Source: Polytrichum commune (Eukaryota > Streptophyta > Polytrichopsida > Polytrichales > Polytrichaceae). Taken from it: 64,000 bases of DNA. Numbering within the stretch: position 1 is the stretch's first letter; each line of letters begins with the position of its first letter. The stretch covers positions 49,283,169-49,347,168 of the forward strand of contig OX485806.1 of assembly GCA_950295325.1 (NCBI GenBank), written 5' to 3'. Under the pieces are notes generated by a model. The model saw only the letters and a list, made by a program, of their open reading frames with translations. It ran no database searches and was not told where the DNA came from. Shown piece by piece: positions 1 through 64,000 of the stretch. The position numbers were made by a program, and so were the translations under genes.

Positions 1-74
1 CTTCCAACTGAGAGGGACTGTCAATCAAGGCATTAGTTTAGACACCCAAATGAGGTGCATATTAGCCTTAGCTC

Positions 75-176
75 TCACCCGGACTAGGACGCATAAAATG
101 GTGGGGGTTTAGGGCTGACACACTTCAATACTTGTCAGCCATGAACCCCCACCCTTATGCGTCCTAGTCCAGGTGA
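75..176. repeat. Long imperfect hairpin built from a dispersed repeat motif
   Basis: The arms at about 75-109 and 144-176 are near-perfect inverted copies, both containing GGACTAGGACGC. Inner arms at 113-120 and 133-140 (GGCTGACA / TGTCAGCC) extend the stem to a loop of about 12 nt. The arm motif recurs as single copies at 3111-3145 (+) and 52605-52645 (-). This is a family of repeats, probably the end of a nonautonomous element. No coding potential is seen. Confidence 0.7.
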
Positions 177-2313
177 AAGCCTTTGGCTCACATGCACTTG
201 GTTGAATTCCCTTGGCCCTTGAAATCAAGTTCCCAATGCTCGACCTATGTAGATATTGAACACACAAATTTTATTCAGATGGCACGAGGTCCAAGTATTG
301 AGCAATATTTTTTATTCTATTGACCATTATATCCCACAACTACCTACTCCAAGCCTCAACCCACAATCATGAACCACTAAACTAGCTTGATCTATTTTCT
401 AATGGCCCTTGAGTTAATCAAATCATACATTTGGCTCACACATGCCCTTAATAGTTCCAACTACTAATCTGATCAAAATCCACTTGATCTCCTAATTAGC
501 ATCTCAATTTCAAGCCACCTATGGCTAGTCCACTGTAAAATTGACATCTCCCTCTCGGTGCTCCAGTACACCCTCTGTCCGAGTTCGGCCTCCCTGTTTC
601 CAGCAACCTCAGCTGATTTCTGTCTCCAACAACCGTTTCCCCAGGATGGGTTCCAGCAGCCTTCACGTCGAAGGTAGGTGCCTCAAGTGGGCCAGGGTTT
701 CCTTTCTTCCTACTGAATCGCTTCGCAGCCTTACTTCTCTTTCTCCGAATACCGCGCTGAGATCCTCACCAATGTGAAGATAGAGTCCAAGGGTAGATCA
801 ACCCGAGCAGATATATCATGTTTTCTGCGGCCAACGTACCTTACAATTGCTACGATCCTTGGAACTCAGTGGACAGAGACAGTGAACAACGTTACGAGTG
901 AGCTATTGGCATATTGATCTCACATGTTTTGCCTCAAGGCATAGTTCAATTCGATGTTGCTCAGCACTCCCTTGAGTTTTTTTCGCTACCTTGAGACCAA
1001 CCAGGCCCCCATTTCGTCATCCGCACTGAATTAATCACCTCCTGACCCACATCCGCAATTACTGATTGCTCCCCCCAGCTCTCGTACCAACTGAGAGACA
1101 ATTCAACGCTCGATCCACACCTTCGACAGAAACTTAAATTGAACGCCAAAGCCACAGGTTGCCAAGAACTCGTCTCCTGACCTTAACTCGAATCTCACGT
1201 AATTCAACCACAGCTTGCCCTCTGAGGTGACTCCTGGCGGTGTACACTCCGAAGCCTCTTACCCACATCATTTGCTATCCATGAGGTCACGCATTACTCC
1301 TTCCCAAATGCCGCAGATGTCATTTTCATTTCTCAAGTTGCCTTGATGAGAATCCATAGTAGCCATTCCCTCCCCTGTTGCGACAACTGAGGTGAATTTG
1401 GTTGCTCGATTCGCCGCGGAATTTGGATGAGGCCGAGGGCGTGACCTCTTAGTGAACCCGAACTGCAATGTCGGCCAATTTGCAGAGTCAGGAAACTTAC
1501 CGATGAATCGATGGCATTTCCTTTGGTGGTTATGAGCCCAAAATGAGTGCTCATATTTGTTTTATGTTTAGAATTTAATTAGAATTGCAATTGGAGTGTT
1601 ATTGAAACAATCAAAAGTATAAAAAAAGTGAGGTTTGGTGTGGATTTATGTTTAGGCCTTAAGCCATTTTGTGTGGTGAATTAGAAGCTTAGTGACATTA
1701 GGGAGTGTTTTGATTAGAGGAGTAGTGCTTGATGAAGCAAGGGTAAATGCCTTTGATTTAATTGTTTGAATTAGAACGTGTTCTTGTTGGTTTAGGGGTT
1801 GAAGGGTTAGCAGAGAGGATGAGGTCGTAGTAAGGGGGAGAAGGTTAAGGGGTTGTGATTGGATGCCCTTTCTCTCCTCTTCCTCCCTTATCCTCTCTTC
1901 TCCTTAAGTTCCCTCTCTTTGTCTTTTCTCTCTCTTTTCTTCAAAGTTTTTCCTACTCACTCTCTCTCTCTTTGCTCTCTTCCCATCTTGCACGTGTGGG
2001 TGCACACGTGTGTGTGGGTACACGAGCATATTTGTATTGTAAGGGGAGTGTGGGTAAAGGGGAGAGGTTCACACAAGGCCTCCTTACCCTCTCCCTTCCC
2101 CCCTCTCTTGTTATTTTTTCTTCTCTCCCTCTATAACATCTTAATTTCCATTGAGAAGTTATAGTTTAGTTCTCTCTCCTCTCTTATTTAATTGCATTGA
2201 TAAGTGTTGATTAAGTTATGTTAGAGGGTAGGATTTAAATAGATTGGTGGATTAGAGGCTGGGCCTTAAGTAGATTAGTTAGTTAGCAAATGGGTTTAAT
2301 GTGCCGATGCTAA
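177..2313. other. No recognisable gene; pyrimidine-rich and low-complexity stretches
   Basis: Open frames here are short and overlap on several strands without recognisable domains. The stretch at about 1855-2160 is strongly CT-rich with simple CT runs. The composition resembles 52880-54800, which also lies between a GGACTAGGACGC motif and the conserved 3' module described at 3690 and 55011. Both may be copies of one noncoding repeat family. I see no gene. Confidence 0.5.
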
Positions 2314-2520
2314 GAAGCCTGGAGTGTGGCCGAAGCATGGACTGTGACCGAAGCCTAGATTGTGTGGCCGAAGCCTGGACTGTGGCCGAAGCCTGGATTG
2401 TGTGGCCGAAGCCTGGATTGTGTGGCCGAAGCCTGGACTGGGTGGCCGAAGCCTGGACTGTGGGGCCAAAGCCTGGACTGTGTGGCTGAAGCCTGGAGAC
2501 CGTGGCCGAAGCCTGGAGGA
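2314..2520 (+). repeat. Minisatellite of 11 units of mainly 18 or 20 bp
   Basis: Eleven successive units start with GAAGCCTGGA, with one or two substitutions in some, followed by 8 or 10 bp ending in GGCC. Unit length is mostly 18 or 20 bp, so it is not a multiple of three throughout. The open frames crossing it are therefore by-products of the repeat rather than a repeat protein. Confidence 0.9.
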
Positions 2521-3110
2521 CTGCCCCTTAACGAAATTAAGGGTTAGGCTTGGCATCAAGTTGACTGGTAGACATTGGGGGGTTGGGTTTGAATTAGAAT
2601 TGAAGGGATTAGTTTAGTGGGTGTATAAGAGAGGCCACAAGTTGTTAGTTGTTGGCCCTAGAGGAAAGATTGTTGGTTTAAATACTTGGGGGTGTGCCGG
2701 GTGGCGCCAACAAGGTTGTAACGGGGAATAATGTTTTTAAACACTTGAACGCTTAAAGTGGAGTAAATGGAAGTGCAAAAATTTATGTGGAACAAAAAGG
2801 TGATGGCTTGAGGAGTAAAGTGTTAGTTACCTCATCACTTCATGAACTCTACAACCAAAAGCCCCGCCGAGGTCGAGGGCAAGGAGGAAAAGACCTTGGC
2901 CAATCCCAAGGTTTCGAGAGGAATGTCCTTGAGGGCATGTGTAGCCAAAGCCGTGGGTTGGACCCTTGAAAAGGCCAATGCTCGATCTACTCAAGAGGAT
3001 AACATTAATAAATCATCATGATTCTAAGTAATGTGGGTGCCCATTGAGATGGAAGTCACGTTTCATGCTACCACGAGTTTTGATATAACACATGTGATTA
3101 TCAAAACCAT
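2521..3110. other. No gene seen
   Basis: Unique-looking AT/GT-rich sequence between the minisatellite and the dispersed motif at 3111. Short open frames have no recognisable domain. Confidence 0.4.
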
Positions 3111-3145
3111 CACCCGGACTAGGACGCTTAAGGGTGGTGGGTTTG
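3111..3145 (+). repeat. Single copy of the GGACTAGGACGC dispersed motif
   Basis: Matches the left arm of the hairpin at 75-176, including the following AGGGTGGTGGG-type block, but has no partner arm close by. It is one of four occurrences in the window, two of which form the hairpin. Confidence 0.7.
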
Positions 3146-3689
3146 GCCTCACAGTGGTGCCCTCCTCGGAACAGCTCCAAACACCGAAACTCTATTTGCA
3201 GCCCTTGCAACTGAGCCACATGTGCGGCTGCATTCCCATGTTTTTTCCATCCTATCATTCCTTACCACACTGGACTGGATCTGTATAACCGTCTCTGCAG
3301 CAAGCATAACCCAAAACCCCGAATTTTGGCAGGGGCTCCGCCCTCCTTCCGCAACTCCTCCAATTTGTGCTCAGTCCCGAGAGAGAGAGAGAGAACAACA
3401 GCCAGCCTCCTCAGCCTTCCAGGCCCCCCCTTCGTTGATCCAAGAAATCCGAGGTCTAATCCATTTGGGAAGCCCCCCCCCCCTCCTCTAAATAACAGAA
3501 TTATTGCCCTAAAACGAACAATTAACTTTAGCCTAAGCCACAATCCTAAAACAACTACTAACCTAAGGCATAACCCAAATAACTCTAAGCTTTACCTAAC
3601 GATTAATTAATCCCCAAATTGATTCTTCTAGCCTCAAGCCCAAAGTAACTCCCACATTAGTCATTAAACTCAATGTAAATCAAAAGCCT
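3146..3689. other. No gene seen; contains a C11 run and GA repeat
   Basis: Holds a short GA microsatellite near 3380-3395 and a run of 11 C at 3473-3483. Open frames are short and antisense to one another, with no domain. Probably part of the dispersed repeat that ends with the module at 3690-3765. Confidence 0.4.
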
Positions 3690-3765
3690 AAGGTTTTAAT
3701 GATTTTAGGATTAAGAACACATGTGGGCACAATATTGGGCTCACAATATTGTAGCCACTTTGAAG
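3690..3765 (+). repeat. Dispersed 3' module, copy 1
   Basis: This stretch begins with AAGGTTTTAATGATTTTAGG and ends in a GTGGGCACAATATTGGGCTC block. Related copies are at 55011-55080 (+) and 59143-59205 (-). The shared edge of an AAGGTTTTA block followed about 35 bp later by an ATTGGGCTC block suggests the terminus of one interspersed repeat family. Confidence 0.65.
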
Positions 3766-4311
3766 AGTTAATTGTTCACCTTAGCCTTTGGACATAATGG
3801 TGGTTGTCCATTTAAAATACAAATTCTTTCACATTTTTTGGCTTGCCAAATCTAGAGATGGTACTTGGCATATTTATCTTGGGCAATCTTTTTGTTAAAG
3901 GAAAAAACCTAGCACCTTATATCATGAGGACCTCGATCATTTTGTCTTGTCGGGGCCTTTTTTCCTTACCAAAACTTGAGTTCTTAATTCATGGGATCCA
4001 TGAACTCAAACATTTTAAGTTGGAATCTCAATCCAACATCATCACTTTCCAAACTCTTAGGTGCATTTGGTGGTCTAGCTCCCAAATTAGAGGTTTGTGG
4101 AAGTTCTTTCAATGGACTTCTCCATTTCCTTACAAAATCCACCATCATGATCACCATTGTCATTAGAATCAATGATGTATGTAAATTCAAGTACGACATG
4201 ATCCTTGTTCCAATTTGAGCATCACAACCTTTAAGAAATCTTGGGCTCATCATTATAACCCGCACATTTGATAGCCATCTTTCTTTCCAATTGTTAGCTC
4301 AAATATTAGAA
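3766..4311. other. AT-rich stretch downstream of a minus-strand primer-site-like sequence; no gene
   Basis: If the sequence at 4312-4327 is a real primer site, this would be the leader and start of an old minus-strand LTR element. The minus-strand frames (up to 93 codons) show no gag, protease or RT motif. Confidence 0.3.
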
Positions 4312-4327
4312 CCTTGCTTTGATACCA
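4312..4327 (-). other. Possible tRNA-Met-type primer-binding site of a decayed LTR element
   Basis: On the minus strand the sequence reads TGGTATCAAAGC, one mismatch from the common plant site TGGTATCAGAGC complementary to the 3' end of initiator tRNA-Met. No paired LTRs or pol domains could be recognised around it, so this is a weak call. Confidence 0.35.
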
Positions 4328-4814
4328 CGTGTTGCAACCCTTGCTAATGTCCCTTAATGATCTTAGTCATTTTTTGGTTCTAGCAAAGATTATGAATGCT
4401 AACCCTTTGCATTCCGCCATGCAAATCGTAAGCTCCACATACCACAAACCTCTTAGTTCATAATATAAAGACCGACCCTCTTACACTTGCATTTGGGACT
4501 CACGGCAAAATCATTAACCAATGGTAAGATGTGGACTTCCATCGATGGAAATCCAATCTTTAGTTGATCATTGTGGTGCTAAAGCAACACTATAACAACC
4601 CGAACCATACTATGCAACTATGCGCCCATGTTGGGCCAATGCCCGTGGAGCCCGTGTCCTTCGAACTCGGGTGGGTTTGGCTGCCACACGACCAATATAA
4701 GCTTCTTGGACTTTTGGTAGGGCCCTTACCCCACTGTCAAGAAACATTTCATCTCTCTACCAAGAGTTGGGGCCAAGTAGGTGGGTCCTCTATTTAAAAA
4801 TGGGCCAAGGTCCT
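4328..4814. other. No gene; possible LTR remnant
   Basis: This would be the 5' LTR position if 4312-4327 is a primer site. I found no second copy in the window to prove it. No coding region is recognised. Confidence 0.25.
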
Positions 4815-5138
4815 TGAAAGTTGTTTTGAAGCTCCAAAATCTTTCAAAAGCTTCAGATACCTCCAAAATGCCTCCAATTAGATCCGGCCTTCTCCAAACT
4901 CCTCTTGAGTTGATCTCCTTCTTCTAAAGCGATGTGGGCCTATAACCTATTGGAAATGAAAGAATTAGGTAGAGAAACCAATGTAGAAAGGTAGTACAAA
5001 ACAAACGTTGATTGCATAGAATGGCGAGAGTGATTAACTCTTCTCATTATGTTTTTATTTATATGACTAGGTTATAATCAATGTCGGCAACCCATATGGG
5101 ACAATGTCCCCAATGCAACCTTGCACTATCCGCCAATA
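4815..5138 (-). mobile_element. Relic copia 5' LTR (4948-5138) with primer site and start of leader
   Basis: Read on the minus strand, this aligns along its length with the LTR and first part of the leader of the intact copia element at 31470. The relic LTR (191 bp) keeps the unusual TATTGG...CCAATA ends, a TATAAATAAA box and the same block order. The adjacent primer site (4934-4947) has one change relative to the intact copy. The leader homology fades at about 4815 and no gag follows on this strand, so the copy is truncated. Confidence 0.85.
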
Positions 5139-6259
5139 CCAACAACACAAGATTTAAGAAAATTGAGTGTAAAAGAATTTATTTGAAAGGTTTGGAGGTA
5201 TATACACTTTGGAAGTATGTAACTTGAGTGTTTTGAGTGTTTAAGGATTTAAGTGAAAGCATTGAAGGTGTTTAAACTACAAAAGCATTTGATTTAAGAG
5301 GTTTAAATGTTGAAGAATTTATTTGAGAGGCTTGTTGTGTATACACTTTGAAAGCATATGACTTGATTAACTTGGATGGTTTAGGGGCTTATTTGCAAGG
5401 TCTGAATGCAAAAAATATTGTTTGAAACCATTCAAGGTGTTTGAAATTGAAAGGATTGTTTTCTAGTAGCTTGAATGTGGATTTTGTGTATACATTGAAT
5501 GTGATTTGTGATCAACAACATTTTCTTTGAATTTTTGGAAAGTGCAAAGGTTATTTTTGAAAGAAAATGCATTTTTTTGAATGAAACAAGATATTACTTT
5601 GAGGTGTGAATTATGTCACCTGAGATAATTGATATTTCAAGGACATATATGAGACCAAGGATTTTGATTTGTGGTGAAGAAAATATGATTTGATTGATGT
5701 GACAATCATAAAGTCCATTTGACACCATGAAAGGATATTTTTAGTTGAAATGGACATTATTTGAATGGGTTGGAATGGAAACAAAATTATTTGAAAGCAA
5801 ATATGTTCATTGGAGATTTTGATAATACTATTTATGTGCATTGAGTTGCAAAGAAAAAATTTAAAGAGAACATGATGTATTTGAATATAAAATTAGTGTT
5901 TGAGGTTTTTTTAGGGCATACAAACATATTTAGATGAAATGATATGACTTGGATCAATTGAGTGTTGGAACACTTACATACTTGAGTGTTTAATATGAGT
6001 AGAATATTGGAAAACATATTTGATATATGAGGTTAATCATTTGAGGTCAAGGAGAATATAATTGAGGATTTCAAATGCCATCTGAAATAGAAACTTATCA
6101 TTTGACCTAAAATGCATCTTATTTCCTTGTTTTAAGGTGTTGAGTCCTTTATTTAAGGTGTTGAGGTACAATATTTCATTTTATAAGAAGGGTGACTCAT
6201 TTAAATACATTAGGAAATTGATTTTCAACTATTGAGGATACAAATCCATTTTTTGAGTG
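5139..6259 (+). repeat. Degenerate tandem repeat region resembling a copia leader
   Basis: Blocks recur with a spacing near 140 bp, for example AAGAATTTATTTGA followed by GTATACACTTTG near 5172 and again near 5312. The composition (TTGAG, GGTGTTT) resembles the 120-bp leader array of the intact copia element, and a decayed copia gag follows immediately. It is probably the eroded leader array of that relic; this is inference. Confidence 0.5.
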
Positions 6260-6935
6260 GAAGATGGCATATCTTGAGAGCAAAGGAACTGGAGTCATGG
6301 ACAAATTCTACAAAGAGACATCTAGTCCTTGGAAGTTCAAATTGGAGATGGTATTGGTTTCCATGTACCTTTAGGAAATTATGGACATATCCTAGAAAGC
6401 ACCACCTCCCAATGCAAATCCTAAAGCACAACAAGAAAGCCATGTCCATTATCGACCTCAATTTTATAAACAACCAACTTGCATACATCAAGAGTTACAA
6501 AAAAAAACTCGTATGACGAAGATTTTGTCCAAAATTGCAACATTCACATTACAAAAAAATTGTCCAACATCATCTTTATTCACCACAAAATCTTCACGTG
6601 GAAGATGCAAAAGAGCGAGGACTTGTTGGACCACTTCAACAAGGTCAAAGTGTTTGTGAATCAACTCCTGTGTTTGGAGGTACCAATGTGGGAGGAAGAC
6701 ATTGTCATAAATTTCCTTGAGATTTTGTTGGCCTCGTATAAATACTAAATCACCACCTTGAAAGTGATGTTGATAAAGGAATTGACAATGGGGTCCATGA
6801 CAACGCATTTGATGCACGAGATGTGGAAGCGCAAAAATAATCATTGTTGGAACATTTGACAAGGAGTGGCGACCACCTAGAAAATAATGGAAAGACCATA
6901 TTTTGCCTCAACACAATGAAAATTGGACAAATGTG
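6260..6935 (+). pseudogene. Decayed copia gag fragment
   Basis: Translation in shifting frames matches the N-terminal gag of the intact copia polyprotein encoded at 32954. Recognisable are a block like YKFKLEMV near 6330, then from about 6550 the IHHKIFTWKM and LDHFNKVKVFVNQL blocks, and LCLEVPMWEEDIVINFL near 6670-6720. Frameshifts and stops break it, and the zinc knuckle and all of pol are missing. The polypurine tract and LTR start follow only about 135 bp later, so this is a deletion derivative that keeps only gag. It lies in the opposite orientation to the LTR relic at 4815-5138, so two insertions are present. Confidence 0.8.
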
Positions 6936-7067
6936 GCAATATTTGAAGTTTTTTTGAGTGGAGTGAAGCGATTAGGCATAACATGTATAAACTGATTAGC
7001 AATGTTTGATCCTCACTTTATGAGGTTAATAAACTAACAAATGGTTTAACAAATTTTTGAATACTCA

Positions 7068-7110
7068 TAAAGTGGGAGTATTGAGTGTGGAACATTAGAT
7101 TGCTTGTAGT
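7068..7110 (+). mobile_element. Polypurine tract and 3' LTR start of the gag-only copia relic
   Basis: The sequence AAAGTGGGAG (ending at 7078) followed by TATTG matches the polypurine tract/LTR junction of the intact copia element at 36996-37010. The following bases align loosely to the LTR start. The rest of the LTR is too decayed to delimit. Confidence 0.7.
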
Positions 7111-10100
7111 CAATAGAAGTGTGGTACTGGAAAAAATTGTAAGAGCTAGAGCATTATATTTGTAGTATTTTCTTCATTGGTCTAAGAATTTGAGTTAACC
7201 AAACATAAGGATTATGTAAAAAATGAAAATATTTTCATAGACCATTTGACATTATTAATCAAATAGCTAAGTAATGAATTAACCAAAATTATTGTTGGAC
7301 ATTGTCTTACCATGTAAGGAAAATTGCTTTTCCACCTATGTGATAATACCTTTATTTATTCTCCATTTCCTTATTAATTCTTGAAGAAGGATGTTTGATT
7401 AAATATCTTGAAACTTATTATTTTGTCTCAATCTTCAATCCTTTTTCATCATTTAGTTTATTTCTCATGTTAATAAAATAAAATATTAATGTAAAACCAC
7501 AAAAACATGAATTAAAATATATCTAGCATGTTCATATTAATTGTAAATAAATATCATCTATAATGGTTAAATTTTATTTATAATGTATATATATATATGT
7601 GCCAATCATTATTTATGAGAATACAATCATGTAATATAAACATATTGATATTGAAAAATGTTCAACATGGTTTATTTTATATTTTTGTTGTTATCCAATT
7701 TCCAATTCACAAGCAGTCAATTAATTTTTGTGATTTACATATTGTAGATTTAATGTTTGTTACCAAAACCATGATAGTGGAATAACTTGGATACTCAAGG
7801 AATCGTTTATGATTGAAACTATCTTAAGAAATTTGTATATTTTGATTTATAATACAGTCATATTAGGAATATATAAATAATTGCACTTAATTTATTGTTT
7901 GGACTTGCATATATCATTTCACCAATAACATTTACTATCCATTTCATATTTTTTTCCAACAGTTGAGTTATCATTTTTGATTCTCAATAATTATAATGAT
8001 ATTTTGACCATTCTTTTACCCTCGATTTTTTCCTCTTAAATTTTTTTACAAGACTCTCAAATAATTGCTCAAACTTATGGTATTTTTCTACTTATTTCCT
8101 TTGCAATTTATAAGTGAATTCTCTCACATTTATCTTCTTCCACTTGCATGATTACTTTCATCTCACGTAAGTTTCTATATTCAATTGTCAAACAAACTAT
8201 ATCATATAATATTTCAAATCATGCAACTATTCTCACCTCATATGAGTTTTATACATAGCACACTTCAAGTCTCTTAATCACAACCTCTTGACTTGATGGC
8301 ATGTATGCTAACAATTATTTTGCCTCTACCTTGAATAGCTATAAAAAAAAATTTGAACCTTGAAGAGCTTGCATTTAAAATGGTAAAGATACAATGGACC
8401 TAGTTTTTTTAGCATGTCTTCATGAATAAGTTATGCTAATAGTAATCATAATTCTAAATGTAGTGATAGATGGCACCTTACATTTGACTCTCTTTTAGTT
8501 TTTTTTTTTTAAATTATTGTTTTTTATTCACGAAGATGAAAGATAATATTTGGAATCCTCATACAAAAGCCTATTAACTCCATAATCTGTTAAATTCAAA
8601 ATATTATAAATTATGTATTGGAAGCTATCTATCACTATCTAGGTTTGAGGGATTTCCGAAAGCATACCAAGAAGTTGTTTCTTGGTTTTCATTCCTTTCA
8701 TCCTATGATTTCCTCACCTATGTGGTCGAAATGGTTTTCAATCAACATGGGCTTGCTGTAAGGAAAATTAACCTTCCAATGAACTTATTAATGGTTTATT
8801 TGTCTCAATCGGCTCATTCTATATAGTTGTAACTCATTAATCTTCAAATGGCCTACTAATTACAAAATCGGTTCCCTTACATTAAGAGGCTTACTAATTT
8901 GGTGTAGTTTCACTTTTTGTGGACGAAGCTCACTAGTATTATGTGGGTCATTAATTACTATCCAAGCATATCCTCAGGTGGTGCCCCCCTTGGCACCCAG
9001 TTCCTATCTCATATACCTAATCATTCCTTTACCATAAAGCTTTGGACTCCAATATCCTTGCGAACCTCTCGAAAAGTTGCCATTCGAGTATCTTTGTGAC
9101 TCTCCATTGTTGCTCTTTGGGCGCCCCCTTTGGCTGCCAATCCCTCTCCAATTTTGAGTTTTTTTCCTTCAAATTTGATGTTTTTCACATTCTTGTCGCT
9201 ATTGTTTTGGCTATTTGGTGGACCTCTCTTGGCTTTGCAATATCGTTTTCCTTTAATCTATGCGTTGATGAGGAAATTTCAGTCAACATGCAATTTCTCT
9301 ATTTAAAATGCACATTTGTGTGTCTATAGGAAATAAACTACAAATCACAATATTTCTACATGATTATTTGATACAATAGAATATAACAAAATTCAATGGC
9401 GTGTTTCACATATTTATATATTATTATTATTATGGTTATATAATTCCATGGTAATGGGGTTCATTTTAATAGGGTAATTGAGTATTGTTTTATATGCTAT
9501 TTTTTTGGATATGTGACCATATGTTTTGTAGTTAGTTTAAAACCCTAAATTATTTGTCATATTTTTGCTCATATTTTACAAGTTACCACTCATTGCTCAC
9601 CACTCACCGTTCACATGCTAACTTACCTCAATTTCACATTGCCAATCTTCCAAATGATGTTTTCGTATCAAATTTGCCCCATTTTATTCCGATGTAGAAC
9701 AAACACGGCATGCGCAATGTAAAGGCCACATTTGAGTTTGGTGATGAAGGTTTGCATTATAATGATGTTATGTTTGTTGTTTCTTTTTAATAGTACCAAA
9801 GTAAATAAATGATGTGCATACTTATGTGGAAAGTTCCAAATTCATGATACTCAAGCAATATTGGGAAGGAAACGAGTTAGGGCATGTCCTCTGAATCCAA
9901 AAAAAATGTTGTTGATGTTTATAACTATCCCATTTTTTAAAATCATGGACCTGACAAAGTATATTGCATAAATACATTTTCATATTTGCGTTACCCTTTA
10001 TTCATTTATATTTGTACTCATGTTTCCAACTTGTGACAAGATTGATTCTATGGCAAGTGCCCAAAAATATTACAACAATTTTGATGTGAATTGAATGATT

Positions 10101-11761
10101 AACAAAGCCCAAAATTGTGGTATTTGACATCAATGAATGTAAAAAAATATTGATTCCTGATACATGGTTCTCCATCTAAAGATTTTTTATACTTCTTATT
10201 ATTAATTTTTTTAATATTTGTGTGTCGTGCTCTTGAAATTCATGTTGAGAATTTGGAGTTTGATTCAACCATCTTTAAGGCAGAGTTAACATCAATTGAG
10301 GATTCAAAAATATTATTTTGCAAAAAAAAAGAGGATTCTCTAATGTTCAAGAAATGACCATAAACAAGTGGTGCAAGTTGTTTGGAAGCAATTTAATTGC
10401 AAACTTAAGTTTGTAATCTTCATCATACATTTGTTTGCAATGTTGTTTATCACAAGTAATAATTTAAATCAAGAATAAAAAAATTCTTCCATATACATGC
10501 CAAGATGATGCGCAATGCACAAAAATAATACTATGCACGTGACCATGGATGCAAGCATAGTGCAGTGCACCAAAATATGTTTTGGCATATGAAAACCATC
10601 ATGTTTACGGTCAAATACTTTGAATTAATATAAAAAATTTAAAAGAAAAATGGATTATTTGTGGTGCCATCTATTGTTGTATTAAATATTCAGATATACA
10701 ATATCAAATGAGGTGAAGTTTAGATTTTATTCTCAAGAGTAATTCTCCAAACAAAATGTTAAATGTGGTATTGGATGCAAATGTCAAAACATAAAATAAT
10801 TTGAACTTAGATTCTTTTACTGTACCTTCAATTTATCATAAAATTTAAAAAAACATCAATTTCATGTGATAATATTATGTTTTGAGCTAATTTTTGACAA
10901 TTGCTAGTTCACTACCACCAATTTGCCCTCCATTTGCATTTTTAAAATTAAATCATGTATGTTTTTTAAACAATTGTCAACAAAATTTGCATTCCTTTGT
11001 AAATCAATATTTTATTTAAATTTTATAGAAAAATCGAAAAATTCGAAATTAACATATGGTTTTCAATCACTTGAATTTAAACCTTTGCAAAGATTAAACT
11101 ATGTATGCAACCTCATACTAGTCCACAACATAAAAAATACTTTCCAAGACTAAGTGATCTAGGCTAGCATACACAATCCTATTATCCCACCATGATATTT
11201 TGTCCTCGCATTGATGAAAAAAAACATTGACATTGATTAAAACATGTACAGTATGTGCCCTTACACATGTACATGCACATGTATAATGCAATGAAAAATA
11301 AAATATTTATCGAAAATATCCACTTGGAGTACCACTCCAACACTTTCTTTGGTATTTATATTTTCATCGTAATTTTTTTTCACTATTACCAATCACCTTA
11401 AAAATATCACCCAAATTCCACCCAACCAAATCCCAAAATATCGTTTCTTAACCCTTAATTTAAAAACTTAACCAATCCTACACTGTGATCCACCATTGTG
11501 TGCCAATGGGTGCACACCTTCATCATGGTTATTTGAAAACATGATCAAAATTCTATGTAATTATGTGCTCCATGCATTTGTATATGAATTTTTGCATCAT
11601 AATGTTATTATTAGCTAACCAAACTTCCAATTAGGTGGGTAATTAGAAAATCAAAGGCTCTTATTTTCACAGTATCATACAAACAGAACCGAGTCTTATG
11701 CAATATGTCAATGCAAAAGGCACATTGTAATGATTATTACACAAATGGAGTGTTATCATCA
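7111..11761. other. AT-rich intergenic DNA, no gene recognised
   Basis: About 4.6 kb of AT-rich sequence with poly-A/T tracts and a short TA repeat near 7588. All open frames are under 100 codons, without domains. I see no RNA gene or structured repeat. Confidence 0.5.
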
Positions 11762-13894
11762 CTAGGCTTTGGAGGTCTTCATGGGGATCCATGACAAAAT
11801 GGACCATGCTAAAATAGCCTCACCATGTTTTGCGCATGAAATCAAGGTTATAAATGGTCTCTTTAGTAAATATGCATTGGTTACATGTATGATAATCTCA
11901 AATGCCTTATAGCTAGTTCTTTGTTTACGACTTAATTTTTGCATTGTGGTACTTAGAAACATGGGCACAATCAATTTGGATTGCTTACTTAGTGATGAAT
12001 TTATGGGGTGTTCATGTAGGGAGGTTTGCTCATGGATATAATGATGTAAAATTTTCCCATTTGTATTGGATTTGTACATGGAAAATTCAAACCATGCCAT
12101 TAGATCATTTGCAAAAAAATTGTGTGTTCGAAACAATCCACCCGCTTATTATTCAAGATTGTTATTTGAGAAAGTCAAGTCGGTACCTCTATATGAAGTA
12201 ACGCTAGAAAATATGTGTCTTGGATTTCATTGTCAAAACCCCCTAATGAGGTTGTGACTGCAAAAAAATTGCCTTCTATTATGTGCATCCAACTAGATAA
12301 CTATGCAAATGATAACAAAACATATTGATGTTTGCATGTTAGTCTTTGCTAGTTGTGTGAGGCATTTTCAAATAGGGTCACGTGCACAATGATGATGATG
12401 CATATTTTGGCAACGAAGGATAAAGTTGCATTAAGAGGATTTCTTGAAAGTTTTGTTTTAGATGAAGTCATACATGGATTTGGACAACATTCCTAATATC
12501 CTACAAACAATCGAAGAAATGTTTGACTTTCACAACATTTATGCAACCTTGTCTTTTGGGTGCAACTCGTTGTTTGATTGGAAACACAAAGGCTCAACAA
12601 TTTTAGTTTTAACTATGTGAAGACCCTATTTCAATCATGTAGTAAAAACTATTGGACACAAAGTTGGATTAGAGCCTATGAAGGGTCTTTTAGTTTGGTG
12701 GGTTGATAAGGAGGTAAGACGATCTTACTCGATGAAGAATCCAAACTATGCAGACAAATATCCATTAAAAAATGTAAAGGATACTATAGAAAACATATCA
12801 TGATTCATAAAATATTGGGATGGTTTGCATGTAACGGATATTGATGGATTATTTTGCCACTAATATGGAATTTAGATAGGCTATTGGATTTGTATTCATT
12901 GTGCTTTGATAGACCTTCATGGAGATAACCACCTACTCTGAGGCATGGTTTTTGGCCACAAATGTTTATGGACTTCCTCCTTTAGAGGGTAGGGTTTTTG
13001 GGCAATGAGGAGGTTTATGAAGCATGCAATAAAAAATGACTATTATTTTGGACTTGTTAGTATTCATCCTCCATTGTTTTTTGTTCTGCAACGGATTGAC
13101 ATGAGGGTTATATGGCCATATGGAAAAATCCAAGGCTTTAAGTTGGTCCGTGTATTTAGGCTTATCCCCATGCTATGTAAGATTCATAGACCCTACATCA
13201 CTTGGTGCCAACCCCCACATTCAAGTGGTTTCTAGGACCATTACAATTAAAATAATTGGTTCAATACTACTGTAGTTATTGAGACCAACCGTTCCACTTA
13301 ATTTGGAAAATAATATATGTGCATTTACAAATTTCATAAGTCTTACCAAATTTGGATATTTAAAATATAATAATATTGTATTGATTTAAATTTTATTGTG
13401 TATATTATAAATATATATTGTATATAAATGTAAAACATTCATAATTAATGAATTCATGTTGTCCACACAAATCACAAACTAACATTAGGGTATAAAATCA
13501 ATATATGCATGCTTCACATTGTAAGTAATATATCAATGTAAACATGTGTTACCATAAAAAGATTTCATATTATCATAAAACAATTCTCATGATTTTTCAT
13601 TGGTGAGAACTTACGAAGTCATGCTAGAGTGGGTGTATGGATTTTTAGATAACAAATGTGAACATAGATGAGTATGCCACAACAATGGTTGCAAATATTT
13701 TTTCAACTTCGCCAATAATGTACACAATTTTGTTGTAATTTGCTTCTCAAAGGCACATGGGTCCAATTTCATGTAGACACGTAAACTGTTGTGTGGCTCA
13801 ACTTGCCAATCCAATTTGAGGCCAATGTCTTTGCAATTGCAATGTGGAAGTCCATATGTTTCATAGCCTCTTTAAGGGTGTCCATCCTCTTCAT
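11762..13894. other. AT-rich stretch with longer frames of unknown nature, possible dead transposon
   Basis: Frames of 124 (11762-12136, minus), 85 and 76 codons occur and the base composition is slightly less AT-rich than its surroundings, as in decayed coding sequence. I recognise no family. It adjoins the dead piggyBac-type gene and might contain more of that element. Confidence 0.3.
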
Positions 13895-14925
13895 GATTTA
13901 TTTGTGGATAATTATATACGCATTGACTAAGGACATATCTAAAACAAAATACAACAACCCATGCCACCATTTATGTGTCCTCAGTTGACACAAATAGATT
14001 TCTATCAATTGATTGGCAATGTTAAGCCCTTGCATGTACGTTGTGTATTGCAAGTGTATAGGTGTTGTATCCATGTGTTTTTTTTTATCATGATTGGACC
14101 TCTTAGGCATTGTGACCGCCTTCCTTTCACTGGCCTTTAAGGGTTGATGTGTGGATAATATGATAACTGTATTTTTGTCCATCTATACTATAGAACACAT
14201 TTTGCAGAAGGAGTGCATTTGCCACTTTATTAATCAATATGTAGGCAAATTTATCATATTGTTGCATGTTTTACGTGTAGCACTTATGGATTTGGCTCCA
14301 AAACTCCCAACAATCTTATTTTTGTGAGAAATTATCCATCATTATCACACGCCCCTTATGGTGGAGACCCTTTGATAGAATACTTTCAACATTTTGACTT
14401 TGTTTTGGCTTCATTTTTTTAGATCCTTTCAAAGAACCCTCTCCTCTTGATGCTTTAGTATAATCATCAAATGTAAATTCATACTTTGACCTAGCATCCA
14501 TTAGGCATTACACCTTTAAACCGTATTTGATTGACTTATTAGGCAAATATTGTCTAATAGGGCAATACTTGCCTTTATAGCGCAACATCATCTTGTTTAT
14601 AATTATTTCTTAACCCACGTTCTAATTTTCTTTGAATTGTTTCATAAGTTCATCTAGTAACCATCTTATTTTGTGCAGTTTTTCATAAAAACGTGAGTTA
14701 TGATTTTTGCAAACAAAATAACTATCAACAACATGAAGACAAATTGATATGGCTAAATATCTATCTCATATCATGATGTTTGAAATGACAAAACACCATA
14801 GAAAAAGTTTTTTCTTTGCCCAATAGGCCCACACATTGGGAACCTTTTTGATTCCCATGTAGATGGAAATTTCCATGAATGTTTTCAAGTCTTCAACATC
14901 TAGTGGGAACCAAAGCTTCCCACCT
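13895..14925 (-). pseudogene. Decayed piggyBac-type (PGBD) transposase
   Basis: Read 14925 to 13895 in shifting frames, the minus strand gives the characteristic blocks of the DDE_Tnp_1_7 (piggyBac) domain in order. First comes an MGIKKVPNVWAYW block and a DRYLAI block. Then KIRWLLDELMKQF, and a KGKYCPIRQYLP block followed by YGLKV. Next come DARSKYEFTFDDYTK, then GRVIMMDNF (the MDNF motif with a catalytic Asp). Last is GLNIANQL followed by KWWHGLLYFVLDMSLVNAYI. Several stops and frameshifts break it, so it is dead. No terminal repeats or TTAA target sites were delimited. PiggyBac elements are not typical of flowering plants. Confidence 0.8.
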
Positions 14926-17900
14926 CAAAATTTCCCACACCTTACTTGAGTTCTAGGTTCCAATTGAGGCCTCATTTTCCCACCATCATGTGCATATGTG
15001 TCTGTTGCAATTGGAGCTCCTTGATCAGCATCCACTTCCTCCTCATTGTCACAATCCATTATGTGTAAATCGGGATTGTAAAAAATCAAAATAAATTTTA
15101 TTACCTCTATCGCATTTTTGTTTGTCTCACAGTTCATCATGTGAAACGTGTCTCTGCTCCATAACATCCTAGACAATTGTAAAAGGGTAGGTTTCATCTA
15201 TGACTTGATGTCGGCCCAAGTTTATGACCGGATAAATCATTGGCCAAAGGATCATAGGTATCGTGATTTAGTGTCCAAATTTTCTCCTTATAATTATGTT
15301 TGATTGAATTTGAGTTGAGTTCACATTTTTATGTTGTATGGTGGTGGTTTCCCCAGTTCTTGAAATTTTAACATGAATGGAAATAACTATTGATTTTTTA
15401 ATTCTTTGGCCTTTTGATATTAAGTGTCTGCACATGAATACTAGCTTTGAGCATTTTTTGGTTTTTTTGTGTCATTTTCAAGGTCAAAAAATCCACACTA
15501 CCGCCATCTTCATGTTCTTCTATATCTAAAACAACCTCATTTGGTGAGCTATAATTGAACACACAGTTTGACAAAATGAGTTTATCATATAGACTAGCAT
15601 ATTATTGATCATTTGCACTCTCCACTCGCAAAGTGATGTGGTACATGTATGTGGGCAAAAACAATTTTTTTTTCCATTTGATAATGATATTGAGTACATT
15701 TGTGATGATGATTCCAAATTAGTAAAAATAGTTGTAGATATGCCAAATATGTTCTTTTGAGCCTACATGTATACCTTATGAGAAAATCTTGGAGCATATT
15801 CTTAAATGACATATGATGTAATACAAACATGCATTAGATATTCTTTAGAGTTTCCAGCATGCACAGGGGTGTAAGTATGCAAGTATGAGACGATCCATTC
15901 GCGAGGAGATTGAAGTAGGACATTACTGTGGGCAATTGTTTTTTTGATTCTCTAATTGTTTGGGAACCGTATTGGTGACAACAATAAGCACAAATTTTGA
16001 GGTTGTGATGTAAAAATGCATTATAGTATGAAACCCTTGGCCATTCTTAAAGTTCAAAGGATGTGTTGTTGTTGACCTTTTCTTCACAATATTTATCAAT
16101 TTCTACATTTGAGAGATGTATGGTTTTGAGCTATCATATTAGCTCACAATATAGTTGTAGGCAATTTAATAACAAAAAAATAAAAATTCATTGGTTTATT
16201 TTATACTTAGCCTTTTGAAATGTGATTTGCAGATATAAACTAGGAAATCATTACAAAACCTAAGCAAATGTGTTGAAATATAAAGTAGATATGAGAATAT
16301 AAGATGGATTGAATATCTTAACTAAATTGATAAAATTGGAAAATTTTAGACATTAGGTGGTAGTGCAAGTAGAAAAAATTGGTAATTTTGGATGAAAAAT
16401 GATGATTATATTTTTTTTCTTCCTCTATTTTTTTCATTCTCTCATTTTTTTATTTTTTTATTTCTCACATTTTTTTACCTTCTTCATTTCTCTCATTCCT
16501 CTTAGGGTTTAGTCCCCTTTTCTCTTGTGTGGTGTGTTTTTGGGGGAGTTGGAATAAATATGAGAAGCGTGTATATTGATGGAGGGGGATGATAGAAAAA
16601 CAATGTTTAGAATATGGGTAGAGACATCTTGATGTGTGTGGGAATAGATGTGTCAATGAAGTATGAAAGAAAAAAATTTGTGGAAGAGTTCACCAATACG
16701 ATGAAGGTGTTGACTTGGAGGGAAATTGCAATTGATTGGAGGCAAGGCTTGAAGAGCCCTTCGGTGGAGAGGAACACCTTCAAGTTGGCTTTCTAACAAG
16801 CCCAAACTTGTTTTTATAGGTGCAACGATGAGGAAGCTATGGCATATTTATGAAAATAACTTATTGTTGGTGGCAATTTGGTAATGTTGACTTTGAGAGG
16901 TGATTTTGATTGACTGTTGATAAGGCTTGAAGAACCTTTTATTGGAGAGAAACATCTTCAAGTTGGATTTCCGACAAGCCTAATATTGCTATCCTTATCG
17001 TATGTGTATGTATATATGTTGTCATTTTATTTTGAGTTAAGAGTTTATTGCTTCGAAGGATTAGGAGTATTCACTTTCAACCGGCTTATTTCTAAGGTTT
17101 TTAACCTTGCAAGGTGAATTGCTCATAATGGTCGTATGGAAGCCCCTCCAATTATCATTGTTAGACTCAAAGTGAGACATAATGATTGTAAAGTTAATGG
17201 AATTGATGTGGGTACTAGAAAATAGATACATGAACAAGGATGAATTGAAGGTTGAAAAATAAATTTTAAGAGTGGATAATGATTATAGTATGCTTATGAG
17301 GAGTTAAATATGAAATAACATGGTGATCATGGGTCTTGAGACCTTGGATGGTTTAATGACAAAAGTTGGTCGACATGGTTCTATCGCAAATGCTTGGAGT
17401 GACGGGTTGAAAAAACAACCTCTGCCTTAGTCAATGTTTGAATTGGAACAAAAAGAAAATGCATGGGAGGTGTTGTCAAAGGGCGTAATTTCAACATGAA
17501 TATCAAGCCAAATCACATGATGAATATCACGGGGGATCACACCCCCTTACATTTCATAGCCACATGCGATAAAAATTTGCTACCCTATATTACATGCCAT
17601 AGATAAATTTTAAAATTATGATATTTTTTCTACATACACATAACCATTTATAATATCTTTTGTATATTTTTTTGAAATTTTTAGTCATCTTCATTTTTTG
17701 TAGTAATTTGTTTAGTTCAATGTTGCGTCATTCTAGTTAGAAACGGTATGTTTTATGAAAAAAACAAATCATCAAATTTGGTTACCAATTTTTACTATGT
17801 AATAGATACTATGTATATCTACTCATGAAAAAAAAAATCATAAACTTTTGAACCATTTTGGTGATGCTTTATGTAAAAAGTAGATTTTGTTTTATCGCAC

Positions 17901-18926
17901 GTGGTGTTCAACTTGACAATGAAGTGCACCCCCCGTGATGAATATGGTAATTGAATGCATTATTAAACCTCTCACCCTCTATTTAGAATCATCATTCCCA
18001 CCAATCAAGAATGACCCTACAAAATTCATAGGGAAGTTGGCGAGGCAAACAAAGATTTATGGGACAAGTGAAATGTCTAGAACTTGTTGTTGCAACAAAA
18101 AATCAAAATCAAGCAAAATATAATGAAGTTGATATGATGCTCAATGGCATGCTGTAACATTATTGTATAACTAGTGATGATATTTACAAAAGTCTATAAA
18201 TGAGTAGGGGTGGTGTTAGATTAATGGCCAAAATGATTGCTCCTGGAGTTTTTTTCACACGACTCATAAAAATGGGGAGGAGGCATGCATTTTGTTTATT
18301 AGAAGCCAACCAAAATGTGGGCAAGGCATCTAGAAATCGTTGAAATTTTTTGAGTTGCAACAAAGGCATCAAACCCTTTGGAGCGTAACAATGTGGTTTG
18401 ATAGCTTGTAGTCTACATGGGTGAATTTGGCACCATCCCAAGTATGGAGATTACGATGAGAGGGCGGCAAAGTTAGAGAGAGGGATAAAATTGTGGCGGG
18501 GCCTATTGATTGGCTACACATGGCCCATCCTTGTTGGCCTATTGCCCTCTCATATTACAATCATGTTAGATATGCCAAGATTGACAACTTGGATCCTAGG
18601 TTCTAGAAAATATTATAGGAGGGATAAGTGTTCCAGATTGTTGCGAACATTCATAGTATTGCAAAGAGAATTTTGTAAGGGGCAAAGGCAATGCAAATGT
18701 GCTCATATGAGATTGGTTGGAGGCATTAAAAATGATGGTGAATAAGGGATATGTGGATTTTTATTTTATTTTAAACCAGAAGTTTGTTTACGCATTTTTC
18801 GTTGTTGCTATGGTCTATGTGCCTATAGCTAGGAGGGCATTTGGCCATACAATTTCATTAAAAATATATGAGGTTGGACTAAAAACTAGGGCAGGCACAT
18901 TTTGGCTCTTTAGGCTTACAGGTTAA
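14926..18926. other. AT-rich intergenic DNA; possible N-terminal part of the dead transposase near its start
   Basis: The minus-strand frame at 14925-15197 may be the N-terminal extension of the piggyBac relic (acidic DNEEEVD stretch), but it has no diagnostic motif. From 15200 to 18926 the frames are short and unrecognised. The 18184-18745 block is less AT-rich and could be another dead transposon, family unknown. Confidence 0.35.
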
Positions 18927-18938
18927 GGGGGGGGGGGG
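18927..18938 (+). repeat. G12 homopolymer
   Basis: A run of 12 G in otherwise AT-rich DNA. Runs of the same length occur at 38261-38272 (C12) and 60161-60172 (G12), and a C11 run at 3473-3483. Confidence 0.95.
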
Positions 18939-19938
18939 TGCACTACATATGTATCGTTAAGGTTGAGCCACAATGATGCTTAAGTAGTGGCATGAGCTAT
19001 TCAACACCCAGCACAACCTGTAGACACTAATTGCTGAATAAGTAAGCTTATCTTATGCAATATAAAGAGGCCAGCCATCATATAGAGCCCACATGTGACT
19101 GGGAGACTCATTTCATCTTTCTGTTTCTCGTCCAAAGCTCAATATCGTCCAATAACTTAGTCCTCATCCGTCAAGCTCTCTCCTTCGCTGGCATGACGAT
19201 ACGCCTAAGTACATAGACCCTTGGATATACTGAGCATCCGACGGTTTACGGCATGCCGCTGGCATAAACCTTAAACCACGTGTCAAGAGGTCATTCTGTA
19301 AGGCGAATTCTCAGTCGCCACTGGCAAACTTATTGCCACCAACAAATCTTTTACGGGTTTTATAAAGAGTTCTAATATTGCAAAAGAGGGGTGAAATAGG
19401 TGTACCGAAAACATCTGAGGATAGAAAGTATTTACTGTCTGGAAGAAAGAAATTTAAGGTGTAAGGTGCCTCGTGTAGAGCAACTTTACGTGTAAGCTTC
19501 CATCCGATTCTTTGGATGCGCAATTCTGCGATTTAAGGGTCCCTCCTAAGGCAATATGAAAATTCTGCAAGTCACTATGGTAGGAATGCGGTACTTTCTT
19601 CTCGAGTGTTTGAACAAAGTTGACGACAGAGATAAGACTTGCCGTCGAAGTGCTATTGTGGGAACCTTCTGGGACTAAATTGTTCTTAATGTGTATTGTG
19701 ATGGGGGCCGCCGTATGGCGGATGGGAGGAAGCTTGACGGACTGAACCTTGAGTTTTCTTACATGGGGAAGCGTGCGGTATAGCAAGTAGTTGCGATGAC
19801 TTTGATCGGGGTGGGGCTAGGGGATCTTGGAGGGGATACTTGAACATGTATGTCAGCGCTAGTCCGCAGCCGCAGTTGTGGTGGTGGTTTGGAGAGAAGG
19901 GGCGTTCTGCAGATTAGTTGGGAGGGTTTTACAAAGAT
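18939..19938 (+). promoter_or_regulatory. Upstream region of the MAP kinase kinase gene
   Basis: No coding region is recognised. A TATA-like AATATAAAG lies near 19058 and a CT-rich patch near 19110-19140, as in many plant core promoters. If these are used the 5' untranslated region would be about 0.8 kb, possibly with an intron. From about 19790 the sequence becomes GC-richer towards the start codon. Exact start site and elements cannot be fixed by eye. Confidence 0.3.
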
Positions 19939-20973
19939 ATGGCTGCGGCGAATGATAGGAGGAGTAGGGGTTTGTCACTGAATCTGCCATTACGGCAACC
20001 CCTTCCTAGGCCTCCTCCTGTGCCCCAGCCGCTGCCTCTCCCTCCCCCATCATTTGAAAGCCGACATAACCTTTGCAGGGCTCCACACCCTGGAAGTCAA
20101 GGGGGTCCTGGACGAGATGTTTGTTTGAATGACCTAGAGAAGATCAGCTTGTTAGGTGCAGGAAGTGGCGGTAAGGTCTACAAGGTGGTTCATCGCAGAA
20201 CAGGACGCATATATGCTTTGAAGATCATACAGGAAAAGCATGAGCTTGCTGTAAGGAGGCAGATAATGCGAGAAATGGAGATTTTAAGAACTTCGAAATC
20301 TCAGCATCTCGTGGAGTGTTACGGTGTTTTTGATCGTGGCGGGGAGATTTCTTTTGTTCTTGAGTATATGGACGGAGGTACACTTGCTGATGTCTTGAAA
20401 TTTCACAAGAAGATTGGAGAACGCTATCTTGCTGAAGTTACCAAGCAAGTGTTGTTGGGATTGCTATATCTCCACAAGCACAAAATTGTACACAGGGACA
20501 TAAAACCTTCCAATCTGCTATTAAATCGACGGCAGGAGGTGAAGATCGCAGATTTTGGAGTGAGCACAGTGCTGGCGCATACTTTAGCTCAGTGCAATTC
20601 TTTTGTTGGGACATGTGCTTACATGAGCCCAGAGCGTTTCGATCCCGATGGCAATGGGGGCGAGTATGGCTACTCGGCTGACATCTGGAGTCTTGGTCTT
20701 ACACTCCTGGAATGTGCTATCGGAAGGTTCCCTTGCTTACAACCTGGAGAGAAACCAGACTGGCCCACATTGATGTGTGCAATATGCTTAGGGGATCCGC
20801 CTTCCCCTCCCAACGACGCCTCCCCGGAGTTTCGAAATTTCATTGTCTTGTGTTTGCAAAAAGATGCCGTTCGGCGGCCCTCAGCTGAAAAGCTGTTAAC
20901 TCATCCTTTCGTGAGAAAATATGAAGGGCACCCTGGCGTTATATCTGCGCTGCTGCAGGGCTTAGTGTTGTGA
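19939..20973 (+). CDS. MAP kinase kinase, group D (MKK7/8/9-like), intronless
   Basis: A dual-specificity protein kinase of 344 residues that would phosphorylate MAP kinases in a cytosolic/nuclear cascade. The first ATG of the frame is at 19939. The N terminus has a basic-hydrophobic MAPK docking motif (RRSRGLSLNLPL) and then a proline-rich linker. The kinase domain follows in order: glycine loop LGAGSGGKVYKV, ATP-anchoring Lys95 (YALKII), catalytic HRDIKPSN (His185, Asp187), DFG Asp205, activation-loop T215-x5-S221 (the plant S/T-x5-S/T signature), then CAYMSPERF. All catalytic residues are present, and the length is near the 300-350 residues usual for group D members. The absence of introns is also typical of plant MKK groups C and D. 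It could be placed in group C instead, but the LNLPL docking segment and the RPDW/KPDW-TLMCAIC region favour group D. Confidence 0.93.
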   Translation: MAAANDRRSRGLSLNLPLRQPLPRPPPVPQPLPLPPPSFESRHNLCRAPHPGSQGGPGRDVCLNDLEKISLLGAGSGGKVYKVVHRRTGRIYALKIIQEKHELAVRRQIMREMEILRTSKSQHLVECYGVFDRGGEISFVLEYMDGGTLADVLKFHKKIGERYLAEVTKQVLLGLLYLHKHKIVHRDIKPSNLLLNRRQEVKIADFGVSTVLAHTLAQCNSFVGTCAYMSPERFDPDGNGGEYGYSADIWSLGLTLLECAIGRFPCLQPGEKPDWPTLMCAICLGDPPSPPNDASPEFRNFIVLCLQKDAVRRPSAEKLLTHPFVRKYEGHPGVISALLQGLVL

Positions 20974-23877
20974 GAACATCGTAACGGGTTCCTCTCAGTG
21001 TATGACTGGTGATTATGGCATTCACAGTACTTTATAGATTGGAATTCAAGTCGTACATTTGGGAAGCGGTTGTTCGTTTCTATAGATCTCGAGAACGGAC
21101 GATGATGTGTTCTTTTGGTGTATACAGAGCTGCCGTTTGAAGAGATCAAAACACTGCGTGATCATCAAACACTTGAATTCTTGTGGATTTCAATTTCATC
21201 GAGCAACGGTGGTTGGAGACTCGGTGTGTAGCGCATGCTTAAGGTCTTTCATTTTTCCTCAGTATTTGTATTTACTGATGCATTGCCCACTTAGGCAATC
21301 TGAAAGTTCTTTGAGGAGAGCTGGAAGAAAAGCATAGATTCCCTTCTGCAATTTCATGAGTCAATAATTATCCTCACTCAAGCTCAAAGAAATGGACGCC
21401 AGTGATATTTGTATAGTGTTGGAGGAATTTGAAATCTGTTTAAAGAACTGAAGCATAATGTTTGTTGCTCGGTGCTGGTCCATGGAGAAGTACTTTGGTA
21501 CTCCATTTTAATGGATGACATGGCTATACCTCTTATGACCTGTTGGCAAAGGTAATTCCGGTTCTCGGTTGTCATGCGATCCCCTCTATGATGAGGTTTG
21601 AAAAAGCTATGCATCTCAATAAAGTATTGCTTCAATAGATGTTTGCATTTGATAATTAGGATGACATATTGTTTGGTTGATCATTTTTACATTTTGTGTG
21701 GAAATCTGAGGCTCCGTTGCATGCCTACAATAGGAAAGTGCCTGTATTGAGGAACTCAACCGTTGAAGTTGCTGATTCACTGAGGCCTTCTTGTCGGTAG
21801 TTCATTCCCTTCGTGTATGCATCTTTTTCTGTTTCGGTTCCCTATCTGGCAAGTATGCTGGAAGGTTGGCGTTCAAAATTGTGGTGATATGCTGGAAGCT
21901 TCATTCGCTCCTGAGACTAGAGTGTCCTTCCATTCCTGCTGTCATACAGAATCTAGAGAAGATGACGAGCTAACGTCGAGCATAGGTATGTAACGTACGT
22001 TGACGATTGTTGATTTCTTAGTATATACTAGAACGATGACCTGCGAGGTCAGTATTCAGGGTTGAGGCATGAAGTACGTTGGTTAGAGGAGCTTCAGAGA
22101 GTTTAGAAAGGCAGTTTGTTAGCCTGATTGTTTACTGGCTCGAGTTCTGGAGCCTATTGAAGATATCAGGGATAGAGCTTTTTACAAAGTTCATGCATGT
22201 CCTCGGAAGGGACCATTTAGATACTGCTTGTTCTTCCCTTGAAACCACTTTCAGATTGCCTAAGTGGACGACTGAAGGTGCTGTCTTCAACATTCTATTC
22301 GATTTTGTGAGTCACATCTACCGGATCTCTCTGGTTCACATGTTATAAGGCCTTCGTAGCATGCCAAGCAAGTCGACCGATGTTGAGCAAGTGCTGCCAA
22401 ATCACACTCTTCTGCTTAGAGACGGGGCACAGATCATTGTTAAAAATCTACGAAACTGACCTAACTTTATTGCCTCAAATGATCGTTCGAAACTAAAAAT
22501 ATGCCCTTGCATTCATACACCCTCGCTTGAAGACATCATGTAGATGATGCTGACAGGTATTGCCACACGTTTTGATGATTGGGCACTGATAAAATTTGTG
22601 AAGTCCGTTTTCATGTTTATTGGAAATACAACAAAAGGGGTTAATCACATTAAGCTTTGGCACATCATCAATTAACCGGCACAGTGCGATGCCATATTTG
22701 ATCAAACTATTGCCATTCCCTTGCCTGTGAGTCTCGCATGCCAAACCTTCAGGTACGTCGCATATCGTGTGTAGCAACCGGAACTGGGTACGAAATTGAG
22801 CAAGGTTAAGCTACCTGCTTCTGCAAATTAGAACATTCCGGCCACTGCGGGGCTTGTACGGAGGCTGGTCGGGGGGTTCCTGACGGAGTTTTAGGTTCTT
22901 AAACGTTTCAGTCTAATAGAGCCTTTTGAATGTAAAAGGGCCAAGGGCTTCCGGATAAATGTGGAGCTGTTGGGGAAGACTCTTGCAGTGGCGCTCACCT
23001 TTAGCGACTGCACACACACCAGTGGTGCCTTTGGTGCTTGGTCAAACGGAATGGTGGCTTGCTTGAGAGGATGGTACCCCTTGACTTGTTGTAATAGGAC
23101 TTGAGTGGACTATAGATATGGCAAATGGTCGGAAGCCACTGGGAGATTCCATATCTGTGCAGCGCAATGTTAGTCCTGCAGTACATTTTGCTCCTTTGCC
23201 TGCAATTACAGATGGCGTTGAGTAACCCTTGCTACACTGACGAAATTGACAAAATAGGTAATACTTATCGAACCAAAGTATAAGTTGCAAGTGTCATGCT
23301 GTACCTATTGCACCCAATGCCTCTTATTGAGATTGGATTTGACGCAGAGAAGCGGTTCTGTCTTTTGCCAAGTGCGTTATTCTTTCTGTCATTGTCTTGA
23401 ACAAAGGTGCGCATTGCACTTTGCCAACCTTCCATATTTTTAAATTGGCTCACTAACTTGAAATTGGTGTTTGTCTGCAGTGTGGTGCAAAAGCCTAGAA
23501 ACCGAGGCCATATTGTCAACTTGAGGCATGGCATTCTTGTGGGTACCCCATAATCAAGTGTAGCTCAATTCTTTGACATTGCACTTAGCCTCACTTACAG
23601 TGCTGAAACTACACCTCAAATGGCAACATTTTTCTCTCTCATAAGCTTGTATCACAATTTTACTTACTATAGTCAGAGGTAGGAGAGGTAGAACGTTAGT
23701 TTTCATAACTGCGTGGTGATTCAAACCTGGGCCATCTAGTGGATTGAAGAGACCCGTGCTCATCATGTGATCCCGCACGCAGCGGTTGGACATGCTATCC
23801 TGATAGTTTGGTGCAGTTCAATAGACCCTATGAATCTGCCGCAACAAACCCACATCCTGAGTACCATACCTTCAGTG
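20974..23877. other. 3' flank of the kinase gene; no further gene recognised
   Basis: The first few hundred bases are presumably the 3' untranslated region; no polyadenylation site could be chosen with confidence. Further open frames (60-94 codons, both strands) have no domains. The composition is more balanced than in the AT-rich zone, as expected of gene-proximal DNA. Confidence 0.4.
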
Positions 23878-23921
23878 AATTTTGACACACCATCAAGTTG
23901 AGCTTGCGGTGTGTCAAAATT
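23878..23921. repeat. Perfect 14-bp inverted repeat with 16-nt loop
   Basis: AATTTTGACACACC (23878-23891) and GGTGTGTCAAAATT (23908-23921) are exact reverse complements. It lies about 120 bp outside the recognised end of the Gypsy-1 3' LTR. It could be a transposon end or a hairpin in a transcript; no function can be assigned. Confidence 0.7.
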
Positions 23922-24042
23922 GCAAATTGAGCTATGGTATTTCCTCAATCTGAATGCCTTGAATCTAATGCAATAAAACGGCTTCTAAGTGAAATTGAGG
24001 GCCACTTCACACACGAGGCTTAGAGTTCGTGACCTTGACTCG

Positions 24043-24142
24043 TCCCTTGACTTTCCATCCATCCATGCTTCTTAATCTTGGACATTCATCCATGTGATTT
24101 ATTTCCATCCTCAACAATATATTTCCAAATTAGTCCATTACA
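24043..24142 (-). repeat. Gypsy-1 3' LTR fragment
   Basis: About 100 bp match the outer part of the 5' LTR at 38826, with shared blocks CTTGGACATTCAT and GTGATTTATTTCCATCCTC. The LTR begins TGTAATGGAC on the minus strand. Homology stops near 24043, so the remainder is deleted or too diverged. Confidence 0.8.
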
Positions 24143-24157
24143 CTCTTGTCCTCTCAA
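24143..24157 (-). other. Gypsy-1 polypurine tract
   Basis: Minus-strand TTGAGAGGACAAGAG lies directly upstream of the TG of the 3' LTR and just after the end of the pol frame. This is the expected place and composition of a plus-strand primer. Confidence 0.75.
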
Positions 24158-24164
24158 ATTAAGT

Positions 24165-26707
24165 CATTGTCCGCAATGACAAAATTCGGGTAAGTTTCTC
24201 TGAACTCATTTTCTAACTCCCATGATCTTCATTCTCAAGAAACTCTTTCCATTTAACAAGAATTCTCCTGAATGACCTATTCCTGAGGTGTTGCAAATCA
24301 ACCTGCAATTTGTTTTTAGGTTTAGCCAACATCTCCCCCTCAGAAACTACTTGAGGTAAATCTGGAAGTACATGATTGGGATCGGACACATATATATTCT
24401 TAACAAACTTATGTGGAACACATTATGAATTTTCCATTCCTTAGGTATATCTAATGCATACGCCACTTGACCAATTCTCTTTAGAATTTGAAACGGACTG
24501 CAAAATCTAGGAGACAATTTTTTTGACTTCCCAGGTTTTAATCTAGAGCGTTTAGGCATTACTTTCAAAAATACCGTATGGCCAACCTCAAACTCTCTCA
24601 CACTCCTTCTCTGATCGGCATAGAATTTAAATCTCTCTTGTGCACCTTGCATGCATTGTATAGCATATTCCAATACACTATGCATCTCTTGAATCATTTG
24701 ATTCAAACTTTCAATTTTAGAGTTTGGCGTTGCTAAGAAAATCAAAGTTTCTAACCATATAATGCATAAAATGGACTCATCCCTATGTTACTATGCTCTC
24801 GTTGATTACAAACAAATTGTATCAAGTACACCCACTTATCCCAAGACTGTTATCTTTTTTCAACGTACATTCTAAGCATGTCTTCAAGACTCCTATTGGT
24901 TCTTTCAGTTTGTCCATCCATTTCCAGATGACATGCAAAACACTTACTATTTTTGTGTCCACACAATTTGAATAAAATTTTCCAAAATTCACTCACGAAT
25001 TTTCTATCTCTGTCACAAATAATCTCTCGTGGCAACCCATAATTCACAAATATTTCTTTAAAAAACAACTCAGCTATTCCCGAAGCTATAACAGTTGTAG
25101 TGGTATGTATAAATCGAGCCACCTTAGTTAGTCTATTGACGACCACAAAAATGCTATCAAAGCCTTTTTGAGTCCTAGGAAGATCCACAATGAAATTCAT
25201 AGAAATAGGCTACCACTTCCTATTAAGCACTGCCAATGGTTGCAACAACCCTGGATGTTTTACTTGCTCCACTTTGTTCGTTTGACATGACAAACACCTC
25301 TCTACATAATTTTTCACATCTCTCTTCAATCTTCGCCAAAAATAATATTTCTCTATTGCCGCATATGTTTTTTGGAACCCCATATGACCTAAGATAGGAA
25401 TATTGTGACAATCGTAAAGGATGTTATTTTTATGATGCCCCACCTCTGGAATAAAAATTCTAGACTTATAATATAAATAAATGCATCCAAAACATAGGTA
25501 GAAAATTTATCAATTTCCGCTTGAATTCTAGATTTTTTTGACAAACTCTCAAAACGAATAGAAAAAAACGCATCATCCATGTAAAATCCCTTAATGTTGT
25601 TAGGCATAGTATCTTTCACTAAAGATACTGTGTTTAAAAATGGTCTACGTGACAACGAGTCAGCTAGAACATTTTCTTTGCCCTTGACATGTTGGATCTC
25701 AAAATTGAATTCTTGCATCAAATCCATCCAATGACTTTTTCTACGATTCAGATTAGATTCACTGGTCAAATATTGTAATGAATGATGATCAATATCAATC
25801 TTAAAATCACTACCTAATAGATAGTGACGCCAAACTTCAATGCATGAATTATCGCTAACAATTATTTCTCATGAACCAGACAATTCAACTTGGCATTCCA
25901 GCTTTTTGGATTCATATGCAATTACCCTACCTTCTTGCATCAAGATAGCACCTATAGCCATATCACTGGCATCTGTGCACAAGACCAACCCGCCTTTCAA
26001 GGGATTCATGATCCTTTAGATTGGGACTCTTGTTAGAGCTTTTTTCAAAGCCTCAAAGCTTGCATGATAATTACTAGTCCAAATGATTTTTTAAATTTGC
26101 CTTTTAACAAATTCGTCATGGGAGCTGCAATCTTGGCAAAATCCCTTACATACTTTCTCATGTAAGTAGCCAACCTCAAAAAACATCTAACTTTGGTCTT
26201 ATCCTTTGGCACGGGCCACCTAACCACAATCTCGATGTTTTTGGGATCAATTGAGACACCTTCTTTACACAAAATATGTCCAGAGTATTTAATATGGGTA
26301 CAGAAAAATTGACACTTGTTTATCTTAGCATACAATTTATGTCTTCTCAAAACATCGAACACCTTCTCAAGGTGTTCGTTATGTTCCTTCTCATTTTTTT
26401 AAAATACTAATATGTCATCCATGAAAACAAGGGTGAAGACTCCCAAATATTCTCTAAATATATGTGATTCATAAATGTGGCAGGCGCATTGGTAAGTCCA
26501 AAAGACATTACCAAATATTCATAGTGACCAAAACAACTACGAAAAACTATTTTTTCAATGTCACTCTCTTTGATTCTAATTTGATATATCTAGTCCTCAA
26601 ATCAAATTTTGAATTTTTTTTTAATCCCACCCAGCTGGTCAACCAATTCATCAAATATGGGCAATGGATATTTTTTGTTGATGGTAGATTTGTTTAGACC
26701 TTATAAT
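24165..26707 (-). pseudogene. Gypsy-1 pol, C-terminal part: RT, RNase H, integrase, chromodomain
   Basis: From 26707 downwards the frames show the RT segment just after the insertion site (GLNKSTIN-type block). Next comes the RT/RNase H connection (MFDVLRRHKLYAKINKCQFF, 26362-26045). An RNase H region follows, ending in LNRRKSHWMDLMQEFNFEI (25769-25389). Then come the integrase zinc-binding HHCC region (CHNIPILGHMGF ... CLSCQTNK, 25443-25210) and an integrase core with CDRDRKFVSEFW and MDGQTERTNRSLEDML (25200-24850). The C-terminal integrase module is at 24745-24347. A chromodomain segment (LRNRSFRRILVKWKEF, then a frameshift) ends near 24165. Multiple frameshifts and stops make it non-functional. 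Confidence 0.88.
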
Positions 26708-27188
26708 CCACGTGTGGGAACACGCGAACACCAACATATCCGGATTGGCGGTTTTAAGTGCCTAATCCGGTCTGTCCGGATGACCCTAGTATCGTCCAGG
26801 GATTCTGTGAAGTGTAGGAGGTCTAGAACTTTCCGTACCTGCTTATTTCCTCTTCCTTAGCCAAATTTCCGGAAACCCTAGTTCCCGGACTTTTGGTCTT
26901 TGGGGACACTCTTAACCTTTTTCCGGAGTGTGCCTTTCCGGATTGTACCTCTAGATACTAATTATAATGCTTACTCACCCCTCTACGTCGACCCTCTAGA
27001 ATAGGTAGTTTCTTCCGGTGAAGACGTCCTTGATAAGATTGGAATCCGGAAACTCCCTCACAACTAATCCGGATTGATCAGATCCGTCTTGGCAAGTCAC
27101 ACAGAGAGATCCATATTGTTTCTTGGGACCATGGTGACCAGAGGAGTCCGGATTCCGATCGGAGATCTGACTCGACGGGATGAATGGA

Positions 27189-27648
27189 TGACCCGTACCA
27201 CTCTCCGGATTGTCCCGTCCACCGGTGATGAGGCCTTTTCGGAAGATCAGATAAGTCCGGATCCCTTCCGAACCTTTGCCTAATCTTCCCCGCGGTTGTC
27301 TCACCGGGACGTTACCCTGACGTCCGGAACAATGAGGATCTCTTCCTACTACACTCCGGAGGTGGCCTCCAACCCGGAACCCTTACTGATCCGGTCCTTC
27401 CTTTCACCTCCCGACGGATCCGTCCGGCTACCTCTACCTTGGATTCTACTCAATCTGAGCTAACTGGGCGACCCGTACCACCATCCGGATGGGTCCGCCT
27501 AAGGGCGGTGGGACCTCTTCAGAAGATCAGATCGGCGTAAGTCCGGATCCCTTCCGGATCTCACCCAATCTTCCCAGCGGCTATCCCACCTAGACGTTAC
27601 TCAACCCACCGGATTAGTGAGGTTTCCTTCCCACTACACCCAGAGATG
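27189..27648. repeat. Direct duplication of about 180 bp inside the 4.1-kb element
   Basis: The segment 27189-27365 is repeated with moderate divergence at 27467-27648 (offset about 278 bp). Shared blocks include GACCCGTACCAC, AGTCCGGATCCCTTCC and CCTTCCCACTACAC-like ends. It lies in the noncoding 3' part of the element and is dense in CCGGA motifs, which resemble the subterminal repeats seen in many DNA transposons. Confidence 0.75.
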
Positions 27649-28093
27649 ATCTACAAGGCGATAGCCGGATCTGATCCGGGTCTCCTCTCTCATGTCCTAT
27701 CCGGCACTTCTACCCCTCATGCTCTCTCTCTTCCTCCGCTAACGCTCTCCGGATCATTCACACAAACATTAACCAAGGAAAGTCAAGGAGTGAGAAGCCA
27801 AGGCATTTATTAGAGTAGGAGTAATCAAAATACAACAATGGAGAAGGAACCCTTCCCCAACTCCTTATTCAGCCTTAAGTAGAGGCCCTAAAATCCCTAA
27901 ACTGAGGGCGGCGGCCCAAGCGGCCGTCGCTAAGGAAAACCCTAACTACACCCGGTCTCCCAGATTTCCCGGATCAAGATCCGGATTTTCCGCTGACAAA
28001 CCCAAGGGAAAATTTTATTACTCATTTTCAAAAACTCCTAAGTCCTACCTGCCTACCTCTATTATGCCTAACTAAACTAGTTACTCTCCTCAA

Positions 28094-30166
28094 CTAAGAA
28101 GAGCGGTGCTTCTTCGGAGCCGATCCCTCCTTTGAGTGACTGCTTAATCCGCTGACGGCGGATGAGCCCCCTCCCGGCGATGCCTTCTGCAGCCGCGTGA
28201 GCATCCTCCTCATGTTCGGAGACGGGGCAACCTCGTCCTCCAAATCCGCTGCTCTCTCGGTCCGCGGTGTCCCGGTCCCTGGTGTTCCGGAGACTGTCCC
28301 TGGGGTTCCGGAAACTGTCCCCATCCGGAGGCTCCAGACCGGAGAAGGATCGCTTCCGGTGCCTTGCCCCGGATTCCGGCCGCCCGAGATCGAAGCCGTA
28401 TGCGGATCCCTGTTGGAGGCCGCCCTTGAGGGTGGCGGAGGAAAGGGACTGACCATTTGGCAGTCCGGAGGAGACGATGGCGAGGCGTGGGTCATAGGGG
28501 CCTTGCCCCTACTCGGAGTTGCCTCCCGATCAGAAGTCTGGTGCCGGATCGGCGTCCTAGCCCTGTCCGGAGTCCGGGATCGATCTGAATTTCGCGGAAC
28601 CGGGGACTGGCCTCTCCCGGATCGGACCGACCCGGTACTCTTCCTCCTCACCTGGGGAGACCGGACCTGTTCCGGAGCCCTCCCGGAACTAGTCGGCTGC
28701 GAGCCGCCTCCCGGCTGGCTGGGTCTTGCAGACGTCGGCGGATTCTGCACCAGGGCCACTTCACCAATTACCTCATAGAGGGTTCCGGTTGGTGACCCAG
28801 GTGGACCCGGATAGAGTACCCGCTGGGGTGTTCCGCTTGGTGGAACCACCCTCTGGATTTCTGCCAGGAGGTCCTTCATCGTCCGTGAGTACTTCACGAG
28901 GATGGGAAGGATCTGCTTGGCGGAAGCGAGCTCTCCAGAATCCATCATCCGGTCGTAGAGGTGCACCTTGTTGACGATCTCTGCCGGATGCCCCACCAGC
29001 TCCCGGATCCGGCTGAAGAGCACTGCCTGCTCTGCGTGGTACTTCCGGATCTCTTCGCTCTTCTGACTCAGCTCCTGAGTCATGGCCGCTACCTGCGCGA
29101 TGAGATGGGCGTTCTCCGTCTTGGCCTGCTCCAGCTCCTTCATGTCCGCCCTCTTTGCCAACTCTCGAAGAATATTTCCGGGCCCGCAGTCGTCCATAGC
29201 CTAGTTCGCCCCTCGGACGATGTGTTCCATCCGGTAGTACTGGTTTTGCAGGTCCTCCATCCCTTCCTGGACCCGTTTGAAGGGATTCTCCGGAAAGTCC
29301 CAAGCGGATAGATCCACATTCCGCCATGTGGTCTCCCGGCTGGGTCCGGGTTCCGGATGATGATGAGGAAGAGGAGGAGAGAGTGGCCTCGAGATGGTGG
29401 GCGGCGGGCTCCCGGGTGAGGAGGGAGGTGCTTCCGGAATGATTGGGTCGCTGGAAGTCTCCGTCTCGAGGTCTCCGGGTTCCAGGAGTAGCTTGTAGGT
29501 GACCTCGTTCGCCGCTATCGTTAGCAGGTCCTCCTCCTCCGCTAAGATGCAGTCGAAATGCTGGTAGAGGTGCAAAATGAAGGGGAAGAGAAAGGAGGGT
29601 TTCCGGCCGATGTGGGGGAGGACCCGTCCGACTATCTCCTAGATGATCAGGCCCCAATTCACCGGCCGGACTCCGGACATTGCACCAAACAGTGTGTTAG
29701 CCATGGTGAGGCTAATCCGCTTCGGCTTGTCCGGATTGAGAATGGGCAAGAGAAACTCTAACACTCTCCGCTCCCTAAGATTCCGGCAGTTCCCAGGGTG
29801 GAATCCGTCCTTTGGATCCGCGTCCCCTCTGAACTTTCCGGCGAACAGGCCGTCGCGGCGGCCGGCCCACCCTTTTGAAATCCCCCTGGGAAACCCGTAG
29901 ACCCTGTTCCAGGTATCCGGAGTCCAATTTTCCGGATCCCTTCTCTTTGTGCCTAGCCACTGATTGCCTCTCTCGAACTTAAACTCACGGAGGGTATCTT
30001 CCACTCTGAGGTTCCAGGGTTTAGAGAGCAGCCCCGCGCAGCCCATGACCTGGAGATCTTCCGCGAGCTCCTGCAGCTCCCTATCATCCCTCGGAATTGT
30101 AGGGGTGAGGGTTTTGAGCGGAATCGGGATGGGTTCCCTCTGATCCTCTTCCCGCGCTTCCGGCAT
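28094..30166 (-). pseudogene. Single long frame of the 4.1-kb element, interrupted by two in-frame TAG codons
   Basis: One continuous frame of 690 sense-plus-stop codons runs from ATG 30166 to a stop at 28094, broken only by TAG at 29639-29641 and 29198-29200. Part 1 (175 residues) is basic/aromatic with a WAGRRDGLFAGKF block and a VRPVNWGLII end. Translation past the first TAG continues sensibly with GRKPSFLFPFILHLYQHFD. The middle (to 29201) is proline-rich. Part 3 (367 residues from ATG 29197, directly after the second TAG) starts with a coiled coil (about residues 15-70). It then becomes a long Ser/Pro/Arg-rich tail. The architecture recalls plant mobile-element structural proteins (gag-like or 'plant transposon protein'), but I cannot name the family. 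Both stops could derive from CAG by C-to-T change; programmed readthrough is the alternative. Confidence 0.7.
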
Positions 30167-30403
30167 TTTCCTCCCTTTCTAACTTTCCGGCTTGCACACT
30201 CCCTCTCTCTCTCTCTTCCGGATTCCCTCTCTTCCGTCTAACTGCTACAGAGTCCCGGCAAACCAACTGCCGGTGACTGAAAAGTGCTAAGTCCCAGCAA
30301 TCCAACTCCTGGCGGCTCGAAATGACAACAACCTCACCACTCGTTCTCTCAGCAATTTTGTCTTTCGTGAATCAGAAAAAAGTGGGAAGGAGAAGGAAGG
30401 GAC

Positions 30404-30413
30404 CCTTAAATAT
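30404..30413 (-). promoter_or_regulatory. TATA-like box of the 4.1-kb element
   Basis: Minus-strand ATATTTAAGGG lies about 240 bp upstream of the ATG at 30166, inside the element and downstream (in its orientation) of its 5' end. This suggests it carries its own RNA polymerase II promoter. Confidence 0.4.
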
Positions 30414-30802
30414 CCCTCCTCCCTCTTCCTTCCCCTGTTACCGTTTGGCTTAACGGAAAACGGTTATAACCGTTTTTCGACGGTCCTCCCCCAACCGTCA
30501 TAAACCCGTTGTAACCGCTACTTCCGGTCCGTTGGGTAATCTTGGCGCGTCCGTTACTTGGTCCGGACCAATGGTTCGGACGATGATTACACGGTCCGCC
30601 CATCCAAATTGACGGACCGGTCATAGTACTTATTTTTAGTCGTTTTATCGCACAAGGCGGAGTTAGAATACCCTATTTCCTAGTACAAGTAATTTTATCC
30701 TAAGAGACCCTATTATCTTCAGATAAGCAAGGTAAAATACGGAAATGGAATCCGTATTTCCGTATTTCCGTCTTTCCGTCGAATTTGGACTCCCACACCA
30801 CG

Positions 30803-31464
30803 CATAATCTCAAACTACCATGTTTTTTCTTGAAATAATATAGGAGCATCCCATGTAGATGTGCCTAGGTCTAATGTATCCCTTTTTCAAGAAATATTTT
30901 AATTGAGTTTCCAATTCAACATTCTTTTTTTTTAAATATCTATAGGGTGTCTTGGCTATCAGTGCCACCCCAGGTACCAATTCAATAGCATGATCTACCT
31001 CCCTTTGAGGTGGCATCCCTGGCAACTCATCATGAAAATTATCCTGATAATTCGCAAGAAATGCCTCAACATTTATAGGTTCTTTGCAAACTGGTTCAGA
31101 CTCATCTAAAATCTTACAAATATCAATTGCAAAAACTTTTTGTTTCTTTCTCAAACACCTTTTTATTTGTGTAGCAGAAAGTAAAGGTATTTTAGGTAAA
31201 ACTCTCGTATTTTTTATTGTGAAAGGTTTGCCGTCACATAGCTTGCCATGAACCTCCCCATGTTTGCAAGCAATCCATGTGTCCACATCATTGAACCACG
31301 ACATTCCTAATATAACGTCGTACTGACTTCTTGTCCAAACTTCAAATTTTGCAATGATTTGTGTTTCTTGCAATATCACAAGATGTCCAACAATCAACAC
31401 TCAATTGGGTTTGACTCATCATTGGATAAGAAAACCTTACAAGGTTCAGTTTTAGACACTGGCA
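30803..31464 (-). pseudogene. Gypsy-1 protease C-terminus and RT N-terminus
   Basis: A mostly open frame (31400-30810) contains a YDVILGMSWF block (protease end). There is a linker, then an RT start with NVELETQLKYFLKKGYIRP and an SYIISRK block. It is cut at 30803 by the 4.1-kb element and at 31464 by the copia element. The remaining protease half lies beyond the copia insertion at 37203 and the RT continues at 26707. Confidence 0.85.
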
Positions 31465-31469
31465 GTCCT

Positions 31470-31661
31470 TATTGGAAGATAGTGTTAGGTTGCATCGGTG
31501 ACATTGTCCCATATGGGTTGTCTACGCTGGTCCTAACCCATACATATAAATAAAGGCATAAGGGGAGGAGCTAATCACTCTCTCCATTGTATGCAATCCT
31601 TGTGTGTTGTGTTCTACCTTTCTACGCTGATGTCTTTGCTTTCTCCTCTCATTTCCCAATA
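31470..31661 (+). repeat. Copia 5' LTR
   Basis: 192 bp with ends TATTGG...CCAATA, which form a 6-bp inverted repeat. It lacks the usual TG...CA ends. Identical to the 3' LTR. It holds a TATAAATAAA box. Confidence 0.97.
31543..31554 (+). promoter_or_regulatory. TATA box in the copia LTR
   Basis: CATATAAATAAA sits about 75 bp into the LTR and is conserved in the relic LTR at 4948-5138. The same box is in the 3' LTR. It is a likely core promoter for the genomic transcript. Confidence 0.65.
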
Positions 31662-31675
31662 GGTTATGGGCCCAC
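31662..31675 (+). other. Copia primer-binding site complementary to the anticodon arm of initiator tRNA-Met
   Basis: GGTTATGGGCCCAC starts directly after the LTR. It is the exact complement of the plant initiator tRNA-Met anticodon loop region (GTGGGCCCATAACC, containing the CAT anticodon). It does not match the tRNA 3' end. This is the half-tRNA priming arrangement known for Drosophila copia and yeast Ty5. Confidence 0.88.
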
Positions 31676-31903
31676 TTTGCTTTAGAGCTTAGAGATCAAC
31701 TTAGGAGGAGGTGGGAGAGAGCCGGATCTGATCGGAGGCGATTTGGAGGTGTTTCAAGCTTTTGGTGGAGTTTTGGAGTTTTGGAGCACTTTTGGAGCGC
31801 CTTGGAGCATTCTTGGACACTTGGACCAGCGTGGAGGACACCTTAGGTTGAGGTTCATTGTATCTTGAGTGTTTACGTGAGATCGATTCGCATTTTGAGG
31901 GTT

Positions 31904-32838
31904 TGAGGTGATTAGAGTTCCAAAAGGCTTAGTTGTGGCTTTTTGATGGTTATATAGTTATTTGGCTTAGTTTTGGAGTGGAAAGGTGCTGACTTGAGAG
32001 ATCCATCCATTTAAAACTAACTTGGAGGTGTTTTGAGTTCCAAAAGGCTTAGTTGTGGCCTTTTGATGGTTATGTAGTTATTAAGCTTAGTTTTGGAGTG
32101 GAAAGGTGCTGACTTGAGAGATCCATCCATTCAAAACTAACTTTGAGGTGTTTTGAGTTCCAAAAGGCTTAGTTGTGGCTTTTTGATGGTTATGTAGTTA
32201 TTACGCTTAGTTTTGGAGTGGAGAGGTGCTGACTTGAGAGATCCATCCATTCAAAACTAACTTGGAGGTGTTTTGAGTTCCAAAAGGCTTAGTTTTGGCT
32301 TTTTGATGGTTATGTAGTTATTTGGCTTAGTTTTGGAGTGGAAAGGTGCTGACTTGAGAGATCCATCCATTCTATGCTTACTTTGAGGTGTTTTGAGTTC
32401 CAAAAGGCTTAGTTGTGGTTTTTTGATGGTTATATAGTTATTAAGGTTAGTTTTGGAGTGGAAAGGTGCTGACTTGAGGGATCCATCCATTCAAAACTAA
32501 CTTTGAGGTGTTTTGAGTTCCAAAAGGCTTAGTTGTGGCCTTTTGATGGTTATGTAGTTATTTGGCTTAGTTTTGGAGTGGAAAGGTGGTGACTTGAGAG
32601 ATCCATCCATTCAAAACTAACTTTGAGGTGTTTTGGGTTCCAAAAGGCTTAGTTGTGGTTTTTTGATGGTTATGTAGTTATTTGGCTTAGTTTTGGAGTG
32701 GAAAGGTGGTGACTTGAGAGATCCATCCATTCAAAACTAACTTTGAGGTGTTTTGGGTTCCAAAAGGCTTAGTTTTGGCTTTTTGATGGTTATACAGTTA
32801 TTTGGCTTAGTTTTGGAGTGGAAAGGTGCTGACTTGAG
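31904..32838 (+). repeat. 120-bp tandem array in the copia leader, about 7.8 units
   Basis: Eight blocks of exactly 120 bp share GAGTTCCAAAAGGCTTAG, TTTTGATGGTTAT, TTTTGGAGTGGA and GACTTGAGAGATCCATCCAT with a few substitutions each. The array lies between the primer site and the gag start codon, so it is in the untranslated leader of the genomic RNA. Minus-strand frames across it are by-products. Confidence 0.97.
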
Positions 32839-32953
32839 TGTGTGAGAACCTTGAATTAATTCCAAAGTTTAAAATCAAATTCTAAATTTTTTCGAGGGTT
32901 TTTTAGCCCTCGTGGTACATTAAGTGAGTGGGAGCTTGCATTTGAGTTGCAAA

Positions 32954-35900
32954 ATGGCTTCTAGTGAGGGCGATGGCCACATCACTCTCGACAAGTTTGG
33001 CGGCGACAACTTCAACCTCTACAAGTTCAAGTTGGAGATGGTGATGTCCACCAAAGACCTTTGGGAGATCGTGGAGGGTTCGGAGTTGCCGCCACCGTCC
33101 ACGGCGAGCGACGAGGTCAAGAAGGCGTACGAGCGTCGATGCAAGAAAGCCTTCGCCATCATTGCCACGAGCTTGGTGGACAAGGAGTTGGCGCACATCA
33201 AAGGGTGTAAAGGACCGGCGGAAGCGTGGAAGACGTTGTGCAACATCCACGAAACCAAAAGCTTGTCCAACATCTTGTTCATTAGGCGCAAGTTTTTCAC
33301 CATCAAGATGGACGAAGGCGCCGACATCCTCGACCACATCAACAAGGTAAAATCTCTCGCCGACCAACTCACATGCTTGGAGGTGCCAATGAAGGACGAG
33401 GATATGGTCATGACCTTGCTCGATAGCCTACCGCCTTCATTCGACCATTTGATCACGGCGTTGGAGACGCGCCCCATGAAGGAGCTCACGTTGGATTTCA
33501 TCACCGCACGTCTCATGCACGAGGTGTCCAAGAGGAAGGAGAAGGAGCCTCAAGGAGACGATGCGGCCATGTTGTCCCGCCAACCTCGCACGTTCGACAA
33601 CAACGAGAGGCGAGGCGACGGCCCGAGGTGCTACAATTGTGGTAAGTTGGGCCACCTCGCTCGCAATTGTCGATTGAAACGCAAGGTGAATGCCAACGTC
33701 GCGAGGTCGAGCGATGATTTTGCATTTGTTGTGAGAGATGGGGCGTCTAAAACCTCCACCACCAGATGGATAGTTGATTCGGGGGCCTCGAACCACATGA
33801 CACCGCATAAGCAATTTTTCGACACGTACGAATCCATTTCGGGCCGTAAAGTGTTTATGGGTGACAATGGCATCGTAGAGGTCCTAGGCAAAGGCTCCAT
33901 CCTAGTGGAAACACGTGTGAAGGGTCGTGCACGGAGCATTAGAATGCACGACGTGCTTCACGTGCCCGACTTGCATTCCAACTTGCTTTCGGTGAGCAAA
34001 CTCATATCGCGGGGTTTGAAAGTGCATTTCAACTCGTTGGGATGCGTGGTGAGGGCGAGCAACGGCGAGATGTTGGCCGTGGCGTCGTTGGAGTCCAATT
34101 TGTACCAATTGGACACGAAGGTGATGCATGAGGCCGAAACGAGTTCTTTGGCGCATTCGGAGGCCAACTCGCATCCTTTGGAGCTTTGGCACAAGAGGTT
34201 GGGGCATCTCAACGCCAATAGCGTGAAATCGCTCCAAACCATGGTGAGCGGCATGGACGTGCAAGCGGTGCCCAACGACGTGCATTCGTTCGCGTGCGAA
34301 GGATGCGTCCAAGGCAAGCAAGCGAGGCGTCCGTTTCCCACGGAGGGAGGCACCTGCGCCACCAAGATCTTGGAGCTCGTGCATTCCGACGTGTGCGGGC
34401 CGATGAAAACGCCGTCCATCGGAGGGGCAAGGTATTTTCTCACCTTCATTGACAATTTTTCGCGCAAGATTTGGGTGTATGTGCTCAAATCCAAGAGCGA
34501 GGTGTTGGCAAGGTTCAAAGAATGGAAAACCTTGGTGGAGAGGCAATCGGAACACGTAGTGAAGGTCCTTAGGACGGATAACGGCGGGGAATACATTTCT
34601 AAGGCATTCGACGATTTTTTAAGCAAACATGGCATCGCACGCCAAAATTCTTCACCTTACACGCCGCAACAAAACGGGGTGGCCGAACGGGCCAATCGCA
34701 CCATCGTGGAGATGGCGCGGTCCATGATTCATGCCCAACGCCTCGGCCACGAATTTTGGGCGGAGGCGGTGTGCAATGTGGTGTACGTGCGCAACCGGTG
34801 TCCCACGAAGGCCGTGGAAGGTAAGACGCCCGAGGAAGCGTGGAGCGGGAGGATGCCGCACGTGTTCCACATGCGCGTGTTCAGTTGCGTGGCTTATGCG
34901 AAGGTGCCGGATCAACGACGGACGAAGTTGGACGCGAAGGGTGTCAAGTGTTTGTTCCTCGGATATTGCGAAGGCACGAAGGCGTACCGGCTCATTTGCT
35001 TGGAGACGAAGAAAATCATCAAGAGTCCGGACGTGGTGTTTTTCGAGGACAAAACGCATTTGGAGGATTGTCCAAGTGGGAGCATTGACAAAACACCGGC
35101 GGTCAAGGTGGACATATCCGCCAAATCGGACGTGGACGAGTCGGAGGCCAACGGCGACGATCCTTTGGAGGACCTCGACATCGAGGAGGAGGAGGAGGAT
35201 GCGGAGGCCAACATTCCGGCCACGAAATCCACTCGTAGCGCGGAGGCATCGAAACTTGACAACGGTAAGAAACCCGCAACCAAAGCACCTCCACCACCGC
35301 AACATAGCAATGAAACCATGGGCCATTCTAGGTATCCGGATAGGGCACGCAAACCGCTCGGGGAATGGTGGAAGAACCACATTCCGCCGCCCCAAGACAA
35401 AGAGCATGCAAACATGGCAACCATCGGGGAACCTAGAAATGTGAGAGAGGCCATTCAATCGAGTGATACGAGCGAGTGGGAGTTGGCTATGCAAGAAGAG
35501 TTCGAATCTCTCATTGCCAATGGCACGTGGGAGTTAACTCCGTTGCTGAAGGGCCGCAAGGCCGTGAAGTGCAAATGGGTGTTTAAAACGAAAAAAGATG
35601 CGAGAGGCGTGGTGGTTCGTTTCAAAGCAAGGTTAGTAGCAAAGGGGTGCTCGCAAGTGGAAGGCATAGACTTTAGCGAAACCTTTGCACCGGTGGCCAA
35701 ATTCAACACCATTCGAGTCATACTCGCATTGGCGGCGGCCATGGGCTTGGAGATACATCAAATGGACGTGAAGACCGCATTCTTGAACGGCGAATTGGAC
35801 GTGGTGATCTACATGGAGCAACCGGAGGGGTTCGTGCAAAAAGGCCGAGAGCATCTCGTATGCAAGTTGAGGAAAACGCTCTACGGATTGAAGCAATCCG

Positions 35901-37018
35901 GACGAGCATGGTACGAATGCATTAACGTGTTCTTCGTGAACAAAGGCTTTACGAGGAGCCATGCGGACCACTCGTTGTACGTGTTACAAACTTGCAACTA
36001 CATTGTGATTGTCATCATATATGTGGACGACCTCGTGATTTTGTCGGACGACGTGGACATGATCAACGAGTTGAAGGCTAGCCTCGAGCGCGAATTCGAG
36101 ATGAGCGACCTCGGCGAGTTGCATTTCTTCCTCGGCGTTCATTTCGAGAGGGATAGGAGGTCGCGCACCATCACCATGCATCAACGAAGCTACATCGAAA
36201 CCATTTTGGAGCGATTCGGCATGAGTGATTGCAAGCCCATCGCAACCCCGCTCGACACCAAGACATCGTTGCCGAAGCTTTCGGATGAGGAGCACGAAGA
36301 GCATTTGCATGAAATGAAGGACGTTCCATACCAAGAGGCGGTGGGGTCGTTGATGTACGCCATGGTGGCCACAAGACCGGACCTCGCATTTGCGGTAAGC
36401 GTGGTAAGCCGCTATATGTCGAAACCGGGTCCGATGCATTGGATGGCGATCAAACGGATCATGCGCTACTTGAAGGGCACCTTAGATATGAAGTTGCGCA
36501 TCGGAGGCAATCATATTAACGTCAAAGGGTATTCGGATGCGGATTGGGCCGGCGATGTGGAAAACCGTAGGTCCACGTCTGGGTACGTATTCTTTGTTGG
36601 AGAGGGAGCCGTTTCGTGGAATAGCAAACGGCAACAAACGGTGGCACAATCAACAATGGAGGCGGAGTACATGGCCATGAACCGATGCACGAGGGAGGCC
36701 ATTTGGCTAAGGCAATTAATGGAGGATGTAGGTTGTGTACAAGAGGAGGCCACGACCATCATGTGCGACAACCAAGGTTCTATGGCATTAGCTAAGAACC
36801 CAACCAACCATGATAGGTCAAAGCATATAGATGTGCAACACCATTTCATTAGAGAAAAGATTGAAAACAAAATTGTAGAGTTAGAATATTGTCCTACGCA
36901 ATATATGGTAGCGGACATTCTAACAAAGGCTTTAGCGAGAGATAGGCATGAGGGGTTAAGTGAAATAATGGGGTTGGAGTACAATGGCACCTCGCAAAGT
37001 GGGAGTATTGGAAGATAG
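32954..37018 (+). CDS. Copia gag-pol polyprotein
   Basis: A single frame of 1,354 residues from ATG 32954 (context AAAATGGCT; no upstream ATG in frame). Gag occupies about residues 1-225, then a CCHC zinc knuckle (226-239). The aspartic protease has active site DSG at Asp275. A GAG-pre-integrase HKRLGHLN region lies near 411. The integrase core has Asp479, Asp542 and Glu578 (DD35E). The RT has YVDD at 1023-1026. RNase H has YSDADWAG near 1194 and MEAEYMAM near 1236. This is the Ty1/copia order, integrase before RT. No stop or frameshift occurs, so gag and pol are made as one protein. The frame passes through the polypurine tract and ends 13 bp inside the 3' LTR. It provides all enzymes for reverse transcription and integration. 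Confidence 0.97.
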   Translation: MASSEGDGHITLDKFGGDNFNLYKFKLEMVMSTKDLWEIVEGSELPPPSTASDEVKKAYERRCKKAFAIIATSLVDKELAHIKGCKGPAEAWKTLCNIHETKSLSNILFIRRKFFTIKMDEGADILDHINKVKSLADQLTCLEVPMKDEDMVMTLLDSLPPSFDHLITALETRPMKELTLDFITARLMHEVSKRKEKEPQGDDAAMLSRQPRTFDNNERRGDGPRCYNCGKLGHLARNCRLKRKVNANVARSSDDFAFVVRDGASKTSTTRWIVDSGASNHMTPHKQFFDTYESISGRKVFMGDNGIVEVLGKGSILVETRVKGRARSIRMHDVLHVPDLHSNLLSVSKLISRGLKVHFNSLGCVVRASNGEMLAVASLESNLYQLDTKVMHEAETSSLAHSEANSHPLELWHKRLGHLNANSVKSLQTMVSGMDVQAVPNDVHSFACEGCVQGKQARRPFPTEGGTCATKILELVHSDVCGPMKTPSIGGARYFLTFIDNFSRKIWVYVLKSKSEVLARFKEWKTLVERQSEHVVKVLRTDNGGEYISKAFDDFLSKHGIARQNSSPYTPQQNGVAERANRTIVEMARSMIHAQRLGHEFWAEAVCNVVYVRNRCPTKAVEGKTPEEAWSGRMPHVFHMRVFSCVAYAKVPDQRRTKLDAKGVKCLFLGYCEGTKAYRLICLETKKIIKSPDVVFFEDKTHLEDCPSGSIDKTPAVKVDISAKSDVDESEANGDDPLEDLDIEEEEEDAEANIPATKSTRSAEASKLDNGKKPATKAPPPPQHSNETMGHSRYPDRARKPLGEWWKNHIPPPQDKEHANMATIGEPRNVREAIQSSDTSEWELAMQEEFESLIANGTWELTPLLKGRKAVKCKWVFKTKKDARGVVVRFKARLVAKGCSQVEGIDFSETFAPVAKFNTIRVILALAAAMGLEIHQMDVKTAFLNGELDVVIYMEQPEGFVQKGREHLVCKLRKTLYGLKQSGRAWYECINVFFVNKGFTRSHADHSLYVLQTCNYIVIVIIYVDDLVILSDDVDMINELKASLEREFEMSDLGELHFFLGVHFERDRRSRTITMHQRSYIETILERFGMSDCKPIATPLDTKTSLPKLSDEEHEEHLHEMKDVPYQEAVGSLMYAMVATRPDLAFAVSVVSRYMSKPGPMHWMAIKRIMRYLKGTLDMKLRIGGNHINVKGYSDADWAGDVENRRSTSGYVFFVGEGAVSWNSKRQQTVAQSTMEAEYMAMNRCTREAIWLRQLMEDVGCVQEEATTIMCDNQGSMALAKNPTNHDRSKHIDVQHHFIREKIENKIVELEYCPTQYMVADILTKALARDRHEGLSEIMGLEYNGTSQSGSIGR
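36996..37005 (+). other. Copia polypurine tract
   Basis: AAAGTGGGAG abuts the 3' LTR and is translated as part of the polyprotein. The same tract and junction are conserved in the relic at 7068-7083. Confidence 0.85.
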
Positions 37019-37197
37019 TGTTAGGTTGCATCGGTGACATTGTCCCATATGGGTTGTCTACGCTGGTCCTAACCCATACATATAAATAAAGGCATAAGGG
37101 GAGGAGCTAATCACTCTCTCCATTGTATGCAATCCTTGTGTGTTGTGTTCTACCTTTCTACGCTGATGTCTTTGCTTTCTCCTCTCATTTCCCAATA
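37006..37197 (+). repeat. Copia 3' LTR
   Basis: Identical to 31470-31661. It is followed directly by the second GTCCT target copy. Confidence 0.97.
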
Positions 37198-37202
37198 GTC
37201 CT

Positions 37203-38384
37203 AACTTTGATACAAACTTAGATGACATCAAGTTATGGGTTGAACCTGAATCAATCAACATAGAAGTTGATTGATTACCAATGAACTCTTGAACCCGTAA
37301 TATTGAAGGTTCACTCGCTACTCGCTTCTCATAGATTGGAGCCAAAACACGAATTATTTCTTTATTCTTTGACACTATTGGTGTTTTTACTTCCACTACC
37401 AATGTTGCAGACTGTTTTGGCTATTTTCCCGTTGGTTGCAAACAATCCTTAGCCAAATGTCCTGGCTCATAACAGTTGTAGCACAACCCTTTCTTTCAGT
37501 GCTCATCTTGGTCTTTGTAGTTGAGTTTGTTGCTCTATTGGACGTGGAAGCTTTTGGGACTTCTTCCAATTCCCATGTTTTTTCCACTACTATAATCCTT
37601 ACGAGAGACATCAAACAAAAATTTCTTCTCTCTGGTTAGTTCAACACTCTTAGCCTCGAATGTTAAAGCCATACTATACACTTTTCCGAGCGTATAAGGC
37701 TTCAAAGCTTTAACATCATGTTTGATTAAACTTTGAAGTCCCGTAACAAAGAAGATTTGTTTGTCTTTGTTAGATAAGTCTAGAAAGTATTCAACTAACT
37801 CGTCAAACCTATCTTTGTACTATCGAACTGACAATGTTCCCTGTCTCAAATCTTTCAACCGCTCTTTCATATTTTGGATATGATCACGTGGTAAAAATTA
37901 TTCTAAAAACAATTTCTTAAAGTTAGACCATGTCTCCACAAGACCCTTGTTGGCCTCCTCTTTATAAGCCTTAACATGAGTCCACCAAAGATGGGCTCTT
38001 TCTCTCAACAAAAAAAAAACTCCTTTATTTTATCTTTCTTTGAAAACTCTCCCTTGAACTAGTTTTTTACTATTCTTAAAAAAATAGAATTGCCTCATGT
38101 TAGATATTAACTCCACCAAAGAAAATTGGTGGTTGCACTCTCTTACGGATGTTGTGCAAGAGATTATTTTTACCTATATATATATTTATATATTTATTTA
38201 TTCTCTTCATGTCCTTCCATTTCTTGTTTTGATGAAGAGGAAGAAGGAGGAGATCTAGTTCCCCCCCCCCCCGATTATATGACTGTTTCTCCATAGCCAT
38301 AACGACAGCTTGGGATATTGCATCAAGAATTGGTTTACACAATGGCTCAGGGTTGGGATCCCTGCCACTTACAAATGAAACCAT
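37203..38384 (-). pseudogene. Gypsy-1 gag and protease N-terminus
   Basis: From ATG 38384 (MVSFVSGRDPNPEP) downwards in shifting frames. Gag sequence is followed by a CCHC knuckle (CYNCYEPGHLAKDC, near 37490). The protease then has active site DSGSTHNL in the frame at 37402-37203. The copia insertion interrupts the protease a few residues later. A C12 run at 38261-38272 lies within gag. Stops and frameshifts show it is dead. Confidence 0.85.
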
Positions 38385-38460
38385 AATGCTCCGAAAAAAA
38401 AATCACAACATTGTAAGAAAAATACGAGCACAACTTAACACAATCCAATTCAACAAAACG

Positions 38461-38474
38461 ACGTTCTGATACCA
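38461..38474 (-). other. Gypsy-1 primer-binding site (initiator tRNA-Met 3' end)
   Basis: Minus-strand TGGTATCAGAACGT starts 4 nt after the LTR end. Its first 10 nt match the complement of the tRNA-Met 3' end, the usual plant primer. It contrasts with the internal site used by the nested copia element. Confidence 0.8.
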
Positions 38475-38478
38475 AATT

Positions 38479-38826
38479 TGTAAAGTACCTCGTTAAATTG
38501 TTTATAGACAATACAAAAACATTTCTTGACAAGCGGCTCACCTCCCAACCTGGAGACACACACAAAACATAACATGTGTTCTCCTTCCCCCGAGCCCTAT
38601 CTATACATAGTATCCATAAGATACTTTTAGAAGACTGAAGTCTTTCTATACATAGACTAAAGTCTTCTTATCTATATGTGTATATCACTTTCACTTTGCT
38701 TTACATAGTATAGTCATCCAACTGCTCGTCCCTTGATTTCCCATTGATTCACGCTTCTTAGTCTTGGACATTCATTTTTGTGATTTATTTCCATCCTCAA
38801 CAATAAAATTCCAAATTAGTCCATCA
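38479..38826 (-). repeat. Gypsy-1 5' LTR
   Basis: 348 bp with ends TGATGGAC...TTTACA on the minus strand. Its outer 90 bp match the 3' LTR fragment at 24043-24142. The end is set by the primer site at 38461-38474. Confidence 0.8.
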
Positions 38827-39861
38827 TAGATGCTTTGGCGGCCTTTGGATGCTTTATTTTGAGCTTTAATATTCTCATGGTCACGACTTTTGGCTTGTGT
38901 GTGAAGTGATCCTAAGCAACACCAAACCAACATAATTTTTGTGGTAGAGGTCTCTCATGGTCATTTTTTAAACAGGGTAGTTGAACTTGCCAGGTTGTTC
39001 AAACACACAAATCTATTTATATACAACCAAAGACGTAGTGGTGGTGGTAGTGGCCGTTGCCTTGTTGTTCCCCACCATCCTTACATAAATAAAACAAATT
39101 AGGTTCCAGGAAAAGGGCCACATGGTGAACAATCCCCCCAAAATAAACATGTGACAAATAAAAGAGAAACAAATGTGGAAAGGTGGAGGGACTATAGGTG
39201 CAAAGGTGGGTATGATGGGGAAATCCCGAAGGAGGTGGTGGTGGTGGGGGCATGTCCCATATAGTTATTGATTGCAAAACAAGGGAGGATGAAAGGAAGA
39301 AAAAAGGGTGAAACGAGGGGAGAGGAAAAAAAGAAATGAGAGGGATGAGCAAGAAGGAAAAAGGCGGACACTTGCAATCCAAAGGATGAGGAAAAAATAT
39401 GATTAACAAAAAAATGGGAGAAAAAAAAAAAAACCATGTTGTTGAATGCTTAAAAGTTACAAGGTCCATTTATGGGCCCCAAGGTGTCATACAAAAGGGT
39501 TTAAGATGTTTTCTTGTTATTTTGAGCCAAAAGTGTCAAAGGTGACCCTATCTGAAATCCGACCATTTATCATATGCGTTTTTACATGCACCATGCCAAT
39601 TGGAGCATGCATATATGAAAATTGAAGTACTTTGAGATTTGAGCTCAATAAATGACCCACAAATTCCACTAATTCGAAGACTTTATGGTAAACCAACTTT
39701 TGCATAATTTCTTTCTTTATGTGTTTACATCCCACTAAACAAAACATCTGCACAAACCACATTTTACAAAATAACCCATGCTTGCCATTGTAAAGGTTTG
39801 GGTTGTCACTTCTCTCCATATGTATATGATTTCTTTGGTTTGTCTATACATTCACAAACTA
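38827..39861. other. No gene; low-complexity purine-rich stretch
   Basis: The 150-codon minus-strand frame at 39017-39469 is a translation of AG-rich simple sequence (Phe, Pro, Ser runs) and is not a credible gene. Nothing else is recognised. Confidence 0.45.
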
Positions 39862-40071
39862 CACCAAATTGCTTTATTAACGTGAGTTACTATTTGGAGT
39901 TATGTGTTGCTATAACTTTTTAATAAATGTATGATTTTTTTACTCAAGTTACATAATAGTTAGTATGCATATTAAAAAACATGACATAACTTGGTGAAAA
40001 AAAATGTTGGTAACAATTTATAGCAACACGTAACTCCAAATAGTAACCCACATTAATAGGATAATTTAGTG
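39862..40071. mobile_element. MITE of about 210 bp with 53-bp terminal inverted repeats
   Basis: Left arm 39862-39914 and right arm 40019-40071 are inverted copies with few mismatches, sharing GTTACTATTTGGAGTTA and GTGTTGCTATA. The ends read CACCAAATT and (reverse strand) CACTAAATT. The middle is AT-rich with no coding capacity. No convincing target duplication was found, so the superfamily is open. Confidence 0.8.
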
Positions 40072-42689
40072 TTTATCCCAGTGGCAACTAATGTGTAAAA
40101 AAATAGTGAAAGCTCATAGGGTACATAGGTCATTTTGGTGCGCCTATATCAATTTGTTTTTCTTCTCCTTGAGTTGTGTGATTGTGAGAATGGAAAAAAA
40201 ACATTTTTCTATGACATTCTTCAACTTGACAATAATACCTCCACTATTTTTTTAAAGGATTCCAATCAATAGATGAACTTTTGTCATGCCTGATCTGGTT
40301 ATTCTCCTTTTTATTTTCATTGAATATCCAAATAGAAACATTTCATTAGTATTGAACATCTAACAACTAGTGGCATTTGGGACATTAGTTGCTTGACTTT
40401 CTAAATATGAAGGCAGTTGAGAACAAAGTGGAGGTTACTACATATAGGGATGCTTAGGTTGAACTCATGTTGCACATTCTCATAAACAATAAAAGGATTT
40501 GTGCCCACTTCTCCTATTGTATTTAGTAGGCAATTAGGAAAAGATAATTATAAATCCCAAAATTGAGGTTGTAGCTTGGGGGATCACTGGCTGAAAAATA
40601 ACAACCTATGTAAGTTAAACTATAGGGTCTAGTTTATTCATATTGTGAGAAAATTGTACAAACATTAAGTCTACCATAGCCTATAATAATTGCCAAAATT
40701 GTGTTTATATGTAATATAGCATAGCCAAAAAAATCCCCATTTTATGTTCTAGTGGAAAACATTAGTATGATGGGAATTTGGGGGAATTTAAAATATAAAT
40801 AAAGGGTGATTTTATTCACAACATCTCTTAAAAAAATGGAGAAAAATACGAAATTTTTTGTTCCACTATTGGATGAAGGCATATTGGACAAATGATCCAA
40901 GTCAATTTTAGGGTTTTTTTCCTTGTGTGGCAACTTGTTCAATATTTTTTTAAATGTTAGGCTTGATGCAATATGTGTAGATGTGGAGGTATCGCTCATT
41001 GAATGTTTTTGTATGCACCTTTGCTTGATTTTGATTTTACATTAAATCACTTGTGATTTTGTTTCAAGCTGTAAGTGATGATTAGGGTTTCTATGTGGTG
41101 TGGCCATTCCTTTCTAAGGATTTGCAACCACAAAATTGCATGCAATATGAAATCAGAGGTTGCGCGTGCAATATCACAAAGTTTTACTCAATTTTCTTGT
41201 CTTTCCATTTTACATGAAGGCACTTTGATTATTGGCGATCAAAACCTTAAGGTCGTTCTTGATTAAGCAAATTTAGATGCTTTGTGCTTACATGGGTTTA
41301 ATGTTTTCTGAATCACACACAATGGCCTATAAAATCTTGATTTAAAATTTGAGTGCAAAGGGAGTTGTGCCCATAAGGATTACTCCGATGACTGATAAGG
41401 AGGGAAAAAACTATGTGGATCTTAGAGCTACCTAGAGCAATTCCAAGTGGTCCTCTGATCTTTTCAATTTTGGGACCTTGAGAAAGGATGTAGGATTGGA
41501 GTGAAGTTCGAGGGATTGAATATGGTTTTTACCAACATGTACCTCATTCTTGAATTGAAAAAAAAGAAATCTATCTAAACGCTCTTGTGTTGGGGACGAT
41601 GAACACATATTTGATGCAAACATGAAATGCCGCATGCGGAGTCAAATCACGGATTCGGGGCTGATGATGCCATTAAGTTGCAAGCCAATCTTATGAATCT
41701 AGGGTCCAAGTCAAAAGTAAGTGGTTTGGAAAACAACTGAGTACTCCTAAAATTGGTGTTGATCCCCCCAGAAACTATGGATCTCTATAAGAAAGGAACT
41801 TGAGGTGCTCTCCTTGGAGGATTATAAATGGAGACTGAAGTTGTGGGATCAAGATGGTAAATATGTGGTTATTCTACATTGCTCATAATCTTTTAAAGAT
41901 TTTGGAGGTAAGATTGGAGTACATTCAAAGAACATGGTCACAAATTTGTTCTCAAATTTCTTAATGAATTACATTGTGAGTTTCCAACACATCCACAATT
42001 GGTATCAATGGAGAGGTGTGGATTGGTGTCATTACCATTAATTAGGGACAAGGGGGAAGGTTGTGATATTGATGGTAGGAGATTACAAGTAGTTGGTTCC
42101 TGAGGGAATCACAATTATAGAGATAGTGAATGAAGTTGTTGCTAACAATTGGCAACTATTTCTACTTGTTGTTGATGAAGATCCTTAAGATGTTTGATGT
42201 TTTTGGTTCAAACTGAAGTGCACATATTGTACTGATTATTTTTAACTACATCCGCAAAAAAAACTTAATGGCAAATTTGAACAACCACATGAGAGGGACC
42301 AAATATGAGAAGGTCGTCCAAGAGGCTGACAAGAGGGAAGGCTCCATTGCAACGCTTGCAACTAGTAGAAAGGGGAGACCCAACCATTTTACAAGAGCTA
42401 GCGAATTATCTAACAAGAAAGACTTACATTTTTGGTTTTGACACACAACATACAACAATGAGGCATATGATTTTCAGTGCATGGACATGTCTAATTTTTT
42501 TCCTTTTAGGTGTTGGGGGTTTAGAGGCCAAACTACTTAATATCCATGTGAGTCATATGTTGTAGAGTCTATCCTAAATAATCATTATTCAAGTCAAACA
42601 TGGTTTGCCAAAACATGATTACAAGCTAATGTCGTTATTGATGGAAATTACGTAAAAATAAATCGTATTTTCAAACACTGTAATTTTTT
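40072..42689. other. AT-rich stretch without a recognised gene
   Basis: Frames of 60-86 codons occur on both strands. The part from about 41000 to 42560 is less AT-rich and may contain decayed coding sequence, but no family was recognised. The last 100 bases before 42790 belong to the repeat described at 42690. Confidence 0.4.
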
Positions 42690-42794
42690 TGTGTAAGTCT
42701 TATATGTGAGCTATGGGCAGATTTGACTTGTACCAACTGTGTCATAATTTCTTTAGAACTAGATTTTTGAATAAGAGTTGTTAGAGAGGATGGC
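42690..42794 (+). repeat. Left part of the repeat into which Gypsy-2 inserted
   Basis: Shares blocks (GAGCTATGGGC, TCATAATTTCTTTAGA, TTTGAATAAGAG) in order with 58215-58335. The matching right part continues at 51706-51840. The two halves plus the paralogue define the insertion site. TGGC at 42791-42794 is repeated at 51706-51709. Confidence 0.65.
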
Positions 42795-43096
42795 TGTCAC
42801 AGTATGCGGCGTCGACGGCCGCACCTTATCCATTGGGTTTCATCCATCTAGATGTGGAGAGGAAGGCTCCTAAGTGAGGAGCCTCCTCCTTGGCTTGGCA
42901 TTCTTGCCAAGTCAAGTTTTGTGAGTGAGTGTGTAGGGAGAACTTGTGTGAGGTGAAGATTGCATATTTTTGCAATAAATCTTGAGTTCTTCTTCCCCTA
43001 GTTACACTCTTGGATTCTCCCGTGGTGGAGTGAGAGATAGCTTGACTCATTGTGTGCATTTGAAGAGAGATTTAGAGCTCTTATGAGTGTTTCACT
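42795..43096 (+). repeat. Gypsy-2 left terminal repeat (block B)
   Basis: About 300 bp matching 51268-51595, for example GCGGCGTCGACGGCCGCACC, GCAATAAATCTTGAGTTCTT and AGAGATAGCTTGACTCATTG. It starts TGTCACAG. It lacks the roughly 100-bp block A that precedes and follows block B at the right end. Confidence 0.85.
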
Positions 43097-43911
43097 CTCT
43101 TCTAATTGGTTGAGAAATTGTGAAGCACGGGATAGCCGACGGATTGCCACTAGGAGTTGTGTGGCATGTGGAATCACCATTCGACCTATGTTGAGGTCGA
43201 ATTGTGTCTATGGACACATGTTCTACATGTTTCCTTAAGCATTGAGTTATGGATTGTAATGGAAGGACAAAGCATGTGCATTTCCTTTTCCTAAGCAACA
43301 GGGGCTCTTATTTTTTACCACCAACTGTAGGCGGGTGCCAGTCGGTCGCGGTGGCTTTCAATTTCTGCTTAAGTGTTGTTTTGGGGAAGAGGATCCAGTG
43401 CTGTTATTGCATTGTTCCTTGTATTTTGTTGTGATACCTTCCCTTGTGGCGGGCTGTTATGTTGGAATATTCTAACACTGCCCTAATTTGTATTGTTTTA
43501 GTTTGTGATAGGGTGTTGTGGGGGTGAGGTCGGAGTAATGACCGTCGAGACCCATGTGTGTGCACAAAGTGGGCGGTGCTTGTTTTTCCTTATGGTGAGG
43601 CTGGATTGATGACCAGTGGACCATAAGTTTGGTGGTGTTTGCAAGTGCAGGTTGCCTTTCACCTATCAACCCTTTACCTTTACACCACATTAGTCTAGGT
43701 TGTTGGTTCCAGTGACCGAACCCATTGCGGGTTTATGGTTACAACTCGGAGCCAACATTATCGTTCTCCGTCTCCGGTATCATCGAAAGGTCGGTCCTCG
43801 GACCTCTTGGACATTAAACCAGTGGTAGCATCCGACGAGGTTTTTTAGCCTATTTCGGCGTGGGGGACTGCCACTCGGTCTCACGTCTTTTGGGTGGGAT
43901 CCTTTGACGAG
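43097..43911 (+). other. Gypsy-2 leader
   Basis: Noncoding stretch between the left repeat and gag. A primer-binding site would be expected near 43097, but none matching a tRNA 3' end was recognised. Two diverged copies of a GGTGAGG(T/C)...GATGACC-like block lie near 43520 and 43590. Confidence 0.5.
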
Positions 43912-45190
43912 ATGGAGGAGGAAACGCAAAGTGGCATCCGTGACCGATTTTCTAGTCGAGCAGGGACCATTTCCCTACAAGATTGGAAAATTCGGTTCAA
44001 GACATGAATGAGGGAGAAGCGTCAACATAATACCAATTTCAATGACTGGTATGCGTTCGAGCTACTGTCCCAACATTTGGAGCACGAGGCTCTTCAGACT
44101 TATGAGCAGTGAACGGATGCTCATTGGATGGAGCTGCGCAAGGTGGAGCAGTACTGGGAGACTCGGGTTGAATTGGTATCCGCATTGAAGGAAGGCGTAA
44201 CTTCCAGTTTGATGGCCATCCTTGAGGTTAAGTCGGAGGTGCCGGAGGGAGTATATGAGATGGATGTGGAGGGAGCTTCTTCTGGTGAACCCAAGGATAA
44301 GGGTTTTGCTCCCGCTGCGGCGAGTACGTTGAGCCCCATTCTTCTACTCTCCCGTTATGCCCAGGCTACCCAAGAGGCTTTAGCCTCTTTGGGGGCTTCG
44401 CCAGTTTTTGAGCCATTGCGGGCATTTGAGCTGCACTACAGGAGAAGTACGGAGGTTTCCGTCAGGACCAAATGTAGCGGATACATGATTTTAGACGGGT
44501 GAAGGACGATACACATCGTACCATGTATACAACGTTGGCGAGGTTTGCCAGAGAATCTGGAGGTATTTTTGTCTAAGATTGACAAATACCTTTTTGACTT
44601 GGCACTGCCCAGGATCATCATGGAGTTTGGTGGTCGGGCCACACTTGCAGAGGCATTCCCCATTGTGGAGCAGTGCGATCCTGCATTGTGCCTGCACAAT
44701 GCCACTGATTTGGTGTCCTTGCTAGTGGATTCTAGCAAATTTCGGAAGGCTCCAGTCGCGACTGCAAGATTGGCAGAGGCAAAGGTGTACAAAACCTTGC
44801 ATTGTTGGTCTTGTGAGCAAGCAGGCCACGCTAAGAAGGATTGTCCTTCGAAGCAAAGGCAAGCCCACACCATAGGTAATCCGAAGCGGAAACTGTTTGT
44901 TCTCGCGAAGAATTTGACTAAGGGGGCGGGTAAACATTTACCCAAGCAGTTGACGTGTTCTCATTGTGGGCGCAACAATCACGCGGTGGAGAACTGCTTC
45001 GCTCTCCATCCAAAAAAACGTCCTTCTTCCGATCGGGAGAAGACGTTGGAGGCAAAGATTGGAGCATTAGAGGAAAGGTTCAAAAGTTTGGCGTCATCCG
45101 GCCAAATCTTGGACTCACCGTCCTCCGCCGATAAGGCTAGTTCTTCCACTCCGGATTATTATATGTTCGGAGCCTCGGGCTCAATCCGTG
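43912..45190 (+). pseudogene. Gypsy-2 gag with two CCHC zinc knuckles
   Basis: The frame opens at ATG 43912. The capsid-like part includes FNDWYAFELLSQHL, VEQYWETRVELVSAL and, after a frameshift near 44480-44545, FLSKIDKYLFDLALP. Two zinc knuckles follow, CWSCEQAGHAKKDC and CSHCGRNNHAVENC, both CX2CX4HX4C, for RNA packaging. TGA stops at 44005 and 44110 interrupt it. A second frame change near 45180 leads into the protease frame. Two knuckles in gag are less common than one in plant gypsy elements. Confidence 0.85.
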
Positions 45191-46470
45191 TCACGAGCCA
45201 CGCCCTCTACCACAGGGGAGTCTGTGAATAGCTTAGGAGCTCGGGGCAATGGTCCCGCATATCAGATTGGCTAGGCCCGTCTGCCATTATCTTTTGGATT
45301 GGCGGATGTTGTCCAATATGTAAGTGGTTGTCTTTCGAGCTTGGAGGCTTTGGATCCGGCGGCTGGTGTGGTGCACACCCCTTTGTTTACAGCAATGGAG
45401 TAGTCGTCATTCGACATCCAACCCGCTAAGGTTTTTCACCTAGTAGGTAGGATTTTGGAAGGAAAGACAACCATGTCTTCTTTCACTGTGGCTCAAGCCA
45501 CCGCTGACCTTCATACCACGGAGGTACTGGAAGAAGCGGCTAGACGACGAGCGAGGCTTGCAGTAGAGGCCATTGCGTCTTTCGACGCACACGTCTCGGA
45601 TGGCCGAGAGGCCACCACATCTTATGATTCACCAGCCTCCGCGAGCGCAGCTTATCTATCATATGTCACTAGTTGACCTGCTCGCGAGCGTCGAGGCATC
45701 CAACCTGGCGTTGTACGTATGGTGAATGATTCTGGCATTTTGGTGGTCAGTCGGACTGGGGGCAACCCTATTCGAGTTGCTCCCCAATGTGTGATGATGG
45801 ATTCGGGAGCACAACCTGTTATGATCGGCAAGAGGCTTGCCCAGGAATTGGGGTTGGCGGCCGAAGATTTGGCTCCCTGTCCATTCATCATTGTCACGTC
45901 CATTGGTCATGTGGAGCGGGCCACAGGTTATACGCGGGAGCCATTACAATTTAGCTTCCGAGTGAAGCCTGGAGATCCACCCGCACCTCATGTTCTTAGG
46001 TGTGCAGTAACTGATGCGACCAACTATGTTATTTTAGTTGGTCAGCAAGCACTTTACCCTCTCGGTTTTGGTTTAGACAACTAGACTGAGGAGGCTTGGA
46101 TCCGACCAGGTTGGTCGGCTGGAGACGGCTGTAGGGAACTTATTCCTGTGGCATTTGCAGCGGCTGCCACCATTGCGCCATTATCCATGGTCTGTGGATG
46201 CAGTGCTATTGTGGATACATTGCCTTATGGATCCGCATTATTGGAGGAGTCATTGGCATTCATGGGGAGTGTTGAAGACCCACGAGAGATGGCACCTAGG
46301 AATGCCTTGATACGCCACCCCAAGGACCTTTTACCACCGTGGCGTGATTCCGCCGGCTTATTTCGAAGGTGTGAGGACATTGTCTTCTCTCTCGGTTCTA
46401 CTACACCATTTATACCAGATATTCCATCCACGTTGGCACGTCCTATTTTATGGCACCCTCCAGACACTGG
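45191..46470 (+). pseudogene. Gypsy-2 aspartic protease and linker
   Basis: One frame from about 45190 to 46470 with stops at 45272 (TAG), 45401 (TAG), 45674 (TGA) and 46082 (TAG). The Asp-containing MMDSGAQPVMIGKRLAQELG block (Asp codon 45800-45802) is the protease active site. A LVGQQALYPLGF block closes the domain. The linker that follows (AMFGSVEDPRE-like text, RHPKDLLPPWRD) leads in the same frame straight into the methyltransferase. The enzyme is thus part of the polyprotein and not a separate insertion. Confidence 0.85.
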
Positions 46471-47517
46471 GATTACTTTGGTGGAGCTGTTTGGGGGCAT
46501 CGGCACAGGATTAACAACCGTATTGGAGGCTGGCCTCACGGTCAAACAGTATGTCTATGTGGACAACTCTCAAGTGTCCACCCGTGTGGCTCGTCACCAT
46601 CTTCACCAGTTGATGTGTTATACCCACAACAGTTACACCCGAGTGCCATTCGTGGGTGTTTTTCACGTCTCCCTCGTGATGTTACATTCATCAGTGAGGC
46701 CGACTTACGACACTTGGGTCCGGTGGATATGGTGGTTGCGGGTTGGCCATGCCAAGGCCATTCCCATGTTGGAGCAGGCCAAGGTCTAGAGGATCCCAGG
46801 TCTAGTCTATTTTGGGACTTCATCCGCCTCATGCAGTGGTGGCTTTCCCACCAACCTTCCCCGCCAGGATATATCTTCGAGAATGTATCTTTGTTGGGAG
46901 ACTCTCGGGACAAGGTGTTGGAAGGCGATCATTATGTTCGTCAACACCTTGGAGATCCCATTTTTGTGGATGCCGCGAGCATTGGATCTTATGCCCACCG
47001 GCCTCGGTGGATTTGGACCAACCTCGCATCGTCATCCACTTTAGCTGCAGCATTTTCTATAGTGCCTCCACCTTTGGGTCAGAAGGTGGATGACATCTTG
47101 GATCCAAACCGGAATTCTTTGCCGGTTGTTCGAGATGACTTACCCCTGTTGGCATTGGTCAACAAAGTGGGGGCACCACGGAGGGCCTTTCCCACCTTTA
47201 TGACGTTTCCACAGTCATTCGCCTTCCGCAATCAGGGGCCGGGTATGGTGTGGGATGCTACTACCAAAACCCACACCGAACCCTTGGCTGATGAACGAGA
47301 GCGTGCCATGGGATTCTGCATTGGTACCACCACAGCTCCTGGCCTTTCTGAGGGCCAACGACGCTTCGTGTTGGGCCAAGCCATGGATCTTCATATCATG
47401 GTGTGGACTGTTGGTTTATGTTTTGCATTGCAACGACATCATGGTGACCAGTTGTTGTCTCTGGGGGCAGAGGATTCTGGTCAAAGGGCACAGCGGTCCA
47501 CATCCATGGAGGAATGA
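46471..47517 (+). pseudogene. C5-cytosine DNA methyltransferase domain inside Gypsy-2 (DRM/DNMT3-like)
   Basis: The motifs of a cytosine-5 methyltransferase appear in order. Motif I (SAM binding) is LVELFGGIGTGL at about 46477. Motif II is YVYVDNS. Motif IV is VVAGWPCQGHS, with the nucleophilic Cys at codon 46750-46752. A RSSLFWDFIRLM segment follows. Motif VI is FENV (46876-46887) and motif VIII HRPRWIW. The C-terminal ERERAMGF ... GQRRFVLGQAMDL corresponds to motifs IX-X. The SSLFWDF...FENV and ERERAMGF...VLG pattern resembles plant DRM and animal DNMT3 rather than MET1/DNMT1, CMT or DNMT2. One frameshift lies between motifs II and IV (about 46600-46625); the remainder to the TGA at 47515 is open. 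It would methylate DNA, perhaps the element's own cDNA or the target region. It sits between protease and RT. Confidence 0.9.
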
Positions 47518-49470
47518 ATTGAGGTCATAGTTGGAGAAGCCGAACAAATCTTTCGATTCGAGCAGCAGGTGATGGAGGAGCTCCGAGCTCAACAAGTTTA
47601 TATTGCTTTGGCTTCTTCACCTCCGGTGGTCGCTTCATCATCACATATTGGTGGTGATAAATAGGGGATGGACTTTATTGCTAGCACGGAGGTTGGGGGC
47701 ATGGTTAATGCCCCCTCCTCTCATTAGCAGTTAGTGTCCGTGCCAGCACCAGGTGGCTCTCTTCTAGTGGAGAGGGAGACCACAGAGTTTGATGATTGGC
47801 CATTGGAATTGGGCCCTCATCTCATTGGTGCTGAGGCACGGAATGTAGAAGCATTTATTCGCTCGTACCGCAGGTGTTTTGCTTTTAGCCTTCAAGATCT
47901 TGAAGGTTATAAAAGAAAACCCATCCACATTCAGTTGGAGGACAACCATCCCATTTTTCGGAGACCTTATAGGCTCAGTGTTTCCAAGCAAATTGGCGTT
48001 CAGGCTCGTTGCAAAGAGCTCTTGGCAGCAAGGCTAATCAAACTTTCCAATGGGGAGTATGCTTGTGCTACGGTTATGCCATCGAAGAAGGACATCTTTG
48101 GCAATTGGACGGAGAAGCGGATGTGCGGGGATTACCGTCCAGTTAACCGGAAGATTAAGTCGGATCGATATCCCATGCCAATCCCGAAGGAATTGTTCGA
48201 TGCCGTTGGATTTTCTCGAATCTTTAGCACATTGGACTTGAGTTGCGGCTATCACCAGTTCCCATTACTTGTGGGAGACCGGGTGAAGACTGCATTTTGG
48301 GGAGTTGATCAAGATGGGAAGGATCAATTGTACCATTGGAAGTTTCTTCCATTTGGCCTCAAGAATGCACCTGCTGAGTTTCAGAGAGTGATGAACTAGG
48401 TCCTCTCTGGCTTGCCATTTTCTCGGTGTTACATTGATGACGTGATCATCTTCAGCAGGACACCACAAGAGCATGTTAGGCACCTGCAAGCCGTTTTTGA
48501 ACGCTTGCAGCGGTGGGGATTGCGCTTACACCATGGTAAGTGCAAGTTTTTCCATGACCGACTGGCATATCTAGGTGATATGATTATTCTGGGAGGTCTT
48601 GGGGTGCAACAAGCTAAGGTGGATGCCTTGCAAAAGATCCCGACACCAGTCGATGTGCCGAGACTTTGTGCTTTCTTGGACTTGGCGAATTACTACCGAT
48701 GATTCGTCAAAGAACTTTAGCTTGATCGCAAAGCCTCTTACCATTCTCACGAGCAAGGACCAACCGTGGATTTGGGGTCGTGAGCAGCAACATGCGTTTG
48801 AGACATTGAAGCAGAGACTGGGTACGGCTCCAGTGCTTCGACGTCTAGATATCTCCAAATCCTTTCAGTTGCATACGGATTGGAGTTCATTGGATTTGGG
48901 AGCAGTCCTCACTCAGAAGGATGATTTTGGCCGGGAGTATGTTGTTGCTAACGCTTCGCGAAGCAATAACACGGCAGAGGCTAATTATTTGGCATACGAG
49001 GGAGAAGCATTGGCGGCAATATGGACTATTGCCCATTTTCGGCCATATCTTTATGGTCAGCACTTTACTTTAGTGACTGACCATCAGCCGTTACGGTGGC
49101 CCATGGAGTCGGATAAGCTTACTGGCAAGCTTGCCAGGTGCGCTTTGTTGCTCCAGGAGTATGACTTTGAGGTGGTACACCGTGCTGGGATTACCAACCT
49201 GGATGCAGATGGACTCTCATGCAATCCAAGTCCTTCGGATAAGGACTTGACCGGGGCCAGGTGGCATGGAGATTGTGATCGAGAGGCGGTTCCAAATTGG
49301 CACGCGGCTGCTTACCTCACTTTATTTTCTGGTGCATCTGTTGAGGTTCCGATTCAGGGCTCAGATGATGAGACTGATCAGCCTCAAGCTATTGCGGATA
49401 TATGGGAGGATCTTCCCGTATTGCATAAGTTTCAACATGGTACCTTTCCTTCGTCTATTTCGGCAATTTA
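47518..49470 (+). pseudogene. Gypsy-2 reverse transcriptase and RNase H
   Basis: The frame of the methyltransferase continues past stops at 47515, 47662 and 47725 into RT. Recognisable are QLEDNHPIFRRPYRLS, an RMCGDYRPVNRK block, FSTLDLSCGYHQ, FLPFGLKNAPAEFQRVM and the catalytic YIDD (48430-48441). Stops lie at 48397 (TAG) and 48700 (TGA). After a frameshift near 48705 the RNase H domain follows (FQLHTDWSSLDLGAVLTQKD, NYLAYEGEALAAIW, FTLVTDHQPLRW, NLDADGLS). The order RT then RNase H then integrase is that of Ty3/gypsy. Confidence 0.92.
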
Positions 49471-50875
49471 AAGGGATAGGATTGGACATCAAATAACAAG
49501 GTTCCGTTGGGAGAACGGTTTGTTATTTCGATTGTGGCCGGATGGGACAAGGCGTCTTGTCCCTAGGCCGGATCAGAGGGCCTCCTTGGTGCGACAAGTG
49601 CACGAGGAACTTGGCCATTTTGGCATACGCAAGACACGTTCGATGTTGCGTGGCCAATATTGGTGGACTGGCATATATCAACAAGTGGTTGCTTATGTCG
49701 GGAGGTGTGAAATTTGTGACCGGGTCAGATCTAGCTTTAACACCTTGTCACCTCAATTACAGCCCTTACCTATCATGGGATTGGATTACCGTTGGTCGCT
49801 GGACTTTGCAAGACTGTTGGTCGTCACGCCACGTGGAGCAAAGTACGTGTTGGTGATGGTGGAGCATTTTAGCAAGTGGATTGAGCTTGTTGTTTTATCC
49901 CAAAACTCTGCAGAGTTGGCCGCGACTGCCTTTTTGAATCGTGTGTTGGCATGTTTTGGAGCACCGGCTGAAGTATTAACGGACCAAGGGATGGAGTTCC
50001 TCGGTGCTTTTGAGGAGTTGTGCACTAAGGCGCTCATAGATCACCTCACCACCTCTCGGGATCATTCGAAGGCGGATGGCTTAGCTGAACGGGTTGTTCA
50101 GACAACCAAGCGTGGCTTGAGGAAGTATCGATTACTTCAAGGGAATCATCGGGATTGGGACCTTATGTTGTCTTGGATTGCTATGGGCTATCGATTTAGT
50201 AGGCAGGCCTCTTTGGCGTCCTACAGCCCGTATCAGTTGTTGTATGGACGTGAGCCTATAGTCCCGAGTTCCATTCGGGAAAAGCTAGCTCATGTTGTGA
50301 ACTTGGATGACCCAGACATTTGGGCAGAGTGTTTGCAGGAGCGGGCTCAATTCTTCCAGAGGGCCATGCCTATGGCCATGGAGAATTTGTCCATTGCTTA
50401 GCACCGTGACACATTGCGTTATGCACGCATTGGCAGTGGTGCTTATTGACCTCAGTTGCGGAGATTCCGGCAGGGGGATTATGTCTATCTCCAACGTGAG
50501 GCACCTACGACATTGGATGTCAGGGCGGGGCGCATTATCCTTCGAGCAAAGGACGTGTTGCCGAGTGGTTTGTTGTTGTTGGAAGGCAAGGATGGCATGG
50601 AATATCGCGAGCATTCAAAAAATTGTGTCCCATGTCATCTAACTATTGAGGGTACAGTTCATCCTGAACTGGCCGTCGTGCCAGAGGGTCTTCCATGTTT
50701 TGTGTGTGGAGAAAAGAAAGGAGCGGCTACTATGCTCTTGTGTGATCAGTGTCAACGCGGTTGGCACATGGCATGCTTGAGGCTACCCTTGACTTCTCTA
50801 CCATCTGGACAGTGGAGTTGTCATCGTTGTCGAGGATCTTCCGTACTTGGTGCTCCCACCAATCGTACTCAATGA
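49471..50875 (+). pseudogene. Gypsy-2 integrase with C-terminal PHD finger
   Basis: Zinc-binding HHCC region: HEELGHFGIRKTRSML then CEICDRVR. Catalytic core: Asp at 49802, Asp at 49982 (LTDQGMEF) and Glu at 50087 (GLAERVVQTTKRGLRKY), giving D,D-34-E. A C-terminal barrel-like module follows (RFRQGDYVYLQ, GRIILRAKDVLPSGLLLLEG). Stops occur at 50399 (TAG) and 50447 (TGA). From 50696 to 50830 the same frame encodes a canonical C4HC3 PHD finger: CFVC, CDQC, GWHMAC and QWSCHRC with standard spacing. PHD fingers bind histone H3 tails. Here it occupies the place of the chromodomain in chromoviruses and could steer integration; that role is inferred. Confidence 0.92.
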
Positions 50876-51146
50876 TCCTGAGTGGTTTTCATCATCCTGT
50901 GCCTGCCAAAATGGAAAATGAGGAGTTATGGCTTAGAGACGCAATCAACATGAGGCGGTGGATTTAATTCTTTGGGATATGATGGCCAAACATCAGAGGC
51001 GATTAAGGATGGGGCTCACTTTGCACCCAGCCTACAGTTCCTTGGAATAACGTTTACCACATTAGTTAGTTGCAGAGCAATCTTTCATTATCCATGCCCT
51101 TTAGATTGGCATTGGTCCTAGCTGCTTGGCGGGACTCCATAGTCAG
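50876..51146 (+). other. Gypsy-2 3' untranslated region
   Basis: Between the end of the integrase-PHD frame and the polypurine tract. No domain was recognised. Confidence 0.5.
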
Positions 51147-51159
51147 CTGAGGGGGGGCA
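51147..51159 (+). other. Gypsy-2 polypurine tract
   Basis: CTGAGGGGGGGCA directly precedes TGTCGAGG, the start of block A. This is strong evidence that an LTR starts at 51160. Confidence 0.8.
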
Positions 51160-51705
51160 TGTCGAGGTGTGTTGTTTATGCGTGACTTTGCTATGTTGTA
51201 ATGTTGTTTGTTAGTGGTGGTTGGTACTCGATCTGCATTGACACACGATCGTTATTTACACGACAGCTGTCACGGTATGCGGCGTCGACGGCCGCACCTT
51301 ATCCGTTGGGTTTCATTCATCTAGATTTGGATGGATGAATTTAGATGTGGAGAGGAAGGCTCCTAAGTAAAGAGCCTCTTTTTTGGCTTGGCATTCTTTC
51401 CAAGTCAAGTCTTGTGAGTGAGTGTGTGGACAGAGCTTGTGTGAGGTGAAGATTGCATGTTTTTGCAATAAATCTTGAGTTCTTCTTCCCCTACTTACAC
51501 TCTTGGATTCTCCCGATGTGGAGTGAGAGATAGCTTGACTCATTGTGTGTATTTGAAGAGAGATTTAAAGCTCTTATGAGTGTTTCACTCTCTTCCTTCT
51601 CACTTGTCGAGGTGTGTTGTTTATGTGTGACTTTGCTATGTTTTAGTGTTGTTTGTTAGTGGTGGTTGGTACTCGAACTGCAGTGACACACGATCGCTAT
51701 TTACA
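51160..51705 (+). repeat. Gypsy-2 right terminal repeats, arranged A-B-A'
   Basis: Block A (51160-51260, TGTCGAGG...TATTTACA) recurs as A' (51605-51705) with about 6-8 substitutions. Block B (51268-51604) lies between and matches the left repeat. Both A copies end at the same TTTACA. The polypurine tract implies an LTR of A+B; A' directly after B would then be a second LTR start, as in an LTR-LTR junction. The left end of the element has B only. Confidence 0.8.
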
Positions 51706-51840
51706 TGGCCTGGCGCGTTGGAAAAACAAAGTAACATGAATGGGATGACAACTGCTATTCCAATCAAAGTAACAAGCCACAAGATTGGCTGGATGGATGA
51801 ATTACTTTAGTGCCTTCAAGTTATGACCTTCTATATCATA
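51706..51840 (+). repeat. Right part of the repeat into which Gypsy-2 inserted
   Basis: Matches 58345-58452 in order (GGATGACAACTG, AAAGTAACAAGCCACAAGATTGGC, ATGACCTTCTA-type blocks). With 42690-42794 it reconstitutes the copy of this repeat seen uninterrupted at 58215-58452. Confidence 0.75.
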
Positions 51841-52604
51841 CAATCATCCAAATGCATCATATAAATCCGTGCATCACATTCATCAATGGAAATTGTCATG
51901 AGTCCATCTTTCATCCCTCATAAAACTTCATTTCATCCAACCTAATCAACATAATTTCACCTAAAATTCATTCATCATACGTAGTTGTTGCTACCACAAG
52001 GGGAGTTGGTTCAAGGTACCTAATTTCCACCAAACTCCACAATGGATAATTCTGGTTGGATTGGCTGAGTAGTGGAAGGTATTAAGGGTTAAACCACCTT
52101 TTTTAAGAATAATACTCAGATAAGTGATTTTTTCCATCCTCCAAGCCAACACTCCAATCAAGATTAAGGCTCTAGTATTAGTTTTAATCTTGTCTCTAAT
52201 TTTATTACCAATCTCTAACTTTATCTTTATCTCATGCCTCTAAGCCTCAAATGCCACATAACTCTCAACAACCAACAATTCAACCTAAAAAACACAACAT
52301 GAATCAATAAAATAAAAACAAAAAAACCTTAATCAATATAACAAGAAATTCTAGATTTCCAATTGGTTGTGGCCTTCACTCCAACAACCACATATCTAAC
52401 AACAATTCACTCTTGTAGCCACATATTCATACAATAGCTCTTCAACAAGGTTTACAAATCATTCTATTCAACATTAATTTTGCTAGCATTCTAGGAATAT
52501 TGTGCCGATTCTTACATAAAAAAATTTAAAGAACGTCTTAACTAAGAGAGAGAATAAAAGTGAGCTTGACACTAACCTATGCAGACCACTTATTGTGAGC
52601 CACA
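51841..52604. other. AT-rich, no gene seen
   Basis: Short frames only. Some CATC/ATCAT repetition near 51850-51980. Confidence 0.4.
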
Positions 52605-52645
52605 ATCACCCCCACCCTTCAATTGCGTCCTAGTCCGGGTGGGAG
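52605..52645 (-). repeat. Single copy of the GGACTAGGACGC dispersed motif
   Basis: Inverse orientation relative to 3111-3145, matching the right arm of the hairpin at 75-176, with the CCCCCACCCTT block. Confidence 0.7.
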
Positions 52646-55010
52646 ATCATGTGCCACATCCTAACCTAACATCCTCATAAGCAAGTGCAAATTCAATCCA
52701 TGTGAAAAGGGAGAAGTGGTGTGTATAACACCTTTTTATTTTAAGAATGCACAAGCATTTACAAATGCTTGTGTCATGATTGATCACAACAATTGCTTCA
52801 TGGAAAGAAAAGAAGCTTTCCCCACCTTTCCTACCTCCAGTTAATTCTACTATGCTACTTATCACACCAACTAGGACTAAAAGTTGTGAATGGCATTGCC
52901 CCTCCCATATTGTCCTCTACTAACCGTCCATGCACTAGGCTGCACTAATGAGAAGGCTGGGACCACCCCTGTTGTTGCAGTCCTCTTTTTGACTGCGAGT
53001 CCCTCCTATTGCTGGCCATTGGGACCCATTGCGGGTGTCCTCATCCTCCACGCCCCTGCCTTGCTCCCAGTTCCGTCCTGGACGGCACCGATTGGCAGCA
53101 TAGTAGGGATCTGCTGCAGTTGGTAGTCCAAATTGGTGTTGCTCTCCTAACAGAGTTCCTCGTCTTCACCTGCATCACCTTTCTTTCCCCACTTTCCCCA
53201 CACCCGGCAACCCAAACACCTAACCCTCCCTCTACCCTATTGATCGCATACAACCAAATCCCATTACGGCCATCAAACTCCTCTTCGGTTCCTTACCAAG
53301 TGAACATCCGACTCGACACTACAACCTTATTTAATTCGAGGCGGCCTGATTCGAGGTTCGGGGTTCCCAGATCCTCCTGATTGCGGCTTTGCCTGGAGTT
53401 GAATGACTACCTAACGAGATCCTACCCTCAAGATTGATGTGAGTTCTCCTATTCGTTTATTTCTGACCATGTTGCCTGCTCTCACCACTCCTATACTTCT
53501 TGGTCCCTAGTCAATTCTCCTTGCCATAGATAAGACTTCAAATTTCCCAATTATTATAACGCCACTAGCTTCAATCCTGAGGATTTTTCCCCCTTTAACC
53601 ACTAGTTCAAGGATGTAACACAACCCAACTGATCCACCGCTTCCGACTCTTCTTAGGGATTTCCGCTTCTAACATCCCCCCAAAATTCACTGTAGGACCT
53701 CTCGATCCGCAGACAGCATTAGTTGTATTTTCCTCTTCTCAAGCTAACTGGGTCCTGGTAGCACTGCAGTCACTGACTCACACCTCCGTCACTCCAATCG
53801 AGGCAAGACCTCAATAGGTAGCAAGGGGGATTGAGACCTTCCGAGTGCAACAATCCTTGATACTGAGACTTGCTCTTACCGGTCCAATGTCGACCATACA
53901 ACACCGGGTACTTAATTCATGCATGAATCCTTTGTTTGTAACACCTTGACGCCTCTAGTGCATGATCCTATCAACCCAGATGCTACGACAGAGGTTCATC
54001 CCTGAGAAAATGCAGCCTTGTTTCCCAACCCACATGCGGTTTTGGCTCTTGACAAGGGAAGCAAGGCCATTCAAAACGGAAGCAGTCTCTCGAAAGACAT
54101 AGATTCCCTCGTTCCTCCTCTCTTACCTAGATCTCTGGTTTCCGACCTCCCTAACGCAATTAATCCCCGCTCCTACTCCACTTCTAAACCCCCACTCCCT
54201 ACCGCATCCTACCTTGATTTGCTTACCGACTAGCTTGATCTCACACATGTCGACTCACATTAGCCGTGAAGGCGATCTCTTCCAAGCTCCTCCGATGCCT
54301 CCCTTTGTTGCATAGCTCTTGCAACCCTCGCTTCACCCATCATTCAAACGGCAAGCGATTGATCCAGCCGAGCCCCGCGTCTATGTATGCCTTCCCTTTG
54401 CCGCTGCCGCTATTTCACTCCCTCTCCCCTGATGCACAAAACTTGCTCCGCCTCCAACCATCCTCCGTGATGGTGTGTCTTTCCGACACTCGTTCGACCC
54501 GGTCTCAAGCAATTCTCACAACTTTTTTTTCTTTTCCGTTGTTCTCCACAATGCCCTGAAGTGCTACCTTACTCTCGGCGACAGGGCTTCCGCATGGCCC
54601 CTCCTTCTCTCTTGCCTCAATCCCCTCCGAGGGAGGGCTTCGCCTCTCCTCTAGAGGTTCCTCTCCTCACTCTTGCATAATGAGAGTTTTTTCCTTGCCT
54701 CCCGAGACCCCTCCAAGCTTCTCATTTTTTTCTCGCGTTGCCTGGCATCTTTCGGGCCGCCCAAAAAGAAAAAACGGGGTTGGGCCTCTTTTCTTGGCCC
54801 TTCCCCTTGTAAGACTCCATTTCCCCATTCCTTTAGTTAATTTTACCTCCCCCTAGAACTCGCACTTAACTACTTACTTGACCCACCATTAATTCTCCTA
54901 GGCCTCTTGCCTTGCATAATTCCTAACTCACCGCTTAACTCAATTTAATCTAGACTTTAACTTCTCACCCTTTTTCTTATCTTTTTGACTACTCAAGAAA
55001 GCACAATATT
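52646..55010. other. Pyrimidine-rich repeat body without a gene
   Basis: C- and T-rich sequence between the motif at 52605 and the module at 55011. Frames up to 123 codons (53009-53380) are rich in Pro, Ser and Leu as a by-product of composition and lack domains. It is probably the body of the same repeat family as 177-3689. Confidence 0.4.
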
Positions 55011-55080
55011 AAGGTTTTAGTAATTTTTGTGATTGAGTTAACATGTGAGCACCATATTGGGCTCGCACTCATTTTCAGCC
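55011..55080 (+). repeat. Dispersed 3' module, copy 2
   Basis: AAGGTTTTAGTAATTTTTGT ... GTGAGCACCATATTGGGCTC, related to 3690-3765. Confidence 0.65.
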
Positions 55081-58000
55081 ACAAAATTTTACTGGCCATA
55101 GATCTCTCCGTATCTAAATTTAATGGTTAGTATCTACGGCTAACTCCACCTTACCTATCCTTCTCTTAAACCCCCAATCCAACGGTCTTCATTTGTCCTT
55201 GCTTTATTCAACAACCTTTGTTTCTTCCACACACATCTTCTTTTGTTTGTGCCTTCATCTCCTCATACGTTCATCGCCTTCATCTGCTCATGTTTTCATT
55301 TGCTTGATGTTGGGCCGGATTTTCATGTATTGCCTAATTGTCTAGCAATGCTAACCAATTCATATTAATTTTTATTCCTAACAACTAACTACACTTCCTA
55401 ACTAGATAATGAACGTTAATTCAAACCACAAGAGAATTGGGTGGATGACAAAAAAAACTAGAGAAATTCAAAAAAATTGTTTATCACAACTAAAATTATC
55501 GTCCCATAATAGAGTAAGTACAAAATATTGAAAGTGGAGAAAACATTCAATTGGGCAATTAAAGTTAGGTTTGTTAAAACAAAGTTTAAAGGCCAATTTC
55601 AAAAACGTCGGCCAAGATGGCATCTGGCAAGCATAATTTGGTAGTTTTGCTGAGATACTAAGTATGTATAGATCAAGTGCATTTGAAAAAAAACCAACAT
55701 TATGGGATTTTATGTGTGTATGGCTCAGGCCATGAAAATCTACAAAGGCATGCACATGTGCAATTCGTTTCAATTGAACTTTAGTGGTACAAGTTATAGT
55801 CAAGTGAGGGTGATAATAAGAAGGGTGTGCGTTCTATAATTTGACGATCATGCATTGATTTTTGCTTCTCCCACCAATATTTACACGGATGCAAAAGATG
55901 GGCATGGTATTGGCAGTCTTGTCTCGGTCATTTTTGCGGTGGACAAAAACAAAGTTAAATCAAGGGTTGCATATGAGCAGTGAACAAATACCTTTGCTAA
56001 TTTGTGTGGGGCAACTTGTGATCATGTTTGTGTTACTAACTACAAGGCAGTTGTGTATTCATGTGAGTTGGGATAAGATAAATTTTGGATAGTTTTTAAT
56101 ATGATAGAATTGGCGATGTTTCTAGGGTTATTGTAGTGAACTCTCTACACGCATGTCTGCCACGCCTTGTACTGGTTGTTTGTTATACGTGCAACAATTT
56201 TGACTCTCGATGGGTGAGAAAGCAGTGGCATGTGATCAACCAGTTGTGGGAACCATCGGTAGTAGCTCCGTTCATCCCAATTATCATGATATATTTTTTT
56301 CATTATTGAAGGCATCAAATGTATCTTCATGCAAAACTTTCTTCCCATGTGGTGTTTCCTTCATTTGTCTCAACTTGTTTTGCATTTCTAGCTCCTTTAT
56401 CTTTGTTCATCTACCTTTGCCGATTAATGTTTGTGTATTGTCCGTCTTGTAGAGATTGAGATGGTTACGAGGAACTCCATGATGTGCTAGTGTGTGTTGC
56501 ATATTGTTCCATTTGCCAATCCACGGGCCAGATTCAAGCGGCAGCAGGAAAAACATTGGCCACAATAGCATTAGTTAGCAACAACAATAATACGATTCAA
56601 GTTTTAACTCCAGGAATTTTTTTTAAATCATATTGGCTAGAGTGTAATATTGCATCGTGATGAGCTTGAATGGGTGAGACTTTGAATTATAAGACTACGT
56701 CTTGCACTATGGCTTAGTGTTTGTAAATACTCATTTTGTAATTGCTATAGTATTTGTAAACACTCATCATTTGTAAACATTGCCGATGTTGTTTTGGCAT
56801 ATTGCGTCGGCTATGGCATGTTCTTATGTTTGTAGTGATTCACATGTCAATGTTAAAACTTCCCTTGCTTTTGTTATTGTTTTTGCATTTTTTGTTGTGA
56901 ATAAATAAAACTCTAATGTTTTTGTTGTTCTGTTTATTATGTGTTGAATGTTGTTTTCCAATTAGTACGTCAAGAGCCTATGTTGAAGTCGTAATGGAAC
57001 AAAATACTCTTGCATAAATGCTAAATCATGAGTTTCAGGGTAATTTAAAAAATTTAAAGTATATTAGCATATTTTAAATTATGCAAAATTTTCATTTAGA
57101 ACTACCTATAGGGTTTTGAATATTAAGGAAGAATAGTTTTTTGTAATTGAAAGGTGCCATAAAACAAACTACTAGGTAAAGAACTCCAAGGAAAATACTT
57201 GGTTAACACACGTGGTTACCAAAGAACAAGGTAAGTGATCCCCCTTGGCTTGTAGCATATTTCCTTATAGATTTTGAAGCTCATATGAATATTTTGTTTG
57301 TTTTTAGAGTGAGGATTTTTTTTAATAATCATATGAGTACCTCGATTACCATAGTTAATTCATAAACTTCCAATATTTTAATATTTTAAACAAATATCCC
57401 AATTTTTTTAAAACATGTGTCTTCTTGGGTTTATTTTAAAATTCCATTCCTAATCACCCACCACGTAATAACAAATGTCCAAATAAAATATGTAATAAAT
57501 TTAAATCCACTTACCTTAGGTTCCCAACTATGTTGATTTTTGAACTTCGAACATTGAACAAAATTCTCTGGGAGGGACTAGCCAAATATATAGGCATTAT
57601 AGACGATAAAATATAGGGTCAAATATATTAATTATGGGTAAAATTTGTAAAATAATTACATACATTATAGGATGTTCCAGGTGCAGGAAATATCATTTTT
57701 TCTAATCTGCATTTGACATAACATCATAAAATTACTTAAATGGTACATATATCATGCTATTGAAATAAAAGGCTAAATCTAAAATCCAATACCTTGCATT
57801 CCATGATGAAAAATGAATAAATAAATTTTTATAGTCTATGAAGAATCAAGGAATGGATGAGAACACTTATGAAATCATCATCGCCCCTAACGACTTTAGG
57901 ATGATGGTTTCATTATAGATTGTCTTTTGAAGTGATTCAACTCAATGAAGAGGGATTTAAGTTTATAATACACTTTGAGGACTTTGGGGAATTGGAGAAT

Positions 58001-58214
58001 ATTTTTATCCATATAAGTAATATAGGGTATTATTAACCCAATTATTCAACAACCTAGAATGCCATTAGGTGTTACAAATCACAATAATTTATCATCATTT
58101 TGAAAAGCAACATGCTTTATAATCCATTTCAATAGGTAAATAGGTCCTCATGGAATATTGCGTTATTACAAATGTATATTATGTCTAAGAGGGAGTGCCC
58201 CCCCTGCCCCCCGA
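55081..58214. other. AT-rich intergenic DNA, no gene recognised
   Basis: Frames up to 111 codons on both strands overlap each other and have no domains. I see no RNA gene or long repeat. Confidence 0.45.
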
Positions 58215-58452
58215 CAAATTTTGAGCTCATAGTCCAATTTTTTATATAAAAACCTTCATAATGTCTGTCCTTAGATCCATTCTTGACTTCAAACCACTAA
58301 GTTATAGGTGTTTGATTAAGAGAAGTGGCATATTAAGACTTGTGCACCGTGTGGTGACAATTGTTACTCCAAGCGAAGTAACAACCTACAAGATTGGCCG
58401 GATAGGTGTACTACTATTGTGCCTCCAAACAATGACCTTCTAATTCCTATAA
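58215..58452 (+). repeat. Uninterrupted paralogue of the Gypsy-2 insertion site
   Basis: Aligns first with 42690-42790 and then with 51715-51840, the two flanks of Gypsy-2, without any element between. It thus acts as an empty-site reference within the window. Confidence 0.65.
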
Positions 58453-58469
58453 TGTAGGACCTGATACAT

Positions 58470-58935
58470 AGGATTAATGCAAAACACTATTGCATGACAT
58501 GCATGACATTACTGCATGACATGTAATTTACTATTGCATAACATGCAACACATGAATACAGAGCACGAATGCAGAATATTGATATAGAAGACTAATGCAA
58601 ATCAATAACGCAAGCCTAACACGAAACCTAATGCAGAGAAATAATACCGAATATAGTGCATGAAAGTAATATAGAAGTTGATGCAAGAGACTAATGCAGG
58701 GTCTAATGTAGAATCTAATGCATGGGACTAATATAGAGGGTTAATGCAGCGGACTGATGTAGGACGTAATATAGAAGTTTAATATAGGAGATTGATGTTG
58801 GAGATTACTGCAGTTTCCAATGCAGAACGTAATGCAAAAGACTAAGATAGAAGATTATTGCAGAGGATTGATCTAACAATAATGCAAAGGCTAACACATA
58901 AACTAATGTATAGACTAAAGCAAGAACTACTGGAA
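58470..58935 (+). repeat. Degenerate short tandem repeat, unit about 11-13 bp
   Basis: More than 30 imperfect units of the type (C)TAATGCAGAGA / TAATATAGAAG / TAATGCAAGAC follow each other. Unit length varies and no two units are identical for long, so it is an old, eroded minisatellite. Confidence 0.8.
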
Positions 58936-59142
58936 GAAAAAATTAAGTAACAATTAAGTATCATCCAATAATTTAGGATATAAAAACTAATGCAACTAGA
59001 CAATAACACATCTCTTCAATAGGATTCAAAACCCTATTATTCAACATTTATAAGGTTCAAAAACCTTGTTATTCAACATTCAACATTCAACATCTTACTT
59101 GCAAGCAAGAGCTTCTAGATCCATCCCCTGATGATCGCCAAT
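58936..59142. other. AT-rich spacer
   Basis: Contains a short ATTCAACATT repetition near 59039-59092. No gene. Confidence 0.4.
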
Positions 59143-59205
59143 AATGTGAGCCCAATTATGTGCCCACATTTGAATTTAACCTTAGGAATATCAAAATCTT
59201 AGAAT
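59143..59205 (-). repeat. Dispersed 3' module, copy 3
   Basis: Minus-strand copy related to 3690-3765 (GTGGGCACATAATTGGGCTC preceded by a CTAAGGTTAAA-type block). The GC-richer sequence at 59400-59640 would be the body of this copy. Confidence 0.6.
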
Positions 59206-60160
59206 TCACATTTGCTTTGAATTAGTTGAAAAGTAGGAAGGTTTTGAGTTTCAAAAGTTAAATAGAGTTAGTCTTAGCAATCACATTAGGAGCAAGTAAA
59301 ATAAAATAAAAACCAAAAAGAAAAATGAGAGTAAATTGGCCTAGTAGCCAAGTCACAAAATAAGACCAAGGGACTTATAGGGAAAATTGCCCTTGGAGAA
59401 ATTAGCCACCTGTTGAGATAAAGACATCACCGGATTTCCGGAACCGGCTAGGAGGGGTCTTGGAGGTGGACATGAAGCTCTTAGTTAGTTACAAGAAAAG
59501 AACTTTGCGAAGCAGAGGCGGAGCCTTGCCGGCGTGAATCTTTGGTGGTTGAAGCTATGGATGGGTAAGGGAAGAGAAACGCTGGAAAAGCTTGAGACTA
59601 GTGGCTGCAACGACGCTACCGTGTGAGCGGTGAGCGGTGAACAGAAAAAAGTCAACGCTTTCCAATTATAATAATAACATTTCCAAATTTAGAAAATATA
59701 AATAGAAAAATCGTGGGACCTCCTTTTTTAGTAAAAATGATGGACCTATTTCCGTGCAAATTTTGAGGGCTTTAAGGACAGAGACTTGGTTTTACGGTAC
59801 CTTTCAGAGAGACTAGTTCACATGATCTAATTAAACCAGGGAACTTTTGACTGTCCATATTATGGTGAGAGCCGCTTAATCATAGGCTATGGTCACAACA
59901 TAAGAGAAAATTCTAAGTCAAAAAATTCAAGCATTCAAGCAAAGTAGCAAAACTCGTACCATTCAATAACATCTAAAACTACCGTTGGAAGGAGAGACCC
60001 ATAAATATTTAGAAACCTTATAGATATCTAAAAATGAATACAATTCACATCATGTAGATAATGATAGGTCTGATATATCAGCGATATTTTCGGAAAACGT
60101 GCACTCATACTATAGTATACTCAACGCAATAGGAAAGACTTAGCGAGAACTTATAAATAT
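59206..60160. other. Repeat body and spacer, no gene
   Basis: No frame with a domain. The GC-richer part near 59420-59640 resembles, in composition, the bodies preceding copies 1 and 2 of the 3' module. Confidence 0.4.
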
Positions 60161-60172
60161 GGGGGGGGGGGG
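60161..60172 (+). repeat. G12 homopolymer
   Basis: Twelve consecutive G, 26 bp downstream (in gene orientation) of the stop codon of the SWIM gene. See also 18927 and 38261. Confidence 0.95.
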
Positions 60173-60197
60173 CGCCTAGCTCCTATGGGTATCCACG

Positions 60198-62524
60198 CTA
60201 AGGTCCCACATGCTTCATGATGCCACTTTCGAGGAGGTGTTTCACTTCATTGAAACTAAGGCTCGGAGCATGGATGAAAGTATTTTGGTATTGATCCAAG
60301 TTGCAGGTCACACGGAAGATGAAGTACAAGTGCTTGCAGTTCACCCAAGTGCGCCGCTTCCCAAGTGCTCTTGCTGACATCTCCACGAAATCCGGGCATG
60401 TGCAGGACGGGAAGGTGCTGATAGAGATACGGTAGTCTTCAACCTTAGCCTTCTTTCGGGACTGGAAGAGAATGATGCACCCGATCCCTGGGTGAGGTAT
60501 CATTGTGACGGAGGTGATTTGTCCGTCGACGTTGAGGGCTGACTCCCACTTGTTGCGTTGTTGGACGCATGGACCGTTGTTACTGCGTCGGATCTTCTTT
60601 CCAAACCTCAGCGTAGGGTATTGATCGGCTTGGGCCGGGGTAGGGAGTTCGGCCATGGATGAGGCAACATTGGAGGAGTTGCCGAAAAGTCTTCTGGGTG
60701 ACACATCTTGACGCTGCTGAAGTTGGAATCCCCCTTCTTCAAGGGCCAGAACCTCCTGGAGAGTGAGGTTTGTCCCAGTGAGGACAGGCCAGACGTCCGG
60801 GACATTCGGACGGTGCTGCACCCACTTCCTCCTAGTGCCTTTGACACATCTCTCAATGTCATCGTTACAGAAGAAGAATTGTGTGAAGAATTCCTTGTTC
60901 TTCTTGTAGTCGCGCATGTAGCCGGTGTACGTAGGAGCTAGAGTACTTTTACCATGCCCAACGATCTTCTGGGTGCACTTGGTCTTTGTGCGAGCTTGCG
61001 TGGCGAAGCAGGCCTTGGCGGAAGTCTTGGGCAGCCTAGAAATGTGCCACTTGGAGACATCGCAGTGGGTTTCCTTAATGTTATTGACGTGGGTGACCCG
61101 TTGTGGAATCGATTTCTCCGGGGATTGTGTTAGGGGCAGGTCTGATGGTGTGGCGGAATCAGTGCGTGCCTTGGTTGACCTAGTGCTCACTCGTGGATGA
61201 GAGAAGCTGACCTTGTCGGGTCTATGTGAATCTTGATCAGAACCAGGGGGCATATCAAGTTTGCGCTTGGTGGTGCCAAAGACCTCCTCTCCTTCGAGTT
61301 GGGGTTTGCGGGTGCACCAATGCTCTGCTCCAGGCATGTGCTCGAGTGCTGCAACAATTCTTTTGGCGTCACTGGATCGTTGTGCAGCACGAAGGCGGAG
61401 TTCTTCTTTTCCTGGGCCAGTACCATAGCGATCACCCTTCAAGTAGGCGTAGTAGTTCGTACATTGCATGAACGCCCTCACGAAATCATCCACGGTCGCA
61501 ACATACAGATCAGAGCCACGGTTTCCAAACTGCTGAAGCCATTTGTTATGGACTGTCTCGGAGAGGTTGCAAGATGGCATCTCTGCCAACTCAAAATCTG
61601 TGAAATTCTGAGAGAAGTAAATAAAATGTAGTGAGTACGCTTTGCACAAAAACAGGCCAAAAGCCTAAACTGACACCAAAAAAACCAAAAAAAACCAAAA
61701 AAAAAGTTGACACCAAAAAGCGAAATAGAAAGTGGGTGGGTACTCACTAGTTGCATGAAACCACCCCATTGACGGTAACGAAAGTGCCAGAATGCAAGCC
61801 ATGTATCAAGGTCCTTGATTCCTTCCTCGGATGCAGCTCCAGAGGAAAGCCACCATGCCCAGATGGCAAGATAACGGGACTCGGACTGCTCGGGAGTCTT
61901 GGCATCCTTGTACTGCTTGCATAACAACTTGTGTTGATGTTGGAGGTCGGGCTTGATGTGGGTGGTGGTGTGGCATTCCATAGACATCGTCCAATGCAAT
62001 AGACATGTCCTCTCGCGAGACTCCATAGGAACCTTGGGATCACCACTGCCATAGATAATCCTAACTGCATTCCAATTGGCTTGTGCACTGTCCGCCATGA
62101 ACCCTTTGAAGTTAACTTTAGCAATGCCATGTCTGTGCATAACTTCATTGAGCCCATGCCAAAGAAGGCTCTGCGCCGTGACATCCTCAAACTGCATATC
62201 ACATACTGCAATAGTCATAACTCGGCAGTAGGCCGAGTCATAGACATGGCAAGCCATGGTTGTCCACCCCTTGACACGCTTGACATAATCAAACATGACC
62301 CAAGCATCCTGCAGATCACCGTGTGGTTGCATTCTCATGACAAGGTCCACTCCAGAGCCAGGGCCCACCTCGGACATCTTGAACACATAGACTTTCTCCA
62401 ACAGCTTTCCTTGGCCTGGGAATTTAACACTATATTCGGTATTTGGAGACTTTTTGTTGATTATGAGATTATATAAGGATGCACCTTTCAAAATTGGACC
62501 AGTAATGACGACTAAAAATCCCAT
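60198..62524 (-). CDS. MULE transposase-like protein with SWIM zinc finger, two exons
   Basis: Exon a is 62524-61748 and exon b 61607-60198. The 140-bp intron has a consensus donor (CTA|GTGAGT) and acceptor (TTCTCTCAG|AA), and both exons stay in frame (phase 0). The product is 728 residues, with no internal stop. Exon a carries the MULE-like catalytic core: a HVYDSAYCRVMTIAVCD block, FMADSAQANWNAVR (second Asp region), RERTCLLHWTMS, and the WLAFWHFRYRQWGGFMQL end. Exon b holds a variable Ser/Thr-rich middle and a SWIM finger CTCPDF...CKH (CXC-Xn-CXH) near 60330-60410. The start at 62524 is the first ATG of the open stretch but upstream exons may exist. It may be a domesticated transposase or a recently active MULE; no terminal inverted repeats were found. 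Confidence 0.78.
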
Positions 62525-62817
62525 ATGTATAATGGTATGCTATTATTATTATACATAAAGGCATGGAAGTGAACAAAAATGTGAGGCATACATGAAAATA
62601 GTTGCGTATGAAATTACAACTCGTTATGAATGGAAGGGAAGGTGCGAAGAATGAATGGAAGTTGAATGAATTAATTGGGATTGAAATACAATTATAATGG
62701 AAATACCATCAATGTCTTGAGTAACTTAGAATAGCATAGAAAGTAAGCACTTAAATATGTTCTACACCTAAGCCCATTTAGGGAGTCCGTCCCACTAGTA
62801 CGCTTCTAGACGTCACA
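62525..62817. other. Spacer between the SWIM gene and the possible upstream exons
   Basis: AT-rich, with ATT repeats near 62537-62552. It could be an intron or the promoter of the SWIM gene; no clear donor was found at its upper edge. Confidence 0.35.
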
Positions 62818-63803
62818 CTAGTCCGACCCACTATTTTTTTTTGCGGCTAAGCCTTTTTTTTTGGCGGCCTCCATGGCTCTAAAAATCTCAGGCCCACGAC
62901 TGTATCCTTGTGTGTTGCCTGGACAGGAATATGTGTCGTTCTTGCATGTTTCAGGACGCGCTCCCGAATTGTAAGAGGTGGTATTATAAGTAGAATGCGA
63001 GGGTGTTTGCGAAAGGGAACGTCTTGCGCTTATCCGGAGGGCCAGACAACGATCGGACTCGGAAGATGCGGCCTTGAGGGCGTGCCTATCCAAGGAGGAC
63101 GTGGAGGAGGGCCGGGCACCAAGCGAGCGGGTAACCACCTGCGAAACAACGTCATAGGAAGATAAGAATAGGAATGGAGTGGGGAAAATAATGAGGGCGG
63201 TTTGGGATGGGCGCTCGTAAAGAGAACGGCACGCAAACGGAAGACAAGGGAAGCAAAAGCGGGAAAGGGGTTTAGGGTTGAGGAGGGCACCTTGGCTTTG
63301 GGGACGTCCATGCGGGGAACGGTGGGAACGAAGGGGGCGTCGACGGGAGCATCCGGAGCTGATGGAACTATTGTATTGGTGAGTGGCGGGGGGGAGTCGA
63401 GGCGTGGGGGGCTCACGATGGCGGAGGACGTTGCGGGGGGAGGAACGGAGTCGGCGGGGGAGGTGTGGCAATGGGGGCCTTCCATGCGGAGACGCAGGCT
63501 CGGCCCGCGACGAGCGACGGCGTCGTCCTTAGAGGGCGAGAGGTGCCCCAAACGAACGAGCGTCCGTTTCTCCTTGGAGAGGGGGGAGGGCGACGGGGCG
63601 TAGGCGCGGGCGACAAGTGCGGGGGGCGGGCTGTTGACGACGCCGTCGTCGATGCCGATGTCGCGGGAGTAATCCACGGCCGAGGCCGCGTCCACCGCCG
63701 AGAACTGGTAGAGGGATGGCATTTGAAAGTCCGTGACGTCGCGGGAAGGGGAGGCAGGGGGTGAGAGGGGACGGGAAGGGCCGTCACCACAGGGGCGTCG
63801 CAT
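62818..63803 (-). CDS. Possible two-exon gene or 5' exons of the SWIM gene
   Basis: A GC-rich frame from ATG 63803 to about 63291 encodes a Pro/Ser/Ala-rich, low-complexity 171-residue segment (MPSLYQFSAVDAASAVDYS; MDVPKAK at its end). It is followed by a donor-like AAG|GTGCCC. An acceptor-like TTTCGCAG lies at 63139-63146, and from 63138 an in-phase frame continues (VVTRSLGARPSS...AMEAAKKKGLAAKKN) to a stop at 62818. Removing the 152-bp intron keeps the frame. No domain was recognised. It may be a small separate gene or the N-terminal part of the SWIM gene. Confidence 0.35.
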
Positions 63804-63823
63804 ATGGGGGCAGACTATGGGCA

Positions 63824-63853
63824 AGAACAACAACAACAACAATCACAACAACA
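63824..63853 (+). repeat. (AAC)n microsatellite
   Basis: About nine AAC/CAA units with one TC interruption, directly upstream of the possible 5' exon on the minus strand, where it would read as GTT repeats. Confidence 0.85.
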
Positions 63854-64000
63854 AAAGACATCCAAAAATGAAGCAAGCATTAGTAAATGTGAACCACATG
63901 ATACAAGCAAAGACATGGAGGCATTTCAAATCAATTTATTGAGTTTGGCGAGCCTCATGATGCTCTTGAATACATTATCGCGGGGGCTTAGCGCCGCATT

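What the first reader, a model, noticed from the sequence alone, without database searches (positions are those of the whole stretch)
46471..47517. DNA methyltransferase captured between protease and RT of a gypsy retrotransposon
All key C5-MTase motifs (I, II, IV with PCQ, VI ENV, VIII, IX/X) lie in the polyprotein of Gypsy-2, in one frame with the protease upstream and the RT downstream apart from stops and one frameshift. Such fusions are rare. I know of them from charophyte and dinoflagellate retrotransposons (de Mendoza and colleagues, 2018), where self-methylation of element DNA was proposed. The DRM/DNMT3-like pattern suggests capture of a host de novo methyltransferase. A retrotransposon that methylates its own copies could quiet them to protect the host, or could mark its target sites.
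Basis: partly seen in the sequence, partly recalled or inferred. Interest (0 to 1): 0.95.

Follow-up and report, generated by a model that had tools for sequence, protein, structure and literature searches.

The report
Moss retrotransposons carrying a DNA methyltransferase
In a moss genome, a family of jumping genes carries its own DNA-methylating enzyme, of the kind hosts use to silence jumping genes; the copy in this window is a decayed member, and its relatives suggest how the enzyme is made and show that the element is oddly built.

Summary
A C5 methyltransferase domain (Pfam E 6e-12; nearest solved structures DNMT3A/3B) lies between protease and RT of a decayed Ty3/gypsy copy. It is no late insertion: 20 of 20 fetched copies of this genome and a biocrust-metagenome contig have it there, as do proteins from Marchantia, Klebsormidium and Closterium. 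These copies were recruited by the domain; a census of relatives lacking it did not complete. The host reads as a moss. The kind is known (KnitGypsy-Dnmt3, de Mendoza 2018). New, within my searches: many copies in a moss; the domain sits in a Gag-PR-MTase frame ended by a conserved leaky stop (UAG-CAR-YYA: 20/20 copies, window, biocrust contig); apparent self-priming (18/18 testable copies, covarying between lineages; lost in the window copy); a PHD finger after the integrase; and A-coding-B repeats with 4-bp target duplications (18/18; 15 carry A-B again at the right end), so integrase ends lie about 105 bp from where reverse transcription would put them. Most likely role: a particle-borne de novo methylase marking the element's own cDNA; this is inferred. 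A second architecture (RT-RNaseH-MTase-integrase-PHD) occurs in metagenomes. One capture or two is unresolved.

The parts
42791..42794 (.). left 4-bp target-site duplication TGGC
   Evidence: identical to 51706-51709
42795..43102 (+). repeat A1 (left end of the element, starts TGTCAC)
43735..45676 (+). gag region, broken (zinc-knuckle match below cut-off, in 44503-45231); start taken by comparison with L001
45677..46084 (+). aspartic protease piece
   Evidence: PF13650 0.0011, PF13975 0.0018; below curated cut-offs; same stretch is in the open ORF1 of relatives
46471..47517 (+). DNMT3-type C5 methyltransferase domain; frame changes between motif I (46484) and motif IV (46741)
47725..47733 (+). 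UAG CAG UUA: conserved readthrough-type stop (UAG-CAR-YYA) between methyltransferase and RT
   Evidence: consensus in PMC5382211
47728..48399 (+). reverse transcriptase piece
   Evidence: PF00078 4.9e-10
48584..49471 (+). RNase H piece
   Evidence: PF17917 2.7e-31
49472..50401 (+). integrase, H2C2 and DDE core
   Evidence: PF17921 3.9e-17, PF00665 7.3e-14
50696..50830 (+). PHD finger at the C-terminus of the polyprotein
   Evidence: PF00628 5.8e-11; nearest solved PHF12, DPF3, CHD4
51150..51159 (+). polypurine tract AGGGGGGGCA directly before B1
51160..51265 (+). repeat B1 (ends CGACA)
51268..51604 (+). repeat A2; GC between B1 and A2 makes the palindrome GACAGCTGTC
51605..51705 (+). repeat B2 (right end; lacks the last five bases seen in 17 other copies)
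51706..51709 (.). right 4-bp target-site duplication TGGC

Best explanation
A decayed member of an old family of Ty3/gypsy retrotransposons, with many young copies in this moss, that captured a DNMT3-type de novo methyltransferase. SHOWN: in relatives the domain lies between protease and RT in one open frame with gag; that frame ends at a conserved UAG-CAR-YYA stop, and RT-RNaseH-integrase-PHD follows in the same frame; integrated copies run A-coding-B-A-B (sometimes A-coding-B) with 4-bp target duplications; the sequence right after A1 is complementary to a stretch within A and the two covary. INFERRED, in falling order of support: a small share of ribosomes reads through the stop, so the methylase is made at Gag level and packed into the particle while RT and integrase are scarce; reverse transcription is self-primed (Tf1/Sushi type); the packed methylase methylates the new double-stranded cDNA, in CG at least, before or during integration; the PHD finger steers the integrase by a histone mark. 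New copies would land already marked, which spares the host and shelters the element. The methylase's task is the least certain step.
Against: No activity, expression or methylation data here. The K. nitens domain showed no activity in yeast, which its authors call inconclusive. The window copy's C-to-T decay is in CG and CHG, what host enzymes would do, so it gives no sign of self-marking. Within subfamilies the domain is less constrained than RT (dN/dS 0.34 and 0.53 against 0.08 and 0.13). Elements without a DNMT also move in such hosts (PMC5890265). Whether domain-less relatives thrive in this genome is unknown.
Confidence: 0.5

Rival explanations
1. The methylase acts mainly on chromatin around the insertion or on host DNA at large, not on the cDNA: with the PHD reader it keeps target regions silent.
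For: PHD finger at the end of the integrase polyprotein in the window and in the open ORF2 of copies.
Against: The methylase is in the Gag frame, the PHD finger in the readthrough frame, so they are not made in equal amounts. No chromatin or methylation data.
Confidence: 0.2
2. The domain serves mainly as a structural or nucleic-acid-binding part of the Gag product, and catalysis matters little.
For: It lies in the Gag frame and evolves faster than RT.
Against: Motif IV PCQ was read in 20 of 20 fetched copies and motif I in 19 of 20. Constraint between lineages.
Confidence: 0.15
3. For the repeats: replication as in PAT/DIRS split-direct-repeat elements, with B1-A2 as an internal region that restores the ends of a linear product, rather than joined cDNA ends opened by integrase.
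For: 15 of 18 copies with both ends seen share A-coding-B-A-B, and none has A-B-A-coding-B, which free cutting of a two-LTR circle would also give. The published legend compares KnitGypsy-Dnmt3 repeats with DIRS.
Against: B starts right after a polypurine tract and A ends right before the self-complementary leader, as in retroviral-type cDNA. The integrase is of the DDE kind and duplications are 4 bp; I found no tyrosine recombinase match in the pieces scanned. The A2|B2 joint varies (window 3 nt longer, L047 short).
Confidence: 0.35
4. Host-gene retrocopy or one-off insertion into this copy.
For: None found.
Against: Same place in 20 of 20 copies and in other species; host DNMT3 groups with human DNMT3B (93/93), not with the moss elements.
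Confidence: 0.02

Closest known systems
KnitGypsy-Dnmt3 of Klebsormidium nitens (de Mendoza et al. 2018, PMC5890265; parts 1-4 of 7 and passages read, figure not seen)
   Same: Gypsy domain set, DNMT3-type domain of ordinary motif order between protease and RT (P0092), A-coding-B-A-B repeats per the legend, constraint on the domain.
   Different: Moss host; methyltransferase separated from RT by a conserved leaky stop, where P0092 has both in one predicted protein. PHD finger present; 'PHD', 'frameshift' are not in that paper's main text.
SymbioDIRS-Dnmt3 and SymbioLINE-Dnmt of Symbiodinium (same paper)
   Same: Retrotransposon with a C5 methyltransferase; DIRS form has DNMT3-type domain and the same repeat order.
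   Different: Tyrosine recombinase or LINE machinery there, DDE integrase here.
Type-2 elements (RT-RNaseH-MTase-IN-PHD), seen here only in metagenomic proteins
   Same: Same domains, PHD finger included.
   Different: Methyltransferase between RNase H and integrase; hosts unknown; one side of a branch in both trees (99/97 and 100/100).
Tf1/Sushi and Tcn1-type elements
   Same: Apparent self-priming; Tcn1 elements of plants are predicted to self-prime (PMC6317226, passages).
   Different: Those carry chromodomains; no chromodomain match here, a PHD finger instead. RT kinship to them was not tested.

Membership tests
Ty3/gypsy LTR retrotransposon | order PR-RT-RNaseH-integrase with H2C2 and DDE core | tested here: met
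Ty3/gypsy LTR retrotransposon | short target duplication, ends TG..CA | tested here: met
   4 bp in 18 of 18 copies with both ends seen, TGTC..ACA
Ty3/gypsy LTR retrotransposon | two equal LTRs in the ordinary order | tested here: not met
   A-coding-B-A-B in 15 and A-coding-B in 3 of 18; so a gypsy by proteins, not by repeat layout
KnitGypsy-Dnmt3-type elements | DNMT3-type domain inside a gypsy polyprotein | tested here: met
KnitGypsy-Dnmt3-type elements | A-coding-B-A-B repeats | tested here: met
   the published side is from a legend
KnitGypsy-Dnmt3-type elements | shared descent of RT and methyltransferase with the K. nitens element | tested here: inconclusive
   RT tree: P0092 and all type-1 rows on one side of a 100/100 branch; methyltransferase tree: deep forks weak (37/6)
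KnitGypsy-Dnmt3-type elements | methyltransferase in one frame with RT | tested here: not met
   conserved UAG between them in 20 of 20 copies
DNMT3 methyltransferases | ordinary motif order I, IV, VI, VIII, X | tested here: met
DNMT3 methyltransferases | nearest kin DNMT3 by sequence profile and fold | tested here: met
DNMT3 methyltransferases | de novo methylation activity | not testable with these tools
DRM (domains rearranged) | permuted motif order | tested here: not met
DIRS/PAT elements | tyrosine recombinase instead of DDE integrase | tested here: not met
   H2C2 and rve integrase found, no recombinase match in the eight pieces scanned
Tf1/Sushi-type self-priming | primer site beside the 5' repeat complementary to a stretch of the same RNA | tested here: met
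Tf1/Sushi-type self-priming | the complementary stretch is the very 5' end of the RNA and is cleaved to prime | not testable with these tools

The most novel reading that the evidence does not exclude
A DDE-integrase retrotransposon that integrates from joined-end (circular) cDNA. Self-primed reverse transcription makes cDNA with LTR = B-A; the ends are joined (A|B); integrase opens the joined molecule at the palindrome GACAGCTGTC inside the LTR, giving A-coding-B-A-B from two-LTR and A-coding-B from one-LTR circles, with 4-bp duplications. A DNMT3 made at Gag level methylates that intermediate. Circles are usually held to be dead ends for retroviral integrase (recalled), so this would be a new route. 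Against it: the other cut of a two-LTR circle is never seen (0 of 18), and A-coding-B could arise by recombination between B1 and B2.
Probability: 0.3. Interest if true: 0.9.

Novelty: new variant of a known kind. Interest (0 to 1): 0.74.

Why it matters
Cytosine methylation is the plant's tool for silencing transposons, so an element that carries its own de novo methylase turns the usual arms race round. The 2018 report had dinoflagellates and one charophyte alga; a 2019 opinion paper says that methylase-bearing transposons are absent from land plants such as tracheophytes (PMC6338049, passages). Here a moss genome has 353 first-look candidates, 123 of them scored; 18 of the 123 have a frame of 1350 aa or more (my count), and liverwort proteins of the kind exist. 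That makes 'why does a retrotransposon keep a methylase?' testable in a land plant with an ordinary DRM and DNMT3 of its own. The leaky stop bears on how much enzyme is made relative to RT, and the out-of-register repeats raise a separate question: how a DDE integrase finds its ends.

Tried and rejected
Recent retrocopy of a host gene: rejected. DRM capture: rejected. Late insertion into this one copy: rejected, since others have it in the same place; but 'all relatives carry it' is not shown, because copies were found by the domain. Ordinary LTR pair: rejected by ends and duplications. Free cutting of a two-LTR circle: not supported as such (0 of 18 copies of the alternative form). A first reading of stop contexts by alignment gave nonsense and was replaced. 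The first anchor for the L042 leader was wrong and was corrected. A quick tree with the human DNMT3B piece and eight bacterial or phage rows put DNMT3B among the elements on a very long branch (one search failed while printing); I give its place no weight. Viral contigs: a single-sequence scan found no relative; a profile scan gave 17 loci matching at most about 220 residues of the query, of which I looked at eight reading frames: free-standing C5 methylases. Genome contigs: 7 loci, of which only L001 matches over the full query. CpG observed/expected is 0.65-0.74 in ten copies, 0.82 in L001, 0.98 in the window's copia, 0.58 in the rest of the window: one comparator, so not used. Literature: (listings of the open-licence library) show no report of such elements in a moss or liverwort; subscription papers and preprints were not searched. 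PMC6317226, a survey of plant LTR elements, has no 'methyltransferase', 'PHD' or 'Marchantia' in its main text. Host name: a search for Polytrichum genomes gave nothing of use.

Full report

HOST. The window lies in a 407.8-Mb assembly of 64 contigs; the seven that I met by length sum to about 406 Mb. A MAPKK gene at 19939-20970 is closest, among named proteins by E-value, to Physcomitrium patens MKK9 (76% over all of it), next Marchantia paleacea (64%); unnamed metagenomic proteins reach 89% over 84% (only the candidates sharing most words were scored). I read the host as a moss. Seven chromosomes would fit Polytrichaceae (recalled; not tested).

THE FAMILY. PF00145 gave 353 first-look candidates; 123 were scored, all over the cut-off, one of them the host's DRM. 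By my count 18 of the 123 have frames of 1350 aa or more. A second search, by a DNMT3B piece, gave 148 matches; the six that I looked at are elements. I fetched 20 copies, chosen mostly for long frames and so biased to young ones. All 20 hold methyltransferase, RT and integrase in the window's order: subfamily I, 7 copies, 91-92% nt identity to the window over RT-integrase and 88-89% in the methyltransferase; subfamily II, 13 copies, 74-76% and about 66%. In 9 of 20, ORF1 is open to the UAG (1356 aa or more) and ORF2 is open (1047-1048 aa). One contig of a biocrust cyanobacterial MAG (L001; in my reading a plant or algal contaminant; its 127-base ends are identical, so it was assembled as a circle) holds an intact relative. 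Protein searches gave 45 and 52 relatives, mostly unnamed metagenomic ones, with Marchantia polymorpha, Klebsormidium nitens and two Closterium strains among the named. As copies were recruited by the methyltransferase, their all having it proves little; their having it in one place does.

ARCHITECTURES. Type 1 is PR-MTase-RT-RNaseH-integrase, with a PHD finger in this moss and L001. Type 2 is RT-RNaseH-MTase-integrase-PHD: nine proteins show RT and then the methyltransferase (eight of them with integrase and PHD), with further partial ones. Type 2 is one side of a branch in the methyltransferase tree (99/97) and in the RT tree (100/100); moss, biocrust and Marchantia rows group in both (94/93 and 97/99). 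Deep forks of the methyltransferase tree are weak. On one point the trees disagree: the methyltransferase joins subfamily II with L001 (99/96), RT joins I with II (99/94). The host has an intron-rich DNMT3 of ordinary motif order on C5, recognised by its motifs. On motif IV-VIII columns it groups with human DNMT3B (93/93), and these two sit beside type 2 (86/82); one clade of all element domains is not rejected (p-AU 0.244). So the moss domain is no recent retrocopy, and one capture or two stays open.

THE LEAKY STOP. At the end of the methyltransferase frame all 20 copies have UAG CAA followed by UUA, UCA or CCA; the window has UAG CAG UUA, L001 UAG CAA UCA. RT follows in the same frame. This is the type I readthrough signal, UAG-CARYYA (PMC5382211, passages). 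The second codon changes amino acid between lineages while the nucleotide pattern stays. Fifteen long relatives (P0046-P0060) also end after the methyltransferase, without DNA to read the codons. In Klebsormidium, Closterium, P0068, P0070, P0072-P0076 and P0088 methyltransferase and RT share one predicted protein, so the stop is a feature of part of the family.

ENDS AND REPEATS. In the window A1 (42795-43102), B1 (51160-51265), A2 (51268-51604) and B2 (51605-51705) give A-coding-B-A-B. Of 21 copies (20 plus the window) both ends were seen in 18: all 18 start TGTCAC and have a perfect 4-bp duplication; 17 end CGACA, the window's ends five bases earlier (L037 read from the flanks printed there). 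L033, L036 and L050 lack an end in what I fetched. Fifteen of the 18 are A-coding-B-A-B, three (L037, L040, L048) A-coding-B. Within a copy A1/A2 differ by 0.6% (I, 5 copies) and 0.14% (II, 9 copies), B1/B2 by 0.4% and 0.3%, against 1-2% between copies: both repeats are renewed in each cycle. The legend for KnitGypsy-Dnmt3 gives the same order.

PRIMING. Directly after A1, subfamily I has ACTTGGCAAGAATGC, complementary to position 124 of A; subfamily II has ACTTGACAACAAT, complementary to about position 189; L001 has ACTTGACAAAGAT, complementary to position 183. The match is 13-15 nt in 18 of 18 testable copies (15, three); in the 15, none of 1000 leader shuffles is as good. It covaries between the three lineages. 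The window copy has lost it (7 nt; 330 of 1000 shuffles as good); L036 and L050 do not show that part. This is what Tf1-type self-priming needs. B begins right after a purine run ending GGGGGCA. By retroviral logic the cDNA's LTR would then be B-A, yet integrated ends lie at the B|A palindrome GACAGCTGTC, about 105 bp off. The A2|B2 joint would be where two cDNA ends were joined; it is constant in most copies read and differs in the window (3 nt longer) and L047 (short, at a shared CTT) (which could not read L035 and L051). This reading also predicts A-coding-B copies, but does not explain why A-B-A-coding-B is missing (0 of 18).

SELECTION AND DECAY. Between subfamilies dN/dS is 0.15 for the methyltransferase and 0.03 for RT, with dS saturated near 2 and not computable in some pairs; within subfamilies 0.34 and 0.53 against 0.08 and 0.13 (open copies only). 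The domain is constrained, less tightly than RT. Against columns on which six subfamily-I copies agree (L050 left out), the window copy has C-to-T changes at 61/512 CG, 54/393 CHG and 100/1938 CHH sites (CG vs CHH p 3e-7, CHG vs CHH p 1e-8): a footprint of CG and CHG methylation, as host enzymes would leave.

VERDICT. Observation confirmed, interpretation partly supported. A new variant of a known kind: DNMT3-bearing gypsy elements in a moss, with Gag-level placement, self-priming, a PHD finger and out-of-register ends. That the enzyme methylates the element's own cDNA is the best guess, not shown.

Noticed in passing
window 31470-37198: A copia element with one open 1364-aa frame and 193-nt end repeats that are 100% identical, with a 120-bp tandem array (31782-32921) just before the frame.
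   Followed up: partly
P0071, P0077, P0078, P0080, P0082, P0085, P0086, P0089, P0091: A second architecture with the methyltransferase between RNase H and integrase; in several of these motif IV reads PEC, WEC or FEC instead of PC.
   Followed up: partly
L001 and the MT/RT trees: Methyltransferase and RT trees disagree on which moss subfamily is nearer to the biocrust element; ORF1 may have been exchanged, or simply evolves faster.
   Followed up: no
L037, L040, L048: Copies of the form A-coding-B with perfect 4-bp duplications: one-LTR-circle products or recombination between B1 and B2.
   Followed up: partly
L001 (CADCWO010000201.1) and P0004: Element DNA filed under bacterial MAGs (Synechococcales; Candidatus Obscuribacterales), by my reading eukaryotic contamination.
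   Followed up: no
G000 C2:4702000-4706500 (L073) and C5:22540500-22544000 (L086): The host's own DRM (permuted motifs) and an intron-rich DNMT3 of ordinary order.
   Followed up: yes
window 60198-62539 (-): Two long frames of 488 and 353 aa without a Pfam match; they look like transposase remnants (SWIM-like cysteines, recalled).
   Followed up: no
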